Positions 1 through 47,049 are shown, counted from the first letter of the stretch. The stretch: 47,049 nucleotides of DNA from Candidatus Poribacteria bacterium (GCA_022822085.1 JAJECK010000154.1:1-47049), one strand, 5' to 3'. The notes: generated from the letters alone by a model not told the origin. Made by a program: numbers and translations.

Positions 1-109
1 CACTTAGATACATCAAGCAAGATATGCTACACAGCGACTGCGGAGAAAATAGATCGGGAAAACATATAACCTACAAACATTTAAAAGAGGCAGAGAATCC
101 TTAAGTTTA

Positions 110-190
110 CACCTATAGGTAGAGCGAAGCGAAACCCGACATGATAGACATAATCATCACGTGTCGGGTTTCGTTCCTCTACCCGACCTA
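110..190. repeat. Long imperfect palindrome, GGTAGAG..CGAAACCCGACA family
   Basis: The arms CGAAACCCGACA (130-141) and TGTCGGGTTTCG (162-173) are perfect 12-bp complements around a 20-nt loop. Pairing continues imperfectly outward through AGAG/CTCT and the outer GGTAG/CTACC parts. The shape, a guanine-rich phrase repeated in inverse around a variable middle, is typical of interspersed extragenic palindromes, and several other such families occur in this window. It may also act as a bidirectional terminator, but no T-run follows the inner stem. Confidence 0.6.
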
Positions 191-310
191 CTTATTTAGT
201 CTGGACTATCCACTAGATAGGAATATCACAGTGATTAGCAGTAAACTCGCAGAAGCATACATACGTCTTGCTTTATTGCTGGACAACTAAAAATTCGTGA
301 CAAAATAACC

Positions 311-356
311 AACACAGGCAGGTAACCAACCCGGTTATCTGCCTGTGTTCTTTTAG
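311..356 (+). terminator. Strong hairpin with short T-run; probable bidirectional terminator
   Basis: AACACAGGCAGGTAACC (311-327) pairs with 333-349 along 17 positions with a single G-U pair, around a 5-nt loop. It is followed by CTTTTAG on the plus strand and by a T-rich stretch on the minus strand (GGTTATTTTG). It may end the moaD-moaE transcript, which stops about 190 nt away, or an unseen plus-strand gene to the left. Confidence 0.55.
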
Positions 357-541
357 TTTGTCTATAACATGACTTATGCATTCCCTCTTGATAAAAGAGG
401 TTAAAAAGCTGCTATTTTAGTGATTACCCCTAAATCTCTTATCGGGAACTTTAATCGGATTTTTAGAAAAACGACTTATTCCGAAACATTATATGGGAAA
501 TGGTATTATCTGATGATTGGTGGATGAATACCGAACGCCAA

Positions 542-985
542 TTACGTCCGTTCTGGAAGTTCTTCAAAAAACACAGCATCCGGTTTCACCCATTCAGCAT
601 CGCCATCTACCCACACCTCGCGCTTCCAGATAGGGACAATCTGTTTCAAACGATCCATCGCATACTGACATGCTTCAAACCCATCCTTGCGGTGGGGTGA
701 TGCGACTGCTACAGCCACACTCACTTCACCAATTTCCAACTTACCGATACGATGAATCATTGCGACACGATGTATACCCCATTTATCCGTAATCTCCTCA
801 GCAATTTCCGCCATCTTCTTTTCTGCCATCGGTGGATATGCCTCATATTCAAGGTGTTTTGTCGGTCTGCCATCTGTGTTATTCCGAACGGCACCCAAAA
901 AAAGAACCACCGCGCCAGCATCAGGTGCTTCAACTGCTTCCCGCACCTCCGCACCTGTAATGGTGTCTGCAGTTATCTTAAACAT
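542..985 (-). CDS. moaE: Molybdopterin synthase catalytic subunit MoaE
   Basis: Large subunit of molybdopterin synthase. It moves sulfur from MoaD thiocarboxylate to precursor Z (cPMP) in the cytoplasm to make molybdopterin. The family core is visible: HRIGKLEIGE, then SPHRKDGFEAC, then the signature LKQIVPIWKRE with the expected catalytic lysines. Length (147 aa) is normal. I chose the ATG at 985 over an upstream TTG because a GGGGGG Shine-Dalgarno-like run sits just upstream. It overlaps the moaD stop by 8 nt, so the two are translationally coupled. The cofactor could serve the molybdenum hydroxylase operon at 6.2-10.3 kb. Confidence 0.95.
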   Translation of the reverse strand: MFKITADTITGAEVREAVEAPDAGAVVLFLGAVRNNTDGRPTKHLEYEAYPPMAEKKMAEIAEEITDKWGIHRVAMIHRIGKLEIGEVSVAVAVASPHRKDGFEACQYAMDRLKQIVPIWKREVWVDGDAEWVKPDAVFFEELPERT

Positions 986-1232
986 CAATTCCCCCCGTTA
1001 CAGGCGGAATCAACGCCACTTCATCACCATCCGAAAGTTCCGTGTTTTCAGTAGCATATTCCCAATTCACAGCCATCTGCATCACTTCATAAAACTCAGC
1101 AATCTCCGGCCATTCATCTTCAAGTTGTTTTAAAATGGTATTTACGGTCGAACCTTCAGGAAGTTGCATCTCTTCCTCGGATCTATTCAACATCTCGTGG
1201 CATACGGCAAAGTATTTGACTGTAACCTTCAT
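978..1232 (-). CDS. moaD: Molybdopterin synthase sulfur carrier subunit MoaD
   Basis: Small ubiquitin-like sulfur carrier (84 aa). It carries sulfur as a C-terminal glycine thiocarboxylate to MoaE. The usual ending (ALIPPVTGG) is present, but three residues, Ile-Asp-Val, follow the double glycine. In the classical protein the second Gly is the last residue and is adenylylated there. Here the codons for Gly-Gly (GGG GGA) also form the moaE ribosome-binding site, and the extra codons run into the moaE start. Either the tail is trimmed by a peptidase or the reading of the end is affected by sequence error. First gene of the moaDE pair. Confidence 0.92.
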   Translation of the reverse strand: MKVTVKYFAVCHEMLNRSEEEMQLPEGSTVNTILKQLEDEWPEIAEFYEVMQMAVNWEYATENTELSDGDEVALIPPVTGGIDV

Positions 1233-1271
1233 TACGACTCCTTCGCTATTCCATTCTCAGATTGAATTAAA

Positions 1272-1300
1272 AGTATATCACAACACGTGAATAGTGTCAA
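1272..1300 (-). promoter_or_regulatory. sigma70-type promoter for moaDE
   Basis: Read on the minus strand: -35 TTGACA (1295-1300), 17-nt spacer, -10 TATACT (1272-1277). It lies about 40 nt upstream of the moaD start. Only one base of twelve departs from consensus. Confidence 0.75.
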
Positions 1301-1306
1301 TTTGGA

Positions 1307-1335
1307 TTGCCTTTTCCTTTTTTATCTGATAGAAT
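1307..1335 (+). promoter_or_regulatory. Possible sigma70-type promoter for folB operon
   Basis: -35 TTGCCT (1307-1312), 17-nt spacer, -10 TAGAAT (1330-1335), 37 nt before the folB ATG. It lies back to back with the moaDE promoter, so the 140-bp gap serves both divergent operons. The -35 is a weak match. Confidence 0.45.
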
Positions 1336-1372
1336 AGATACAGATGTTGACTACAATAAAATGCGATAAAAA

Positions 1373-1732
1373 ATGGACAAAATCACCATAAAAGGCATCA
1401 GATTTCACGGATACCACGGTGTCCCTGAAGCAGAACGTCAGGTCGGTGGACATTACGAAATTGATGCCATACTCAGTTACCCGCTTGATAATGCAGGAAG
1501 AACAGACGCACTTGAGAACACTATTGATTACGCAAGTGTCGTAAATCTCATTGTTGATATTGGGACACAAAGATCGTTTCAACTAATTGAAGCATTAGCA
1601 GAGACAATAGCAACAGAAATTTTACAACAGTTTCCAATAGATACAGTCCATCTTACTGTCAAGAAACTTAATCCCCCAATAGAACAACCCATCGCTTACT
1701 TTGCAGTTGAAATCTGTCGTTCAAAGGAGTAA
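1373..1732 (+). CDS. folB: Dihydroneopterin aldolase FolB
   Basis: Splits 7,8-dihydroneopterin to 6-hydroxymethyl-dihydropterin and glycolaldehyde in folate synthesis. The 119-aa length and sequence fit the family: IRFHGYHGVPEAER near the N-terminus holds the conserved glutamate (about residue 21), and HLTVKKLNPP holds the catalytic lysine region (residues 97-98). The next gene begins 2 nt after this stop, and its Shine-Dalgarno lies inside the folB end, so it heads a three-gene plus-strand operon with two exported proteins. No other folate gene is in the window. Confidence 0.93.
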   Translation: MDKITIKGIRFHGYHGVPEAERQVGGHYEIDAILSYPLDNAGRTDALENTIDYASVVNLIVDIGTQRSFQLIEALAETIATEILQQFPIDTVHLTVKKLNPPIEQPIAYFAVEICRSKE

Positions 1733-1734
1733 CC

Positions 1735-2937
1735 ATGCGTTTTGGAAAAAGAGTGCCCATCGTTATCATATTACTATGTCTAATCAGTCCGATTGCCTAC
1801 GCAGGTGGTAAAAAGACACAACTCTATCCTAACCTTCCATCAGGTCTCAACATATATCGTTATGACTGGGATGTTGAAACATGTGTCCTATATGTCGCTG
1901 AGATGTCACGGAACGAGAAAACACTGCATTTTGAGGTAGGTCTTGCAAATTCACAAGTTCTCGGTAAAGAGACAGTCCGTTCTATTGCCCTACGCCGCAC
2001 ACAACGCGGTGACAGACGTGTTGTCGTCGCAGTAAACGGAGGTTTCGGTGTACTCGGTGATATGCGTGGGTACGGCGGTGTTTTAGAAAGCCTACATGTC
2101 CAAGATGGTGAACTGATTACGCAACCAACAGACACAGATGCCTGTTTCGGAGTAACTGATACTGGCGAATTCCTCAGCACTCCTGTGCAAATGAAGGCAA
2201 CTATACAAATTGGTTCACGGACATTAGACATCGGTTGTATAAATCAGCGAAGACTTGATGGATGTAAGATAATACTCTACACGCCACGTCTTGGCGAATC
2301 TACCCACACTAACCGTCGCAGAGGCAAGGAAATAACACTTACTGGACTTCCACTACCACTAACACCAAGCTATACACATTCCTATAATGTCAAGGCAGTT
2401 ACCACCGACGGTAACACTACAATATCTAAAGATAGTGCTGTTCTCTGGATAAGTTCACAGGTTAAAGACGCAGCAATTTCAGAGTTCAAATCGGGAGTAA
2501 AAGGTAAAGTCAATGTCTCTCTTACACCACCCGAATGGAATCAGGTGCAACATGCCATCGGTGGAAGACTTCGTCTACTCAAAAATGGAAAAATCAATCA
2601 AGTGCTTGTAGACATGCACAATAAAGAAAAGAAACATGTCCCCGGTAAACGTAATCAAGTACTCAACCTAAGCCATGAACCCCGTACAGCACTCGGTTAC
2701 AATGCGGATAAATTGTTTTTAGTTGTTGCTGATGGACGGCAACCTAAATATAGCACAGGGTTGACTCTCTACGAACTTGCAGATATTCTTATTGACCTCG
2801 GAGCAACTGAAGCGATAAATCTTGATGGTGGTTCCTCAAGCACTTTTGTGGTCAACGATAAAGTAATCAACAAACCTTCAGGAAACAGAGAACGGGAAGT
2901 TCTTAATGCTGTGTTGATTACAAAGGATATAGAATAA
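1735..2937 (+). CDS. Exported phosphodiester glycosidase family protein (NAGPA-type domain)
   Basis: A 400-aa protein with an N-terminal signal peptide (hydrophobic residues 8-23, Ala-rich cleavage). The C-terminal half matches the NAGPA/phosphodiester glycosidase family: residues around 240-290 carry the VNVSLTPPEW region, and the family's glycine-rich signature INLDGGSSST lies near 360. Eukaryotic members uncover mannose-6-phosphate; bacterial members act on sugar phosphodiesters or glycans in the envelope, but the substrate here is unknown. Start is the ATG with AAGGAG five nt upstream. It is coupled to folB (2-nt gap) and followed 19 nt later by another exported protein. Confidence 0.8.
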   Translation: MRFGKRVPIVIILLCLISPIAYAGGKKTQLYPNLPSGLNIYRYDWDVETCVLYVAEMSRNEKTLHFEVGLANSQVLGKETVRSIALRRTQRGDRRVVVAVNGGFGVLGDMRGYGGVLESLHVQDGELITQPTDTDACFGVTDTGEFLSTPVQMKATIQIGSRTLDIGCINQRRLDGCKIILYTPRLGESTHTNRRRGKEITLTGLPLPLTPSYTHSYNVKAVTTDGNTTISKDSAVLWISSQVKDAAISEFKSGVKGKVNVSLTPPEWNQVQHAIGGRLRLLKNGKINQVLVDMHNKEKKHVPGKRNQVLNLSHEPRTALGYNADKLFLVVADGRQPKYSTGLTLYELADILIDLGATEAINLDGGSSSTFVVNDKVINKPSGNREREVLNAVLITKDIE

Positions 2938-2956
2938 TTTTATTTTGGAGGCAAAC

Positions 2957-4000
2957 GTGAAAAATTTTATTGCATTTTCATGTATTCTGTTTCTGTTGTG
3001 CTTTCTATCGTCAAGTCAGCAAGCAGAAGAAACACCGAAATTATTGAAAGTTATCCCACTATCACAAACAGCGATTCAACTGCAATATGACAGCGAGTTA
3101 GAGGCAGAGTCCGCTGAAGATGCATCAATCTATCAAATTACACCTGACATCAAAGTTGATTTTGCTCTACTTGATGACAGATTGAACCGTGTTATGTTAT
3201 TCACTTCTCCGTTAGAAATAGGAAAAACCTACCAATTCTCTATAAAAAACACTAAAGCAACAAATGATATAACATTACCAGAAGAAAATGAAATCACCTT
3301 TGGAAGTGGTAACGCAGTTACATTCTCTGGTGGTTTACAAGATACCAGTTTGATTGTCAACAAAGACCGTAAGACAAGAAACAACAATTCTGGTGCTGAA
3401 TCTACCCTCTTATGCAATCCCACAGGCACAGTCTGCTTCGTTGCTTTTGACCTATTTGATGCCTTTGAAGATATGGGTATCCGTGAACCCAAACAGGTTT
3501 TAGATGCAACTATCAGTCTCCATGTTGAGAAATCTGAATTAGATTCTGCTCAGACAGTAGTTCTGCGGCGTGTTTTGTTACCTTGGAAAGAAGGCAGAGG
3601 TAAATCTGAACGCGCACAAGAGGATGAACTCACATACAACAGTCCACTACATCGCAACCTACCATGGAATAAACCGCCTGCCCAAGCGATGTTAGCAGGT
3701 ATTGATGGAGATTCCGAAAACGATTACAACGGTTCAGAAGATGTTGCACATCGTATTGATGGTTCATTTGAAATTCAAGAGACAGGAAAACGTAATATCT
3801 TCAAAAGCGATTTAATTACTGATGCGGTCCAGTTTTGGGTAAAAAATCCTGATTATAACTACGGTTATTTATTCGCTTTACGTGATGGTAGCGCACCCAT
3901 CACTTTCTCCTCAAAAGAAGCAGCTGATGAAAACATGCGTCCAATCCTAACCATCCGTTATAAAACACAATCGGAAGGCGATACGATTCCACCACAGTAA
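2957..4000 (+). CDS. Exported DNRLRE-like domain protein
   Basis: Predicted secreted protein of 347 aa. I chose the GTG at 2957 because TTGGAGG lies five nt upstream and this start gives a clean signal peptide (MKNFIAFSCILFLLCFLSSS). Residues about 20-110 resemble an Ig-like/bacterial adhesion sandwich (KTYQFSIKN). From about 115 onward the pattern (DTSLIVNKDRKTRNN, later DAVQFWVKNPDYNYGYLF and a final LTIRYKT) is that of DNRLRE domains, beta-sandwiches found in surface and carbohydrate-binding proteins. Third gene of the folB operon. It lacks the TTWG-type C-terminal motif. Confidence 0.7.
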   Translation: MKNFIAFSCILFLLCFLSSSQQAEETPKLLKVIPLSQTAIQLQYDSELEAESAEDASIYQITPDIKVDFALLDDRLNRVMLFTSPLEIGKTYQFSIKNTKATNDITLPEENEITFGSGNAVTFSGGLQDTSLIVNKDRKTRNNNSGAESTLLCNPTGTVCFVAFDLFDAFEDMGIREPKQVLDATISLHVEKSELDSAQTVVLRRVLLPWKEGRGKSERAQEDELTYNSPLHRNLPWNKPPAQAMLAGIDGDSENDYNGSEDVAHRIDGSFEIQETGKRNIFKSDLITDAVQFWVKNPDYNYGYLFALRDGSAPITFSSKEAADENMRPILTIRYKTQSEGDTIPPQ

Positions 4001-4052
4001 TTGTTATCAAAAGTCCGTTATACGGTTGATATTATTTCGGCGGAAACCGTGC

Positions 4053-4178
4053 AAGAATCCCCTACTTGATGAAATTGACGACTTACAACACCTCAAGCAA
4101 CTACATCTTGCTGCAATTCTTGCAGATACTTCTGAAGATTTCCAAAAGGCTTTGGATTCAAACGGAAGCGAACAATAG
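4053..4178 (+). pseudogene. Possible gene remnant between DNRLRE gene and waaA
   Basis: An open stretch of 41 codons to a TAG at 4176-4178 encodes a helix-rich, Leu/Asp-rich peptide (LLDEIDDLQHLKQLHLAAIL...). It looks like the C-terminal end of a helical domain rather than random sequence, yet it has no start codon or ribosome-binding site. The composition recalls ends of transposase- or Rpn-like proteins, but I cannot assign it. Confidence 0.3.
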
Positions 4179-4199
4179 CAAACACATGTCTTAAACAGT

Positions 4200-5486
4200 T
4201 TACACATATCTTCGCAAATATCTTAATGTCGATTCCACCGCGCCGAGGTTGTCTTCAACCAGTTGTTTTCCGATGTTACCACATGAAATTCGAGCTCCTT
4301 TATTGTTCAACCAGTCAGTAATAACGGATGCCATCTGTTGAGGTGTCTGTACAAGTTTCGCAGCTCCCTTATCTAATAATAGTGATGCTTCATAAGCATT
4401 CTGTATTGTCGGACCAAAAATAATCGGTTTACCCATCGCAGCAGGTTCCATTACATTGTGAACACTTCCATGAAAACTACCACCCACAAATGCCACATCC
4501 GCTAACTGATACAACTTTGCCAATATGCCTACTGTATCGATGATCAGAACATCTATATCTCTCAAAACTATATCAACACTGAGTTCTGAATAACAGATGT
4601 ATGATAAATGTCGTTTATTCAACTCCACTTGAATTTCAGCAATTCGAGTGGATGTCGGCTCATGTGGCACTATAATCAGATGAGGTATCCGTTCAGGTTG
4701 ACCTTCTTTCAGAATTTGATATGCGTCTAATAATACCTTTTCATCATCTGTATAAGTGCTACCTGCAATCAAAATAGGTCGTATAAAAGTCGCTTGTCCA
4801 TCAAAAAATACTGTCCCAGGTTCAACTGAAATTGCACGTCGATAAACCTGTTCATATCGTGTATCACCCGTAACAACTACTTGACTATCTGGAACACATA
4901 GTTGCTGAAATCTCTCCGCGTCCTCTTCAGAAACAGCACAATGCAAAAAAACACATTGATGCACACTTCTAAAAAACGACTTCATTATCTTTCCAAGCCG
5001 TTTGGATTGAGGGTGAATAGTTCCCGCAATAACAACAACTGGAATCTCGTCCTTTGTAGCCTTCCAAACAAGGTTGGGCCAAATATCGTATCTTGAAAAA
5101 ATCAGACATGTAGGTTTAATAAGGGTAATCAGACGTTTAGCATTGCTGGGAGTATCAACGGGAAGAAATACGGCTGCATCAAAGTATGGATAGGATTCCA
5201 CATTCGGGGCAACCGATGGTGAGAAGTAGGTTAATATAATTCGGGTATCTGTGTGAATCGCTTCAATAAGTGGTTTTACCTGCTCAAATTCCCCCACAGA
5301 AGTAAAATGAAACCATGCCGTTCTCTCTAAATTCCGAGCATCCCCGAGTTGACGTTCCAAATTCTTGAACACCTGTCGTCGTCCAACAATCCCCGCACGA
5401 ATTTTGCGATTGAATAAACCCGCAACATAGAAACTGATTAACATTACAGGTAACGCGAAGGCATTGTAAATAAATCGCCAAAACAT
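4200..5486 (-). CDS. waaA: 3-deoxy-D-manno-octulosonic acid (Kdo) transferase WaaA
   Basis: Transfers Kdo from CMP-Kdo to lipid A precursor at the inner face of the inner membrane, so the organism makes LPS. The 428-aa length fits. An N-terminal hydrophobic segment (7-25) anchors it. The signature HFTSVGEFEQ carries the catalytic glutamate (E66). FSRYDIWPNLVWKA, VVTGDTRYEQV and the C-terminal Rossmann half with VGGSFHGSVHNVMEPAAMGKPIIFGP are family-typical. Start ATG has no strong ribosome-binding site. It lies downstream of trxA on the same strand, with a palindromic repeat between, so co-transcription is uncertain. Confidence 0.93.
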   Translation of the reverse strand: MFWRFIYNAFALPVMLISFYVAGLFNRKIRAGIVGRRQVFKNLERQLGDARNLERTAWFHFTSVGEFEQVKPLIEAIHTDTRIILTYFSPSVAPNVESYPYFDAAVFLPVDTPSNAKRLITLIKPTCLIFSRYDIWPNLVWKATKDEIPVVVIAGTIHPQSKRLGKIMKSFFRSVHQCVFLHCAVSEEDAERFQQLCVPDSQVVVTGDTRYEQVYRRAISVEPGTVFFDGQATFIRPILIAGSTYTDDEKVLLDAYQILKEGQPERIPHLIIVPHEPTSTRIAEIQVELNKRHLSYICYSELSVDIVLRDIDVLIIDTVGILAKLYQLADVAFVGGSFHGSVHNVMEPAAMGKPIIFGPTIQNAYEASLLLDKGAAKLVQTPQQMASVITDWLNNKGARISCGNIGKQLVEDNLGAVESTLRYLRRYV

Positions 5487-5535
5487 GATGCTCTGATATG
5501 GAATAGAAAAGTAGATAAGGGCCGCAAACGATCTA

Positions 5536-5579
5536 TAGAAGCACGCCGAAGCAAGGCAGCTCCGGCTCTCCTACTTCTA
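5536..5579. repeat. Palindromic intergenic repeat between trxA and waaA
   Basis: Nested arms: TAGAAG (5536-5541) with CTTCTA (5574-5579), and GCCGAAGC (5545-5552) with GCTCCGGC (5559-5566, one mismatch). No T-run follows on the minus strand, so an extragenic palindrome is more likely than a terminator. Confidence 0.45.
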
Positions 5580-5592
5580 CAAAGAAATGATA

Positions 5593-5919
5593 TTAAAGCG
5601 CATCCAAAATCTTTTTCTTGAGTGCTTCTTTATTCATTGCACCGACAATTTGACCTGCTACTTCGCCATCTTTGAAAACAAGCAACGTCGGAATGCTACG
5701 CACACTATATTTCATTGCCGTTTGACGGTTGTCATCCACGTTGACCTTTCCAACCTTGAAGGTATCCGCATTTTCTGCGGCAAGTTCATCCAAAATAGGG
5801 GCAATCATTTTACACGGACCACACCACTCTGCCCAAAAGTCTACAACCACAGGCGTATCGGATGTAATCACCATCCCTTCAAATGTGTCATCGGTGATTT
5901 CAAAAGTATTTTCAGCCAT
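5593..5919 (-). CDS. trxA: Thioredoxin
   Basis: Small cytoplasmic dithiol-disulfide reductase. It has the exact active site WCGPC (Cys33, Cys36) within FWAEWCGPCKM, the cis-proline segment SIPTLLVF and the C-terminal GxxNKEAL. Length of 108 aa is standard. Two ATG codons are adjacent; the second (5919) has AAGGAG at a better distance (five nt) than the first (5922). Confidence 0.95.
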   Translation of the reverse strand: MAENTFEITDDTFEGMVITSDTPVVVDFWAEWCGPCKMIAPILDELAAENADTFKVGKVNVDDNRQTAMKYSVRSIPTLLVFKDGEVAGQIVGAMNKEALKKKILDAL

Positions 5920-6116
5920 CATAACTCCTTATGAATATAAAAATTAGGTATGTTACCCACCACGGTTCTCAATTTTTGTGGTTTTCTTACAGTTTTTAAT
6001 GAATCATTCATCGTCTTTGATGAATTGGAATAATAGATATACTCTCTTAGAAGATTGCATAAATATGTTACCTTAATCCAAAATTAAATTCCACTCAATT
6101 ATCAACATATTTTAAG

Positions 6117-6145
6117 TTGAAAAAAAAATCAGGACGTGATATAGT
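6117..6145 (+). promoter_or_regulatory. Promoter for the molybdenum hydroxylase operon
   Basis: -35 TTGAAA (6117-6122), 17-nt spacer, -10 TATAGT (6140-6145). It would give a leader of about 88 nt before the start at 6240. The remainder of the 5920-6239 gap (shared with divergent trxA) shows nothing else that I can name. Confidence 0.55.
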
Positions 6146-6239
6146 CTACTCAATCTGAGAAACCATTGACGTTTCCAACTGCATTAAATTAAAGATTATA
6201 GGCTTTTAGTTGGATTATCACATGCAAAGGAGGAGAGGT

Positions 6240-6875
6240 ATGTCAGAGAAAGAGAAAAAACAGAGCAAGAATATTTCTCGACGGAGTTTTATTAAAGGCG
6301 TAGGGACAGGAACCGTCGCAGCAACCGTCGCCCCTGCCATATTAGTCGGTAATGAGAAAACTGCAGAAGCACAAACCGATGGCGCGGTCGACTCCGCAAA
6401 AATCCAGTTAAATATCAACGAACAGGTATATGAGGTTGATGTGGAAGCGCGCACAACCCTATTGTCTGTCCTACGCGATGGAATTGATACTGCGGGCGAT
6501 AATGTTGATCTCACTGGAGCAAAACTCATCTGTGATAGAGGTGAATGCGGGGGATGCACTGTCCTTGTTGATGGCAAACCAGTCTATGCTTGTATGATGC
6601 TCGCAATGGATGCACAAGGACAACAGATTACCACCGTAGAAGGCATCGCAGACGGTAATAACCTTCACCCAGTACAAGAAGCATTCATTAAGCACGACGC
6701 ATTGATGTGTGGATTCTGCACACCCGGTTTCATCGTTTCATCTGTGGCACTCTTGAACGAAAACAATAAACCTACGATCGCAGAGATTAAGGAAGGTTTA
6801 TCAGGCAACACTTGTCGTTGCGGCACATATCCGTTTATTTTTGACGCTGTTGAAACTGCTTCACAGAAAATGTAG
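6240..6875 (+). CDS. Tat-exported 2Fe-2S subunit of a xanthine dehydrogenase-family molybdenum hydroxylase
   Basis: Electron-transfer subunit, 211 aa. A twin-arginine signal (SRRSFIKG, residues 13-20, then a hydrophobic stretch and APAILVG) sends the folded complex to the periplasm. Residues 54-130 form a plant-type ferredoxin domain (C98, C103, C106, C118). Residues 140-210 form the four-helix 2Fe-2S domain with CGFC and CRC motifs (C157, C160, C192, C194). I chose the ATG at 6240 because AAGGAGGAG sits just upstream; longer in-frame starts would spoil the Tat signal. Layout and Tat signal resemble PaoA of the E. coli aldehyde oxidoreductase PaoABC. Confidence 0.92.
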   Translation: MSEKEKKQSKNISRRSFIKGVGTGTVAATVAPAILVGNEKTAEAQTDGAVDSAKIQLNINEQVYEVDVEARTTLLSVLRDGIDTAGDNVDLTGAKLICDRGECGGCTVLVDGKPVYACMMLAMDAQGQQITTVEGIADGNNLHPVQEAFIKHDALMCGFCTPGFIVSSVALLNENNKPTIAEIKEGLSGNTCRCGTYPFIFDAVETASQKM

Positions 6876-6945
6876 TTCTCAACAAACTCCCTTTCTTAAG
6901 GTGAAGTCAATATAAACGTGTTATCTATTGAGAAGGAGAAAAAAG

Positions 6946-9063
6946 ATGGCATCATGGGGAGAAGCGAGCCAGTCCAGACTTATTGGAAAGCGGATTGCCC
7001 GTTTGTCCGGTAAGGATAAAGTTACTGGAAAAGCAAAGTATACTTATGATATCAATCGTCCGGGGCTGCTGTATGCAAGAATTCTGCGGTCTGAGGTAGC
7101 ACACGCAAACGTATTAGATATAGATATGTCTCGTGCGGAAGAACTGCCCGGTGTAAAAGCTGTCCTGCCAATAATTGAAGTCGGTAAGAAACTACGGTAT
7201 CAAGGACAGGAAATCGCAGCTGTCGCAGCAGAAACTGACGACATCGCTAAAGACGCGCTAAGATTGATATTTGTCGACTTAGAAGAACTACCCTTCGTCG
7301 TTACAAAAGAGGATGCAATGGCAGAGGGGGCACCACAGATACGGGATTGGGTTGGGAATAAAAGTAATCCAGGCACTGATGAAAGAGGCGAAGTTGATAA
7401 AGGATTTAATGAAGCCGCAGTTACAGTAGAAGCCACATACCACACACCAGTCCAAACACACGTCTGTTTAGAAACGCACGGACATGTCGCTGAGTGGACA
7501 GATGAGCAGAACCTAACCGTTTGGGCATCTACACAAGGAGTTTTTGGTGTCAGAGATGATTTAGCAGGTCGTTTTGGGCTTCCTGCAAATCAGGTTAGGG
7601 TTATCACCGAACACATGGGTGGTGGATTCGGAAGTAAATTTGGACCTGGTGTAGAAGGACACACCGCAGCACAATTGGCAAAAATTACTGGGCAACCTGT
7701 AAAGCTCATGTTGACAAGGAAAGCTGAGCATCTCGTCGCTGGAAACAGACCCTCTATGACACAGCACGTCAAGGCAGGTGCATCACGAGATGGACGCCTA
7801 ATCGCTTACGACATGAAAGGCTACGGCACGGGTGGCATCTCCAGCGGAGCAGGTTTTCAAGCACCTTATGTCTACAGTGTCGCTAATAGACGAACAGAAC
7901 GTTTCAATGTTACTATCAATGCTGGCAACCAACGCGCAATGCGTGCTCCAGGGCATCCGCAAGGGGCATTTGCTATGGATTCGTTGATGGATGAACTCGC
8001 TGAAAAGCTCGGGATGAACCCTCTTGAGTTTAGACGCATAAACGACTCAAACGAAATCCGACAAGCACAATATACGCTCGGTGCCCAAGAAATCGGATGG
8101 CACAGACGCAATACCATCCCCGGTTCCGGTACAGGTGTAAAAAAACGTGGTATGGGAGTCGGCAGCGGGTTATGGGGCGGTGGCGGTGGAAGAGGTACAC
8201 AAGCACGCGTCACAATCAATGCCGATGGCTCCGTTGAAGCAGTCACTGGAACACAAGACATCGGAACAGGTATCCGCACTGCAATCGCTATTATCGTCGC
8301 TGAAGAATTTGGACTCACTCCTACAGATATTGACGTAAAGGTTGGCGACAGTGGTCCCGGGCTTCGATCAGGTGGTAGTGGTGGAAGTCAAACTACTGCC
8401 TCTGTTGCACCTGTCATCAAGACTGCAGCTGAAGCAGCAATACAGAAGTTGTTTGAACACGTAGCACCACTACTTCAAGCACCTGTTGATGACCTGCGCG
8501 TTGGGAATGGTACTATCTATGTCGCATCTGACCGAACGAAAACAGTCACATGGAATCAAGCAACTGGATTACTCGGAATGGAAAGCATCAGTGAAGGTGG
8601 AAATTGGGATCCAGAACTCCGAGAAAAAGATGTTGCTGGCACTCAGTTCGCTGAGGTAGAAGTTGATACCGAAACTGGTAATGTCCAAGTCCTAAAAATA
8701 GTCGCTGTCCAAGATTGCGGATTAGCAATAAACAGGTTGACTACAGAAAGCCAAATCAATGGTGGTGTCATCATGGGTTTAGGGCAAACACTCTTGGAAG
8801 AACGCATTATGGATCCTCAAACCGGACGCATGCTCAACGCAAACCTTGAGGATTACAAAGTTCCCGGCACTTTTGAAATACCCGAAATCAAGTCCATCGT
8901 TTTTGACACACACCGTAAGGTCACCGGTGTCGGTGAACCACCGTGTATTCCGACACTCGGGGCAATCGCAAATGCTGTCTATAACGCAATCGGTGTCCGC
9001 ATTCGAGAACTACCGATCACACCCGACAAAGTTCTCACCGCACTCGCTGAGAAGAAAGCATAA
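6946..9063 (+). CDS. Molybdopterin-binding catalytic subunit, xanthine dehydrogenase/aldehyde oxidoreductase family
   Basis: The 705-aa Mo subunit hydroxylates an aldehyde or N-heterocycle using water. The aldehyde oxidase/xanthine dehydrogenase 'hammerhead' domain is at about 20-130. MGGGFGSKFG, MRAPGHPQG and the GTQDIGTG cofactor-binding loops follow. GVGEPPCIP near the C-terminus supplies the catalytic base glutamate. It has no signal of its own and would hitch-hike through Tat with the 2Fe-2S subunit. The ATG at 6946 has GAGAAGGAG upstream; the more upstream TTG lies inside that site. Substrate cannot be told from sequence. Confidence 0.93.
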   Translation: MASWGEASQSRLIGKRIARLSGKDKVTGKAKYTYDINRPGLLYARILRSEVAHANVLDIDMSRAEELPGVKAVLPIIEVGKKLRYQGQEIAAVAAETDDIAKDALRLIFVDLEELPFVVTKEDAMAEGAPQIRDWVGNKSNPGTDERGEVDKGFNEAAVTVEATYHTPVQTHVCLETHGHVAEWTDEQNLTVWASTQGVFGVRDDLAGRFGLPANQVRVITEHMGGGFGSKFGPGVEGHTAAQLAKITGQPVKLMLTRKAEHLVAGNRPSMTQHVKAGASRDGRLIAYDMKGYGTGGISSGAGFQAPYVYSVANRRTERFNVTINAGNQRAMRAPGHPQGAFAMDSLMDELAEKLGMNPLEFRRINDSNEIRQAQYTLGAQEIGWHRRNTIPGSGTGVKKRGMGVGSGLWGGGGGRGTQARVTINADGSVEAVTGTQDIGTGIRTAIAIIVAEEFGLTPTDIDVKVGDSGPGLRSGGSGGSQTTASVAPVIKTAAEAAIQKLFEHVAPLLQAPVDDLRVGNGTIYVASDRTKTVTWNQATGLLGMESISEGGNWDPELREKDVAGTQFAEVEVDTETGNVQVLKIVAVQDCGLAINRLTTESQINGGVIMGLGQTLLEERIMDPQTGRMLNANLEDYKVPGTFEIPEIKSIVFDTHRKVTGVGEPPCIPTLGAIANAVYNAIGVRIRELPITPDKVLTALAEKKA

Positions 9064-9074
9064 GGAGGTAAGCA

Positions 9075-10055
9075 ATGGATAAATTTAGTTATATCAACGC
9101 AACAAGTCTGAAACAGGTTACCTCATTATTAAGTGACAGCGGATGGGGTGAAGTAATGTTATTAGCAGGTGGAACCGATCTACTCAGTGAACTCAAGGAG
9201 TACATTGAAACACCAAAAACATTGATCAATCTCAAGACATTGCCCGGAATGGATGGTATTTCAGAGAATGCTAACGGTATAAAAATCGGTGCCTTAACTA
9301 CTGTCGCTGATATCGCTATGCACCCATCAATTCAGCAACACTACACCGTGCTTGCACAGGCTGCTGCATCTGTAGCGACACCGCAAATTCGGAATGTCGG
9401 GACAATTGGTGGAAATCTCTGCCAACGTCCACGCTGCTGGTATTACCGAGATGAGACAGTCAACTGCATCAAGAAAGGTGGAGACCTATGCTACGCGGTT
9501 GATGGACTCAGCAAATATCACGCTATTTTCGATGGTGACCCGGTCTATATTGTTCATCCCTCAGATATCGCACCAGCATTAATTGCCCTCGACGCCTCAA
9601 TCAAAATTACCGGACCAGAAGGTGATAAAACAATAAAGGTTGAGGAATTTTTTACCTTACCATCAGATAATCCATTCCGTGAAAATGTGCTTCAACCTAA
9701 CGAAATCGTTGTTGAAATTCAGATACCAAAACCGAAACTGAACACAAAGAGTTATTATCTGAAAGCACGAGAGAAAGGTGCCCCTGACTTCGCTTTAGTA
9801 AGTGTCGCTGGTGTCTTTGAAATGGCAGGACGCACATGCCAAATTGCTAATATCATTCTTGGAGGGGTTGCCCCAAAACCGAGGCGTTCTACTGAAGCCG
9901 AAGCAGCTCTCACAGGGAAGATGCTAAATAAAGATGTCTGCACAATGGCAGGAGCAGAAGCAGTTCAAAAAGCACAACCCATGAACGATAACGCATATAA
10001 GGTAACACTAACCCAAAATCTCATCAGTCGTACCGCGATGATGGCAGTGAGTTAA
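9075..10055 (+). CDS. FAD-binding subunit with predicted extra 4Fe-4S cluster (PaoB-like)
   Basis: A 326-aa FAD subunit passing electrons between the Fe-S clusters and an acceptor. The FAD-binding LLAGGTDLL (29-37) and IRNVGTIGGNL (105-115) motifs are clear, followed by the CO dehydrogenase flavoprotein C-terminal domain. An inserted Cys segment (C116, C121, C131, C139; CQRPRCWYYRD...) followed by KYHAIF is the mark of FAD subunits that hold an additional 4Fe-4S cluster, as in PaoB and 4-hydroxybenzoyl-CoA reductase beta. Excellent Shine-Dalgarno (AAGGAGGT); 11 nt behind the Mo subunit. Confidence 0.92.
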   Translation: MDKFSYINATSLKQVTSLLSDSGWGEVMLLAGGTDLLSELKEYIETPKTLINLKTLPGMDGISENANGIKIGALTTVADIAMHPSIQQHYTVLAQAAASVATPQIRNVGTIGGNLCQRPRCWYYRDETVNCIKKGGDLCYAVDGLSKYHAIFDGDPVYIVHPSDIAPALIALDASIKITGPEGDKTIKVEEFFTLPSDNPFRENVLQPNEIVVEIQIPKPKLNTKSYYLKAREKGAPDFALVSVAGVFEMAGRTCQIANIILGGVAPKPRRSTEAEAALTGKMLNKDVCTMAGAEAVQKAQPMNDNAYKVTLTQNLISRTAMMAVS

Positions 10056-10066
10056 GGAGGAACAAC

Positions 10067-10306
10067 ATGTTAGAGGGAAAAACACTTCCAATTTACAATC
10101 GTACACTATGTCAAAATCTGCGGACAAAAGCTCTTTATATTCCAGGTGGCAACCTGCAAAACCTTGTTGAAGAAAACCCAGGAACACACTATTGGTGTAA
10201 CTGCACAATGCAGGTCGTCGGTCCAGACGATCAGTTTGTCTCACCAAACGCATGTAAACAATCACGTTCCTGTTTCAATCCTGTCGGGGCAAAACCGATA
10301 GTTTAA
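10067..10306 (+). CDS. Small cysteine-rich protein in the molybdenum hydroxylase operon
   Basis: A 79-aa protein I do not recognise. It starts 11 nt after the FAD subunit, with a good AAGGAGG site, and is followed directly by the operon terminator, so it is co-expressed. Five cysteines (C15, C44, C46, C63, C69), including a WCNC pair, suggest a metal or Fe-S site. There is no signal peptide or membrane segment. Possible roles are an accessory subunit, an electron-acceptor adapter or an assembly factor; all are inference from position. Confidence 0.75.
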   Translation: MLEGKTLPIYNRTLCQNLRTKALYIPGGNLQNLVEENPGTHYWCNCTMQVVGPDDQFVSPNACKQSRSCFNPVGAKPIV

Positions 10307-10319
10307 TCACGCAAATGTA

Positions 10320-10359
10320 GTTATCGGCTATCAGACTAAATTCCCTGATAGCCGATAAC
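10320..10359 (+). terminator. Perfect 15-bp hairpin ending the molybdenum hydroxylase operon
   Basis: GTTATCGGCTATCAG (10320-10334) and its exact complement (10345-10359) enclose a 10-nt loop, starting 14 nt after the stop of the small Cys protein. The following CTGTCAGTTTCTCTTA is only moderately T-rich. Confidence 0.7.
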
Positions 10360-10379
10360 CTGTCAGTTTCTCTTAATTC

Positions 10380-10841
10380 GTGATAATGTTCCTAAAACCT
10401 TTGATCCAATGGATTCACGTCGGTTCTGTCGTACTGATGATAGGAGGCTTCTTCTTCTTCCGCGTTGTTCTCATCCCAATTGCCAACCGTTTCCCCGATC
10501 CAAAAACTATAATTTCATCCGCATTAAGACGTTTTAGTGGAATCGTCTGGACAACGTTATTGACTGTACTAATATCTGGAGTGTATAATTTTCTATCATT
10601 CTTCAGAACCGCACGTATCACAGCACAAGAAACTGAGGTAGATTATTCACTATACATACTCATATTAGGGATCAAGTTCTTTATCGTATTTTTGATTTAT
10701 ACATTGGCAGTTGTGCTGACGTTTCCATATCCAGTATTTGAAGGATTTCAAAAGAAACCGACACCGTGGTTGAACATCACTATCGTTTTGGGACTGATAA
10801 TCATATTCTTGTCAGCGTTCTTACGCCGCTTGTCGTTTTAG
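10380..10841 (+). CDS. Integral membrane protein, four helices, CopD-like
   Basis: A 153-aa membrane protein with helices at about 6-28 (IQWIHVGSVVLMIGGFFFF), 50-72, 90-115 and 128-150. The N-terminal WIHV...GG pattern and four-helix size recall CopD/DUF-type inner-membrane proteins, some of which bind haem or copper, but no decisive residue set is present. The start is GTG (10380) or the ATG at 10386; no clear ribosome-binding site favours either. It stands alone after a terminator and 31 nt before the dioxygenase gene. Confidence 0.7.
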   Translation: MIMFLKPLIQWIHVGSVVLMIGGFFFFRVVLIPIANRFPDPKTIISSALRRFSGIVWTTLLTVLISGVYNFLSFFRTARITAQETEVDYSLYILILGIKFFIVFLIYTLAVVLTFPYPVFEGFQKKPTPWLNITIVLGLIIIFLSAFLRRLSF

Positions 10842-10872
10842 TACGACCTATATATATTGAAAGGAGCAAATA

Positions 10873-11691
10873 ATGGCAGTTTTAAACAAAGAAGATCGAG
10901 CATTTTGGGAAGAAAACGGCTACGTAGTCATCAAGAATGCGGCACCACCAGAATTGATCCAAAACGTAGCAAACGCTGTTTGGGATTTCCTTGAAATGGA
11001 TCCTGACTCTCCAGAGAGTTGGTACCCCGATCCTCCTCGTGGCATCATGGTAGAAATCTATCAACATCCTGCATTATGGGCAACTCGGCAATACCCACGC
11101 GTCCACCAAGCCTTTGCAGAAATCTGGGGAAACGAGAAACTGTGGGTCAGTTTTGACAGAGCAAGCATGAGTCCTCCAAACCTTCCCGGTAAATATGAAC
11201 GCAAAAGTGTTGGACTTCATTGGGACTTGTCCATAGAGCTTCCCATCCGATTCCATGTGCAAGGTGTCCTCTATTTAACAGATACCGCAGAGAACCAAGG
11301 TGCGTTTGTTTGCGTCCCAGGTTTCCACAACAAAATTGAGGCGTGGATAAAAAGTCTTCCAGATGATGCAGACCCACGACAGCAAGATTTAGAAGCATTA
11401 GGCATGACCCCAGTTCCAGCGAATGCGGGAGACCTAATTATTTGGCACAGTGCCTTACCGCATAGTGCAGGTATCAATACAGCAGATTCGCCGCGCGTTG
11501 CACAGTACATCTCTATGTCACCATCAGGAGAAGCAAATCAAGAAGCACGAGAACGCCGAATCAACGGTTGGAAAAATCGAATGGCTGGTTTTGGAGGCGA
11601 ACGCGCAGAAAAAGAGCATGAGACAGGCGAAACAGCTGAATTAACCGAACTTGGAAAGAAATTGTTGGGTCTTGAACTGTGGGGAAGTTAA
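10873..11691 (+). CDS. Phytanoyl-CoA dioxygenase (PhyH) family protein
   Basis: Non-haem Fe(II)/2-oxoglutarate dioxygenase, 272 aa. The double-stranded beta-helix has the iron ligands H116-W-D118 (GLHWDLS) and distal H197 (LPHSAGIN), with R208 as likely 2-oxoglutarate contact. The N-terminal FWEENGYVVI is family-typical. Substrate is unknown; in these bacteria the family is greatly expanded and need not act on phytanoyl-CoA. Strong AAAGGAG site. The stop overlaps the stop of the convergent aldo/keto reductase gene within a TTAA palindrome. Confidence 0.9.
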   Translation: MAVLNKEDRAFWEENGYVVIKNAAPPELIQNVANAVWDFLEMDPDSPESWYPDPPRGIMVEIYQHPALWATRQYPRVHQAFAEIWGNEKLWVSFDRASMSPPNLPGKYERKSVGLHWDLSIELPIRFHVQGVLYLTDTAENQGAFVCVPGFHNKIEAWIKSLPDDADPRQQDLEALGMTPVPANAGDLIIWHSALPHSAGINTADSPRVAQYISMSPSGEANQEARERRINGWKNRMAGFGGERAEKEHETGETAELTELGKKLLGLELWGS

Positions 11692-12695
11692 TCGTATAGA
11701 TTTCTTCCAAGAACCGGATACGCAGGATCGTTATATCCTTTACCTGTGTGTTCCCCAGGCGGTACTAATGCATCAATTGCAGTTTCATCATCCTTTGTTA
11801 TTGCACAATCTAAGCAACCCAAATTATCCTCTAACTGCTCCAGCGTGCGAGGACCGATAATAGCAGACGTAACCGTCGGATTTCCCAACACCCATGCCAG
11901 CGCGAATTGTGTTAACGTCTTCCCGTGTGCTTCTGCTAATGGCTTTAGTTGCTGTGCAACATCAAAACTCTCTGCTCGAAGTTCGGTTTGTCCAATCCGC
12001 CTGTCTTTGCGTGCTGCCCTTGATCCCTTCGGTAGTTTTTCACCTGTCAAATACTTACCAGAAAGCACACCACGCGCCAACGGACTATACGGCACAACAC
12101 CGACTCCATACTTTTCACAAAACGGAAGCAACTCTACCTCTGCATCTCTATTCACAATATTATAGAGCGGTTGCACACATGCAAATTCCTCTAAACCAAG
12201 TTTCTCACTTGTCCAGAGTGCCTCACAAACACGCCACGCTTCAAAGTTAGAACAGGCAATGTAGCGAACCTTCCCTTGGCGTACACAATCGTCAAGTGCC
12301 CTTAATGACTCTGCAATCCGAGTATTTGCATCCCAACGATGCAAGTAATACACATCAATACGGTCAGTGCCAAGACGGTGCAGACTCGCTTCAACTGCAG
12401 ACATAATGTGAAACCGGTGAGAACCACTCTCGTTGACATCATCACCCATAGTGCCGTGAACCTTCGTCGCAATCACCCACTTATCCCGATTCTCACGGAC
12501 TGCTTTCCCGATAACCCGTTCAGACTCACCACCGTTATAAACATTAGCAGTATCAAGAAAGTTTATTCCCGCATCCATTGCCCGATGTATAATACGGACG
12601 GAATCCTTTTCATTCGTGGGACCACCAAACATCATAGTCCCGAGACAAAGTTCCGATACCTTTACACCTGCACTTCCAAGTGTCCTATAATCCAT
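11688..12695 (-). CDS. Aldo/keto reductase
   Basis: NADPH-dependent carbonyl reductase with a TIM barrel, 335 aa. The catalytic tetrad D48, Y53, K78, H119 can be seen in FLDTANVYNGGESE, IATKVH and YYLHRWD. YSPLARGVLSGKY and the C-terminal AIIGPRTLEQLEDN fit the NADP-binding part. I chose the ATG at 12695 (MDYRTLGSAG, AGAAAGGAA upstream) over a start 45 nt earlier. It sits 22 nt behind the SDR gene on the same strand, so the two probably form an operon acting on related sugar or alcohol substrates. Confidence 0.92.
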   Translation of the reverse strand: MDYRTLGSAGVKVSELCLGTMMFGGPTNEKDSVRIIHRAMDAGINFLDTANVYNGGESERVIGKAVRENRDKWVIATKVHGTMGDDVNESGSHRFHIMSAVEASLHRLGTDRIDVYYLHRWDANTRIAESLRALDDCVRQGKVRYIACSNFEAWRVCEALWTSEKLGLEEFACVQPLYNIVNRDAEVELLPFCEKYGVGVVPYSPLARGVLSGKYLTGEKLPKGSRAARKDRRIGQTELRAESFDVAQQLKPLAEAHGKTLTQFALAWVLGNPTVTSAIIGPRTLEQLEDNLGCLDCAITKDDETAIDALVPPGEHTGKGYNDPAYPVLGRNLYD

Positions 12696-12717
12696 TATCA
12701 ATTCCTTTCTAACAATA

Positions 12718-13449
12718 TTATCCCATCCGAATACCACCATTTACATCAAGTGTCGCACCAGTGATATACTGTCCCTCATCTGAAGCAAGAAATACGATAA
12801 CACTGGCAATCTCAGATGCATCCGCAACACGTCCCAATGGAATCTGATCAGTCATATCAGGATGATTTTTTGCCATCTCTGTGGCAGCAATCCCAGGAGC
12901 GATGGAGTTCACCGTAATCCCATACTCACCTAACACCCGTGCAAACGATTTCGTCAGGCACATGACTCCCGCTTTTGATGCCGAATAAGGTGCGGAGGCA
13001 ACCAAACCACCCACCTGTCCCGCTAATGAACCGAGATTGATAATCCTCCCAAATCTCTGATCTTTCATCGTTTCCATGACTGCCTGTGAACAGAGAAAGG
13101 GACCTTTGAGATTAACCGCCATCATCCTATCCCATTCATCTTCGCTACATGCATCTATGCGGGTATAACTAAATATACCAGCGTTGTTGACTAAAATATC
13201 TATACGACCGAGTTCTTCAAGAGTCATGTCAACCATCGCTCGTACAGATGCAACATCCGCAACATCTGTTTCAACTACCTTACACCGTCTGCCGAGAGCC
13301 GTAACCTCTTCTGATACTGCAGTGGCATTCGTCATATTAACTTCGGGGATAACAATATCTGCCCCTTCCTGAGCGAAAGCAATACATGTTGCCTTCCCGA
13401 TACCACCACCACCACCCGTCACTATCGCAACGCGCCCCTTCAAACGCAT
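12718..13449 (-). CDS. Short-chain dehydrogenase/reductase (SDR)
   Basis: Classical NAD(P)-dependent SDR, 243 aa. It has TGGGGGIG (11-18) for cofactor, NNAG (88-91), catalytic S141, Y155 and K159 (YSASK) and a C-terminal YITGATLDVNGG. Sequence style is that of FabG/3-oxoacyl reductase or sugar dehydrogenases; the substrate cannot be fixed. AAGGAG precedes the ATG. First gene of a two-gene operon with the aldo/keto reductase. Confidence 0.92.
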   Translation of the reverse strand: MRLKGRVAIVTGGGGGIGKATCIAFAQEGADIVIPEVNMTNATAVSEEVTALGRRCKVVETDVADVASVRAMVDMTLEELGRIDILVNNAGIFSYTRIDACSEDEWDRMMAVNLKGPFLCSQAVMETMKDQRFGRIINLGSLAGQVGGLVASAPYSASKAGVMCLTKSFARVLGEYGITVNSIAPGIAATEMAKNHPDMTDQIPLGRVADASEIASVIVFLASDEGQYITGATLDVNGGIRMG

Positions 13450-13556
13450 CTGAATTTCTCCTTAATCATTTACTATAGTGAGTTTATCTTCATTTTTATT
13501 ACTCACTTCGCTTTAAATACTTGATTTCTTTATGTGTTTTATAGTAACATATAAAC

Positions 13557-13585
13557 ATTATCACACGTATTCTTTAATGAGTCAA
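13557..13585 (-). promoter_or_regulatory. Promoter for the SDR-aldo/keto reductase operon
   Basis: Minus strand: -35 TTGACT (13580-13585), 17-nt spacer, -10 GATAAT (13557-13562), about 100 nt before the SDR start. Confidence 0.6.
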
Positions 13586-13649
13586 CATTGCTAAGAAATT
13601 AGAATTACATTCATACATTCCATAGCAATTCACGTGAGGAGTATATACC

Positions 13650-14663
13650 TTGAAAAATTCTGTATTGATTCAATCACTAACATCACTAATTGTCTTTTTA
13701 CTATTTTTTGCCTTTGCATTGACAGCGACTGCACAAAATTACTATCCCGCAGAAATCGGTAATGAGTGGATCCTGGATAGCACAGACGGAAAAGAACGCC
13801 AAACATACACACTTGAAGTACCAAAAGATGATGCAGATAAGGAATTGATATTACTTAAAATTGAAACAAAAGTTCTCACAGAAGACAAAGTAATTGACAC
13901 AGACAAATACTTTTTAACAGATTCTCCTGAAGGAATTAGACTCCACAAAACTACCTTAGAACAAAAACCATACGGCACAGCGAATGCTAATTTTCCAACA
14001 CCAGTAACGTTCTTTCCAAAGAAATTAGAAGTAGGTGATATATGGGATATCATGGCAGAAACAGAACTTCTTGGTCTACCTATTATAAGCACAACTAATC
14101 TAAAAGTTGTTGCAATTGAGCTCGTTGAAACATCAATAGGTACATTCCAGAACTGTGCTAAAATTGAATTAAAATTGGACGTAGATTTTTTGGGTGTTGC
14201 TATTAATGTTGATCTATCAACTGCTTCCTATCAATGGTTAGCACCCGGAGTCGGTCCAGTAAAATTTCAGAATAATGATGGTGATGTATATGAAATCGTA
14301 AGTTTCAAAAGGAGCCCACCACTAGTTATTCCAGCACAAAACCCTCCCGTTTGGAGTCTACCAAACAATAATATTACAATTACTGGAACTCGGCTCGGCG
14401 GAATACTCAACGCAAAAATACTTGAAAATGTTGAAGATTATGTGACGGAAGTAGGTAATTTAGGTATAGTATCTGTATCTGGAAATATCGCTCCACCAGG
14501 AGATGGAACAGGTTTCGCAACAAACTCACAACGAAAGCAAGACCTGTGGGTTGCAGGACGCTTTGAAAACGCACCCATCACCGGCACAATCACGCTTTTC
14601 GCAGAAAATAGCAAAGGTAGAACATTAGAGACAATTAATGTAACAATAAATGTAAGTCAGTAG
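13650..14663 (+). CDS. Secreted protein, YYPxEIGNxW domain plus Ig-like C-terminus (paralogue 1 of 3)
   Basis: A 337-aa exported protein. Start is TTG with GAGGAG eight nt upstream, giving a signal peptide that ends near ATAQN. Residues about 30-215 form a domain shared with the genes at 14922 and 17366: opening YYPAEIGNEW, middle FFPKKLEVGDIWDI, then a conserved Cys (FQNCAKIEL) and closing WLAPGVGPVKF. I do not know a name for it. Residues 225-337 form a beta-rich Ig-like module unique to this copy. It has no TTWG motif, cohesin or dockerin. Confidence 0.75.
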   Translation: MKNSVLIQSLTSLIVFLLFFAFALTATAQNYYPAEIGNEWILDSTDGKERQTYTLEVPKDDADKELILLKIETKVLTEDKVIDTDKYFLTDSPEGIRLHKTTLEQKPYGTANANFPTPVTFFPKKLEVGDIWDIMAETELLGLPIISTTNLKVVAIELVETSIGTFQNCAKIELKLDVDFLGVAINVDLSTASYQWLAPGVGPVKFQNNDGDVYEIVSFKRSPPLVIPAQNPPVWSLPNNNITITGTRLGGILNAKILENVEDYVTEVGNLGIVSVSGNIAPPGDGTGFATNSQRKQDLWVAGRFENAPITGTITLFAENSKGRTLETINVTINVSQ

Positions 14664-14687
14664 GTCGAATTATTTGGAAAAGCCACT

Positions 14688-14870
14688 ATGGTAAACTGGA
14701 AAGTGGTATTAATTGTTTTAGCCATCGCCATACTACTCATGGCAATCGGGATGTGGTTAGGATATCGATACATTTCAGAACAAGATGATATCCACTACGA
14801 AGTACGAAGTACAAACATAGTTAAAGAACCCATTTTACACATTCACACCCACATCAATAAATGTACTTAG
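14688..14870 (+). CDS. Small single-pass membrane protein
   Basis: Sixty residues: one strong transmembrane helix (residues 5-26, VVLIVLAIAILLMAIGMWLGY) and a polar C-terminal tail. It lies between two paralogous secreted-protein genes, 24 nt after the first. The ribosome-binding site (GGAAAAG) is weak. No family recognised; a membrane partner or leader peptide are possible. Confidence 0.5.
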   Translation: MVNWKVVLIVLAIAILLMAIGMWLGYRYISEQDDIHYEVRSTNIVKEPILHIHTHINKCT

Positions 14871-14921
14871 TTGGTGTAATGTCAGTTCAATTAAGTTATA
14901 ATTTTGAAAAGGAGACAATAT

Positions 14922-17216
14922 ATGAAGATGAAAAAAATCATACTATCGTTCAAAACGATTTTAGTGTTAAGCCTTATATGTGGTTTTGCCCTCACCGCAA
15001 CAGCACAAGATTACTATCCAACGGAAATCGGAAATACTTGGGTTTTCCTAACTTCCGATGGTGCTGAAAAACGAACATATTCTATTGAAGAACCTGAAGC
15101 CGATGAAGATGAAGGAATTGTCATACTGCGAATCTTAACTGAAACGCTCGGAACAGACACAGTTGATAATGACGCATATTTTATCTCTGATGATGCGGGT
15201 GATCTAAAACTTCACCGGATAAGAACAGAAGAAGGCGCGTTCGGTATCGCTGCAACGACTCTTGACCCACCTGCACTTTTCTTCCCCGCAGGTTTACCAG
15301 TCGGACGCACATGGGATATCATAACGGTAGTAGAACTCGATCTGGTTGGTACAGCAACAACTACAAGCACTATAGAAGTTGTGGCTATTGAAGACGTTGA
15401 AACTCCAATTGGAACTATTGAAAACTGCGTCAAACTTGAGATACGGCGAAAATCCGTCACTGCACTTACGGTCATACGAACGACTGCTATTCAATGGTTG
15501 GGACCAGACATAGGCCCTGTCAAATATGAAGATGTTGATCAGGGTATAGTCTACGAATTGCAAAGTTATAACTTGGTTGAAACTCCTGCAGAAGTGCCAG
15601 AAACCCCTGAAGAACCTTCAGTGGAAACACCTGAAGAACCTTCCGTGGAAACACCTGAAGAACCTTCCGTGGAAACACCAGTGCCTCCCAAGGTAGAGAA
15701 TGCCGTAATCTCTCTGAAATCTTCAGCGATCACTGCCCCATCTGTCGGGGAGCAACTGGAAATCGACGTTAATATAACGGGCGGCAAAGGAATTGCATCG
15801 TATGGAATGCTTCTTGCCTATGATTCAACAGCCCTGAAATACATTGATTCAACTAGGGGGAACTACTTGCCTCAGGGCGGTATATGGATAAGTCCCGCGT
15901 TAAGTAATGATGGAGGTTATGAACTTAAGCTTAGTCTTGGTGATTCAACACAATCGGGAAAGACCGTTAGCACGCCTCTTCTTGAGCCGGGGGAATTCTC
16001 AGTAGATAACTTTTTCTTTGCGATCCCAGAACCACCGCCATCGGAGTTTGTAATGCCCGATGCACAGTATAGAGCAATTTCTATACTTGCTTCATCACCA
16101 CTTGATGCTGGTGGAAATCTTATTTCTGCGGATGGCGATGGCACGCTTGTTACGTTCAGGTTTGAGGTTGTCGAAGCAAAACAGACCAATGTCGCTTTGG
16201 TGGATGTAAACCTTGCCGATATCAATGACGCGCCGCTTGGAGCCGTTGGCCAAGGTGACGAATTCATCTTTAGTGTGCTAACAATTGAGGAACCTGCTGA
16301 ATCCAGTTTTAATATTGCACTTGAGTCGGGATTAAACATGATCTCTATTCCACTGATGCCGGCAGAGCCGTACACAGCAAAGTCACTTGCTGAGAAATTG
16401 AGTGCTACAATTGTTATCAAATTAGATGCCGAAAAACAAACATTCGTCGGTTATTCAGCAGCTGAAGAAGGAGACGGCTATGAGATTGATGGGAGTAGTG
16501 GATATATCGTCAATACTCCTGAAGGCGGAATGGCAACCTTCACTGGAACAGCATGGAAAATGCAATTTGAGGAAGCTGTAGCCGCAGCACCTAAAGTTCC
16601 CACCACCAATAGCGCATGGGCATTTGTCATCACAAGCAACTTGCAAGGCAAAGCAGCAGATGCGTCCTACATAATGCTTGCAAAAAACATACGCACAGGC
16701 GTAATAACAAGCAAGAAAGTCGCAACTGACAAGGGATATGTTTCGGCTGTGTGGGCAAATCTAAATCGCAAGAGTGTCATCCAAGTTAATGACAAAATTG
16801 AGTTCACACTCGTTGATGAAAAAGGCACCGTTGTGTCAGGACCGTTCCAACGCAATATTACTTCCACAGATATACACAATGCATATCTCAGCGTGCAGAT
16901 GCGCGTAGGTGATGTTCGTCCTAAGGCAACAATTCTCGCACAGAACTTCCCGAATCCATTCAACCCAGAAACATGGATTCCCTATCAACTGAGTCAGGCA
17001 TCAAAAGTTACAATCAACATTTATGACGTTTCAGGGCATACAGTGCGAACGTTGAATCTCGGACATAAATCAGTTGGTTCATACATGACAACCGGAACTG
17101 CAGCTTATTGGGATGGCAAAAACAGTACAGGTGAATCTGTTTCAAGCGGAATCTATTTCTATTCCCTACAAACAAAGAATTTCTCCGCAACCCGTAGAAT
17201 GGTTATCCTAAAATAA
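14922..17216 (+). CDS. Large secreted protein: YYPxEIGNxW domain, Pro/Glu linker, cohesin domain, sorting-type C-terminus (paralogue 2 of 3)
   Basis: A 764-aa exported protein. The ATG at 14922 has AAAAGGAG upstream; signal peptide 1-29. Residues 30-215 are the domain shared with its two neighbours. Residues 226-255 form a Pro/Glu/Thr linker with three EEPSVETP repeats. Residues 258-453 look like a cohesin domain: SVGEQLEIDVNI, then IASYGMLLAYDSTALKY and GTLVTFRFEV. Next is a LNMISIPLMP segment. The last 90 residues, opening QNFPNPFNPETWIPYQL, form a FlgD-Ig/type IX-like C-terminal domain ending in a basic strand (RRMVILK), probably for surface delivery. A cohesin should bind a dockerin, and the next gene carries one. 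Confidence 0.8.
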   Translation: MKMKKIILSFKTILVLSLICGFALTATAQDYYPTEIGNTWVFLTSDGAEKRTYSIEEPEADEDEGIVILRILTETLGTDTVDNDAYFISDDAGDLKLHRIRTEEGAFGIAATTLDPPALFFPAGLPVGRTWDIITVVELDLVGTATTTSTIEVVAIEDVETPIGTIENCVKLEIRRKSVTALTVIRTTAIQWLGPDIGPVKYEDVDQGIVYELQSYNLVETPAEVPETPEEPSVETPEEPSVETPEEPSVETPVPPKVENAVISLKSSAITAPSVGEQLEIDVNITGGKGIASYGMLLAYDSTALKYIDSTRGNYLPQGGIWISPALSNDGGYELKLSLGDSTQSGKTVSTPLLEPGEFSVDNFFFAIPEPPPSEFVMPDAQYRAISILASSPLDAGGNLISADGDGTLVTFRFEVVEAKQTNVALVDVNLADINDAPLGAVGQGDEFIFSVLTIEEPAESSFNIALESGLNMISIPLMPAEPYTAKSLAEKLSATIVIKLDAEKQTFVGYSAAEEGDGYEIDGSSGYIVNTPEGGMATFTGTAWKMQFEEAVAAAPKVPTTNSAWAFVITSNLQGKAADASYIMLAKNIRTGVITSKKVATDKGYVSAVWANLNRKSVIQVNDKIEFTLVDEKGTVVSGPFQRNITSTDIHNAYLSVQMRVGDVRPKATILAQNFPNPFNPETWIPYQLSQASKVTINIYDVSGHTVRTLNLGHKSVGSYMTTGTAAYWDGKNSTGESVSSGIYFYSLQTKNFSATRRMVILK
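15606..15677 (+). repeat. Three tandem 24-bp repeats in the linker
   Basis: Units at 15606-15629, 15630-15653 and 15654-15677 encode EEPSVETP-type octapeptides between the N-terminal and cohesin domains. Units 2 and 3 are identical; unit 1 differs by one base. Copy number may vary between strains. Confidence 0.85.
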
Positions 17217-17238
17217 GATGACTGCAAATCTTACGATT

Positions 17239-17306
17239 AAACGCCTTGATACTACAGGCAATCCGAATACTAATTGATTGCTTGAAATGTCAGAATCAAG
17301 GCGTTT
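17239..17306 (+). terminator. Long hairpin after the cohesin gene
   Basis: AAACGCCTTGAT (17239-17250) pairs perfectly with 17295-17306. Inside, CAGGCAATC pairs with GATTGCTTG through one G-U. TTCAT follows, with no long T-run. It separates the cohesin gene from the dockerin gene. Confidence 0.55.
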
Positions 17307-17365
17307 TCATTGAGACACTTCTGTGAATATCCATTAGTCATATCTTTACAGTTTAGGAGACATTA

Positions 17366-18202
17366 ATGCATTATAACTCAACTAAAATATTATTAGCAGG
17401 CATCCTCACCTTGACATACGCTGTTATAGCAAATGCACAAATATATTATCCCACAAATCTTGGCAACGAGTGGGTATTAGAAAGTGAGGATAAGACTGAA
17501 CGAGTCACCTACTCAATTGATGCATCTAAGGAAACAATTAACGGAATAGAACTTGCGTTACTCAAGATTACAAATGAAACTTTAGGAACAGATTCAATCA
17601 CGACTGAAAAATATTTTGTGGATTTTGACGATGAGGGTATAAAACTATATAAATATGAAGTGGAACTCGGTGACCCTTTCGGTGTAGCAGCTGGTTTATT
17701 ATATCCACCTATCCTATTTTACCCGTTGACTCTTGAACTTGATGACACCTGGGAATTTACAACCGAAACAGAAGTCATCTTAGTTGGACCTGTCATATTC
17801 ACAAGTATCAGTGAAGTTATTGATATAGAAGATGTTGAAACGCCTGCGGGGATATTCAAGGACTGTCTAAAAATCAAGATACGCACAATAAGTCAGGCTA
17901 CGCTATCAATCACACGTTCAACCTCCTATCAATGGCTCGCCCCCAATTTTGGTCCTGTTAAATTCGAAAACAGTCAGGATATTGTCTATAACCTGGTGAG
18001 TTACAAACTGCTATCTGTTATCTCTGCTTATGACGTAACAGGAGACGGTGTCATAAACATCTTAGACCTTGTATATGTGGCTGCTCGATTCGGAAAAGAA
18101 ACTGAGGAGGGTGATCTTAACAATGATGGAATAGTGAATATTTTAGATTTGACACTCGTTGCAAAGCATATCGGAAAAGAAACCACAGATTCATCAAACT
18201 AA
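17366..18202 (+). CDS. Secreted dockerin protein with YYPxEIGNxW domain (paralogue 3 of 3)
   Basis: A 278-aa exported protein with signal peptide 1-24 (ending ANAQ). Residues 26-210 repeat the neighbours' shared domain (YYPTNLGNEWVLES; FYPLTLELDDTWEF; KDCLKIKI). Residues 220-278 are a type I dockerin: two calcium-binding repeats, DVTGDGVINILDL and DLNNDGIVNILDL, each followed by an F-helix (VYVAARFGKE; TLVAKHIGKE). It is the natural candidate partner of the cohesin encoded just upstream. AGGAG precedes the ATG. It ends 4 nt from the convergent gene. Confidence 0.85.
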   Translation: MHYNSTKILLAGILTLTYAVIANAQIYYPTNLGNEWVLESEDKTERVTYSIDASKETINGIELALLKITNETLGTDSITTEKYFVDFDDEGIKLYKYEVELGDPFGVAAGLLYPPILFYPLTLELDDTWEFTTETEVILVGPVIFTSISEVIDIEDVETPAGIFKDCLKIKIRTISQATLSITRSTSYQWLAPNFGPVKFENSQDIVYNLVSYKLLSVISAYDVTGDGVINILDLVYVAARFGKETEEGDLNNDGIVNILDLTLVAKHIGKETTDSSN

Positions 18203-18206
18203 GATA

Positions 18207-19802
18207 TTACAATATCCGCAGTTCTGATCCTTTCGCTTCAAGTGTCTCCTCAAACCATTCGCTATCTTGGACATTCTCACCAAATACATCTGTCTGTGTA
18301 TTTATTTGCCAAGAAAATCTAAGCGGAGAATCTCCACTATTATAGAAGGTTACTTCAACTTTATCTTCTGCATCAACAATAGGTCTTATCAAGGAGAGAA
18401 GTTCTGATGGAAGCTGAATTGATCCATCCACTTTTTTAATAGTAATTAATGGGGAAACCTTACCCAAAATCTCACGCGTTCCAAGAATCAGAGGACCGTA
18501 ACATGCCGTCACTGCCCCTTGTCCCCAATTACGTCCATGCCCCGCTGCAACTGAACATATCGCACCACCCATATCCGCATGTTCCCTGCCACCCCGTAGG
18601 ACACGCCGCGCCATATTCAGCCGTGTTGCAGCATTTTGTAGTGCCCGTAACGCATATCCCATCTCACCTGTAATCTGATAGGCAAGCGTCCATGTCGCAG
18701 TTGATGGATCCTTACTCGGTTTCACAGAACCATCATCCGACCATTCACCCCAATACGCCATATCCGCGCGTTTACCGACACCCGTCTCCCTCCGACGGTA
18801 TTGCTCAGGAAATACGAGTGCAAGCAATTCTGGCGGTGTAGATGGAAGGTGCTGCAGAACTTGGACTATCGGAGCATCAAAGGATGTATCATTGAATGTC
18901 CAGCGATAATAGCTTAGTGCAGCAGCTGCCGGATCGTTAAAAGGATCGGTAAGTGACGCAACAAGCGGTTCAACAATACGCTTCGCCGCAGTTTGATAAA
19001 TTTCGTCTCCTGACAAGAGAAACAAGTCACCTAATGCATAAATTGCACCGGATGCAATCAGAACTTCAATACCCGCCAAAGGATCTCCTGGTATGTGATG
19101 TGAACTTACGCCTAATCTGTGCAGATTCTTTCTATTGACATCTTCTTCGTTGAGTCCGTTTCCATTCAAATCCCAGAGCAACGGCATCGGCACTGGTGCT
19201 TCAACGATACGTTCAGCGCGTTTTTGCCCATAACGTAATGCCCACTCTACATATCGCTTTTTTCCTGTATACCGATATGCAGCAAGGGCAATGTGAATAA
19301 AGCGGAAATGTTCCGCAAGTTCATACGCGTTCCTTTCATCGTTCTCAACATATTCTGTTCCGATATTGTATCCGATAAATACATCTCGTGTATAGTCATA
19401 CCACGGTGGTACATCCGATACCCAATTGCCGATATGTTCGGCAGCATCTGTCAGGAGTGCAACCGCTTTAGCATCATCAGGTTTGAGACCGATATAACGA
19501 GGTAGGAAAAGCAGAAATGGTTCAGGTCCGTGGTGTGCTTCTGCCTTCGGTTCATATCCATGCACACAATCACGTTCTATCCAGCCGGTAAGTTCTGATT
19601 TGAGAACATCAAAGTGTCGCAAAACGGTCGGATCACCTGTGATTAAATAGTGGGGAAACCAAGAGAGCGCGTAGTTTGCTTCGTCTTCACCACCCTGGTT
19701 AGGTCCAGGCGGATCAAGAAGCATGCTCTGTTTAAGCCAATGTCCCATCTCAGATCTCAGGGAATTGAAAGCGTTGTAACATTCGTGGATTTCAGATTTC
19801 AT
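18207..19802 (-). CDS. Predicted (alpha/alpha)6-barrel, six-hairpin glycosidase-like protein
   Basis: A 531-aa cytoplasmic protein without signal peptide. Many aromatic-rich helical hairpins (PPWYDYTRDVF, HFRFIHIALAAYRYTGKKRYVEWA, then GDEIYQTAAKRIV) and a small C-terminal beta region suggest an (alpha/alpha)6 toroid as in glycoside hydrolases and lyases. I cannot assign a family or catalytic residues. It overlaps the upstream sugar isomerase gene by 4 nt, so the two are coupled and probably handle the same sugar. Previously called hypothetical or six-hairpin-like in similar genomes, as far as I can judge. Confidence 0.6.
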   Translation of the reverse strand: MKSEIHECYNAFNSLRSEMGHWLKQSMLLDPPGPNQGGEDEANYALSWFPHYLITGDPTVLRHFDVLKSELTGWIERDCVHGYEPKAEAHHGPEPFLLFLPRYIGLKPDDAKAVALLTDAAEHIGNWVSDVPPWYDYTRDVFIGYNIGTEYVENDERNAYELAEHFRFIHIALAAYRYTGKKRYVEWALRYGQKRAERIVEAPVPMPLLWDLNGNGLNEEDVNRKNLHRLGVSSHHIPGDPLAGIEVLIASGAIYALGDLFLLSGDEIYQTAAKRIVEPLVASLTDPFNDPAAAALSYYRWTFNDTSFDAPIVQVLQHLPSTPPELLALVFPEQYRRRETGVGKRADMAYWGEWSDDGSVKPSKDPSTATWTLAYQITGEMGYALRALQNAATRLNMARRVLRGGREHADMGGAICSVAAGHGRNWGQGAVTACYGPLILGTREILGKVSPLITIKKVDGSIQLPSELLSLIRPIVDAEDKVEVTFYNSGDSPLRFSWQINTQTDVFGENVQDSEWFEETLEAKGSELRIL

Positions 19803-20608
19803 ATCAGAGAATTCAAAAAGTCAATGCTTTTTTTTGCGATAGTCTTCGGATCGGGTTTGAAATCAAACACCTCTGTTGAGACATAACCACTATAATCTAT
19901 CTCTTTCAACGCTTCTATGATAGGAGGATAATCCACATTTCCAGAACCGGGCAGATAGCCGTTATCGTCATTGGAATGGAAGTGGGCAACGTGTTTGGCA
20001 CAATTGCGAATCTGTGTCGGCATATCTAAACCTTCTTTAGCCGTGCTACATACATCTAAAATCATTTGAAAATTCGGATGATTCACTGCCTCAACCATTT
20101 CGACAGCCGTGTCAGGATGTGAGATAAAATTTGTTTGATCACTGGATAACGGTTCCATGCACAATACGACTCCTCTTTCACCGGCAAGTTCCGCCCCTGC
20201 AGTGAAGGTGTCTTGTGCATAATCCCATGCCTGTTCAAAGCTGAGGGGTTCCATAACGTTGCGTTGTTGCGGAGAACCAAAAACCAATATCTTCCCATCC
20301 AAATCCGCGCAGAGATTGATAAGTGCAAGTAAATAGTCTCTCGTTTCGTTGCGAATCTCTTCCTCTGGATGGTTGATATATAGTCCTGGTGGCGACACAA
20401 GTAGCCAATGCAGTCCTGCGATCTCTATCTTAGCACCTTCTGCAGCTTTTCGTATCTGTGTTCGCTCTCCTTCACTAATGTCCAACACAGAATCTGACAA
20501 TGTAAATGGTGCTATCTCAACCGCATCATAACCCAATTCAGCAGCGTAAGTTATCACATCTTCTATCTTCCAATCTTCAAACATTTCGTTGCATATTGCA
20601 AGTTTCAT
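19799..20608 (-). CDS. Sugar phosphate isomerase/epimerase family protein (TIM barrel)
   Basis: A 269-aa xylose isomerase-like TIM barrel (AP endonuclease family 2 fold). Metal-binding acids and histidines are in place: VLCMEPLSSDQ, FQMILDVCS, HVAHFHSNDDNG and the final YVSTEVF. Such enzymes isomerise or epimerise free or modified sugars and inositol derivatives; the substrate is unknown. It is flanked by an SDR (upstream) and the six-hairpin protein (4-nt overlap downstream), which fits a small sugar-catabolic operon of oxidation, isomerisation and hydrolysis. Confidence 0.88.
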   Translation of the reverse strand: MKLAICNEMFEDWKIEDVITYAAELGYDAVEIAPFTLSDSVLDISEGERTQIRKAAEGAKIEIAGLHWLLVSPPGLYINHPEEEIRNETRDYLLALINLCADLDGKILVFGSPQQRNVMEPLSFEQAWDYAQDTFTAGAELAGERGVVLCMEPLSSDQTNFISHPDTAVEMVEAVNHPNFQMILDVCSTAKEGLDMPTQIRNCAKHVAHFHSNDDNGYLPGSGNVDYPPIIEALKEIDYSGYVSTEVFDFKPDPKTIAKKSIDFLNSLI

Positions 20609-20683
20609 TCTTATCTCCGTTCCAATTTTTTCTATGATTCTAAGTCATTATAGGCTTAATGTCAATATATTTCGGATTCCAAA

Positions 20684-21520
20684 CTAATCCATCAATGCCC
20701 CACCCGCCACAGGAATAGACACCCCTGTTAAATAGGCAGCTTCTTCAGATGCAAGAAACGCTGCCATTTTCGCCACATCCGCACCCTCAGCGAGACGACC
20801 TAAGGGGACAGATTGTTCGGATTGCCTAACGTATTCAGCATGTTGTTCATCAGTAGAAAGGTCTTGCGGCATAAATGCAGATGCCAAATGCGCTACGCGT
20901 TCCGTATCTACAAGACTCGGACATAGTGCATTGACATTAATCTGATGAGGGGCAAGTTCGTGTGCCAGGGATTGCGTCAACCCAATAACTGCGAATTTTG
21001 ATGCACTGTACGCCGCATAACTTGCCGCACCTTGTTTGCCTCTAAGAGAAGAGAGATTGATAATTTTTCCACCAGTGCCCTGTGCGATAAGCCTCCGTGC
21101 CACCTCTCTGCAGCAAAGAAACACACCTTTCACATTAACACGCTGCACTCTATCCCAATCTTCTTCTGCCAGGTCAACCACAGGCACCCGATCCTTCCCG
21201 GCTTTTGTGCCAGCATTATTGACGAGGATATCAATTTTACCGAAATGAGACACGGTTTTTTCAACCATCTCCGCAACTTGCTGTGCCTCAGAAACATCAG
21301 CAACAACACTAATTGCCCTTCGGTTCATCGCTACGATTTCACTAACGACATCCGACAGACCACCCCACTCCGTATCATCAGCAGCATAAGGACGTTCAGC
21401 GACATCATTGACAACAACATCTGCCCCTTCTTCTGCTAAACGTAAGGCAATGGCGCGCCCAATTCCGTTCCTACCACCCGCACCCGTAACCAATGCTACT
21501 TTGCCGTTGAGATTATACAT
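20684..21520 (-). CDS. Short-chain dehydrogenase/reductase (SDR)
   Basis: A 278-aa SDR with TGAGGRNGIG at the cofactor site, NNAG, and catalytic Y171/K175 (YSASKF). An insertion after beta-2 (PYAADDTEWGG) is longer than in the SDR at 12.7 kb. The C-terminal YLTGVSIPVAGG is typical. It is the first gene of a minus-strand set with the isomerase 75 nt downstream. GGAAA upstream is a weak ribosome-binding site. Confidence 0.9.
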   Translation of the reverse strand: MYNLNGKVALVTGAGGRNGIGRAIALRLAEEGADVVVNDVAERPYAADDTEWGGLSDVVSEIVAMNRRAISVVADVSEAQQVAEMVEKTVSHFGKIDILVNNAGTKAGKDRVPVVDLAEEDWDRVQRVNVKGVFLCCREVARRLIAQGTGGKIINLSSLRGKQGAASYAAYSASKFAVIGLTQSLAHELAPHQINVNALCPSLVDTERVAHLASAFMPQDLSTDEQHAEYVRQSEQSVPLGRLAEGADVAKMAAFLASEEAAYLTGVSIPVAGGALMD

Positions 21521-21593
21521 TAGGCGAGTATTTCCTTATCGTCGCATAGAAGAAGAAGGGATAATGGACATGACATAGATGGTTGATGGGTAA

Positions 21594-22382
21594 CTACTGC
21601 TTCAGAGCTCCCCAAGTCAATGCCAACTTACCGGTGGGTTCCACATCTAAAAACTCTTTGTCAAATGTCAGATCACCATAAGCCACTGGGTCCCATGCCT
21701 GACCGGGCATCCACCCAATCTGATGCTCACGACTACCATTTTCACAGTCATTGTAATGGAAACTCAGCCCAATCGTTAAACCATCTTTTGCTTTGAAGTC
21801 ATTACCTTTTGTTGCGTTTCCCGGATTCGGTCCACGTGCTGCTGAGGCATCAAGTGCAACCTCGTAGATATAATTGTCACCATCCACAACCAATTCCCAT
21901 TCCGTATTCGCCTTTGATGCAGCTGCAGAGAGATCTTCGCCATTGGCACCAAGAGTCCACTGAACAAGTGATGCTCTTATCACCTCATTTTCAAAATCAA
22001 ACATAAATTCAACACTATCATCTTCCCACCACTTATTGTTCCATGGATTGATGTCTTGAAGTTTATCGTCCGTAATTTCAACAAGAAAATAGATACGAGT
22101 GGGGTCAGTTGCACTCCAAGCGACGCGTCCCTGTCCTTTAAAATCTTTTGCATTGGGCAAACCTGCCCCAACATCTTTTAACTCGTCAAATGCAACTATT
22201 TCCGCGCGCTCCCATTCACCAATCTTACCGTCTATCTTGAGATTAGAAATCTGTTTCGCCACGTATTCTTTATCGCGTTTTACAGCGATTGTAATGTCCG
22301 CCAAAAATAACATCAGCAGAAGCCCTATGAGGACTAAAACTATGTTCTTTGTGTTTATAAAACTTCTTGTATATCTAATCAT
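21594..22382 (-). CDS. Exported CBM9-like carbohydrate-binding protein with TTWG-type C-terminus
   Basis: A 262-aa protein with an N-terminal hydrophobic signal (residues 14-33). Residues about 45-245 look like a family 9 carbohydrate-binding (DOMON-like) domain: IDGKIGEWERAE, then RIYFLVEITDDKL, WWEDDSVEFMFD and YIYEVALDASA. It ends GKLALTWGALKQ, a variant of the short C-terminal motif found on five other exported proteins in this window. It probably binds glycans at the cell surface or periplasm. No catalytic domain. Confidence 0.8.
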   Translation of the reverse strand: MIRYTRSFINTKNIVLVLIGLLLMLFLADITIAVKRDKEYVAKQISNLKIDGKIGEWERAEIVAFDELKDVGAGLPNAKDFKGQGRVAWSATDPTRIYFLVEITDDKLQDINPWNNKWWEDDSVEFMFDFENEVIRASLVQWTLGANGEDLSAAASKANTEWELVVDGDNYIYEVALDASAARGPNPGNATKGNDFKAKDGLTIGLSFHYNDCENGSREHQIGWMPGQAWDPVAYGDLTFDKEFLDVEPTGKLALTWGALKQ

Positions 22383-22430
22383 TTCAATATCCTATTTCTA
22401 TAAAAGTTAAATTTTAAAGGAAAAACATCT

Positions 22431-22595
22431 TTATCCACGGAACATTACCCTGAGCATCAGGTATCCCATGACAAAAGATATTGCAATGGTTGAAATTAAT
22501 AGTATTTCAATATGAAACACTCTAATAATTTCAACCAATATCACAATGGTAATAATCCCTAAAACGATTAATAGCAAATTTCTCTTATTCACCAT
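22431..22595 (-). CDS. Small two-helix membrane protein
   Basis: A 54-codon reading frame (ATG at 22593-22595, TAA at 22431-22433) fills the gap between the CBM9-like and LamG genes. The peptide has two hydrophobic segments (LLLIVLGIITIVILVEII and ILLISTIAISFVMGYLML) and positively charged ends, as expected for a two-helix inner-membrane protein. AAAAAGGA lies somewhat far upstream (about 15 nt). No family is recognised. The remaining bases of the 22383-22722 gap show nothing else. Confidence 0.5.
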   Translation of the reverse strand: MVNKRNLLLIVLGIITIVILVEIIRVFHIEILLISTIAISFVMGYLMLRVMFRG

Positions 22596-22722
22596 TAAGG
22601 TTAGAATGATTATCCTTTTTACGGGTAAGCCGCAGTTATAATTTCAAGTTTACGAATTAGAATTATGTATCTATATAAAACTGTAATAGGAATTATAATG
22701 TTGGACGAGAGTAACCAATACG

Positions 22723-23478
22723 TTACTGTTTTATATTTCCCCATGTGGTAGCCAATTTTGCTTTCGGATCAACAGCAGTAACATTTGTTTCCAAGCCATT
22801 ATTCATAACATCTTGTACATCCCCTTCGTCCAAGAATGCATTAAAAATAACGAATTCATCTAACATACCTTCCCACTGTCGGCTGCCACCCCAGTCACCA
22901 ATTCTACCAGGGTCAAGAACCCCAGGATTACCACCCCAACTTCTCTCTGCATCGAGTTCGCCGTTTATATAAAACCTGATCTTTTTCTCTGTAGCACTAT
23001 AAGCAGTGGCAACATGAACCCATTTATTCAATTCACCAGTTGTAAATGCAAAGTCTGCAAACGCGTCATTGCCTCCAGGGTTACCGTTAATAGAAAACTC
23101 TACTTTGTTATTCGGATGCAGTTGATAGTGGATATCACCTGCCTTCCAGCCTGTGTTGTTGAAGAAAGTACGCCATCCACCTACACGACCAGTGGAATTA
23201 ACCCAATGTGTGAACGTAATTTCCTCAAATGAACCTATCCTTTTAGGAATATTAACCCATTCATTGGAACCGTTCAATTGGATTGCCTTACCGAATTTGC
23301 CATCAACATAACTTCCACCTTGTGCTTCACCGTCAAAACCGTTATCCGAAAAATCTTCAGCATTGCCATCAAATAACCACGCTGCTGCAACCATATCTAA
23401 CGACACTTCAGCAGATACTGGAAAACCGATGAGTAATAGCATCAAAGCACAAAGAATACTTGTTGTTAATCTAAACAA
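22723..23478 (-). CDS. Exported LamG/concanavalin-like protein with TTWG C-terminus (copy 1)
   Basis: A 251-aa protein. I chose the TTG at 23478 because AGGAGG lies exactly six nt upstream; an ATG 24 nt earlier would put that site inside the gene. Signal peptide MFRLTTSILCALMLLLIGFPVSA. Residues 30-225 are a LamG-like jelly roll: AAAWLFDGNAEDFSDNG, FTHWVNSTG, KIRFYINGELDAERSW, FVIFNAFLDEGDVQDVMNNG. It ends AVDPKAKLATTWGNIKQ. Tandem paralogue of the gene at 23518, which is on the same strand 39 nt upstream. Likely glycan-binding surface protein. Confidence 0.85.
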   Translation of the reverse strand: MFRLTTSILCALMLLLIGFPVSAEVSLDMVAAAWLFDGNAEDFSDNGFDGEAQGGSYVDGKFGKAIQLNGSNEWVNIPKRIGSFEEITFTHWVNSTGRVGGWRTFFNNTGWKAGDIHYQLHPNNKVEFSINGNPGGNDAFADFAFTTGELNKWVHVATAYSATEKKIRFYINGELDAERSWGGNPGVLDPGRIGDWGGSRQWEGMLDEFVIFNAFLDEGDVQDVMNNGLETNVTAVDPKAKLATTWGNIKQ

Positions 23479-23517
23479 AATGCACCTCCTACAAATTTGC
23501 ATAAAACTATATTATAA

Positions 23518-24270
23518 CTATTTCTTCAGACTGCCCCAAGTGACCGCAATTTTCTCCTTAGGATCAACAGCGAGTCCGCTTTCCAATCCATCGTTCATGA
23601 CAGAATTAATGTCAGCTTCACTCAACACAGTATTGAAGATAATAAATTCGTCAAAAAGACCCTGCCAATGACGTTGATTGTCCCAAGAACCAATTTTACC
23701 GGGGTCAAGTACTCCAGGGTTTCCACCCCAGTCGTTCTCAGCATTTAGTTCACCGTTAATATAAAACCTAATCTTTTTTTCTATAGCACTGTAAGCAGTT
23801 GCAATATGAATCCACTTATTCAATTCCCCACCTGTAACCCGAAAAGTCGCAAACTGATCATTCCCACCAGGGTTGTCTCTGATGGAAAATTCCACTCTAC
23901 TGTCAGGGGGCAATTGATAGTGAATATCTCCAGTTTTCCAACCTGCAACGTTGTAAAATGTCCGCCATTCTTCATCTCTACCAGTGCATTTGACCCAGTG
24001 TGCGAACGTAATCTCTTCAAATGAACCCATTCTTTTATTAATGGTAATCCATTCGTTTGTTCCGTTGAGTTCAATCGCTTTACCTATCTTACCTTCAACA
24101 TATTTTCCACCTTGAGCTTCACCGTCAAATCCATTTGCCGAGATGTCTTTAGCATCGCCATCAAAAAGCCACGCTCCGACGATCATGTCTTCCGTGATTT
24201 CTGCTAAACCAGACATATTGACACACAGAATTAGCAGAAGAATCAGTGTAAATGTTAATATTCTTACCAA
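23518..24270 (-). CDS. Exported LamG/concanavalin-like protein with TTWG C-terminus (copy 2)
   Basis: A 250-aa paralogue of the next gene, with the same order: signal peptide (ending near GLAE), LamG domain (GAWLFDGDAKDISANG ... KIRFYINGELNAENDW ... FIIFNTVLSEADINSVMNDG) and C-terminal AVDPKEKIAVTWGSLKK. It also starts at TTG with AGGAGG six nt upstream. First gene of the LamG pair; a palindromic operator-like region lies over its predicted promoter (24338-24385). Confidence 0.85.
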   Translation of the reverse strand: MVRILTFTLILLLILCVNMSGLAEITEDMIVGAWLFDGDAKDISANGFDGEAQGGKYVEGKIGKAIELNGTNEWITINKRMGSFEEITFAHWVKCTGRDEEWRTFYNVAGWKTGDIHYQLPPDSRVEFSIRDNPGGNDQFATFRVTGGELNKWIHIATAYSAIEKKIRFYINGELNAENDWGGNPGVLDPGKIGSWDNQRHWQGLFDEFIIFNTVLSEADINSVMNDGLESGLAVDPKEKIAVTWGSLKK

Positions 24271-24337
24271 AATATACCTCCTCTAAAATGTCAGAAATAG
24301 AGATTTTTTTGTATCCACTATGTAAAGTTTACTTTTG

Positions 24338-24385
24338 TTAACACAAAATTTGTCTGATTTTATCACAAAATTTGTGTTAATACAA
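24338..24385 (-). promoter_or_regulatory. Promoter with two operator-like palindromes for the LamG pair
   Basis: Minus strand: -35 TTGTAT (24380-24385), 17-nt spacer, -10 TAAAAT (24357-24362). The 12-bp sequence CACAAAATTTGT occurs at 24342-24353 and 24364-24375, 22 bp apart (two helical turns); one copy fills the promoter spacer and one covers the start region. The outer arms TTAACACAAA and TTTGTGTTAA make the whole block an inverted repeat. This is the geometry of a dimeric repressor site. Confidence 0.55.
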
Positions 24386-24416
24386 CAAATTAAAATCATA
24401 AATCGTTGGCAGACGA

Positions 24417-25298
24417 TTATATTGATCTATGTTTTGCAACGCCGCGCGGGTTTTTAAATGCATCCACCCACAAACGGCACCATTCCGCGTGGTCTTTCAA
24501 TACAGAATTAGGATTCTTACGACTGCGAACGATAAAATCAGGGTGGGCAGTCCTACCTGTATGATGTCCTGTCGTTTGGAAACGCAGGTCTAATGACCAA
24601 CGACACCGATCAGATTTGTTCGGTTGTGACCTATGTGGGGCAAAACGACTAAATAAGATAATATCCCCGCGATAACATTCAAGCATTATCGGTTCAACAT
24701 CTGGCATCAGATCAGGGACTATCATAGTACCACCCTCTTTCTGGTGTGTCAGGTATCCAATATCCTCGGTAACACCAGGTAACGCTTCCAGACACCCCAT
24801 TTCAACGGTGCTATCCCCTAACGGAAGCCAACATGTGACGACATTTGAATTTTCAGCCTCTTCCATCATAACACCAGCATCCTGATGCCACGGCACACCG
24901 CCTGCCCAACTCGCATTTCCATCTATCACAGGTGGTTTTGCACGCACGTGTTGAATCGGATTACATGTAATTTCCGGACCCACGACCCCTTCAATAACAT
25001 CCAGTAGATTATCGTTTTTCATAAACTCAAAAATTGCCTGACCCCGATAGTGCATAATGTCCATGCCGCCGCCAATCTCTCCAGACTGAGCAAGGAGTTT
25101 GCCGAATCGTCTATCAAAAGGTTCATCTTCATATAGGTTCTCAATCTTACCATGCTGGTGTAATTCATTAGCACGTTCTGAAATCCAATCCGCTATTTCG
25201 TCTATTACAGGTTGGGTATCTTCATCTGTCAAGGCATTATTGACTATTAAAACGCCTTGTGTACGATAAGTTTCCTTCTGTTCAGGTGTAAGTTGCAT
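24417..25298 (-). CDS. Phytanoyl-CoA dioxygenase (PhyH) family protein
   Basis: A 293-aa Fe(II)/2-oxoglutarate dioxygenase. Iron ligands H138-Q-D140 (PWHQDAGV) and distal H222 (FAPHRSQPN) are present, with R231/R233 as likely oxoglutarate contact. CNPIQHVRAKPP before the HxD motif is typical of the bacterial PhyH branch. It is not closely alike to the copy at 10.9 kb, so not a recent duplication. Substrate unknown. TAGGAGA precedes the ATG. Confidence 0.9.
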   Translation of the reverse strand: MQLTPEQKETYRTQGVLIVNNALTDEDTQPVIDEIADWISERANELHQHGKIENLYEDEPFDRRFGKLLAQSGEIGGGMDIMHYRGQAIFEFMKNDNLLDVIEGVVGPEITCNPIQHVRAKPPVIDGNASWAGGVPWHQDAGVMMEEAENSNVVTCWLPLGDSTVEMGCLEALPGVTEDIGYLTHQKEGGTMIVPDLMPDVEPIMLECYRGDIILFSRFAPHRSQPNKSDRCRWSLDLRFQTTGHHTGRTAHPDFIVRSRKNPNSVLKDHAEWCRLWVDAFKNPRGVAKHRSI

Positions 25299-25377
25299 AT
25301 ACGTTCTCCTAAAATCTCAAGTTAGTGTATATAATAACATTAACACTAATGATAGACAATAAGAAATAGGGAGTGTA

Positions 25378-25635
25378 CAGGGTTATTTAGTTTTAAGAAT
25401 TATAGATTTTTTTGTTTTGCTAAAAGTTAAAACCGCTGGGCAAGTCCAGCGTAGCAAAACCTATGCGTATCAACTAAAGGATATGAGAAACGCTCTTTAG
25501 TCCCGTAGGGACTGAAGACACTCGGACAATGTTCTTATCAGCTAAAATTCGCTGACACTCTACTACGAGCTACAATATAAACTATTAGTAATATACATAA
25601 ACGGAAAATACTTAAAACTGAATAACCTACCCCTG
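25378..25635. mobile_element. MITE-like element with CAGGGTTATTTAG ends (copy 1, degenerate)
   Basis: The left end CAGGGTTATTTAGTTTT and the next 16 bases are identical to the element at 30263. The right end (AAAACTGAATAACC...CCCTG, to 25635) is its inverse with a 4-base insertion. Between them lie a CGCTGG/CCAGCG hairpin and CTTTAGTCCCgtaGGGACTGAAG, a collapsed form of the palindrome in copy 2. No coding capacity. It accounts for most of the 25299-25718 gap; the last 80 bases hold the leader of the FG-GAP gene. Confidence 0.65.
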
Positions 25636-25718
25636 AATAAAATAAGATTGGAAATAATATTGAAATGTGGTACGCTAATTCATAAATCAGATAACCTATA
25701 TTGATGTAGGTATATTAA

Positions 25719-27335
25719 ATGTTGAACAGGATGTTGCATACATACATAAGTATACTATACTGCATTATACTTCTTGTTTGGAATGGAAGTGCAGCTGAAA
25801 TTCAGTTTATAGATGTTACCGATACAGCAGGTATCCACTTTCAGCATGCAGGTGGAATTGACCATCGTGTAGTACCAGCGTTGGTCGGATCAGGTGCGGC
25901 ATGGAGAGATTATGATAACGATGGAACGCTTGACCTTTATATCGTAAACAGCACCGCAGTCAGACCTGAACCGGGGACGATTCTACCTAAGAACGTCCTA
26001 TACCGAAATAACGGTGATGGCACATTTACAGATGTGACAGATATCGCAGGTGTTGGTGATACAGGTTGGGGAATGGGGTGTGCTTTTGCTGATTATGATA
26101 ATGATGGAGATGCCGATCTATATGTAACCAACTATAAAGCTAATGTCTTCTATCTAAACAAAGGAGATGCAACCTTCAAAAAATTTACCTCTGGTGCAGG
26201 TGGAATTGGACATACTGGCTTTGGCTCAGGTATCGCCTGGGGAGATTTTGATACTGATGGATTCCTTGAACTTTATGTAGGTAATTATATTGAATATACC
26301 AAAGTCCCGCAAGGGGATGAAGTGTTTTTTCCCTACGATTTCTTTGGGCAAACCAATGTCCTATATTTGAATAAAGGCGACAGGAGTTTCATTGAAGTTA
26401 CTGACGCAGCTAAGGTCAACGGAGGATTTCACTTAACCCTCGGTGTCGCAGCAGCGGACTATGACAATGATGGTGATTTGGATATATATCTGGCAAACGA
26501 TTCTGACCAGAACATCCTTTATCGCAACGATGAGGAACTGACCTTTATGAACACAAATCAACCTGATGCCAGAAGTCGTACAGGTGACATTCGTAGCGGA
26601 ATGGGTATCGCCTGGGGTGATTATGACAATGATGGCGCATTAGACTTATTCGTTACAAACTGGCTCGATGAGAACAACGTGCTCTACCGAAACAACGGAG
26701 ATGGTACTTTCACTGATGTTTCCGCCAAAAGCGGTATCTTTGAATCTGGACTTGGAAAGACATGTTGGGGAACGGTGTTTTTTGATATGGACAACGATAC
26801 TGATTTAGATATATTTTTCTCAGCTGGACATATTGACCCCGCAACTTGGGAAAGTCACGGACAGCAGGACGTTCTCCTACGTAATAATGGAGATGGAACG
26901 TTCACCGACATATCCGAACAATCTGGACTTCAACAATTTGAAACACCAGGCGTTGGGAGAGGTGTTGCCGCTGCAGACTACGATGCTGATGGGGATATAG
27001 ACCTATTTATCGTAAATAGTGGTGAGAAACCGCGGTTGCTTCAAAATAATGGTGGAAACAAACTGAATTGGTTGCATATACGGACTGTCGGTGTAGAGAG
27101 TAACCGAGATGGGATTGGAACACGCATCAAGGTTATCACCGGTGATACGCATCAGATCCGTGAAGTTGCTTCTGGTAGCAGCTACCTATCACAGCACAGT
27201 CCAGAAGTAGAATTTGGACTCGGCAACCATGACATCGTTGATAAAGTTATCATCAGATGGTCAAGTGGCACTGAACAAACACTAACTCATGTAGCTGTGA
27301 ATCAAACACTGGTTATTACAGAAAAAGCAGATTGA
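25719..27335 (+). CDS. Exported FG-GAP/VCBS repeat protein with ASPIC/UnbV domain (CRTAC1-like)
   Basis: A 538-aa protein with a signal peptide (hydrophobic 8-24). Residues 30-430 contain about seven beta-propeller repeats with calcium-binding DYDNDGxxDLY motifs and NGDGTFTDVT linkers. Residues about 445-535 are the ASPIC/UnbV domain (LHIRTVGVESNRDGIGTRIKV; VIIRWSSGTEQTLTHV). Such CRTAC1-like proteins are secreted and probably bind sugars or matrix; catalytic activity is not shown. It lacks the TTWG motif. Stop is TGA, one of few in the window. Confidence 0.88.
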   Translation: MLNRMLHTYISILYCIILLVWNGSAAEIQFIDVTDTAGIHFQHAGGIDHRVVPALVGSGAAWRDYDNDGTLDLYIVNSTAVRPEPGTILPKNVLYRNNGDGTFTDVTDIAGVGDTGWGMGCAFADYDNDGDADLYVTNYKANVFYLNKGDATFKKFTSGAGGIGHTGFGSGIAWGDFDTDGFLELYVGNYIEYTKVPQGDEVFFPYDFFGQTNVLYLNKGDRSFIEVTDAAKVNGGFHLTLGVAAADYDNDGDLDIYLANDSDQNILYRNDEELTFMNTNQPDARSRTGDIRSGMGIAWGDYDNDGALDLFVTNWLDENNVLYRNNGDGTFTDVSAKSGIFESGLGKTCWGTVFFDMDNDTDLDIFFSAGHIDPATWESHGQQDVLLRNNGDGTFTDISEQSGLQQFETPGVGRGVAAADYDADGDIDLFIVNSGEKPRLLQNNGGNKLNWLHIRTVGVESNRDGIGTRIKVITGDTHQIREVASGSSYLSQHSPEVEFGLGNHDIVDKVIIRWSSGTEQTLTHVAVNQTLVITEKAD

Positions 27336-27369
27336 ATAAATAACGTAATATTTGATGTAAAAAAAATGA

Positions 27370-27398
27370 TTGACATTTTTCAAGTAATTTTGTATGAT
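27370..27398 (+). promoter_or_regulatory. Strong promoter for the malectin-like pair, with leader hairpin
   Basis: -35 TTGACA (27370-27375), 17-nt spacer, -10 TATGAT (27393-27398). A short perfect hairpin ATCAGAGcaaCTCTGAT (27431-27447) lies in the leader before the start at 27496. The promoter being intact argues that the genes are, or recently were, expressed. Confidence 0.65.
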
Positions 27399-27495
27399 TT
27401 TTGTCACAAATTACGTATATTTATTAAATTATCAGAGCAACTCTGATGTTTATATGGGAATATATTAAATATAACTTTGAATATAGGAGAATATA

Positions 27496-28143
27496 ATGCA
27501 AAGAAAACTATTATTCTGTCTTTGTGCCTTACTTATTGCAGGACTAATCGTTGATGCAATACCTGCCGAAGAAATTCGTGTGATTGGTGGTGTAAATAAT
27601 GATTATAAAGATGCCGATGGACGCATCTGATACAGCGGACAGAAAGAGAAACAAGACTGGGGAGGTTGGATTAAACAACTACCACGGACAGCAGTCGTTG
27701 CTACTCTGACTCAAAACGCTAAAAACTTAGCAAAACAGGAAGGTTATGATGAAGTCATCTTCCACGCTGTTAGTTGGGCACAATTTCCTGCTATCGTTGA
27801 AGTTGATCTGAATACTGGTAAGGGCTTTTTTGATGTGACATATCTCGTTGGTGAACACTGGTCCCCGAACAATCGTGGTTTTGACATTATTATTGAAGAC
27901 GAAGTGGTTGAACCACTCTATGTCACACCTGGCAAAGATGAGATTGACATCAAACGTTATGAAGCTATTGAGGTTAAGGACAAAGTGATGAGTCTCGTTT
28001 TCGCTGGCAATAAGGCAACCGGAAAAGGTGATCTCAACGCAATGTTTAGTGGAATCGAAGTCGTTCCATCCAAATTCGCCGTTGATCCAAAACAGAAACT
28101 AACCACAACCTGGGGTGCTCTTAAAGGGCAACACAATCAATAA
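27496..28143 (+). pseudogene. Exported malectin-like protein with internal TGA (copy 1)
   Basis: ATG at 27496 after TAGGAG, signal peptide (to about residue 25), then IRVIGGVNNDYKDADGRI and a TGA at 27628-27630; the same frame then stays open to 28143. The TGA stands where copy 2 has tryptophan (GRVW, TGG). The product resembles a malectin-type carbohydrate-binding domain (ytDxxGRvW; FDVTYLVGEHW; FDIIIEDEVVE; GDLNAMFSGIEV). It ends AVDPKQKLTTTWGALK plus five residues. Either a pseudogene by one transition, a sequencing error or readthrough. The part after the stop shows strong protein conservation with copy 2. Confidence 0.75.
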
Positions 28144-28159
28144 CATAATGGAGATAAAT

Positions 28160-28806
28160 ATGAAACTACTAAGTATATTGACATTAATTATTTTTCTCGC
28201 AATCACATTAACACCATGTCTGCTATATGCAGATGAATACCGCGTCCGAGGCGGGAAGGCGGATGACTACACAGATTCACAAGGACGTGTGTGGTATGGG
28301 GCACAAAAATCTGACCAAGCTTGGGGTGGCTGATTGAAGCTGCACCACGCACTGCTGAAGTCGCAAACTTAACTGCTGACGCAAAGGCACAAGCAAAAGA
28401 AGCAGGTTACGATGAAGTTCTCTTCCATGCTGTTAGTTGGGCGCAATTCCCCGCCACCGTGAAGTATCAGTTCAAAACTGGTAACGGTGCTTTTGATGTG
28501 ACATATCTCGTCGGTGAACATTGGTCCCCGAATAATCGTGGATTTGATATTATCATTGAAGACGAAGTGGTTGAACCACTCTATGTCACACCCGGTAAGG
28601 ATGAAATTGACATCAAAACATACGAAGCTATTGAAGTAACTGATGGAACGCTTGATTTCAACTTTGCGGGAAATGGTGATACTGGTAAAGGTGATCTAAA
28701 TGCCATGTTCAGTGCACTGGAGGCTGTCGCAAGTGCTGCCACATCAGTTGACCCTAAAGCAAAGTTGACAACTACATGGGGTGCGTTGAAGACCAATCGT
28801 AAATAA
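28160..28806 (+). pseudogene. Exported malectin-like protein with frameshift at a Trp codon (copy 2)
   Basis: ATG at 28160 with GGAG upstream, signal peptide, then YRVRGGKADDYTDSQGRVW and a frame break at 28331-28333. Copy 1 reads GGA GGT TGG ATT here; this copy reads GGT GGC TGATT, so one G of the TGG codon is missing. The frame from 28321 continues the homology (AAPRTAEVANL ... GDLNAMFSALEAV) and ends SVDPKAKLTTTWGALKTNRK. The 42 residues from FDVTYLVGEHW onward are identical to copy 1 while many third bases differ, so both were under selection until lately. Followed by a strong terminator. Confidence 0.75.
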
Positions 28807-28829
28807 CTCAATTTTTTACTATCTAAAAC

Positions 28830-28866
28830 AATGCCCGTTGTGATTTATCTGCAACGGGCATTTTAT
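28830..28866 (+). terminator. Rho-independent terminator after malectin-like copy 2
   Basis: AATGCCCGTTG (28830-28840) pairs perfectly with CAACGGGCATT (28852-28862), followed by TTATTTAATTT. Confidence 0.9.
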
Positions 28867-28888
28867 TTAATTTGGAATAGACTACATA

Positions 28889-29680
28889 TTATCCCGGCTC
28901 CGGCGTAGTGAGGTCACCGCTCAATATCGTAGGACACCAGAACTTCTCAATATACTCTATGATCAACCGTGTCCCCTCTTCATGGCTAACGTAAGGTGGT
29001 TTGAACGGATTATACATCGCGTCTGTCAAATCGCGCACCAAAACGGCATTGAAACCCCATTTTACCATCTGCTTAATCGCAAAAGAACGCCCTAACACAC
29101 ACATATTCGTATGAACTCCCATAAATATAAGGTTTTGAATGCCTTTGTGTGCAAGCAAGTTATATACCTCCTGCCCGTTATCACTGATAGCATCTGCGTC
29201 TTCAATTTCAATGTCAGGATGTTGTCTGTGCCATGCCCCATACATGTTTGTCTCACCTGTGTCTGAGCCGCCATCAGAGGCATCAACCGGTTGAGGTGGG
29301 TCGGGCATTTCTCGCTCTGGTGGTGGGTCAGCATGCGGGAACTCCTGTATAACGGCGCGTGCAGGATGCTCCTTGTAGAAATCCATCGTATCAGAAGGGG
29401 CATGGATTATCTGCACGCCGCTTTGTCTGGCTCGGTGCAGCACAATGTTCATTCTCGGTGCCATGATGTTGACTCGTTCGGTTGCTCCCCACGACCAATG
29501 TTTATTCCACATATCTACCACAATAATAGCAGTTTCATCTGCCTGCCAGTTCACCTCTTCTTCAATGACACGCCATCCGTTTCTCCCGACAGTCCGCGCT
29601 TCCTGTCGTCGTATAGAAAGCGACAGCACATCTCCATTAGCAGATGCAGAAAATGCGTTTCGTGCTATATCAAATATCAT
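28889..29680 (-). CDS. Isochorismatase-like cysteine hydrolase
   Basis: A 263-aa cysteine hydrolase of the isochorismatase superfamily (amidase or nicotinamidase-like). Catalytic Asp56 (IIVVDMWNKHW) and nucleophile Cys194 in GVHTNMCVLGRSF are plain. An insertion of about 50 residues rich in Asp and Pro (HADPPPEREMPDPPQPVDASDG is its start) between them is unusual for the family and may cover the active site. AGAGG lies 10 nt before the ATG. Single gene between a terminator and rimI. Substrate unknown. Confidence 0.85.
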   Translation of the reverse strand: MIFDIARNAFSASANGDVLSLSIRRQEARTVGRNGWRVIEEEVNWQADETAIIVVDMWNKHWSWGATERVNIMAPRMNIVLHRARQSGVQIIHAPSDTMDFYKEHPARAVIQEFPHADPPPEREMPDPPQPVDASDGGSDTGETNMYGAWHRQHPDIEIEDADAISDNGQEVYNLLAHKGIQNLIFMGVHTNMCVLGRSFAIKQMVKWGFNAVLVRDLTDAMYNPFKPPYVSHEEGTRLIIEYIEKFWCPTILSGDLTTPEPG

Positions 29681-29738
29681 AGATTCATACCTCTTTAATG
29701 TACGTTGTATAATGCCGATTTATGAAAAAATAGACTGC

Positions 29739-30209
29739 TTATCGCTGCAGGTGCTTTCGCAAGACATAAGCATCGCTACCATCACTATAGTATCTTTTCC
29801 GTTGACCGTAAACTTCAAATCCGAATTGTTTATATAGATGTAGTGCCGCACTGTTATTGACAGAAACTTCAAGGAACACGACATCTGCAGCGTTTGTCTC
29901 AATGTATTCTAATGCAAAGGTAAGTAGTAATTTTGCCACACCCCGCCGTCTATGTTCTATGGCAACTGCAATGTTCAAAATGTGCCCTTCACCAAAATTG
30001 AGATAAAATACGACATACCCGATAATTTTATCCTGCAGACGTGCGACATATAAATGCATGTGTTTTTTTCGTGGGTGAAGCAGTCGTTTGAAAAATGACA
30101 CATGCCAAGGATCAGGAAATGCTTCTTTTTCTATTTCCATCACCTCTTTCAGGTCTTCATATTGCATCCGGTCAATAAGTATATCAGATAGCGGTATCTC
30201 TATTATCAT
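29739..30209 (-). CDS. rimI: Ribosomal protein S18 alanine N-acetyltransferase RimI
   Basis: GNAT-fold acetyltransferase, 156 aa, expected to acetylate the N-terminus of protein bS18. The RimI pattern is complete: AFPDPWHVSFF, the acetyl-CoA loop HRRRGVAKLLL, FLEVSVNNSAALHLYKQFGF, and the ending GQRKRYYSDGSDAYVLRK. Related GNATs cannot be wholly excluded, but the Y-x-DGSDA tail favours RimI. It lies 59 nt upstream of the isochorismatase-like gene on the same strand. Confidence 0.88.
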   Translation of the reverse strand: MIIEIPLSDILIDRMQYEDLKEVMEIEKEAFPDPWHVSFFKRLLHPRKKHMHLYVARLQDKIIGYVVFYLNFGEGHILNIAVAIEHRRRGVAKLLLTFALEYIETNAADVVFLEVSVNNSAALHLYKQFGFEVYGQRKRYYSDGSDAYVLRKHLQR

Positions 30210-30262
30210 TGTGGCATTTTAGCATGAGGACAATACGGTGTCAAGTTCGGTTTCCGATACGA

Positions 30263-30638
30263 CAGGGTTATTTAGTTTTAAGAATTATAGATTTTCTTGT
30301 TTACTAAGCGTTAACACCGTTGGCCAATAGAGAGTAGCAAAACCCATAAGTCCCAACTAAAGGATATAAGTAATGGTCCTTAGTCTCGTATGAAGATTAA
30401 GTAATTAAATCGGTCCTTTTTCATCATGCATATTCGGAACATTTCAAGTGCTCTTCAGTCCCGTCCGGACGATATCTTAATTAAAATTATTTCATTGGCG
30501 CACAGATTTCGTCCTACCAAATCAACGCCAAATGCGCGTTAGGTATTTGGCGGGACTAAAGACACTGCCAATATGCCGAAATTTAACATTAACGTAATAG
30601 CATAAAACCGTAGAAATATTGAAAACTAAATAACCCTG
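30263..30638. mobile_element. MITE-like element with 17-bp terminal inverted repeats (copy 2, intact)
   Basis: Left end CAGGGTTATTTAGTTTT (30263-30279) is the exact complement of the right end AAAACTAAATAACCCTG (30622-30638). The 376-bp body has no reading frame of note and encloses a long palindrome (30452-30562). Copy 1 at 25378 shares the left 110 bp and the right end. It fills most of the 30210-30710 gap. I see no certain target-site duplication. Confidence 0.75.
30452..30562. repeat. Structured palindrome with conserved CCAAATCAACG linker (copy inside MITE)
   Basis: Outer arms TCTTCAGTCCCG (30452-30463) and CGGGACTAAAGA (30551-30562) pair with one mismatch. An inner helix GGACGA/TCGTCC (30467-30472/30509-30514) and a terminal helix CCAAAT/ATTTGG (30528-30533/30545-30550) follow. 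The same architecture recurs at 46738 with different stem bases but an identical 11-nt linker. Confidence 0.6.
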
Positions 30639-30655
30639 TTGATCGCCAAAAAATG

Positions 30656-30684
30656 TTGACATTTGCCCTCTGACATGCTATAAT
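30656..30684 (+). promoter_or_regulatory. Consensus sigma70 promoter for rpsU
   Basis: Perfect -35 TTGACA (30656-30661), 17-nt spacer and perfect -10 TATAAT (30679-30684). Start of transcription would be about 25 nt before the rpsU ribosome-binding site. It begins only 18 nt after the MITE right end. Confidence 0.9.
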
Positions 30685-30716
30685 ATTGTAGCAATTATCT
30701 TTAGGAGGAAGTGAAC

Positions 30717-30938
30717 ATGGTACAAGTAGAAGTAGAAGTATCTTCAGATGAAACATTTGATAGGGCACTTGCCCGTTTCAAAAAAATGTGTGGAAAAGCG
30801 GGTGTTGTGACTGAGATCAAAAAACGCAGTTTTTATGAAAAACCGAGTGAAAAGCGTCGCCGTATTGAACTGAAACGCCAACGTAAAGTCAAACCCCGAA
30901 CAACGGAATACCGCCCGCGCTACGATAACAATAGATAA
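30717..30938 (+). CDS. rpsU: Small ribosomal subunit protein bS21
   Basis: A 73-aa basic protein of the 30S subunit platform, where it helps initiation. The sequence (VEVSSDETFDRALARFKKMCGKAGVVTEIKKR split over the N-terminal half, then RRRIELKRQRK) is typical. I chose the ATG at 30717, eight nt after AGGAGG, rather than the GTG six bases earlier. A perfect consensus promoter precedes it. The next gene, a dsRNA-binding protein, follows after 21 nt with its own AGGAGG and shares the terminator at 31514. Confidence 0.95.
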   Translation: MVQVEVEVSSDETFDRALARFKKMCGKAGVVTEIKKRSFYEKPSEKRRRIELKRQRKVKPRTTEYRPRYDNNR

Positions 30939-30959
30939 GACTGTTCCAGGAGGCTGCGT

Positions 30960-31502
30960 ATGACCTTTCAGGACGTTGTGGAACCTGATGATAACTACAA
31001 AGGACTTTTAATTCAATACTGTCAAGAACGCGGATTGAGTCAACCTCGATTCACTGAAACACAACACGGCACACCAGACGCTCCCAGTTGGAAAGTGACT
31101 GTACATTATGGCGACAGAATACACGAAACGATCGACCCAATCCCGGGGGCAAAGAAGGGGGCTCATCAATTCGCCGCAAAACAAGTGCTCGATTCAATAA
31201 ATGAAAATCGCCAACGCCTGTTGACAGGTGATGTAGACACTGAAGACGATAGTCAAGGTGGTATTGTCCAAGATATGGTTGAAGAGATACAGGCACTAAC
31301 CGAACCACTTGATGTCCCATTGCCACTTGTTACAAGCACATTGACGATAGCAAATGAACGACTGAGTGCCGCGCAACCTACTCGCTATCGTTCTATTTCT
31401 GACACCGAATTCTCGCGGAAAGTGGCACAACTCACCATGCAGATCGTGAGAGATTTGGTGAAAGCGGCGGATGAAGCGAATATAAAGTTTCCACAGACGT
31501 AA
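30960..31502 (+). CDS. dsRNA-binding domain protein downstream of rpsU
   Basis: A 180-aa cytoplasmic protein. Residues about 11-80 match a double-stranded RNA-binding domain: NYKGLLIQYCQERGLSQPRF, the strand SWKVTVHYG and the final helix GAKKGAHQFAAKQVL with the lysine pair that contacts RNA. The rest (85-180) is acidic, then helical, and unknown to me. Outside RNase III, such domains are uncommon in bacteria, and no nuclease domain is present. Co-transcription with rpsU suggests a role in translation or rRNA/mRNA handling (inference). Confidence 0.8.
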   Translation: MTFQDVVEPDDNYKGLLIQYCQERGLSQPRFTETQHGTPDAPSWKVTVHYGDRIHETIDPIPGAKKGAHQFAAKQVLDSINENRQRLLTGDVDTEDDSQGGIVQDMVEEIQALTEPLDVPLPLVTSTLTIANERLSAAQPTRYRSISDTEFSRKVAQLTMQIVRDLVKAADEANIKFPQT

Positions 31503-31513
31503 ACAGTGATCTC

Positions 31514-31539
31514 GGGGTCAGAGTTGACCCCGTTTTTTA
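31514..31539 (+). terminator. Rho-independent terminator of the rpsU operon
   Basis: CGGGGTCA (31514-31521), 4-nt loop, TGACCCCG (31526-31533), then six T. Lies 12 nt after the stop of the dsRNA-binding protein gene. Confidence 0.93.
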
Positions 31540-31632
31540 TTGCGAATCGGCTATTTGAATGTGTTTTCCACAAATATCTGCTTACAACAATAGATATCTG
31601 AATGCTGTTTGCTGATAGACAAATGCCAAAAT

Positions 31633-32337
31633 ATGATCGACCGGATTAAACGCCGATTACGACAACACCGATTTTTAACCCCTCTTATGGGATGCCCTTA
31701 TCCCGCTTCTCGTTGGAATAAATCTGTCAAACGCATCATCGAAGAACTGGGACCGGAAGCGAAGATTTTGGATCTCGGTTCTGGAACACACCGACGTGCA
31801 CCGAATGTCATTAACCTTGAAATTGAATCAACTCCCACAGTTGACATCATCGCTGACGGTCATTACCTGCCTTTTGCGGATAATAGTTTTGATGCGGTTA
31901 TTTCTGAGGCAGTGCTGGAACATGTCAGCAATCCCCAACAAGTCGTGTCTGAGGTACACCGTGTGCTAAAACAGGATGGATATGTGTGTGCTGCCGTTCC
32001 GTTTCTACAAGGCTATCACGCCTCTCCCCACGACTATCAACGATGGACTACAACGGGTTTTGTTGCGTTATTTTCTCAGTTCAATGAAATTGAAAGCGGG
32101 GCATGTGCTGGTCCAACTACTGCGCTCCACTGGATTTTTCGCGAGTATGTCGGTCTTGTCTGCTCTTTTGGGAGTTTATTGGTTGCAAAGATTATATCTC
32201 TCCTTGTTGGATGGTTGACATTTCCATTGGTGTGGTTGGATATGCTATTGATGTTGCATCCGCATTCCCACATCTTAGCCTCTGCCGTCTATTTTGTTGG
32301 ACGGAAGGATGAGGGGGGCCTTTGCAAGACCGATTGA
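31633..32337 (+). CDS. Class I SAM-dependent methyltransferase with hydrophobic C-terminus
   Basis: A 234-aa protein (ATG at 31633; a TTG at 31609 in frame is possible, and neither has a good ribosome-binding site). Motif I AKILDLGSGTHRRAPN, ADGHYLPFADNSFDAVISEAVLEHV and VHRVLKQDGYVCAAVPF show a methyltransferase of the type 11 group. Residues about 165-215 form a hydrophobic, membrane-like region (LLVAKIISLLVGWLTFPLVWLDM). It may act on a lipid or on cell-surface glycans. Stop is TGA. Single gene. Confidence 0.82.
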   Translation: MIDRIKRRLRQHRFLTPLMGCPYPASRWNKSVKRIIEELGPEAKILDLGSGTHRRAPNVINLEIESTPTVDIIADGHYLPFADNSFDAVISEAVLEHVSNPQQVVSEVHRVLKQDGYVCAAVPFLQGYHASPHDYQRWTTTGFVALFSQFNEIESGACAGPTTALHWIFREYVGLVCSFGSLLVAKIISLLVGWLTFPLVWLDMLLMLHPHSHILASAVYFVGRKDEGGLCKTD

Positions 32338-32348
32338 AATTATTTATA

Positions 32349-32480
32349 CATTGTGGGAAGGATTTTGTAAGCCGATTTTGTATTGCACAATCTGTAAAAT
32401 CGGGTTTGAAAACCCTCCCACAAGAGGTTAATCTCCTAAATTGACACCTATGGTCGAGGTTAAAAACCCTCCCACAAAAT
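32349..32480. repeat. Palindromic repeats of the GTGGGAGGGTTTT family
   Basis: A hairpin pairs TTGTGGGAAGGATTTT...CCGATTTT (32349-32377) with AAAATCGG...AAAACCCTCCCACAA (32393-32420). A further AACCCTCCCACAAAA follows at about 32464-32478, a direct repeat of the right arm. The cluster lies between the convergent methyltransferase and monooxygenase-like genes and could stop transcription from both sides. A related but diverged hairpin is at 33818. Confidence 0.6.
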
Positions 32481-32496
32481 TTAATCAAACAAAAAC

Positions 32497-33741
32497 TTAT
32501 TCTACAGGTTGATACTCACCCGCATCAACAAGATACAAAAACCCAATACACATCTCATCCGTCGTTTTATCGCCCCAACCGACAGGGACAGGCGGGTTAT
32601 GCGGATTAGCAGGATTACTCGCCGAATTATCAAAATGCGCAACAAGCGACACTTGCGTTCCCTCAGGTAAGAAAATCGGTTTACGGAAGTAATAGATATC
32701 CTGCCAATTGAAATCCCAATCCTTTATCCAGATGAGGTCAATCGGATTACCCGTAGGAGGATGTGCAATAATCCGCATATCTCGTCCCAACAGGTGCATG
32801 TGCGGCATCGTAGCTAATAAATAAGCATCCCTTTTCACTCGTCTGGACGCTTGGACAGCATATTTCTCCTCACCAGCAGGTATGACAAACTTGTCATTGA
32901 TAGCAGAATCAATCAACAAGGGTGTGGTTTTCTCCGTTTTATTGAAGTATAAACCCACACGGGATTGGTCCCGCTCAATATGACCTGTGCGGTAGTAGTG
33001 CACCTGCATCACAATATCAGCCCCTTTTGGCAACAGATAACCGACACCTTCTGGTAGAACATAAGGTTGAAGGCCCGGTGCCCATCCACCCAACGTGCCT
33101 GCTATGTCAATACCCGGTCCTGTGCCTTCTGTCACATACCCTGGTTTCGGATCTTTTGCAGCAAGTTGACGTGCCTGTCCTTCCATGTCCAAATAGAGAA
33201 TGACATGGTGTACCGTTTTCCGATTGCCCGGCTGCACATCTACTGCCTGCACATACATGTCCGTGTCAAAGTTTGTCGGTATGATAAAGTGTCTATACTC
33301 GTCCTCACCTTCAGGTTCTATCTCGTATTCCATTGGCATTTCAACGATATGGTCAGGTTCACCCAGTTTCCAACCGTCATGAAATTTCGGGTTTGGTGGT
33401 GTTTTAGACAGGTCACCTGCTGGCGCGCCTGCTTCTACCCAATCAGTAAGCATCTGTATCTCTTTCTCTGTCAAACGCCGTTCATTTTTGAAGTGACCGT
33501 ATCCCTTTGCCGGTTTCCAAGGCGGCATTAGCCGTGCTCTGGTATATTCTGCTATTTCTGTTGCCCACGCTTTCGCATCTTGGTAGTCTGTGAGTGCAAA
33601 CGGTGCAACTTCACCTTGTCGATGGCACGATTGGCACTCTCGCTGGATAATCGGAGCAATGTCTTTGCTATATGTGATTTCTGCTTGCACACAAGGCACA
33701 AACAATGTCAATGCTAATACTATGAATAAGAACTTTTCCAT
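32497..33741 (-). CDS. Exported c-type haem plus copper type II monooxygenase-like protein
   Basis: A 414-aa exported protein. I chose the ATG at 33741 because it gives a clean signal peptide (MEKFLFIVLALTLFVPCVQA); an upstream ATG adds an acidic leader. Residues 25-115 are a cytochrome c-like domain with C36-QS-C39-H40. Residues 130-400 resemble copper type II ascorbate-dependent monooxygenases (PHM/DBM fold): HH at 178-179 and H248 as possible CuH ligands, H314-M-H316 and a late Met (DEMCIGF) as possible CuM ligands. Electrons could pass from haem to copper within one chain. Substrate is unknown. Confidence 0.82.
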   Translation of the reverse strand: MEKFLFIVLALTLFVPCVQAEITYSKDIAPIIQRECQSCHRQGEVAPFALTDYQDAKAWATEIAEYTRARLMPPWKPAKGYGHFKNERRLTEKEIQMLTDWVEAGAPAGDLSKTPPNPKFHDGWKLGEPDHIVEMPMEYEIEPEGEDEYRHFIIPTNFDTDMYVQAVDVQPGNRKTVHHVILYLDMEGQARQLAAKDPKPGYVTEGTGPGIDIAGTLGGWAPGLQPYVLPEGVGYLLPKGADIVMQVHYYRTGHIERDQSRVGLYFNKTEKTTPLLIDSAINDKFVIPAGEEKYAVQASRRVKRDAYLLATMPHMHLLGRDMRIIAHPPTGNPIDLIWIKDWDFNWQDIYYFRKPIFLPEGTQVSLVAHFDNSASNPANPHNPPVPVGWGDKTTDEMCIGFLYLVDAGEYQPVE

Positions 33742-33817
33742 CTTTTCTATTTCTTCCTCCATAATTGCGGTTTATTTCAGGTGCAATTATACCATGTTTG
33801 ATGTTCAGTTTCAACTA

Positions 33818-33878
33818 TTGTTGGAGGGTTTCCCAATCTCGATATGGTAGGTGGGGTTTCCTAATCCTCCTACAACAA
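33818..33878. repeat. Imperfect intergenic palindrome
   Basis: TTGTTGGAGG (33818-33827) pairs with CCTCC-ta-CAACAA (33866-33878), one bulge. It sits between the monooxygenase-like start and the terminator of the lamin-tail gene and belongs to the GGAGGGTTT-type repeats. Confidence 0.45.
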
Positions 33879-33914
33879 AAAAATGCGGATAACGAACCGA
33901 AGTCCGCTATCCGC
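33877..33914 (-). terminator. Rho-independent terminator of the lamin-tail protein gene
   Basis: Minus strand: GCGGATAGCG and CGTTATCCGC pair (7 bp, one mismatch, 2 bp), followed by ATTTTTTTG (33877-33883). It begins 30 nt after the stop. Confidence 0.9.
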
Positions 33915-33943
33915 CCGGGGAGGTTAGTTAGAATGTCCCTAAG

Positions 33944-36900
33944 TTAATTCTGTGATTTCAATTCGCTCCACGTTGTTGTCAGCTTGTTCTTGGTCGAGAT
34001 CAAGCCTTTCAACTTCGTTGTCGTAAGCGTGTTACGCTCACCTGCGAAAGATACATCTTCAATTTGATAGTAGTAAACAGCACCAGGTTTCGCTGAAATA
34101 TCAACCCATTTATAGGTGCTACGTTCCGCGGTGGTACCTTTACCTTGGATTAACTGATCATTGACCTGTGTGAACTCACCATTACGACTATCACTACGAA
34201 GGATATTAAATCCAGCATTGTCAAGTTCAGATTCGGTTGTCCAATGGATTACAACTTTACCGTCTGTAAGTGTTGGACGGAAGAATGACAATGAAACGGG
34301 TAGTGGTGTACCTGCAGTATGTAATGGTGTGCTGACATCATTGTTATCACCGTAATAGGTGTCATCTACTACGTCAGCGAGTGAATTATCGGCAGCGTGT
34401 ACCCAAGCAGCACCAGCATACTTGGCAGGAACCATGATGGGGTTACCATCAGCATCCGTACCCATAACAACCATACCGTTACCACGCCATTGTGTGCCCA
34501 TCGGTAGAACCATACCTGTCATATCGCCATCAATGGAGCGTTTTGGGATTCCTGGACGTGGTGTGCCTGCGGTTCCTGAACTTACGCCTTGCACACCTCG
34601 TGTCCCGCCATCCATTAGACGAATCAACGATGTACGATTATTGTCATCTGTCATATCCGTGGGCCAGTGCCAACTATAAGCATCATCAATACCGATACCT
34701 TTACGTGTATCAAACGCGACACCATCAAGGTTACCGACCTCATCACTCGGGTTTCCGTCACCATCAACGATTTTAATATAGAAACCATTTTCTGCATTCA
34801 GTATCGGTGACTTACTATTTTTCATACCGAACTTGTCGCGTATGGCTTTTATTCCCCAAACACTGGCAACTCTATGGTCATCAATGTAATCAGATTTTTT
34901 ATTACCACTTACTCGACGGGAAGCGATCAAGACTGTCTGATTCGGTGGAATATATTGAATATCGCCGAAGGTTTTCAGATCAATGGTTATATGTAGTGGA
35001 CGATTATCTGCTTGCCATGAACCGGAGTTATGATTTTCAATAATCATCTGCCATCCGGTTTTCGGATTACTACCGTCAGAAGCGAGGTTAATACCTCTGG
35101 TCCTGGAAGTATTGTGAAGTTCAATCCACTGTGGTGACTTTCCATTATCTGTTGTGAGCATAAGTTCACTGATGATAAGGCCACCGTCAGTAAGATCTCC
35201 GGTTTTACCTTTCACGATATCGTTGTGGTATCCGGGAGTTCCGTTACCTTTAACGCCACGGTCATATCCAATACCACCATTGAAACCGGCATGACTTCCG
35301 CCACCTTTACGCCAACCGTTTGCGATGCCATTACGTGCCCAGACACTATCATTTTTGAAATTGGCATTAGGAGCAAGAGAGGCGTTATGGTTATTGGAAT
35401 CCTTTGCATTGTGTACCCTGTAATTATTTCCAGAATGTCCGTTTAGAGGCCATGCATCCGTTTTCCAAAATTGACCGACATCTGGTTCCTTGATGTCAGT
35501 AGCTGCTTCTAAGGTGTTATATGAAACTCTTGATGGACCAACAACATCCCGTATATGTAGACGACCGCCACGGAATTTAGCATCACCGTTGCTTCGCAGT
35601 ATTAGATAACCAGCAGTCATATTCGGAATATGAAGATCTCTACCATCACTACGTTTGATATTCAGATATTTGTGTGGACCAGCACCAAACTGTTGGTTTG
35701 CTCGATCACTTTCTCTGATGTCTATTCCCGCAGCGAGGCTTGTATTCACAGGATCTTTGTTGACAATCAACAATACGTCGCCAGCACCAATATTTGTGTT
35801 CTTGTCTGCGAATTGGACAATAAGGTGTTCTGCCCGGTTCGTACCGTCAGTGCGAGTAAGTGTCCAGTTCTTAATATTAACCGTCCCACTACTAATATTA
35901 TGCAGTTCAATCCAATCTAAAGTATTGTCAGCATAGTTACCAACTTCGTTGATGATAATATTATCTTTTGGTACAACGGCGGCAGTAGGATTTCCCCGTG
36001 TTCCAGGAAGACCGGCCCGTGTATTTTCGCTACCTGGAGTCCCTATGAAACCAGGGAAATACGCACGATTAGACGCGGTCCAATGTCCCTGCTGCGTCCC
36101 GTTACCATCTTGTTTACTACGATATACGGAAACAAACGCAGGATTAGCCCCTATAATTGCATCGCCAGCTTCGTTTCTAACTGCAGTGCCGCTGCTCCCT
36201 TTTATTGGTGGATTCCATACATTCTGATATCCAGCAATGTTACTGATTCTATCAACTACACCATCCGCTTTAACAGGTGCTGGGAATGTATCATCTGTGA
36301 ACGTAAATGTAGGTATTGGAACAGGGGTAGTTTTACGATTATAGACTTCAATCCACTGCTGCTGGGTATAACCATTTTGTCCAACCCGTGAATTATCAAT
36401 ACCCCACATGATTTCGTTGATAATGACATCAAGATCGGCTGCACCAGGAACCACAAGATCAATCGTTCCACCTCTAACATTGAAGAAATCTTCAAGGTCA
36501 GGCATATCTGGTAGTGCAAAGAAATTTTCAGCTGTAGTTGAGACAGTTGTTGGAAGTATTGGTGTTTCACCAGCAGTTGTTGACCTTGCATAAACACGAT
36601 AACTGTAACCAGCCATGTGATCAGTCGCAAGTACAAGAAGGGTTGGAGTATTCGTTCCATCAGCAATTAGTGCCGTAGTACTTTCTTGCACAGTACTAAG
36701 ACCAGTACTATAACCACTGAGTAGTAAGCCAGCAGGTAATGTAGGTGTAACAGCGGTACTACCTGTAAGTGTTAGTGTGACAGTTTTGCCTTCGCCGCCA
36801 ACAGCCGCTGTGATATCGTTGGTACCATCATTATATGATGCTGCCAACACATCACGATCAGTGTCCTCATCATCAGGTTGACTGATTGTATTATCATCAG

Positions 36901-37123
36901 CTGTAAAATGAGAGAAGTCCGGTCTGGGGTTGGGAGTCTCGGAATATGTAAATTTAATAACAATACTACCAGTAGCCACAGGATCTGTACTACTAGCTGT
37001 AGTTGTCGTTTGGTAGGCGGTTACCAACACCTGTGCCATTGCGGGCGCAACGGTGAGGGCGAACAGAACAGCGAGTACAACAGAAAAAATTAAAGAAAAT
37101 GCCAATCGATTTGACAGGTTCAT
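33944..37123 (-). CDS. Very large exported lamin-tail domain protein with TTW-type C-terminus
   Basis: A 1059-aa exported protein. Signal peptide 1-31 (VAPAMAQ). Residues 45-205 are a beta-rich bacterial Ig-like region. Three lamin-tail domains start near 232 (VIINEIMWG), 388 (IIINEVGN) and 649 (LIISELML), each with the W-IE-hN core. Residues about 965-1045 are a fibronectin-like sandwich (VVIHWTTESELDNAGFNILR). The end is STKNKLTTTWSELKSQN, the motif shared with LamG, malectin and CBM9 proteins, with Gly replaced by Ser. AGGAG precedes the ATG. Likely a cell-surface or matrix protein. Confidence 0.85.
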   Translation of the reverse strand: MNLSNRLAFSLIFSVVLAVLFALTVAPAMAQVLVTAYQTTTTASSTDPVATGSIVIKFTYSETPNPRPDFSHFTADDNTISQPDDEDTDRDVLAASYNDGTNDITAAVGGEGKTVTLTLTGSTAVTPTLPAGLLLSGYSTGLSTVQESTTALIADGTNTPTLLVLATDHMAGYSYRVYARSTTAGETPILPTTVSTTAENFFALPDMPDLEDFFNVRGGTIDLVVPGAADLDVIINEIMWGIDNSRVGQNGYTQQQWIEVYNRKTTPVPIPTFTFTDDTFPAPVKADGVVDRISNIAGYQNVWNPPIKGSSGTAVRNEAGDAIIGANPAFVSVYRSKQDGNGTQQGHWTASNRAYFPGFIGTPGSENTRAGLPGTRGNPTAAVVPKDNIIINEVGNYADNTLDWIELHNISSGTVNIKNWTLTRTDGTNRAEHLIVQFADKNTNIGAGDVLLIVNKDPVNTSLAAGIDIRESDRANQQFGAGPHKYLNIKRSDGRDLHIPNMTAGYLILRSNGDAKFRGGRLHIRDVVGPSRVSYNTLEAATDIKEPDVGQFWKTDAWPLNGHSGNNYRVHNAKDSNNHNASLAPNANFKNDSVWARNGIANGWRKGGGSHAGFNGGIGYDRGVKGNGTPGYHNDIVKGKTGDLTDGGLIISELMLTTDNGKSPQWIELHNTSRTRGINLASDGSNPKTGWQMIIENHNSGSWQADNRPLHITIDLKTFGDIQYIPPNQTVLIASRRVSGNKKSDYIDDHRVASVWGIKAIRDKFGMKNSKSPILNAENGFYIKIVDGDGNPSDEVGNLDGVAFDTRKGIGIDDAYSWHWPTDMTDDNNRTSLIRLMDGGTRGVQGVSSGTAGTPRPGIPKRSIDGDMTGMVLPMGTQWRGNGMVVMGTDADGNPIMVPAKYAGAAWVHAADNSLADVVDDTYYGDNNDVSTPLHTAGTPLPVSLSFFRPTLTDGKVVIHWTTESELDNAGFNILRSDSRNGEFTQVNDQLIQGKGTTAERSTYKWVDISAKPGAVYYYQIEDVSFAGERNTLTTTKLKGLISTKNKLTTTWSELKSQN

Positions 37124-37412
37124 TTACTTGTTCTCCTATTTATAAATTTTCTAAAATACATTTAACTTTGGGGCGATCCGCGTATTCTCTACGTCTTCGC
37201 ACCCAACAATACAAGTTGAAAAATTAAGAACAGATTCAGGGATCAAATCTATTCTGCTAACCTTTTGGTATCGAACATGTGCCTTCCCGTGCACATGCCC
37301 TCCATTTTATGTGGGGGTTCGGTTTGTTACTTAGCAATCTTTATAGGAACTCCAATTCCCGATCTTCGTTCCCACAACTTCAAACCGATTTATGTTCATA
37401 TTAACGTTATCA

Positions 37413-37510
37413 ATTATAACATAAGTTACAAAAAATGTCAACCGATATATTCCTTCGGTAATACGTTAAACTACGTTCCCCATTCTATATAAGTTACAGA
37501 AAAATGTCAA
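37413..37510 (-). promoter_or_regulatory. Two tandem sigma70 promoters and a long leader for the lamin-tail gene
   Basis: Minus strand: P1 TTGACA (37505-37510), 17-nt spacer, TAGAAT (37482-37487). P2 TTGACA (37436-37441), 17-nt spacer, TATAAT (37413-37418), a perfect consensus. The segment from -35 through the spacer is a direct repeat (TTGACATTTTTnTGTAACTT), so the promoter has been duplicated. The leader from P2 to the ATG is about 280 nt and contains a CATGTGC/GCACATG hairpin near 37280-37305. The remaining gap up to 37824 is AT-rich with nothing I can name. Confidence 0.8.
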
Positions 37511-37824
37511 CTTATTTAAATTTGCCACGCCATCACTCTTATATGGTGTTGCGCTGCGTTTCGTAAAAATACTAGTGCTTTGAGAGTTCCGAATGTGTAT
37601 TCAGGTATTACACAAGCAAATAAAATATAATGTATATATTTCCTCTCTCTTCACATATTATAAGTATAACACAACTAATAATTATTTGTCAAGTATATTT
37701 GTAAAAATGTTGGGATTCCCGAAAATCGTATACTTCTTATTCCAAAATTTGCCAAGTATTTTTAACAAATTAATCATTTAATCATCAATTATATCAATTT
37801 CGTGCGAATATGTCAAATTAAATT

Positions 37825-37866
37825 GTTGGAGTGGTTTAAAACCACGATTGCCTGAACCACTCCAAC
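37825..37866. repeat. Palindromic repeat GTTGGAGTGGTT
   Basis: GTTGGAGTGGTT (37825-37836) pairs perfectly with AACCACTCCAAC (37855-37866) around an 18-nt loop that contains AAAACCAC, able to pair alternatively with the left arm. Sequence is kin to the palindrome at 38961. Confidence 0.6.
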
Positions 37867-37986
37867 TACCATTGCAGTTGAATACCGATAGAACAAGAAA
37901 AACCGATCCAACAAGAAACATGACGAAATAAAAAAAATATGTTATACTCAATATCATAAAATCTAACAATTTGGAGATGACTTATA

Positions 37987-38925
37987 ATGAACAATCAATG
38001 GGTAGTATACGAAGGACACGAAGGTGCTGGAAAAGGCAAGCACATCGTGCTCGTGAGTGGAGACGAAGAATATCGTTCCGAAGAGGCACTGCCGATGCTC
38101 GGTAAAATATTAGCCACACATCACGGCTTTAAATGTTCTGTCCTATTCGCAATCGCCCCCGACACGGGAGAGATTGACCCAAATAATCAGAACAACATAC
38201 CGGGGTTGCATCTACTGGAAGATGCGGATATGCTCGTGTTATTCACCCGTTTCCGAGAACTCCCCGATGAACAGATGAAATACATCATAGACTATACAAA
38301 CGCAGGTGGACCGGTGATGGGCTTACGTACAGCGACACACGCCTTCAACTACACCGAAAATAAAGATAGTCCTTATGCAAAATATAGTTTCAACAGCCAA
38401 GAATTTGATGGTGGTTATGGTCGTCAAGTGCTCGGAGAGACGTGGATAAACCATCACGGACACCACGGCAAAGAGAGTGCACGCGGTGTCATAGATCAGG
38501 AAAACAAAGATCATCCGATACTTAAAGGTGTAACAGATATTTGGGGTCCTTCAGATGTCTACGGCATCAAATCATTGACTGGGGATGATGTGCAGGTCCT
38601 GGTTCACGGACAGGTGCTTGTTGGCATGGAACCCGATGATTCCCCCAAACCCGACACCCCTACAATGCCGATGGCGTGGATAAAGACCTATACCGGCGAA
38701 ACAGGCAACACCTGTCGCGTTTTCAACACAACGATGGGAGCATCAGTAGATTTGGAAAGTGAAGGGTTGCGTAGGCTGCTTGTCAACGGAATATATTGGT
38801 GTGTCGGTTTAGAAGACCACATCCATGATAAAGCACATGTGGATTATGTAGTTGAATACAAACCAACAATGTTCGGCTTCGGTACCTTCAAAAAAGGTCT
38901 TACCCCTGCCGACCATGCCTTGTAG
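37987..38925 (+). CDS. ThuA-like domain protein
   Basis: A 312-aa cytoplasmic protein with a ThuA-like class I glutamine amidotransferase fold (GKHIVLVSGDEEYRSEE; DADMLVLFTRFRELPDEQM; GPVMGLRTATHAFNY; DHPILKGVTDIWGPSDVY; near the end GIYWCVGLEDHI). ThuA proteins are tied to sugar (trehalose, disaccharide) use, and in related phyla they neighbour sugar isomerases and dehydrogenases. The classic amidotransferase Cys is not in place. GGAGATGA precedes the ATG. Possibly paired with the convergent SDR only by position. Confidence 0.85.
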   Translation: MNNQWVVYEGHEGAGKGKHIVLVSGDEEYRSEEALPMLGKILATHHGFKCSVLFAIAPDTGEIDPNNQNNIPGLHLLEDADMLVLFTRFRELPDEQMKYIIDYTNAGGPVMGLRTATHAFNYTENKDSPYAKYSFNSQEFDGGYGRQVLGETWINHHGHHGKESARGVIDQENKDHPILKGVTDIWGPSDVYGIKSLTGDDVQVLVHGQVLVGMEPDDSPKPDTPTMPMAWIKTYTGETGNTCRVFNTTMGASVDLESEGLRRLLVNGIYWCVGLEDHIHDKAHVDYVVEYKPTMFGFGTFKKGLTPADHAL

Positions 38926-38929
38926 GAAT

Positions 38930-38987
38930 GTTTGAGCGGTTTCTAACCGTAATTTCTCTTGTTTGAGCGGTTTCCAACCGCTCAAAC
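38930..38987. repeat. GTTTGAGCGGTTT repeats; hairpin between convergent genes
   Basis: A half copy (38930-38949) is followed by a perfect 12-bp hairpin GTTTGAGCGGTT/AACCGCTCAAAC (38961-38987, 3-nt loop). It lies exactly between the ThuA-like stop and the SDR stop and probably ends both transcripts. Compare 37825, where paired changes keep the helix. Confidence 0.65.
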
Positions 38988-38995
38988 AATGGGTT

Positions 38996-39760
38996 TCACA
39001 ACGACAAAATACCACCCTCAACAAGCATAGGTGCACCCGTCATATACCGAGACTCATCCGAAGCCAAATAAACCGCCGCCCAAGCAATATCAACAGGTTC
39101 ACCGATCCCCAACGGGTGCAATCTATCAATCTCATTGTTCACTGCTTCAGGGTCATCTTGTTGCTCCAAGAATTCTTGATAAAGTTCAGTCCTAATAGTT
39201 CCCGGACACAGGCTGTTCACACGGATATTATCTTCAGCATAACGAACCGCCATGCTACGCGACAGATGTACAACCGCAGCTTTAGAGGACGTATAAGCAG
39301 GATGCATCGGAAACCCAACAAAAGCCGACTCACTCGCCATATTGATAATAGAACCTCCACCCGCCTCACGCATCAGCGGGATAACCGCACGGGAGACGAG
39401 ATAAATGCTTTTCACATTCACAGCATACTGCCGATCCCAATCCGTTTCGGCAATCTCCTCTAATTCACCCACAACAGCGATACCTGCATTGTTGAACAGC
39501 ACATTAGGTGCACCAAGTTCCGATGTAACACGTTGTGTAGCATCTTGAATCTGTGATGCATCCGTAACATCACACGCACAGAAAAGAGCGGTGCCACCTT
39601 GTGCTTTTATTTGTTGAGTCATCTGTTCACCGCGTGCTGTGTTCAGGTCCCAGATAGCAACAGCCGCGCCTTCTGCAGCAAAGAGTTCAGCACTCTTCGC
39701 TCCGATACCACGTGCAGCACCAGTAATAATTGCAATTTTGTTGTTAAGTCTATTTGCCAT
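38996..39760 (-). CDS. Short-chain dehydrogenase/reductase (SDR)
   Basis: A 254-aa SDR: TGAARGIG (13-20), CDVTD, NNAG (90-93), catalytic S143 region and Y156/K160 (YTSSK), then VNSLCPGTIRTELYQEF and a final YMTGAPMLVEGG. Third SDR in the window and not closely alike to the others. Weak ribosome-binding site (AAGGATT). Substrate unknown. Confidence 0.9.
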   Translation of the reverse strand: MANRLNNKIAIITGAARGIGAKSAELFAAEGAAVAIWDLNTARGEQMTQQIKAQGGTALFCACDVTDASQIQDATQRVTSELGAPNVLFNNAGIAVVGELEEIAETDWDRQYAVNVKSIYLVSRAVIPLMREAGGGSIINMASESAFVGFPMHPAYTSSKAAVVHLSRSMAVRYAEDNIRVNSLCPGTIRTELYQEFLEQQDDPEAVNNEIDRLHPLGIGEPVDIAWAAVYLASDESRYMTGAPMLVEGGILSL

Positions 39761-39813
39761 AAATAATCCTTATATAAGTCATAGGTATAGTAAACGAGAA
39801 GCTTCAAGGAAAT

Positions 39814-39833
39814 AGTCCCGTAGGGACGGGACT
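39814..39833. repeat. Short AGTCCCGT palindrome
   Basis: AGTCCCGT (39814-39821), AGGG loop, ACGGGACT (39826-39833), followed by AAAGATG. The arms match the outer stem of the structured palindrome at 30452, so this looks like a minimal or decayed copy. Confidence 0.5.
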
Positions 39834-39909
39834 AAAGATGTATACAAGACGTTACTATATAATATAAATGGCATACCAAAGAAACATTTACCGAGGTACT
39901 TATCGGAAT

Positions 39910-40719
39910 CTACAACTCCCCCAAAATCTTAACCCAACGTTCCCATGCCGATTTCACAGCAGCTTTCTGTGTTTCATTAGCATCATCCATCATACCACGT
40001 CGCAAGAAACCGTGCCCGACATCTTCATAAATCACAGGTTCATACATAACTTTCGCAGCATCCGCAGCAGCTTTCGTAGCCTCAATCGTAGCATTAATAC
40101 GGTTATCGTTTTCACCATAGAACCCGTAGACTGGCACAGAGATCTTAGGAATGTCCTCAACAGATGGGGCAGACCCATAAAATACAAACGCACCAGCGAT
40201 CTCATCCGATTGCACCGCATAACTGAATGTCTTTCCACCACCCCAACAGAAACCGGAAACAGCAACCTTGTCGTTTGTAGATGGCAGGTCACGCATATAT
40301 TTTTGCACAGCATCAAGGGCTGCTTTCACACGTGCTGGTTTCAGATTACGAATAATTCTTCGGACATCATCTTTAGAGTCAAAACTATCCGTACCGCCGC
40401 CATTCGGTCCCATACCCGAGAGTAGATCTGGACAAATTGCAACAAAACCGTCGGCAGCAAGCTTATCCGCAACAAGCCGAATCCAATCTGTCAATCCGAA
40501 TATTTCGTGGATCACGATAATGGACGTGGCAGGTTCTTTCACCTCTGGAAAAACGATGAAGGCGTTGATTTCGTGTTCATCGGCTGCAGTAATCTTAACC
40601 CATTCCCCGTGACGAGGTGATTTCTCAAGTTCTTCCTTTATGCTATCTGCATCAGCATTAACGGCAAAAAGCAGACCAGTAGTAAAAATAGTTAGCATCA
40701 AAACAACAATATAGTTCAT
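39910..40719 (-). CDS. Exported dienelactone hydrolase family protein
   Basis: A 269-aa alpha/beta hydrolase with a signal peptide (2-22, ending NADA). The dienelactone hydrolase triad is plain: Cys158 in GFCWGGG, Asp205 in GENDNR and His236 in GHGFLRR; the oxyanion partner Glu72 (VIHEIFG) also fits. Export is unusual for the classic chlorocatechol enzyme, so the substrate is probably an extracellular ester or lactone. AAAGGAG precedes the ATG. Confidence 0.9.
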   Translation of the reverse strand: MNYIVVLMLTIFTTGLLFAVNADADSIKEELEKSPRHGEWVKITAADEHEINAFIVFPEVKEPATSIIVIHEIFGLTDWIRLVADKLAADGFVAICPDLLSGMGPNGGGTDSFDSKDDVRRIIRNLKPARVKAALDAVQKYMRDLPSTNDKVAVSGFCWGGGKTFSYAVQSDEIAGAFVFYGSAPSVEDIPKISVPVYGFYGENDNRINATIEATKAAADAAKVMYEPVIYEDVGHGFLRRGMMDDANETQKAAVKSAWERWVKILGEL

Positions 40720-40744
40720 TTTTTCTCCTTTGCAAACATTGTAA

Positions 40745-40807
40745 GGCGGGGCTCAGTGCCCGCTTTCGAAAAAATACAAATAAAAACGACGGGCACGCAG
40801 ACCCGCC
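40745..40807. repeat. GGCGGG..GTGCCCG extragenic palindrome
   Basis: GGCGGGGCTCAGTGCCCG (40745-40762) pairs with CGGGCACGCAGACCCGCC (40790-40807), with three mismatched positions, around a 27-nt AT-rich loop. It lies between the RseB-like gene stop and the dienelactone hydrolase start and may end the sigma-factor operon. Confidence 0.65.
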
Positions 40808-40832
40808 TCTACAATATATGGGGTATCTCTAA

Positions 40833-41906
40833 TTACTTAGGATCTTTTTTAAGGATGATAGACTCTACGACCTTCAGCAATTCGTCAGATGGCAGTGGAC
40901 CAATAAGATAGAAATTAATACCTGAACTCGACCATCGGAATACATAGTCCTGACCACGTGGATAATTATGTACCGAAATATCTCCAATTTTCTTTACTAC
41001 TCTGTCACTGTTTCTATCTCCACGATTCGGCGGTCTATCGTTTGTTTCAGATCTTATTTCATCTGGCGATTCAAATATGCTGAAATCCAACAAACCATCT
41101 GTATATTTCAAGCGAATCGGACGATATTTTCTAATTTGAAGTTTCGATATGTCCTGAAGTTGGAAACCTACGGGTAGGTATGTAGGTTGGATTGGTTGCT
41201 TCTTGAGGATTTTTTCAGCTTCACCAAGCGTAATAGTAGGACGGTTATGACCAGGTTCCGGATTAATTTCCTTCTTAAGAACTTCCCATTTGGATTCTAC
41301 TGTTTTGGGTTCAAAACTAATGCGGTTATAAACGAACATATTCCGTAGAATGCCGGCAGCATCTAAATCCTCAACACGTAAGATAACACCATTTTTTCGA
41401 GCAAAATAGATATGTTTTGTAGGTCTGCCATCATGCTTTGGATTAATGATCAGAAGATCGGTCTCATGACCAGCGATCTTTTCTCCCCAATGTCTAAGTT
41501 CTAACACATAGTTTTGTGCGATCAATTTTATTTCTTTTGGAGAAAATTGGCTTCTGTGACGCACCCATCTAAATTCTCTGCTTCTTCTACGCTCATCTCT
41601 ATTTCTGTTATTGTCGTCATGCTGCCTTTCACGGGCATTCTCCTCCGATAACGATTTGGGACCACCAACAATGGATACAATCTTACGATAAGAGTTCTCC
41701 GCTGTTTGATGAATGACTAACTCCTCCATCGTCCGAGAACCGTTAGACGTACTGTATGTCTTCAGACGTAGACCGATGTAAACAACATCCTGTTCCGCTT
41801 CCGCGATACGCTCAAGCGTCCCAATATCCGCAAAAAGCCAACTGGATGTCAGGACAAAGACAATTAATGTAAAGCAGTAATACACAAATATCGGTTTCAA
41901 TTGCAT
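40833..41906 (-). CDS. RseB/MucB-like envelope-stress regulator
   Basis: A 357-aa exported protein (signal peptide 8-26). Residues about 30-210 recall the lipoprotein-like N-terminal fold of RseB/MucB (YIGLRLKTYSTSNG at the start; later GHETDLLIINPKHDGRPTKHIYFARKNGVILRVE). Residues about 250-350 resemble the C-terminal RseB/DUF4367 part (PTYLPVGFQLQDI). A basic, Arg/Asn-rich insert (residues 92-115) is odd. It follows the anti-sigma gene after 34 nt. In E. coli RseB protects the anti-sigma factor from cleavage, and the same arrangement suggests the same role here. Confidence 0.75.
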   Translation of the reverse strand: MQLKPIFVYYCFTLIVFVLTSSWLFADIGTLERIAEAEQDVVYIGLRLKTYSTSNGSRTMEELVIHQTAENSYRKIVSIVGGPKSLSEENARERQHDDNNRNRDERRRSREFRWVRHRSQFSPKEIKLIAQNYVLELRHWGEKIAGHETDLLIINPKHDGRPTKHIYFARKNGVILRVEDLDAAGILRNMFVYNRISFEPKTVESKWEVLKKEINPEPGHNRPTITLGEAEKILKKQPIQPTYLPVGFQLQDISKLQIRKYRPIRLKYTDGLLDFSIFESPDEIRSETNDRPPNRGDRNSDRVVKKIGDISVHNYPRGQDYVFRWSSSGINFYLIGPLPSDELLKVVESIILKKDPK

Positions 41907-41940
41907 AGAATCACCATTTTCCGATTACCGGGCTGAGACT

Positions 41941-42453
41941 TTAATCATCAAAATATAAATCGAGCAGCGTCTCTGCCCCTTCACCAAGATCCTCAGTTTC
42001 CGTTGCTGGTGTAATAAGAGGTGTCGTAACGTTTGACTTCAACGGATTATTCGCTACATCTTCGGTATGAACTTCAAAATAGAAATCAAGTAGTTCATCA
42101 TATTGCGGGGCAGGTGAAGATGAAAAGAAAATAAACACGAGGATGAAACAGAGTGTTGAAAATGCCGTGGCACCAAAAGTAAAAGGTCGGAACACCCATC
42201 GTTTAAAGATGTGGAGTAACCTGCTGCGTGAGGAAGTCTCTGCTTCTCGTATCTTCGCCAAAACCGCATGCTTCATAGACGGTGCCGGATGCACAAGTCC
42301 AGCGATCTTTTGCCGATTATCTTTGAAATTTGTCAACATGTCCGCACATTCTTCACAAGTGCGCAGATGGGTTTCCACCTTCTTTCGTAATATAGGTGTT
42401 AATTCATTGTCTAAATATGCTGATAAATGTTTCTGGATACTTTGATGTTTCAT
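41941..42453 (-). CDS. Anti-sigma factor with zinc-finger (zf-HC2) domain
   Basis: A 170-aa membrane anti-sigma factor. The cytoplasmic N-terminal part has the HxxxCxxC site (H29, C33, C36 in VETHLRTCEEC) after the typical opening LSAYLDNELTP. A transmembrane helix spans about residues 90-112 (TFGATAFSTLCFILVFIFF), followed by a short acidic outer tail. It should bind the sigma factor encoded 54 nt upstream and release it on envelope stress. Middle gene of the sigma operon. Confidence 0.9.
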   Translation of the reverse strand: MKHQSIQKHLSAYLDNELTPILRKKVETHLRTCEECADMLTNFKDNRQKIAGLVHPAPSMKHAVLAKIREAETSSRSRLLHIFKRWVFRPFTFGATAFSTLCFILVFIFFSSSPAPQYDELLDFYFEVHTEDVANNPLKSNVTTPLITPATETEDLGEGAETLLDLYFDD

Positions 42454-42507
42454 TTTTTATACCAAATGAGTTATGGGTTATATGCCAATTGTAAGAATAA
42501 AATAATC

Positions 42508-43128
42508 TTACCATTCTATACGTTCAAGTTCTTCCTTTAATGCTTTACGTGCCTCATGCAAACGGGATTTGACACGACCAAGTGTGCAGTTCAGCACTTC
42601 TGCTATCTCTTCATAAGACAGTTCACGCAGTTCACGAAGGATCAAGATCGTTCGATAACTCTCTTTCAATCTGTCAAGAGCAGCATGTAGAATTTCGCTT
42701 TGTTCTGTGCGTAGTGCTTCCTGTTCAGGTGTTACATTATCAAGTGGCACCCACGGTTGTGAGTCATCAATTTCCATCGGTTCTGTTTTTCTGCGTTTTC
42801 GCTGATCAATCACATTCAAACATTTATTCTTGACGATACGGTAAAGCCATGTCGAAAATCGCGATCGGAATTTGAAGTTATCAATATTTTGCCATACAGA
42901 GAGGAATGCGTCTTGCGCCGCATCCTCCGCATCTTCATGATGACCAAGTATACCATACGCGATGTTGTAGACCCAATGGTTGTATTGCACAATGAGCGTT
43001 CCCATTGCAGTGGTATCTCTCTCTTGACAACGCAAGATAAGTTCACGTTCCTGTTCAGTATCAAAATCTTCCACTTGTGCAATTTCCGTATAAGTTTCCA
43101 TATCAGCGGTAAGTGTAGTAACGGACAT
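42508..43128 (-). CDS. ECF RNA polymerase sigma factor
   Basis: A 206-aa sigma70-family factor of the RpoE/SigW type. Region 2 (YNIAYGILGHHEDAEDAAQD, then FLSVWQNIDNF and FSTWLYRIVKNKCLN) and region 4 (SYRTILILRELRELSYEEIA, then LGRVKSRLHEARKAL) are complete. GGAGGAG precedes the ATG. It is followed by its anti-sigma factor and an RseB-like protein. Its own promoter (43200-43226) fits ECF consensus, which suggests autoregulation. Confidence 0.94.
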   Translation of the reverse strand: MSVTTLTADMETYTEIAQVEDFDTEQERELILRCQERDTTAMGTLIVQYNHWVYNIAYGILGHHEDAEDAAQDAFLSVWQNIDNFKFRSRFSTWLYRIVKNKCLNVIDQRKRRKTEPMEIDDSQPWVPLDNVTPEQEALRTEQSEILHAALDRLKESYRTILILRELRELSYEEIAEVLNCTLGRVKSRLHEARKALKEELERIEW

Positions 43129-43199
43129 TTATCTCCTCCAGAAGTCATGTTAGTCTCACGAAATTATATCACTTTTATTTCATTTATGTTTTTAACCCG

Positions 43200-43226
43200 T
43201 TAGACATCACATATACAAAAAGGTTC
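43200..43226 (-). promoter_or_regulatory. ECF-type promoter of the sigma-factor operon
   Basis: Minus strand: GAACCT (43221-43226), 16-nt spacer, TCTAA (43200-43204); written as GAAC-N17-GTCTAA. It fits the sigmaE-like pattern and lies 72 nt before the sigma gene. Confidence 0.65.
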
Positions 43227-43259
43227 GTACTTCTTTTGGAGATTTTTTCATGATTGAAG

Positions 43260-45746
43260 TTACCTGTTTTCTTTTCCTGGTGTCATCGGTAAAACTTGAA
43301 ATTCACCGTTTGCATTTGGAAACCTACCAATAGCAGCATCCGTTTCCTGTTGGTCAAAAGCAATGATGTCAATAATCTGATTGTCGTGAGCATCCGTATC
43401 CACGAGCAGCACAGTTTCACCGTTGCGAGACAATTTAAAGTTAGCATGCAGCCCTTCTGTCGCTTTGCCATCTTCATCTAACCATACAATTAAGTACCCG
43501 CGCGCAGGAATCGTAGTCCCTTCGGGGAATTCCCATTTCTTCAAATTGTCAACTTTATCCGTGAGATACATACCCGTAAGCACTACTGGTTTGTCCATGA
43601 TGTTGTGCAGTTCAAGCCAGTCTTCGTAATCACCCTGTGGGTCGGTAATGCTCTTGGTATTAGCAGCCATCAGTTCATTAATGACAACCGTTACCTCATT
43701 TGCACGTGGTGCCATCAGACGGAAATGTGCTGCACCGAATTCCGCATGTGCAGGTGAAAATGTTGTGGTACCGTGTGTCTTGACAGCACTCGCCTCAACA
43801 TAATAATATACCTTTGTCTCCATAGGATAAGCAGGAATGCTACCAACATAACTACCTCTTTCCAATGACATTTCTGTCTGCTGAAAAGGTGCATGCCGGT
43901 CAGTCCCATAATACAACAGAACAGAATCTGCTGCAACGGCATTATCCAATTTGGCAGTTATTTCAACAGGTTGATTAGCTGTAGGGTTGTCTGGAGAGGA
44001 AACAGAGATTATCTTCGGTGTCGGCTTGTTCAATTCAGGATGATTGCGTAGATTATCACTTCGTTGTGTAAAAAATCGCTTGAAACTCGGTGTACGTCCG
44101 CCACGGTCACCATCAACACTCTCCTCAAAACTGGCGTAGTCGTATAGTTTTTTTTCATCTTTCTCAACTTCAGCAGCAATGAGAGTATGGTATTCTTTGA
44201 TGATAGGTTCCATCACCTCCCAATCAAGCCACTCATCTACAACAGTCTTTACATGTGCGATATATCTTGCTTTCCATTCAGGAATTCCGAGTAGGCGACT
44301 AATAACTGGACGCATAACGTTGTCCGCATGTGTTACTGGTGATACCATGCCTGTTGACAGTTCTCCCCACGACCATCCGCCAGGACCTCTGCCTGGACCA
44401 CCACCGCCTCCGCTACGGGCACGACGTTCAGCACCAAATCGGAAAGTTTCATTGTTGTCATGTGAAATCAGGTGAAATCTATCGTTGACATCTTGATAGA
44501 TAGAAAAATCTCCACCTTTGTGTATGTAGCTATCATCATCCATAAAGACGTTTGAGACAGCAAGTTGCCACAGCGCACGGTCAACGTTAAAAATAGATTG
44601 TAAATCTGATCTCAGTTTCTCATCAGGTGTTTTACCGTCAAGCATTTCGCAGAGTTCAATTAGTTTTTCCCAGGGGTTTTCAACATTCGCAGTTTTCAGT
44701 TGATATGTTCTTTGATATTCCTCAACATCGTTCCCAGTATAAGTTAATCCGCCACCGCCGGGACCTACTTTATAACGGATCCCGTCCCTTGTGCCAAACC
44801 ACTCATCCAGAAAGTCCTTGTTATATTGCTGAAGGTTGATATATACACCCCAACTTTCCCCGTTAATCACCAATTTCACAAAGTTCGTTTTCATAGCGGG
44901 AAAATAATCTCGTGCAATCCGATTATATAGCACTTCTCGGAGAAAAGATGCGTCAACATGTCCATTGAGCAGGTTAAGTGTTTTGTATCCGTATAGACGT
45001 TGACTATCATCCCCGTAGTCAATGGCGACATTAAAAGATTTTTTTGCGGATTCAACTGTAAAGTAGGATGAAGTGCCACGAGCACGTACACCAATCTCCT
45101 TATAGACTTTTCCATCAACAACTAAATCTGCTGGAACTTCAACGTCTGTGCGATAAAATGCGTTCAGTTGCGCATACCAATCTTCATCGTGGAAACGCAG
45201 GTATAATGTGCGAAGTGTTCCGGCATCATAGAATGCCGTGGAATCTATTGGTGCTGCAGCAAGGCTATTTTTCACATCGTCTTGAATATCACCGGTAGGT
45301 ATGCCCGCGCGTTGGTCCGGTATATAAGCTTCACCACGTGACTCAAGTGCTGCCTTCCGTTCATCCCCGGTTAATTTACCATCTTTATTGGTATCAAACC
45401 GTTCGACCAGATTTTCCGGAGGGCGAGGACCACGTCTACCTCCTCCGAATCCTTGCGGTGGACCTCCTCCAAATCCAGGTGGTGGACCTCCTCCAAAACC
45501 GGGTTGTGAAACAGGACGAAGTCTTTCAATCTCTTCTTTGCTTAGTTTGCTATCAGAGAAGGCTTCTATATTTGTAACTCGAATCATAACCAAGTTTTCT
45601 TCGGGACTAAGCGTACCATTTCCATCAAAGTCAAACCGTTTCTGATCCTCTGTAAGTCTTGGTGTAGTACCATTATCTTGGGCATAAGCATACGTAACAA
45701 TACATAATATAATGCCGATTAGTAGTATAATTCTTGTCTGTTTCAT
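43260..45746 (-). CDS. Exported CotH-kinase domain protein with EF-hands and lamin-tail domain
   Basis: An 828-aa exported protein (ATG 45746 after AAAGGAG; signal peptide 1-22). Two EF-hand loops (residues 39-50, DFDGNGTLSPEE; 118-129, DTNKDGKLTGDE) flank a Gly/Pro-rich linker with GFGGGPP repeats. Residues about 170-540 are a CotH kinase-like domain (FHDEDWYAQL; GVRARGTSS; KKSFNVAIDYGDD; LLNGHVDASFLREVLYNRIA; SHDNNETF), an atypical protein-kinase fold of spore-coat and cellulosome proteins. Residues about 715-828 are a lamin-tail domain (VVINELMAANTKS...WLELHN). It lies 57 nt after the DUF4956 gene. Confidence 0.9.
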   Translation of the reverse strand: MKQTRIILLIGIILCIVTYAYAQDNGTTPRLTEDQKRFDFDGNGTLSPEENLVMIRVTNIEAFSDSKLSKEEIERLRPVSQPGFGGGPPPGFGGGPPQGFGGGRRGPRPPENLVERFDTNKDGKLTGDERKAALESRGEAYIPDQRAGIPTGDIQDDVKNSLAAAPIDSTAFYDAGTLRTLYLRFHDEDWYAQLNAFYRTDVEVPADLVVDGKVYKEIGVRARGTSSYFTVESAKKSFNVAIDYGDDSQRLYGYKTLNLLNGHVDASFLREVLYNRIARDYFPAMKTNFVKLVINGESWGVYINLQQYNKDFLDEWFGTRDGIRYKVGPGGGGLTYTGNDVEEYQRTYQLKTANVENPWEKLIELCEMLDGKTPDEKLRSDLQSIFNVDRALWQLAVSNVFMDDDSYIHKGGDFSIYQDVNDRFHLISHDNNETFRFGAERRARSGGGGGPGRGPGGWSWGELSTGMVSPVTHADNVMRPVISRLLGIPEWKARYIAHVKTVVDEWLDWEVMEPIIKEYHTLIAAEVEKDEKKLYDYASFEESVDGDRGGRTPSFKRFFTQRSDNLRNHPELNKPTPKIISVSSPDNPTANQPVEITAKLDNAVAADSVLLYYGTDRHAPFQQTEMSLERGSYVGSIPAYPMETKVYYYVEASAVKTHGTTTFSPAHAEFGAAHFRLMAPRANEVTVVINELMAANTKSITDPQGDYEDWLELHNIMDKPVVLTGMYLTDKVDNLKKWEFPEGTTIPARGYLIVWLDEDGKATEGLHANFKLSRNGETVLLVDTDAHDNQIIDIIAFDQQETDAAIGRFPNANGEFQVLPMTPGKENR

Positions 45747-45803
45747 AATAACTCCTTTCACTGTTTCAAGTTTTGACAGCTTATGCACATAAGTGTTCGT
45801 ATT

Positions 45804-46454
45804 TTACTCCTTATCCATTTTGACTTCTACAATGTTTTCATTTGCTGAAAGTTCATTAAAAAACGTAAGCCAATCACTTGGATTTGACAATTTAACCCGA
45901 AAATTCAACTCAACAATCTGTGACTTTTTGATCCGTTTTTCAATCAGACGATCCTGAACAACGTGCTTGTTGAATATCGGACGATATACCGTTTCGGATA
46001 TTTTGTCAGGTGGCATGCAAATTTCAAGCGTAAAATCATCACCTTTATCAAAATATTGATGCCAATGGTACATGCAAAGTATTATTATACCGATAACAAA
46101 TGTTGCAAGTATCGCTACAGCAGGATTTCCAGCACCAACTGCCATGCCGACGGCTAATGCATAAAACACGAAACCGATGTCGCGCGGGTCTTGAATGGCA
46201 GTACGAAAGCGAATAATAGATAATGCTCCGACGAGGCTAAATGCACGAGCAATACTTTCACCGATAACTACCATCACTACCGAAATTAGCATACACAGAA
46301 TTATGAGTGTATTCGTAAAAGCTCTTTGAGGTGCCTTGGTATGTGTCCACTGATAGATAAGTACAATAAAAACACTCAGTGCAAAAGAGAGGAGTATTCT
46401 GAGTATGTTTAAGCCAATCGTATTATACGAGGGCAGCGTTAAAAATTCTGACAA
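45804..46454 (-). CDS. DUF4956 membrane protein
   Basis: A 216-aa protein with four transmembrane helices at about 13-33, 45-65, 83-105 and 108-130, and the conserved loop FSLVGALSIIRFRTAIQDPRDIGFVF that marks DUF4956. The C-terminal 80 residues form a soluble alpha/beta domain. The family is usually encoded beside CotH and VTC (polyphosphate polymerase-like) proteins; only CotH is here. Start is TTG with AGGT about 10 nt upstream; no better start exists. First gene of the DUF4956-CotH operon. Confidence 0.85.
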   Translation of the reverse strand: MSEFLTLPSYNTIGLNILRILLSFALSVFIVLIYQWTHTKAPQRAFTNTLIILCMLISVVMVVIGESIARAFSLVGALSIIRFRTAIQDPRDIGFVFYALAVGMAVGAGNPAVAILATFVIGIIILCMYHWHQYFDKGDDFTLEICMPPDKISETVYRPIFNKHVVQDRLIEKRIKKSQIVELNFRVKLSNPSDWLTFFNELSANENIVEVKMDKE

Positions 46455-46577
46455 AATATGTAATACCTGTATTATTTCATAACAAGTTTCGCTACGGTGA
46501 ACGGATTCGGTAGGAATGTTCTGAGAAAATCCTAACTGTTCCTAAAAGTCAATTCACTAAAAAAACGATATTTGCGC

Positions 46578-46616
46578 ATTATACCAAAATTAGACAAACA
46601 TGTCCAAGAATTGTTC
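46578..46616 (-). promoter_or_regulatory. Overlapping ECF-type and sigma70-type promoters of the DUF4956-CotH operon
   Basis: Minus strand. ECF type: GAACAA (46611-46616), 16-nt spacer, TCTAA (46590-46594), i.e. GAAC-N17-GTCTAA as at the sigma operon. sigma70 type: TTGGAC (46602-46607), 18-nt spacer, TATAAT (46578-46583). The two share the same 40 bp, about 120 nt before the start. The rest of the 46617-46737 gap shows nothing else. Confidence 0.6.
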
Positions 46617-46737
46617 AGAGCCATTCAGTTTTCAAAAATATATTTATGACTGTAATGACTTGTGCTAATTAACTTTTTGTACAACATTGTTTCACATAAG
46701 TTCAATATTCAGTGAGTTTTCCTCATGGCAGATAGGC

Positions 46738-46845
46738 TCTTCAGTCCTGTCCGGACGCAATGTTTATAGTTTGTTGATGGTTAGACAGATATCGTCCGGA
46801 CCAAATCAACGGTATGAATGCCTTTTTGGCATTCCCCGTGACTAA
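46738..46845. repeat. Structured palindrome with CCAAATCAACG linker (second copy)
   Basis: Starts TCTTCAGTCCTG (46738-46749) as in the MITE copy. Inner helix TCCGGACG (46750-46757) with CGTCCGGA (46793-46800), linker CCAAATCAACG (46801-46811), terminal helix GAATGCC/GGCATTC (46816-46822/46828-46834), then GTGACTAAA closing the outer stem imperfectly. It lies 44 nt from the transposase stop. Confidence 0.6.
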
Positions 46846-46888
46846 ACTTACTATTACCCATAAGTTTTTTCGAATAATTCTATAAGAT

Positions 46889-47049
46889 TCATTTGTTGGT
46901 TACTCCCTCTTCTTGTGAGGTATTGAGGATGGCAAAGGCATCAGAAATATCATTCAACCTTTGCCACCCTCGCCAAAGCACCGTCACACCCGGATTGCCA
47001 TCTGATTTTCGTGCTAAAAATCCTCCGAGTTTGGCGATCCAAATGACGA
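46889..47049 (-). CDS. Transposase, C-terminal fragment cut by the window edge (IS4-type)
   Basis: The minus-strand frame entering from the edge gives 52 residues, beginning WIAKLGGFLARKSDG and continuing PGVTVLWRGWQRLNDI, before a TGA at 46889-46891. This is the usual C-terminal end of IS4-family DDE transposases (LGGFLxRKxDGxPG...LWRGWQRL). The catalytic part lies outside the window, so completeness cannot be judged. Confidence 0.8.
   Translation of the reverse strand, partial: VIWIAKLGGFLARKSDGNPGVTVLWRGWQRLNDISDAFAILNTSQEEGVTNK

Follow-up and report, generated by a model that had tools for sequence, protein, structure and literature searches.

The stretch of DNA analysed here (the window, 47,049 bases) comes from a Candidatus Poribacteria MAG (5.63 Mb, 158 contigs) and carries on its minus strand, in this order, genes for a DUF4956 membrane protein, a CotH-like kinase, an ECF sigma factor, a candidate anti-sigma factor and an RseB/MucB-like exported protein. 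The most plausible start of the DUF4956 gene (PF16316; 45804–46454) is a TTG; no in-frame ATG lies near the conserved start, either at 46454 in the window or in relatives (18 loci), though in one relative an in-frame ATG occurs a few codons further upstream. The CotH-like protein (43260–45746, with an ATG start at 45746) combines a signal peptide, EF-hand-like and lamin-tail domains and a CotH domain (PF08757, E = 3.6e-42, 145 bits), and its kinase activity is predicted. A terminator-like hairpin after the RseB-like gene (40788–40807, minus strand) likely marks the end of the transcription unit. Since no terminator-like site is seen in the window sequence between the CotH and sigma genes, the two operons of the original prediction may in fact be one transcription unit. 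All family genomes examined, which represent three genera (here g1, g2 and g3), share the gene order DUF4956-CotH-sigma; a narrower, genus-level set comprised 18 genomes. In many relatives the DUF4956 promoter directly follows an apparent iron-ABC-transporter-type permease gene. The sequence upstream of this promoter in the window (46617–47049, where the contig ends) differs from that of the relatives, which suggests a rearrangement in this genome.

The sigma factor (42508–43128, 206 amino acids) shows the traits of the ECF (group IV) class, with Sigma70_r2 and Sigma70_r4_2 domains above the Pfam cut-off, an adjacent candidate anti-sigma gene and a conserved predicted promoter of its own upstream that is autoregulatory in form. 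Its best phmmer matches in the PDB include 6in7_B (2.9e-29), a chain labelled sigma-H factor that we take to be AlgU, as well as SigW (5e-29) and E. coli RpoE (1.6e-24). The putative anti-sigma factor (41941–42453) has a zf-HC2 zinc finger above the cut-off, with the pattern H-x3-C-x2-C, and one hydrophobic segment that would place it in the membrane. The RseB-like protein (40833–41906) scores above the cut-off for DUF4367 (24.2 versus 22.1 bits) and just below it for MucB_RseB (21.4 versus 22.3 bits).

The sigma and DUF4956 genes had been proposed to share matching promoters, and GAAC-N17-GTCTAA does have exactly two matches in the window, both of them minus-strand, upstream of the sigma gene (43226–43200) and of the DUF4956 gene (46616–46590, promoter P1). 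Dinucleotide shuffles of the window gave a mean of 0.06 matches, and none of 100 shuffles reached two. Relaxing the -10 element to GTCWAA revealed a third site in the cluster, upstream of CotH (45798–45772), which had been missed because its -10 element is GTCAAA. In extended form this CotH promoter (P2, 45772–45799) reads CGAAC-N16-TGTCAAA and the sigma promoter (P3, 43200–43227) reads CGAAC-N16-TGTCTAA. A GTG at 45788, another possible start for CotH, precedes the point where P2 transcripts are expected to begin. A further match to the relaxed pattern, GAACTGAAACGCCAACGTAAAGTCAAA, is found on the plus strand of the window (30867–30893), 67 nt before an ORF at 30960.

Promoters of sigmaE have the -35 element GGAACTTTT and the -10 element GTCAAA (PMC1804206). 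The form CGAAC-N16-TGTCwwA found here agrees with this RpoE-type motif (GGAACTT...GTCAAA) apart from the leading G of GGAAC, which is not retained. In the structure of sigmaE bound to DNA, S172 contacts -34G, R171 contacts -31C and R176 contacts -35G (PMC3397946). The residues at the S172, R171 and R176 positions of the Poribacteria sigma, as read from the alignment, are S, K and E, a combination that would fit CGAAC, which has the G at -34 and the C at -31 but lacks a G at -35.

GAAC-N17-GTC stands upstream of the sigma gene in 38/38 regions from the three genera, and every alignable sigma gene in the genus is preceded by GAAC, 16 variable bases and TGTC, with indels flanking the block on both sides. 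Likewise, AAC-N17-GTC precedes DUF4956 in 35/38 regions and CotH in 28/39 regions, the regions being drawn from three genera in each case; most other spacings of the same words occur in 0–6 regions. P2 has been lost in the subclade of G010, G011 and G014, has no alignable counterpart in G004 and did not appear in either g2 genome. At P2 and P3 the words are conserved and the spacer sequence is variable. Because the spacers of P1, P2 and P3 are unlike one another, kinship of the genomes does not explain the common words and spacing.

Just upstream of the sigma promoter lies CTCCAAAAGAA (43231–43245, minus strand), which most of genus g1 retains, with small differences in its distance from CGAAC. 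In read-through RNA, the Shine-Dalgarno sequence of the sigma gene (ACTTCT..GGAGAT) can base-pair with ATCTCC...AGAAGT, located upstream of P3, and the helix is present in the minimum-energy fold for this genome. A hidden Shine-Dalgarno sequence was rejected nonetheless, as its accessibility across 17 genomes was no lower with the native upstream sequence than with a shuffled one (0.44 versus 0.41) and the pairing element is absent in g3.

We consider it probable that the DUF4956, CotH, sigma, anti-sigma and RseB-like genes together form a local regulon, controlled by an RpoE-like ECF sigma factor that also regulates itself. The sites, their conservation and the gene set can be read directly from the sequence. 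The comparison supports the earlier proposal that this sigma targets DUF4956 and CotH: the sites are conserved across three genera with the spacing AAC-N17-GTC, one of them belongs to CotH itself, and the motif is found mainly in intergenic DNA.

The sites could also be genuine ECF promoters used in part or entirely by another sigma of the same specificity class, the adjacent sigma being one of several; we regard this as improbable, yet as the most serious of the alternatives. Between 22 and 107 ECF candidates were counted per genome at a first look. In g3, a second ECF sigma gene has its own CGAAC-N17-TGTCTAA promoter, mostly N18 when counted from GAAC to GTC (five loci), and in G014 a possibly different ECF sigma gene has a possible CGAAC-N16-TGTCTAA promoter. 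The same words recur before a MacB_PCD/FtsX permease operon, where CGAAC-N16/17-TGTCTAA is conserved ~40–57 nt before the start codon (25 loci). This macB-type site is present in most genomes checked, in all three genera, with a spacer of 17 or 18 depending on the lineage. We weighed macB as a candidate target of the adjacent sigma, but most g3 genomes, as well as G000 and G017, have the 18-base spacer there, as in the second sigma's own promoter. Against another reader of the cluster stands the spacing of the cluster sites, which, including the sigma's own promoter, is N17 in all genera, whereas that of the second sigma is mostly N18. In addition, the sigma gene is physically linked to DUF4956-CotH in three genera. 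The best-matching ECF paralogue group (~39% identity) showed no motif in the stretch examined. It is possible that the two sigma factors are separated by spacer length, or that there is cross-talk between them.

Several other genes are preceded by sites of this kind in subsets of the genomes. A chorismate pyruvate-lyase-like gene (PF01947) has CGAAC-N16/17-TGTCTAA ~25–73 nt before its called start in g1 and g3 (seven loci). Such sites also lie upstream of YCF48/BNR-repeat lipoprotein genes in g3 (three loci) and of an Hsp20-domain gene beside other Hsp20-like genes in g1 (three loci).

The sigma70 box said to overlap the DUF4956 promoter does exist: TGGACA-N17-TATAAT, which matches at 11/12 positions and has a TG ahead of its -10 element, occupies 46606–46578 on the minus strand. 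In relatives the consensus of the region is TTTcAACAWTT-N12-TGTCTAATT-n-TGnTAnnnT. Across 36 aligned promoters, AAC has a conservation of 2.0 bits (the anchoring pattern for the rows includes AAC and TC, so that these columns are bound to reach 2.0), TGTC 1.86 and the extended -10 TG 1.85; the sigma70 -10 positions T1, A2 and T6 reach 2.0 bits each, and the sigma70 -35 region ~0.8. The two regions that failed to anchor belong to G009, which has a P1-type site ~1 kb upstream, and G012, which has none in the stretch examined. Thus TGnTAnnnT is kept in nearly all relatives, while the sigma70 -35 hexamer is not conserved. The suggested dual control is plausible, given that the extended -10 element is conserved together with AAC...TGTC; both promoters seem to be maintained, and they overlap in such a way that a polymerase at either would apparently block the other.

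The base before AAC in P1 is C in 30/36 promoters, G in three and A in three. The GAAC originally noted at DUF4956 is present in this genome but is a local variant shared with a few others; the usual form is CAAC. Accordingly, -34G, the base contacted in sigmaE, is usually missing among the relatives. The usual C at -34 predicts a weaker ECF promoter at DUF4956, for which the sigma70 element could serve as backup. The CAAC form has 17 exact matches in the genus, 12 of them upstream of DUF4956 and one more, in G004, probably so. A separate sigma for this form was considered and rejected, as no second gene recurs among the remaining matches; with CAAC nearly confined to DUF4956 promoters, no other sigma's regulon is seen to share it.

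It might be argued that DUF4956-CotH is simply a sigma70 operon, that a repressor uses the dyad TTGGACA-N4-TGTCTAA, which spans the sigma70 -35 element and spacer, as its operator, and that the ECF likeness is accidental. The sigma70 box is indeed strong, with 11 of 12 positions and an extended -10 element, TGnTAnnnT is found family-wide, and the dyad, imperfect in this genome, is perfect in G014 (TTAGACA-TGTT-TGTCTAA). We disfavour this explanation and judge it unlikely. The left arm is broken in G006 (TTACGTA), where AACAATT and TGTCTAA are retained, and most of it is missing in g3, where AAC...TGTC is retained. Moreover, the dyad leaves unexplained both the AAC conserved 17 nt upstream and the recurrence of this layout at the CotH and sigma genes; by eye, neither of these two sites shows an evident dyad.

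Pattern searches and sampled loci were used for the genome-wide counts. The literal GAAC-N17-GTCTAA has 10 sites in the whole genome, compared to 34 for the reversed control, and six of the 10 lie in coding frames. The genome-wide search that had been proposed with this pattern does find sites, but no enrichment, and we rejected the literal pattern as a detector of the regulon across the genome. For CGAAC-N16-TGTCWWA, 92 matches were found in 18 genomes, with 34 at N20 spacing and 96 for the reversed pattern; the whole-genome count is therefore not above the reversed control, and only the distribution differs. Among 30 sampled loci each, 24 motif sites were intergenic, in contrast to one for the reversed pattern and five for the wrong spacing. 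When the cluster sites were left out, 10/16 were still intergenic versus 5/30 (Fisher p = 0.003, a value that overstates the evidence since the related genomes are not independent). The original prediction would fail if the pattern were equally frequent in coding regions; this is not so for CGAAC-N16-TGTCWWA, though the literal 10-mer of this genome, with its 6/10 coding sites, comes nearer to it. It is position and conservation, rather than the 10-mer count, that lift the sites above chance. That they are mere chance matches of short words in AT-rich intergenic DNA, as the 10 genome sites of the literal pattern, six of them coding, might suggest, is very improbable and largely refuted by words and spacing kept at three non-homologous sites across three genera and by the intergenic concentration relative to two controls.

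If the cluster is the local regulon of the adjacent sigma, it might operate as follows. At rest, the zinc-finger anti-sigma factor in the membrane would hold the sigma, and the sigma70 extended -10 promoter would provide basal DUF4956-CotH transcription. The sigma, anti-sigma and RseB-like gene set points to envelope stress as the signal, which, probably via the RseB-like protein and proteolysis of the anti-sigma factor, would free the sigma. RNA polymerase with the freed sigma would then start at P1, P2 and P3, which have the form (G/C)AAC-N17-GTCwwA. Transcripts from P1 and P2 could also reach the sigma gene, because no terminator-like site lies on the way. We infer recognition by the adjacent sigma, the signal, the proteolytic step and the read-through from this arrangement.

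The wiring of the circuit, with ECF sigma, anti-sigma, RseB-like protein and autoregulation, is of the known RpoE-like kind. As in E. coli rpoE-rseA-rseB and P. aeruginosa algU-mucA-mucB, a sigma that aligns with RpoE and its kin is followed by an adjoining putative membrane anti-sigma gene; the exported protein encoded next is only weakly RseB/MucB-like. Unlike those systems, the Poribacteria cluster encodes an anti-sigma factor with a zf-HC2 zinc finger, its RseB match falls slightly short of the Pfam cut-off in a protein that carries DUF4367, and the proposed targets include CotH and DUF4956. The cluster is also similar to the sigmaW-type regulons of B. subtilis, SigW being among the best PDB sequence matches. 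Such regulons comprise the sigma's own promoter and a set of envelope genes, as the Poribacteria cluster would, but sigmaW reads TGAAAC and CGTA-type elements, unlike the CGAAC and TGTC seen here. With the sigmaE system the cluster shares an autoregulatory promoter of the same form (PMC1804206) and differs from it in the E at the R176 position and in the -35 base, which is not G. In Gram-positive pel clusters, CotH, a polyphosphate polymerase and DUF4956 form an accessory set (PMC7112168), so that a CotH-like kinase and DUF4956 are encoded together there as well. No pel or polyphosphate polymerase genes were seen here between DUF4956 and the sigma operon. The Poribacteria CotH-DUF4956 pair is linked to an ECF sigma instead; no ECF link was found in the text consulted on the pel clusters (PMC7112168).

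CotH and DUF4956 appear to be undescribed as targets of RpoE-like wiring. Our literature search turned up no paper that names both Poribacteria and ECF sigma factors, and a sigma factor regulon has apparently yet to be described for this phylum. An idea that began with two sites in raw sequence became decidable through spacing and conservation among related MAGs. More speculatively, an RpoE-like sigma with three nested promoters may control an exported CotH kinase and DUF4956 and so bring extracellular protein phosphorylation into an envelope-stress response, and two ECF sigma factors may split their targets by spacer length (17 versus 18). The cluster ties CotH-type kinases and DUF4956 proteins to an envelope-stress-type sigma, which makes their role testable, and although the organism is uncultured, the defined promoters lend themselves to tests in vitro or with a surrogate host.
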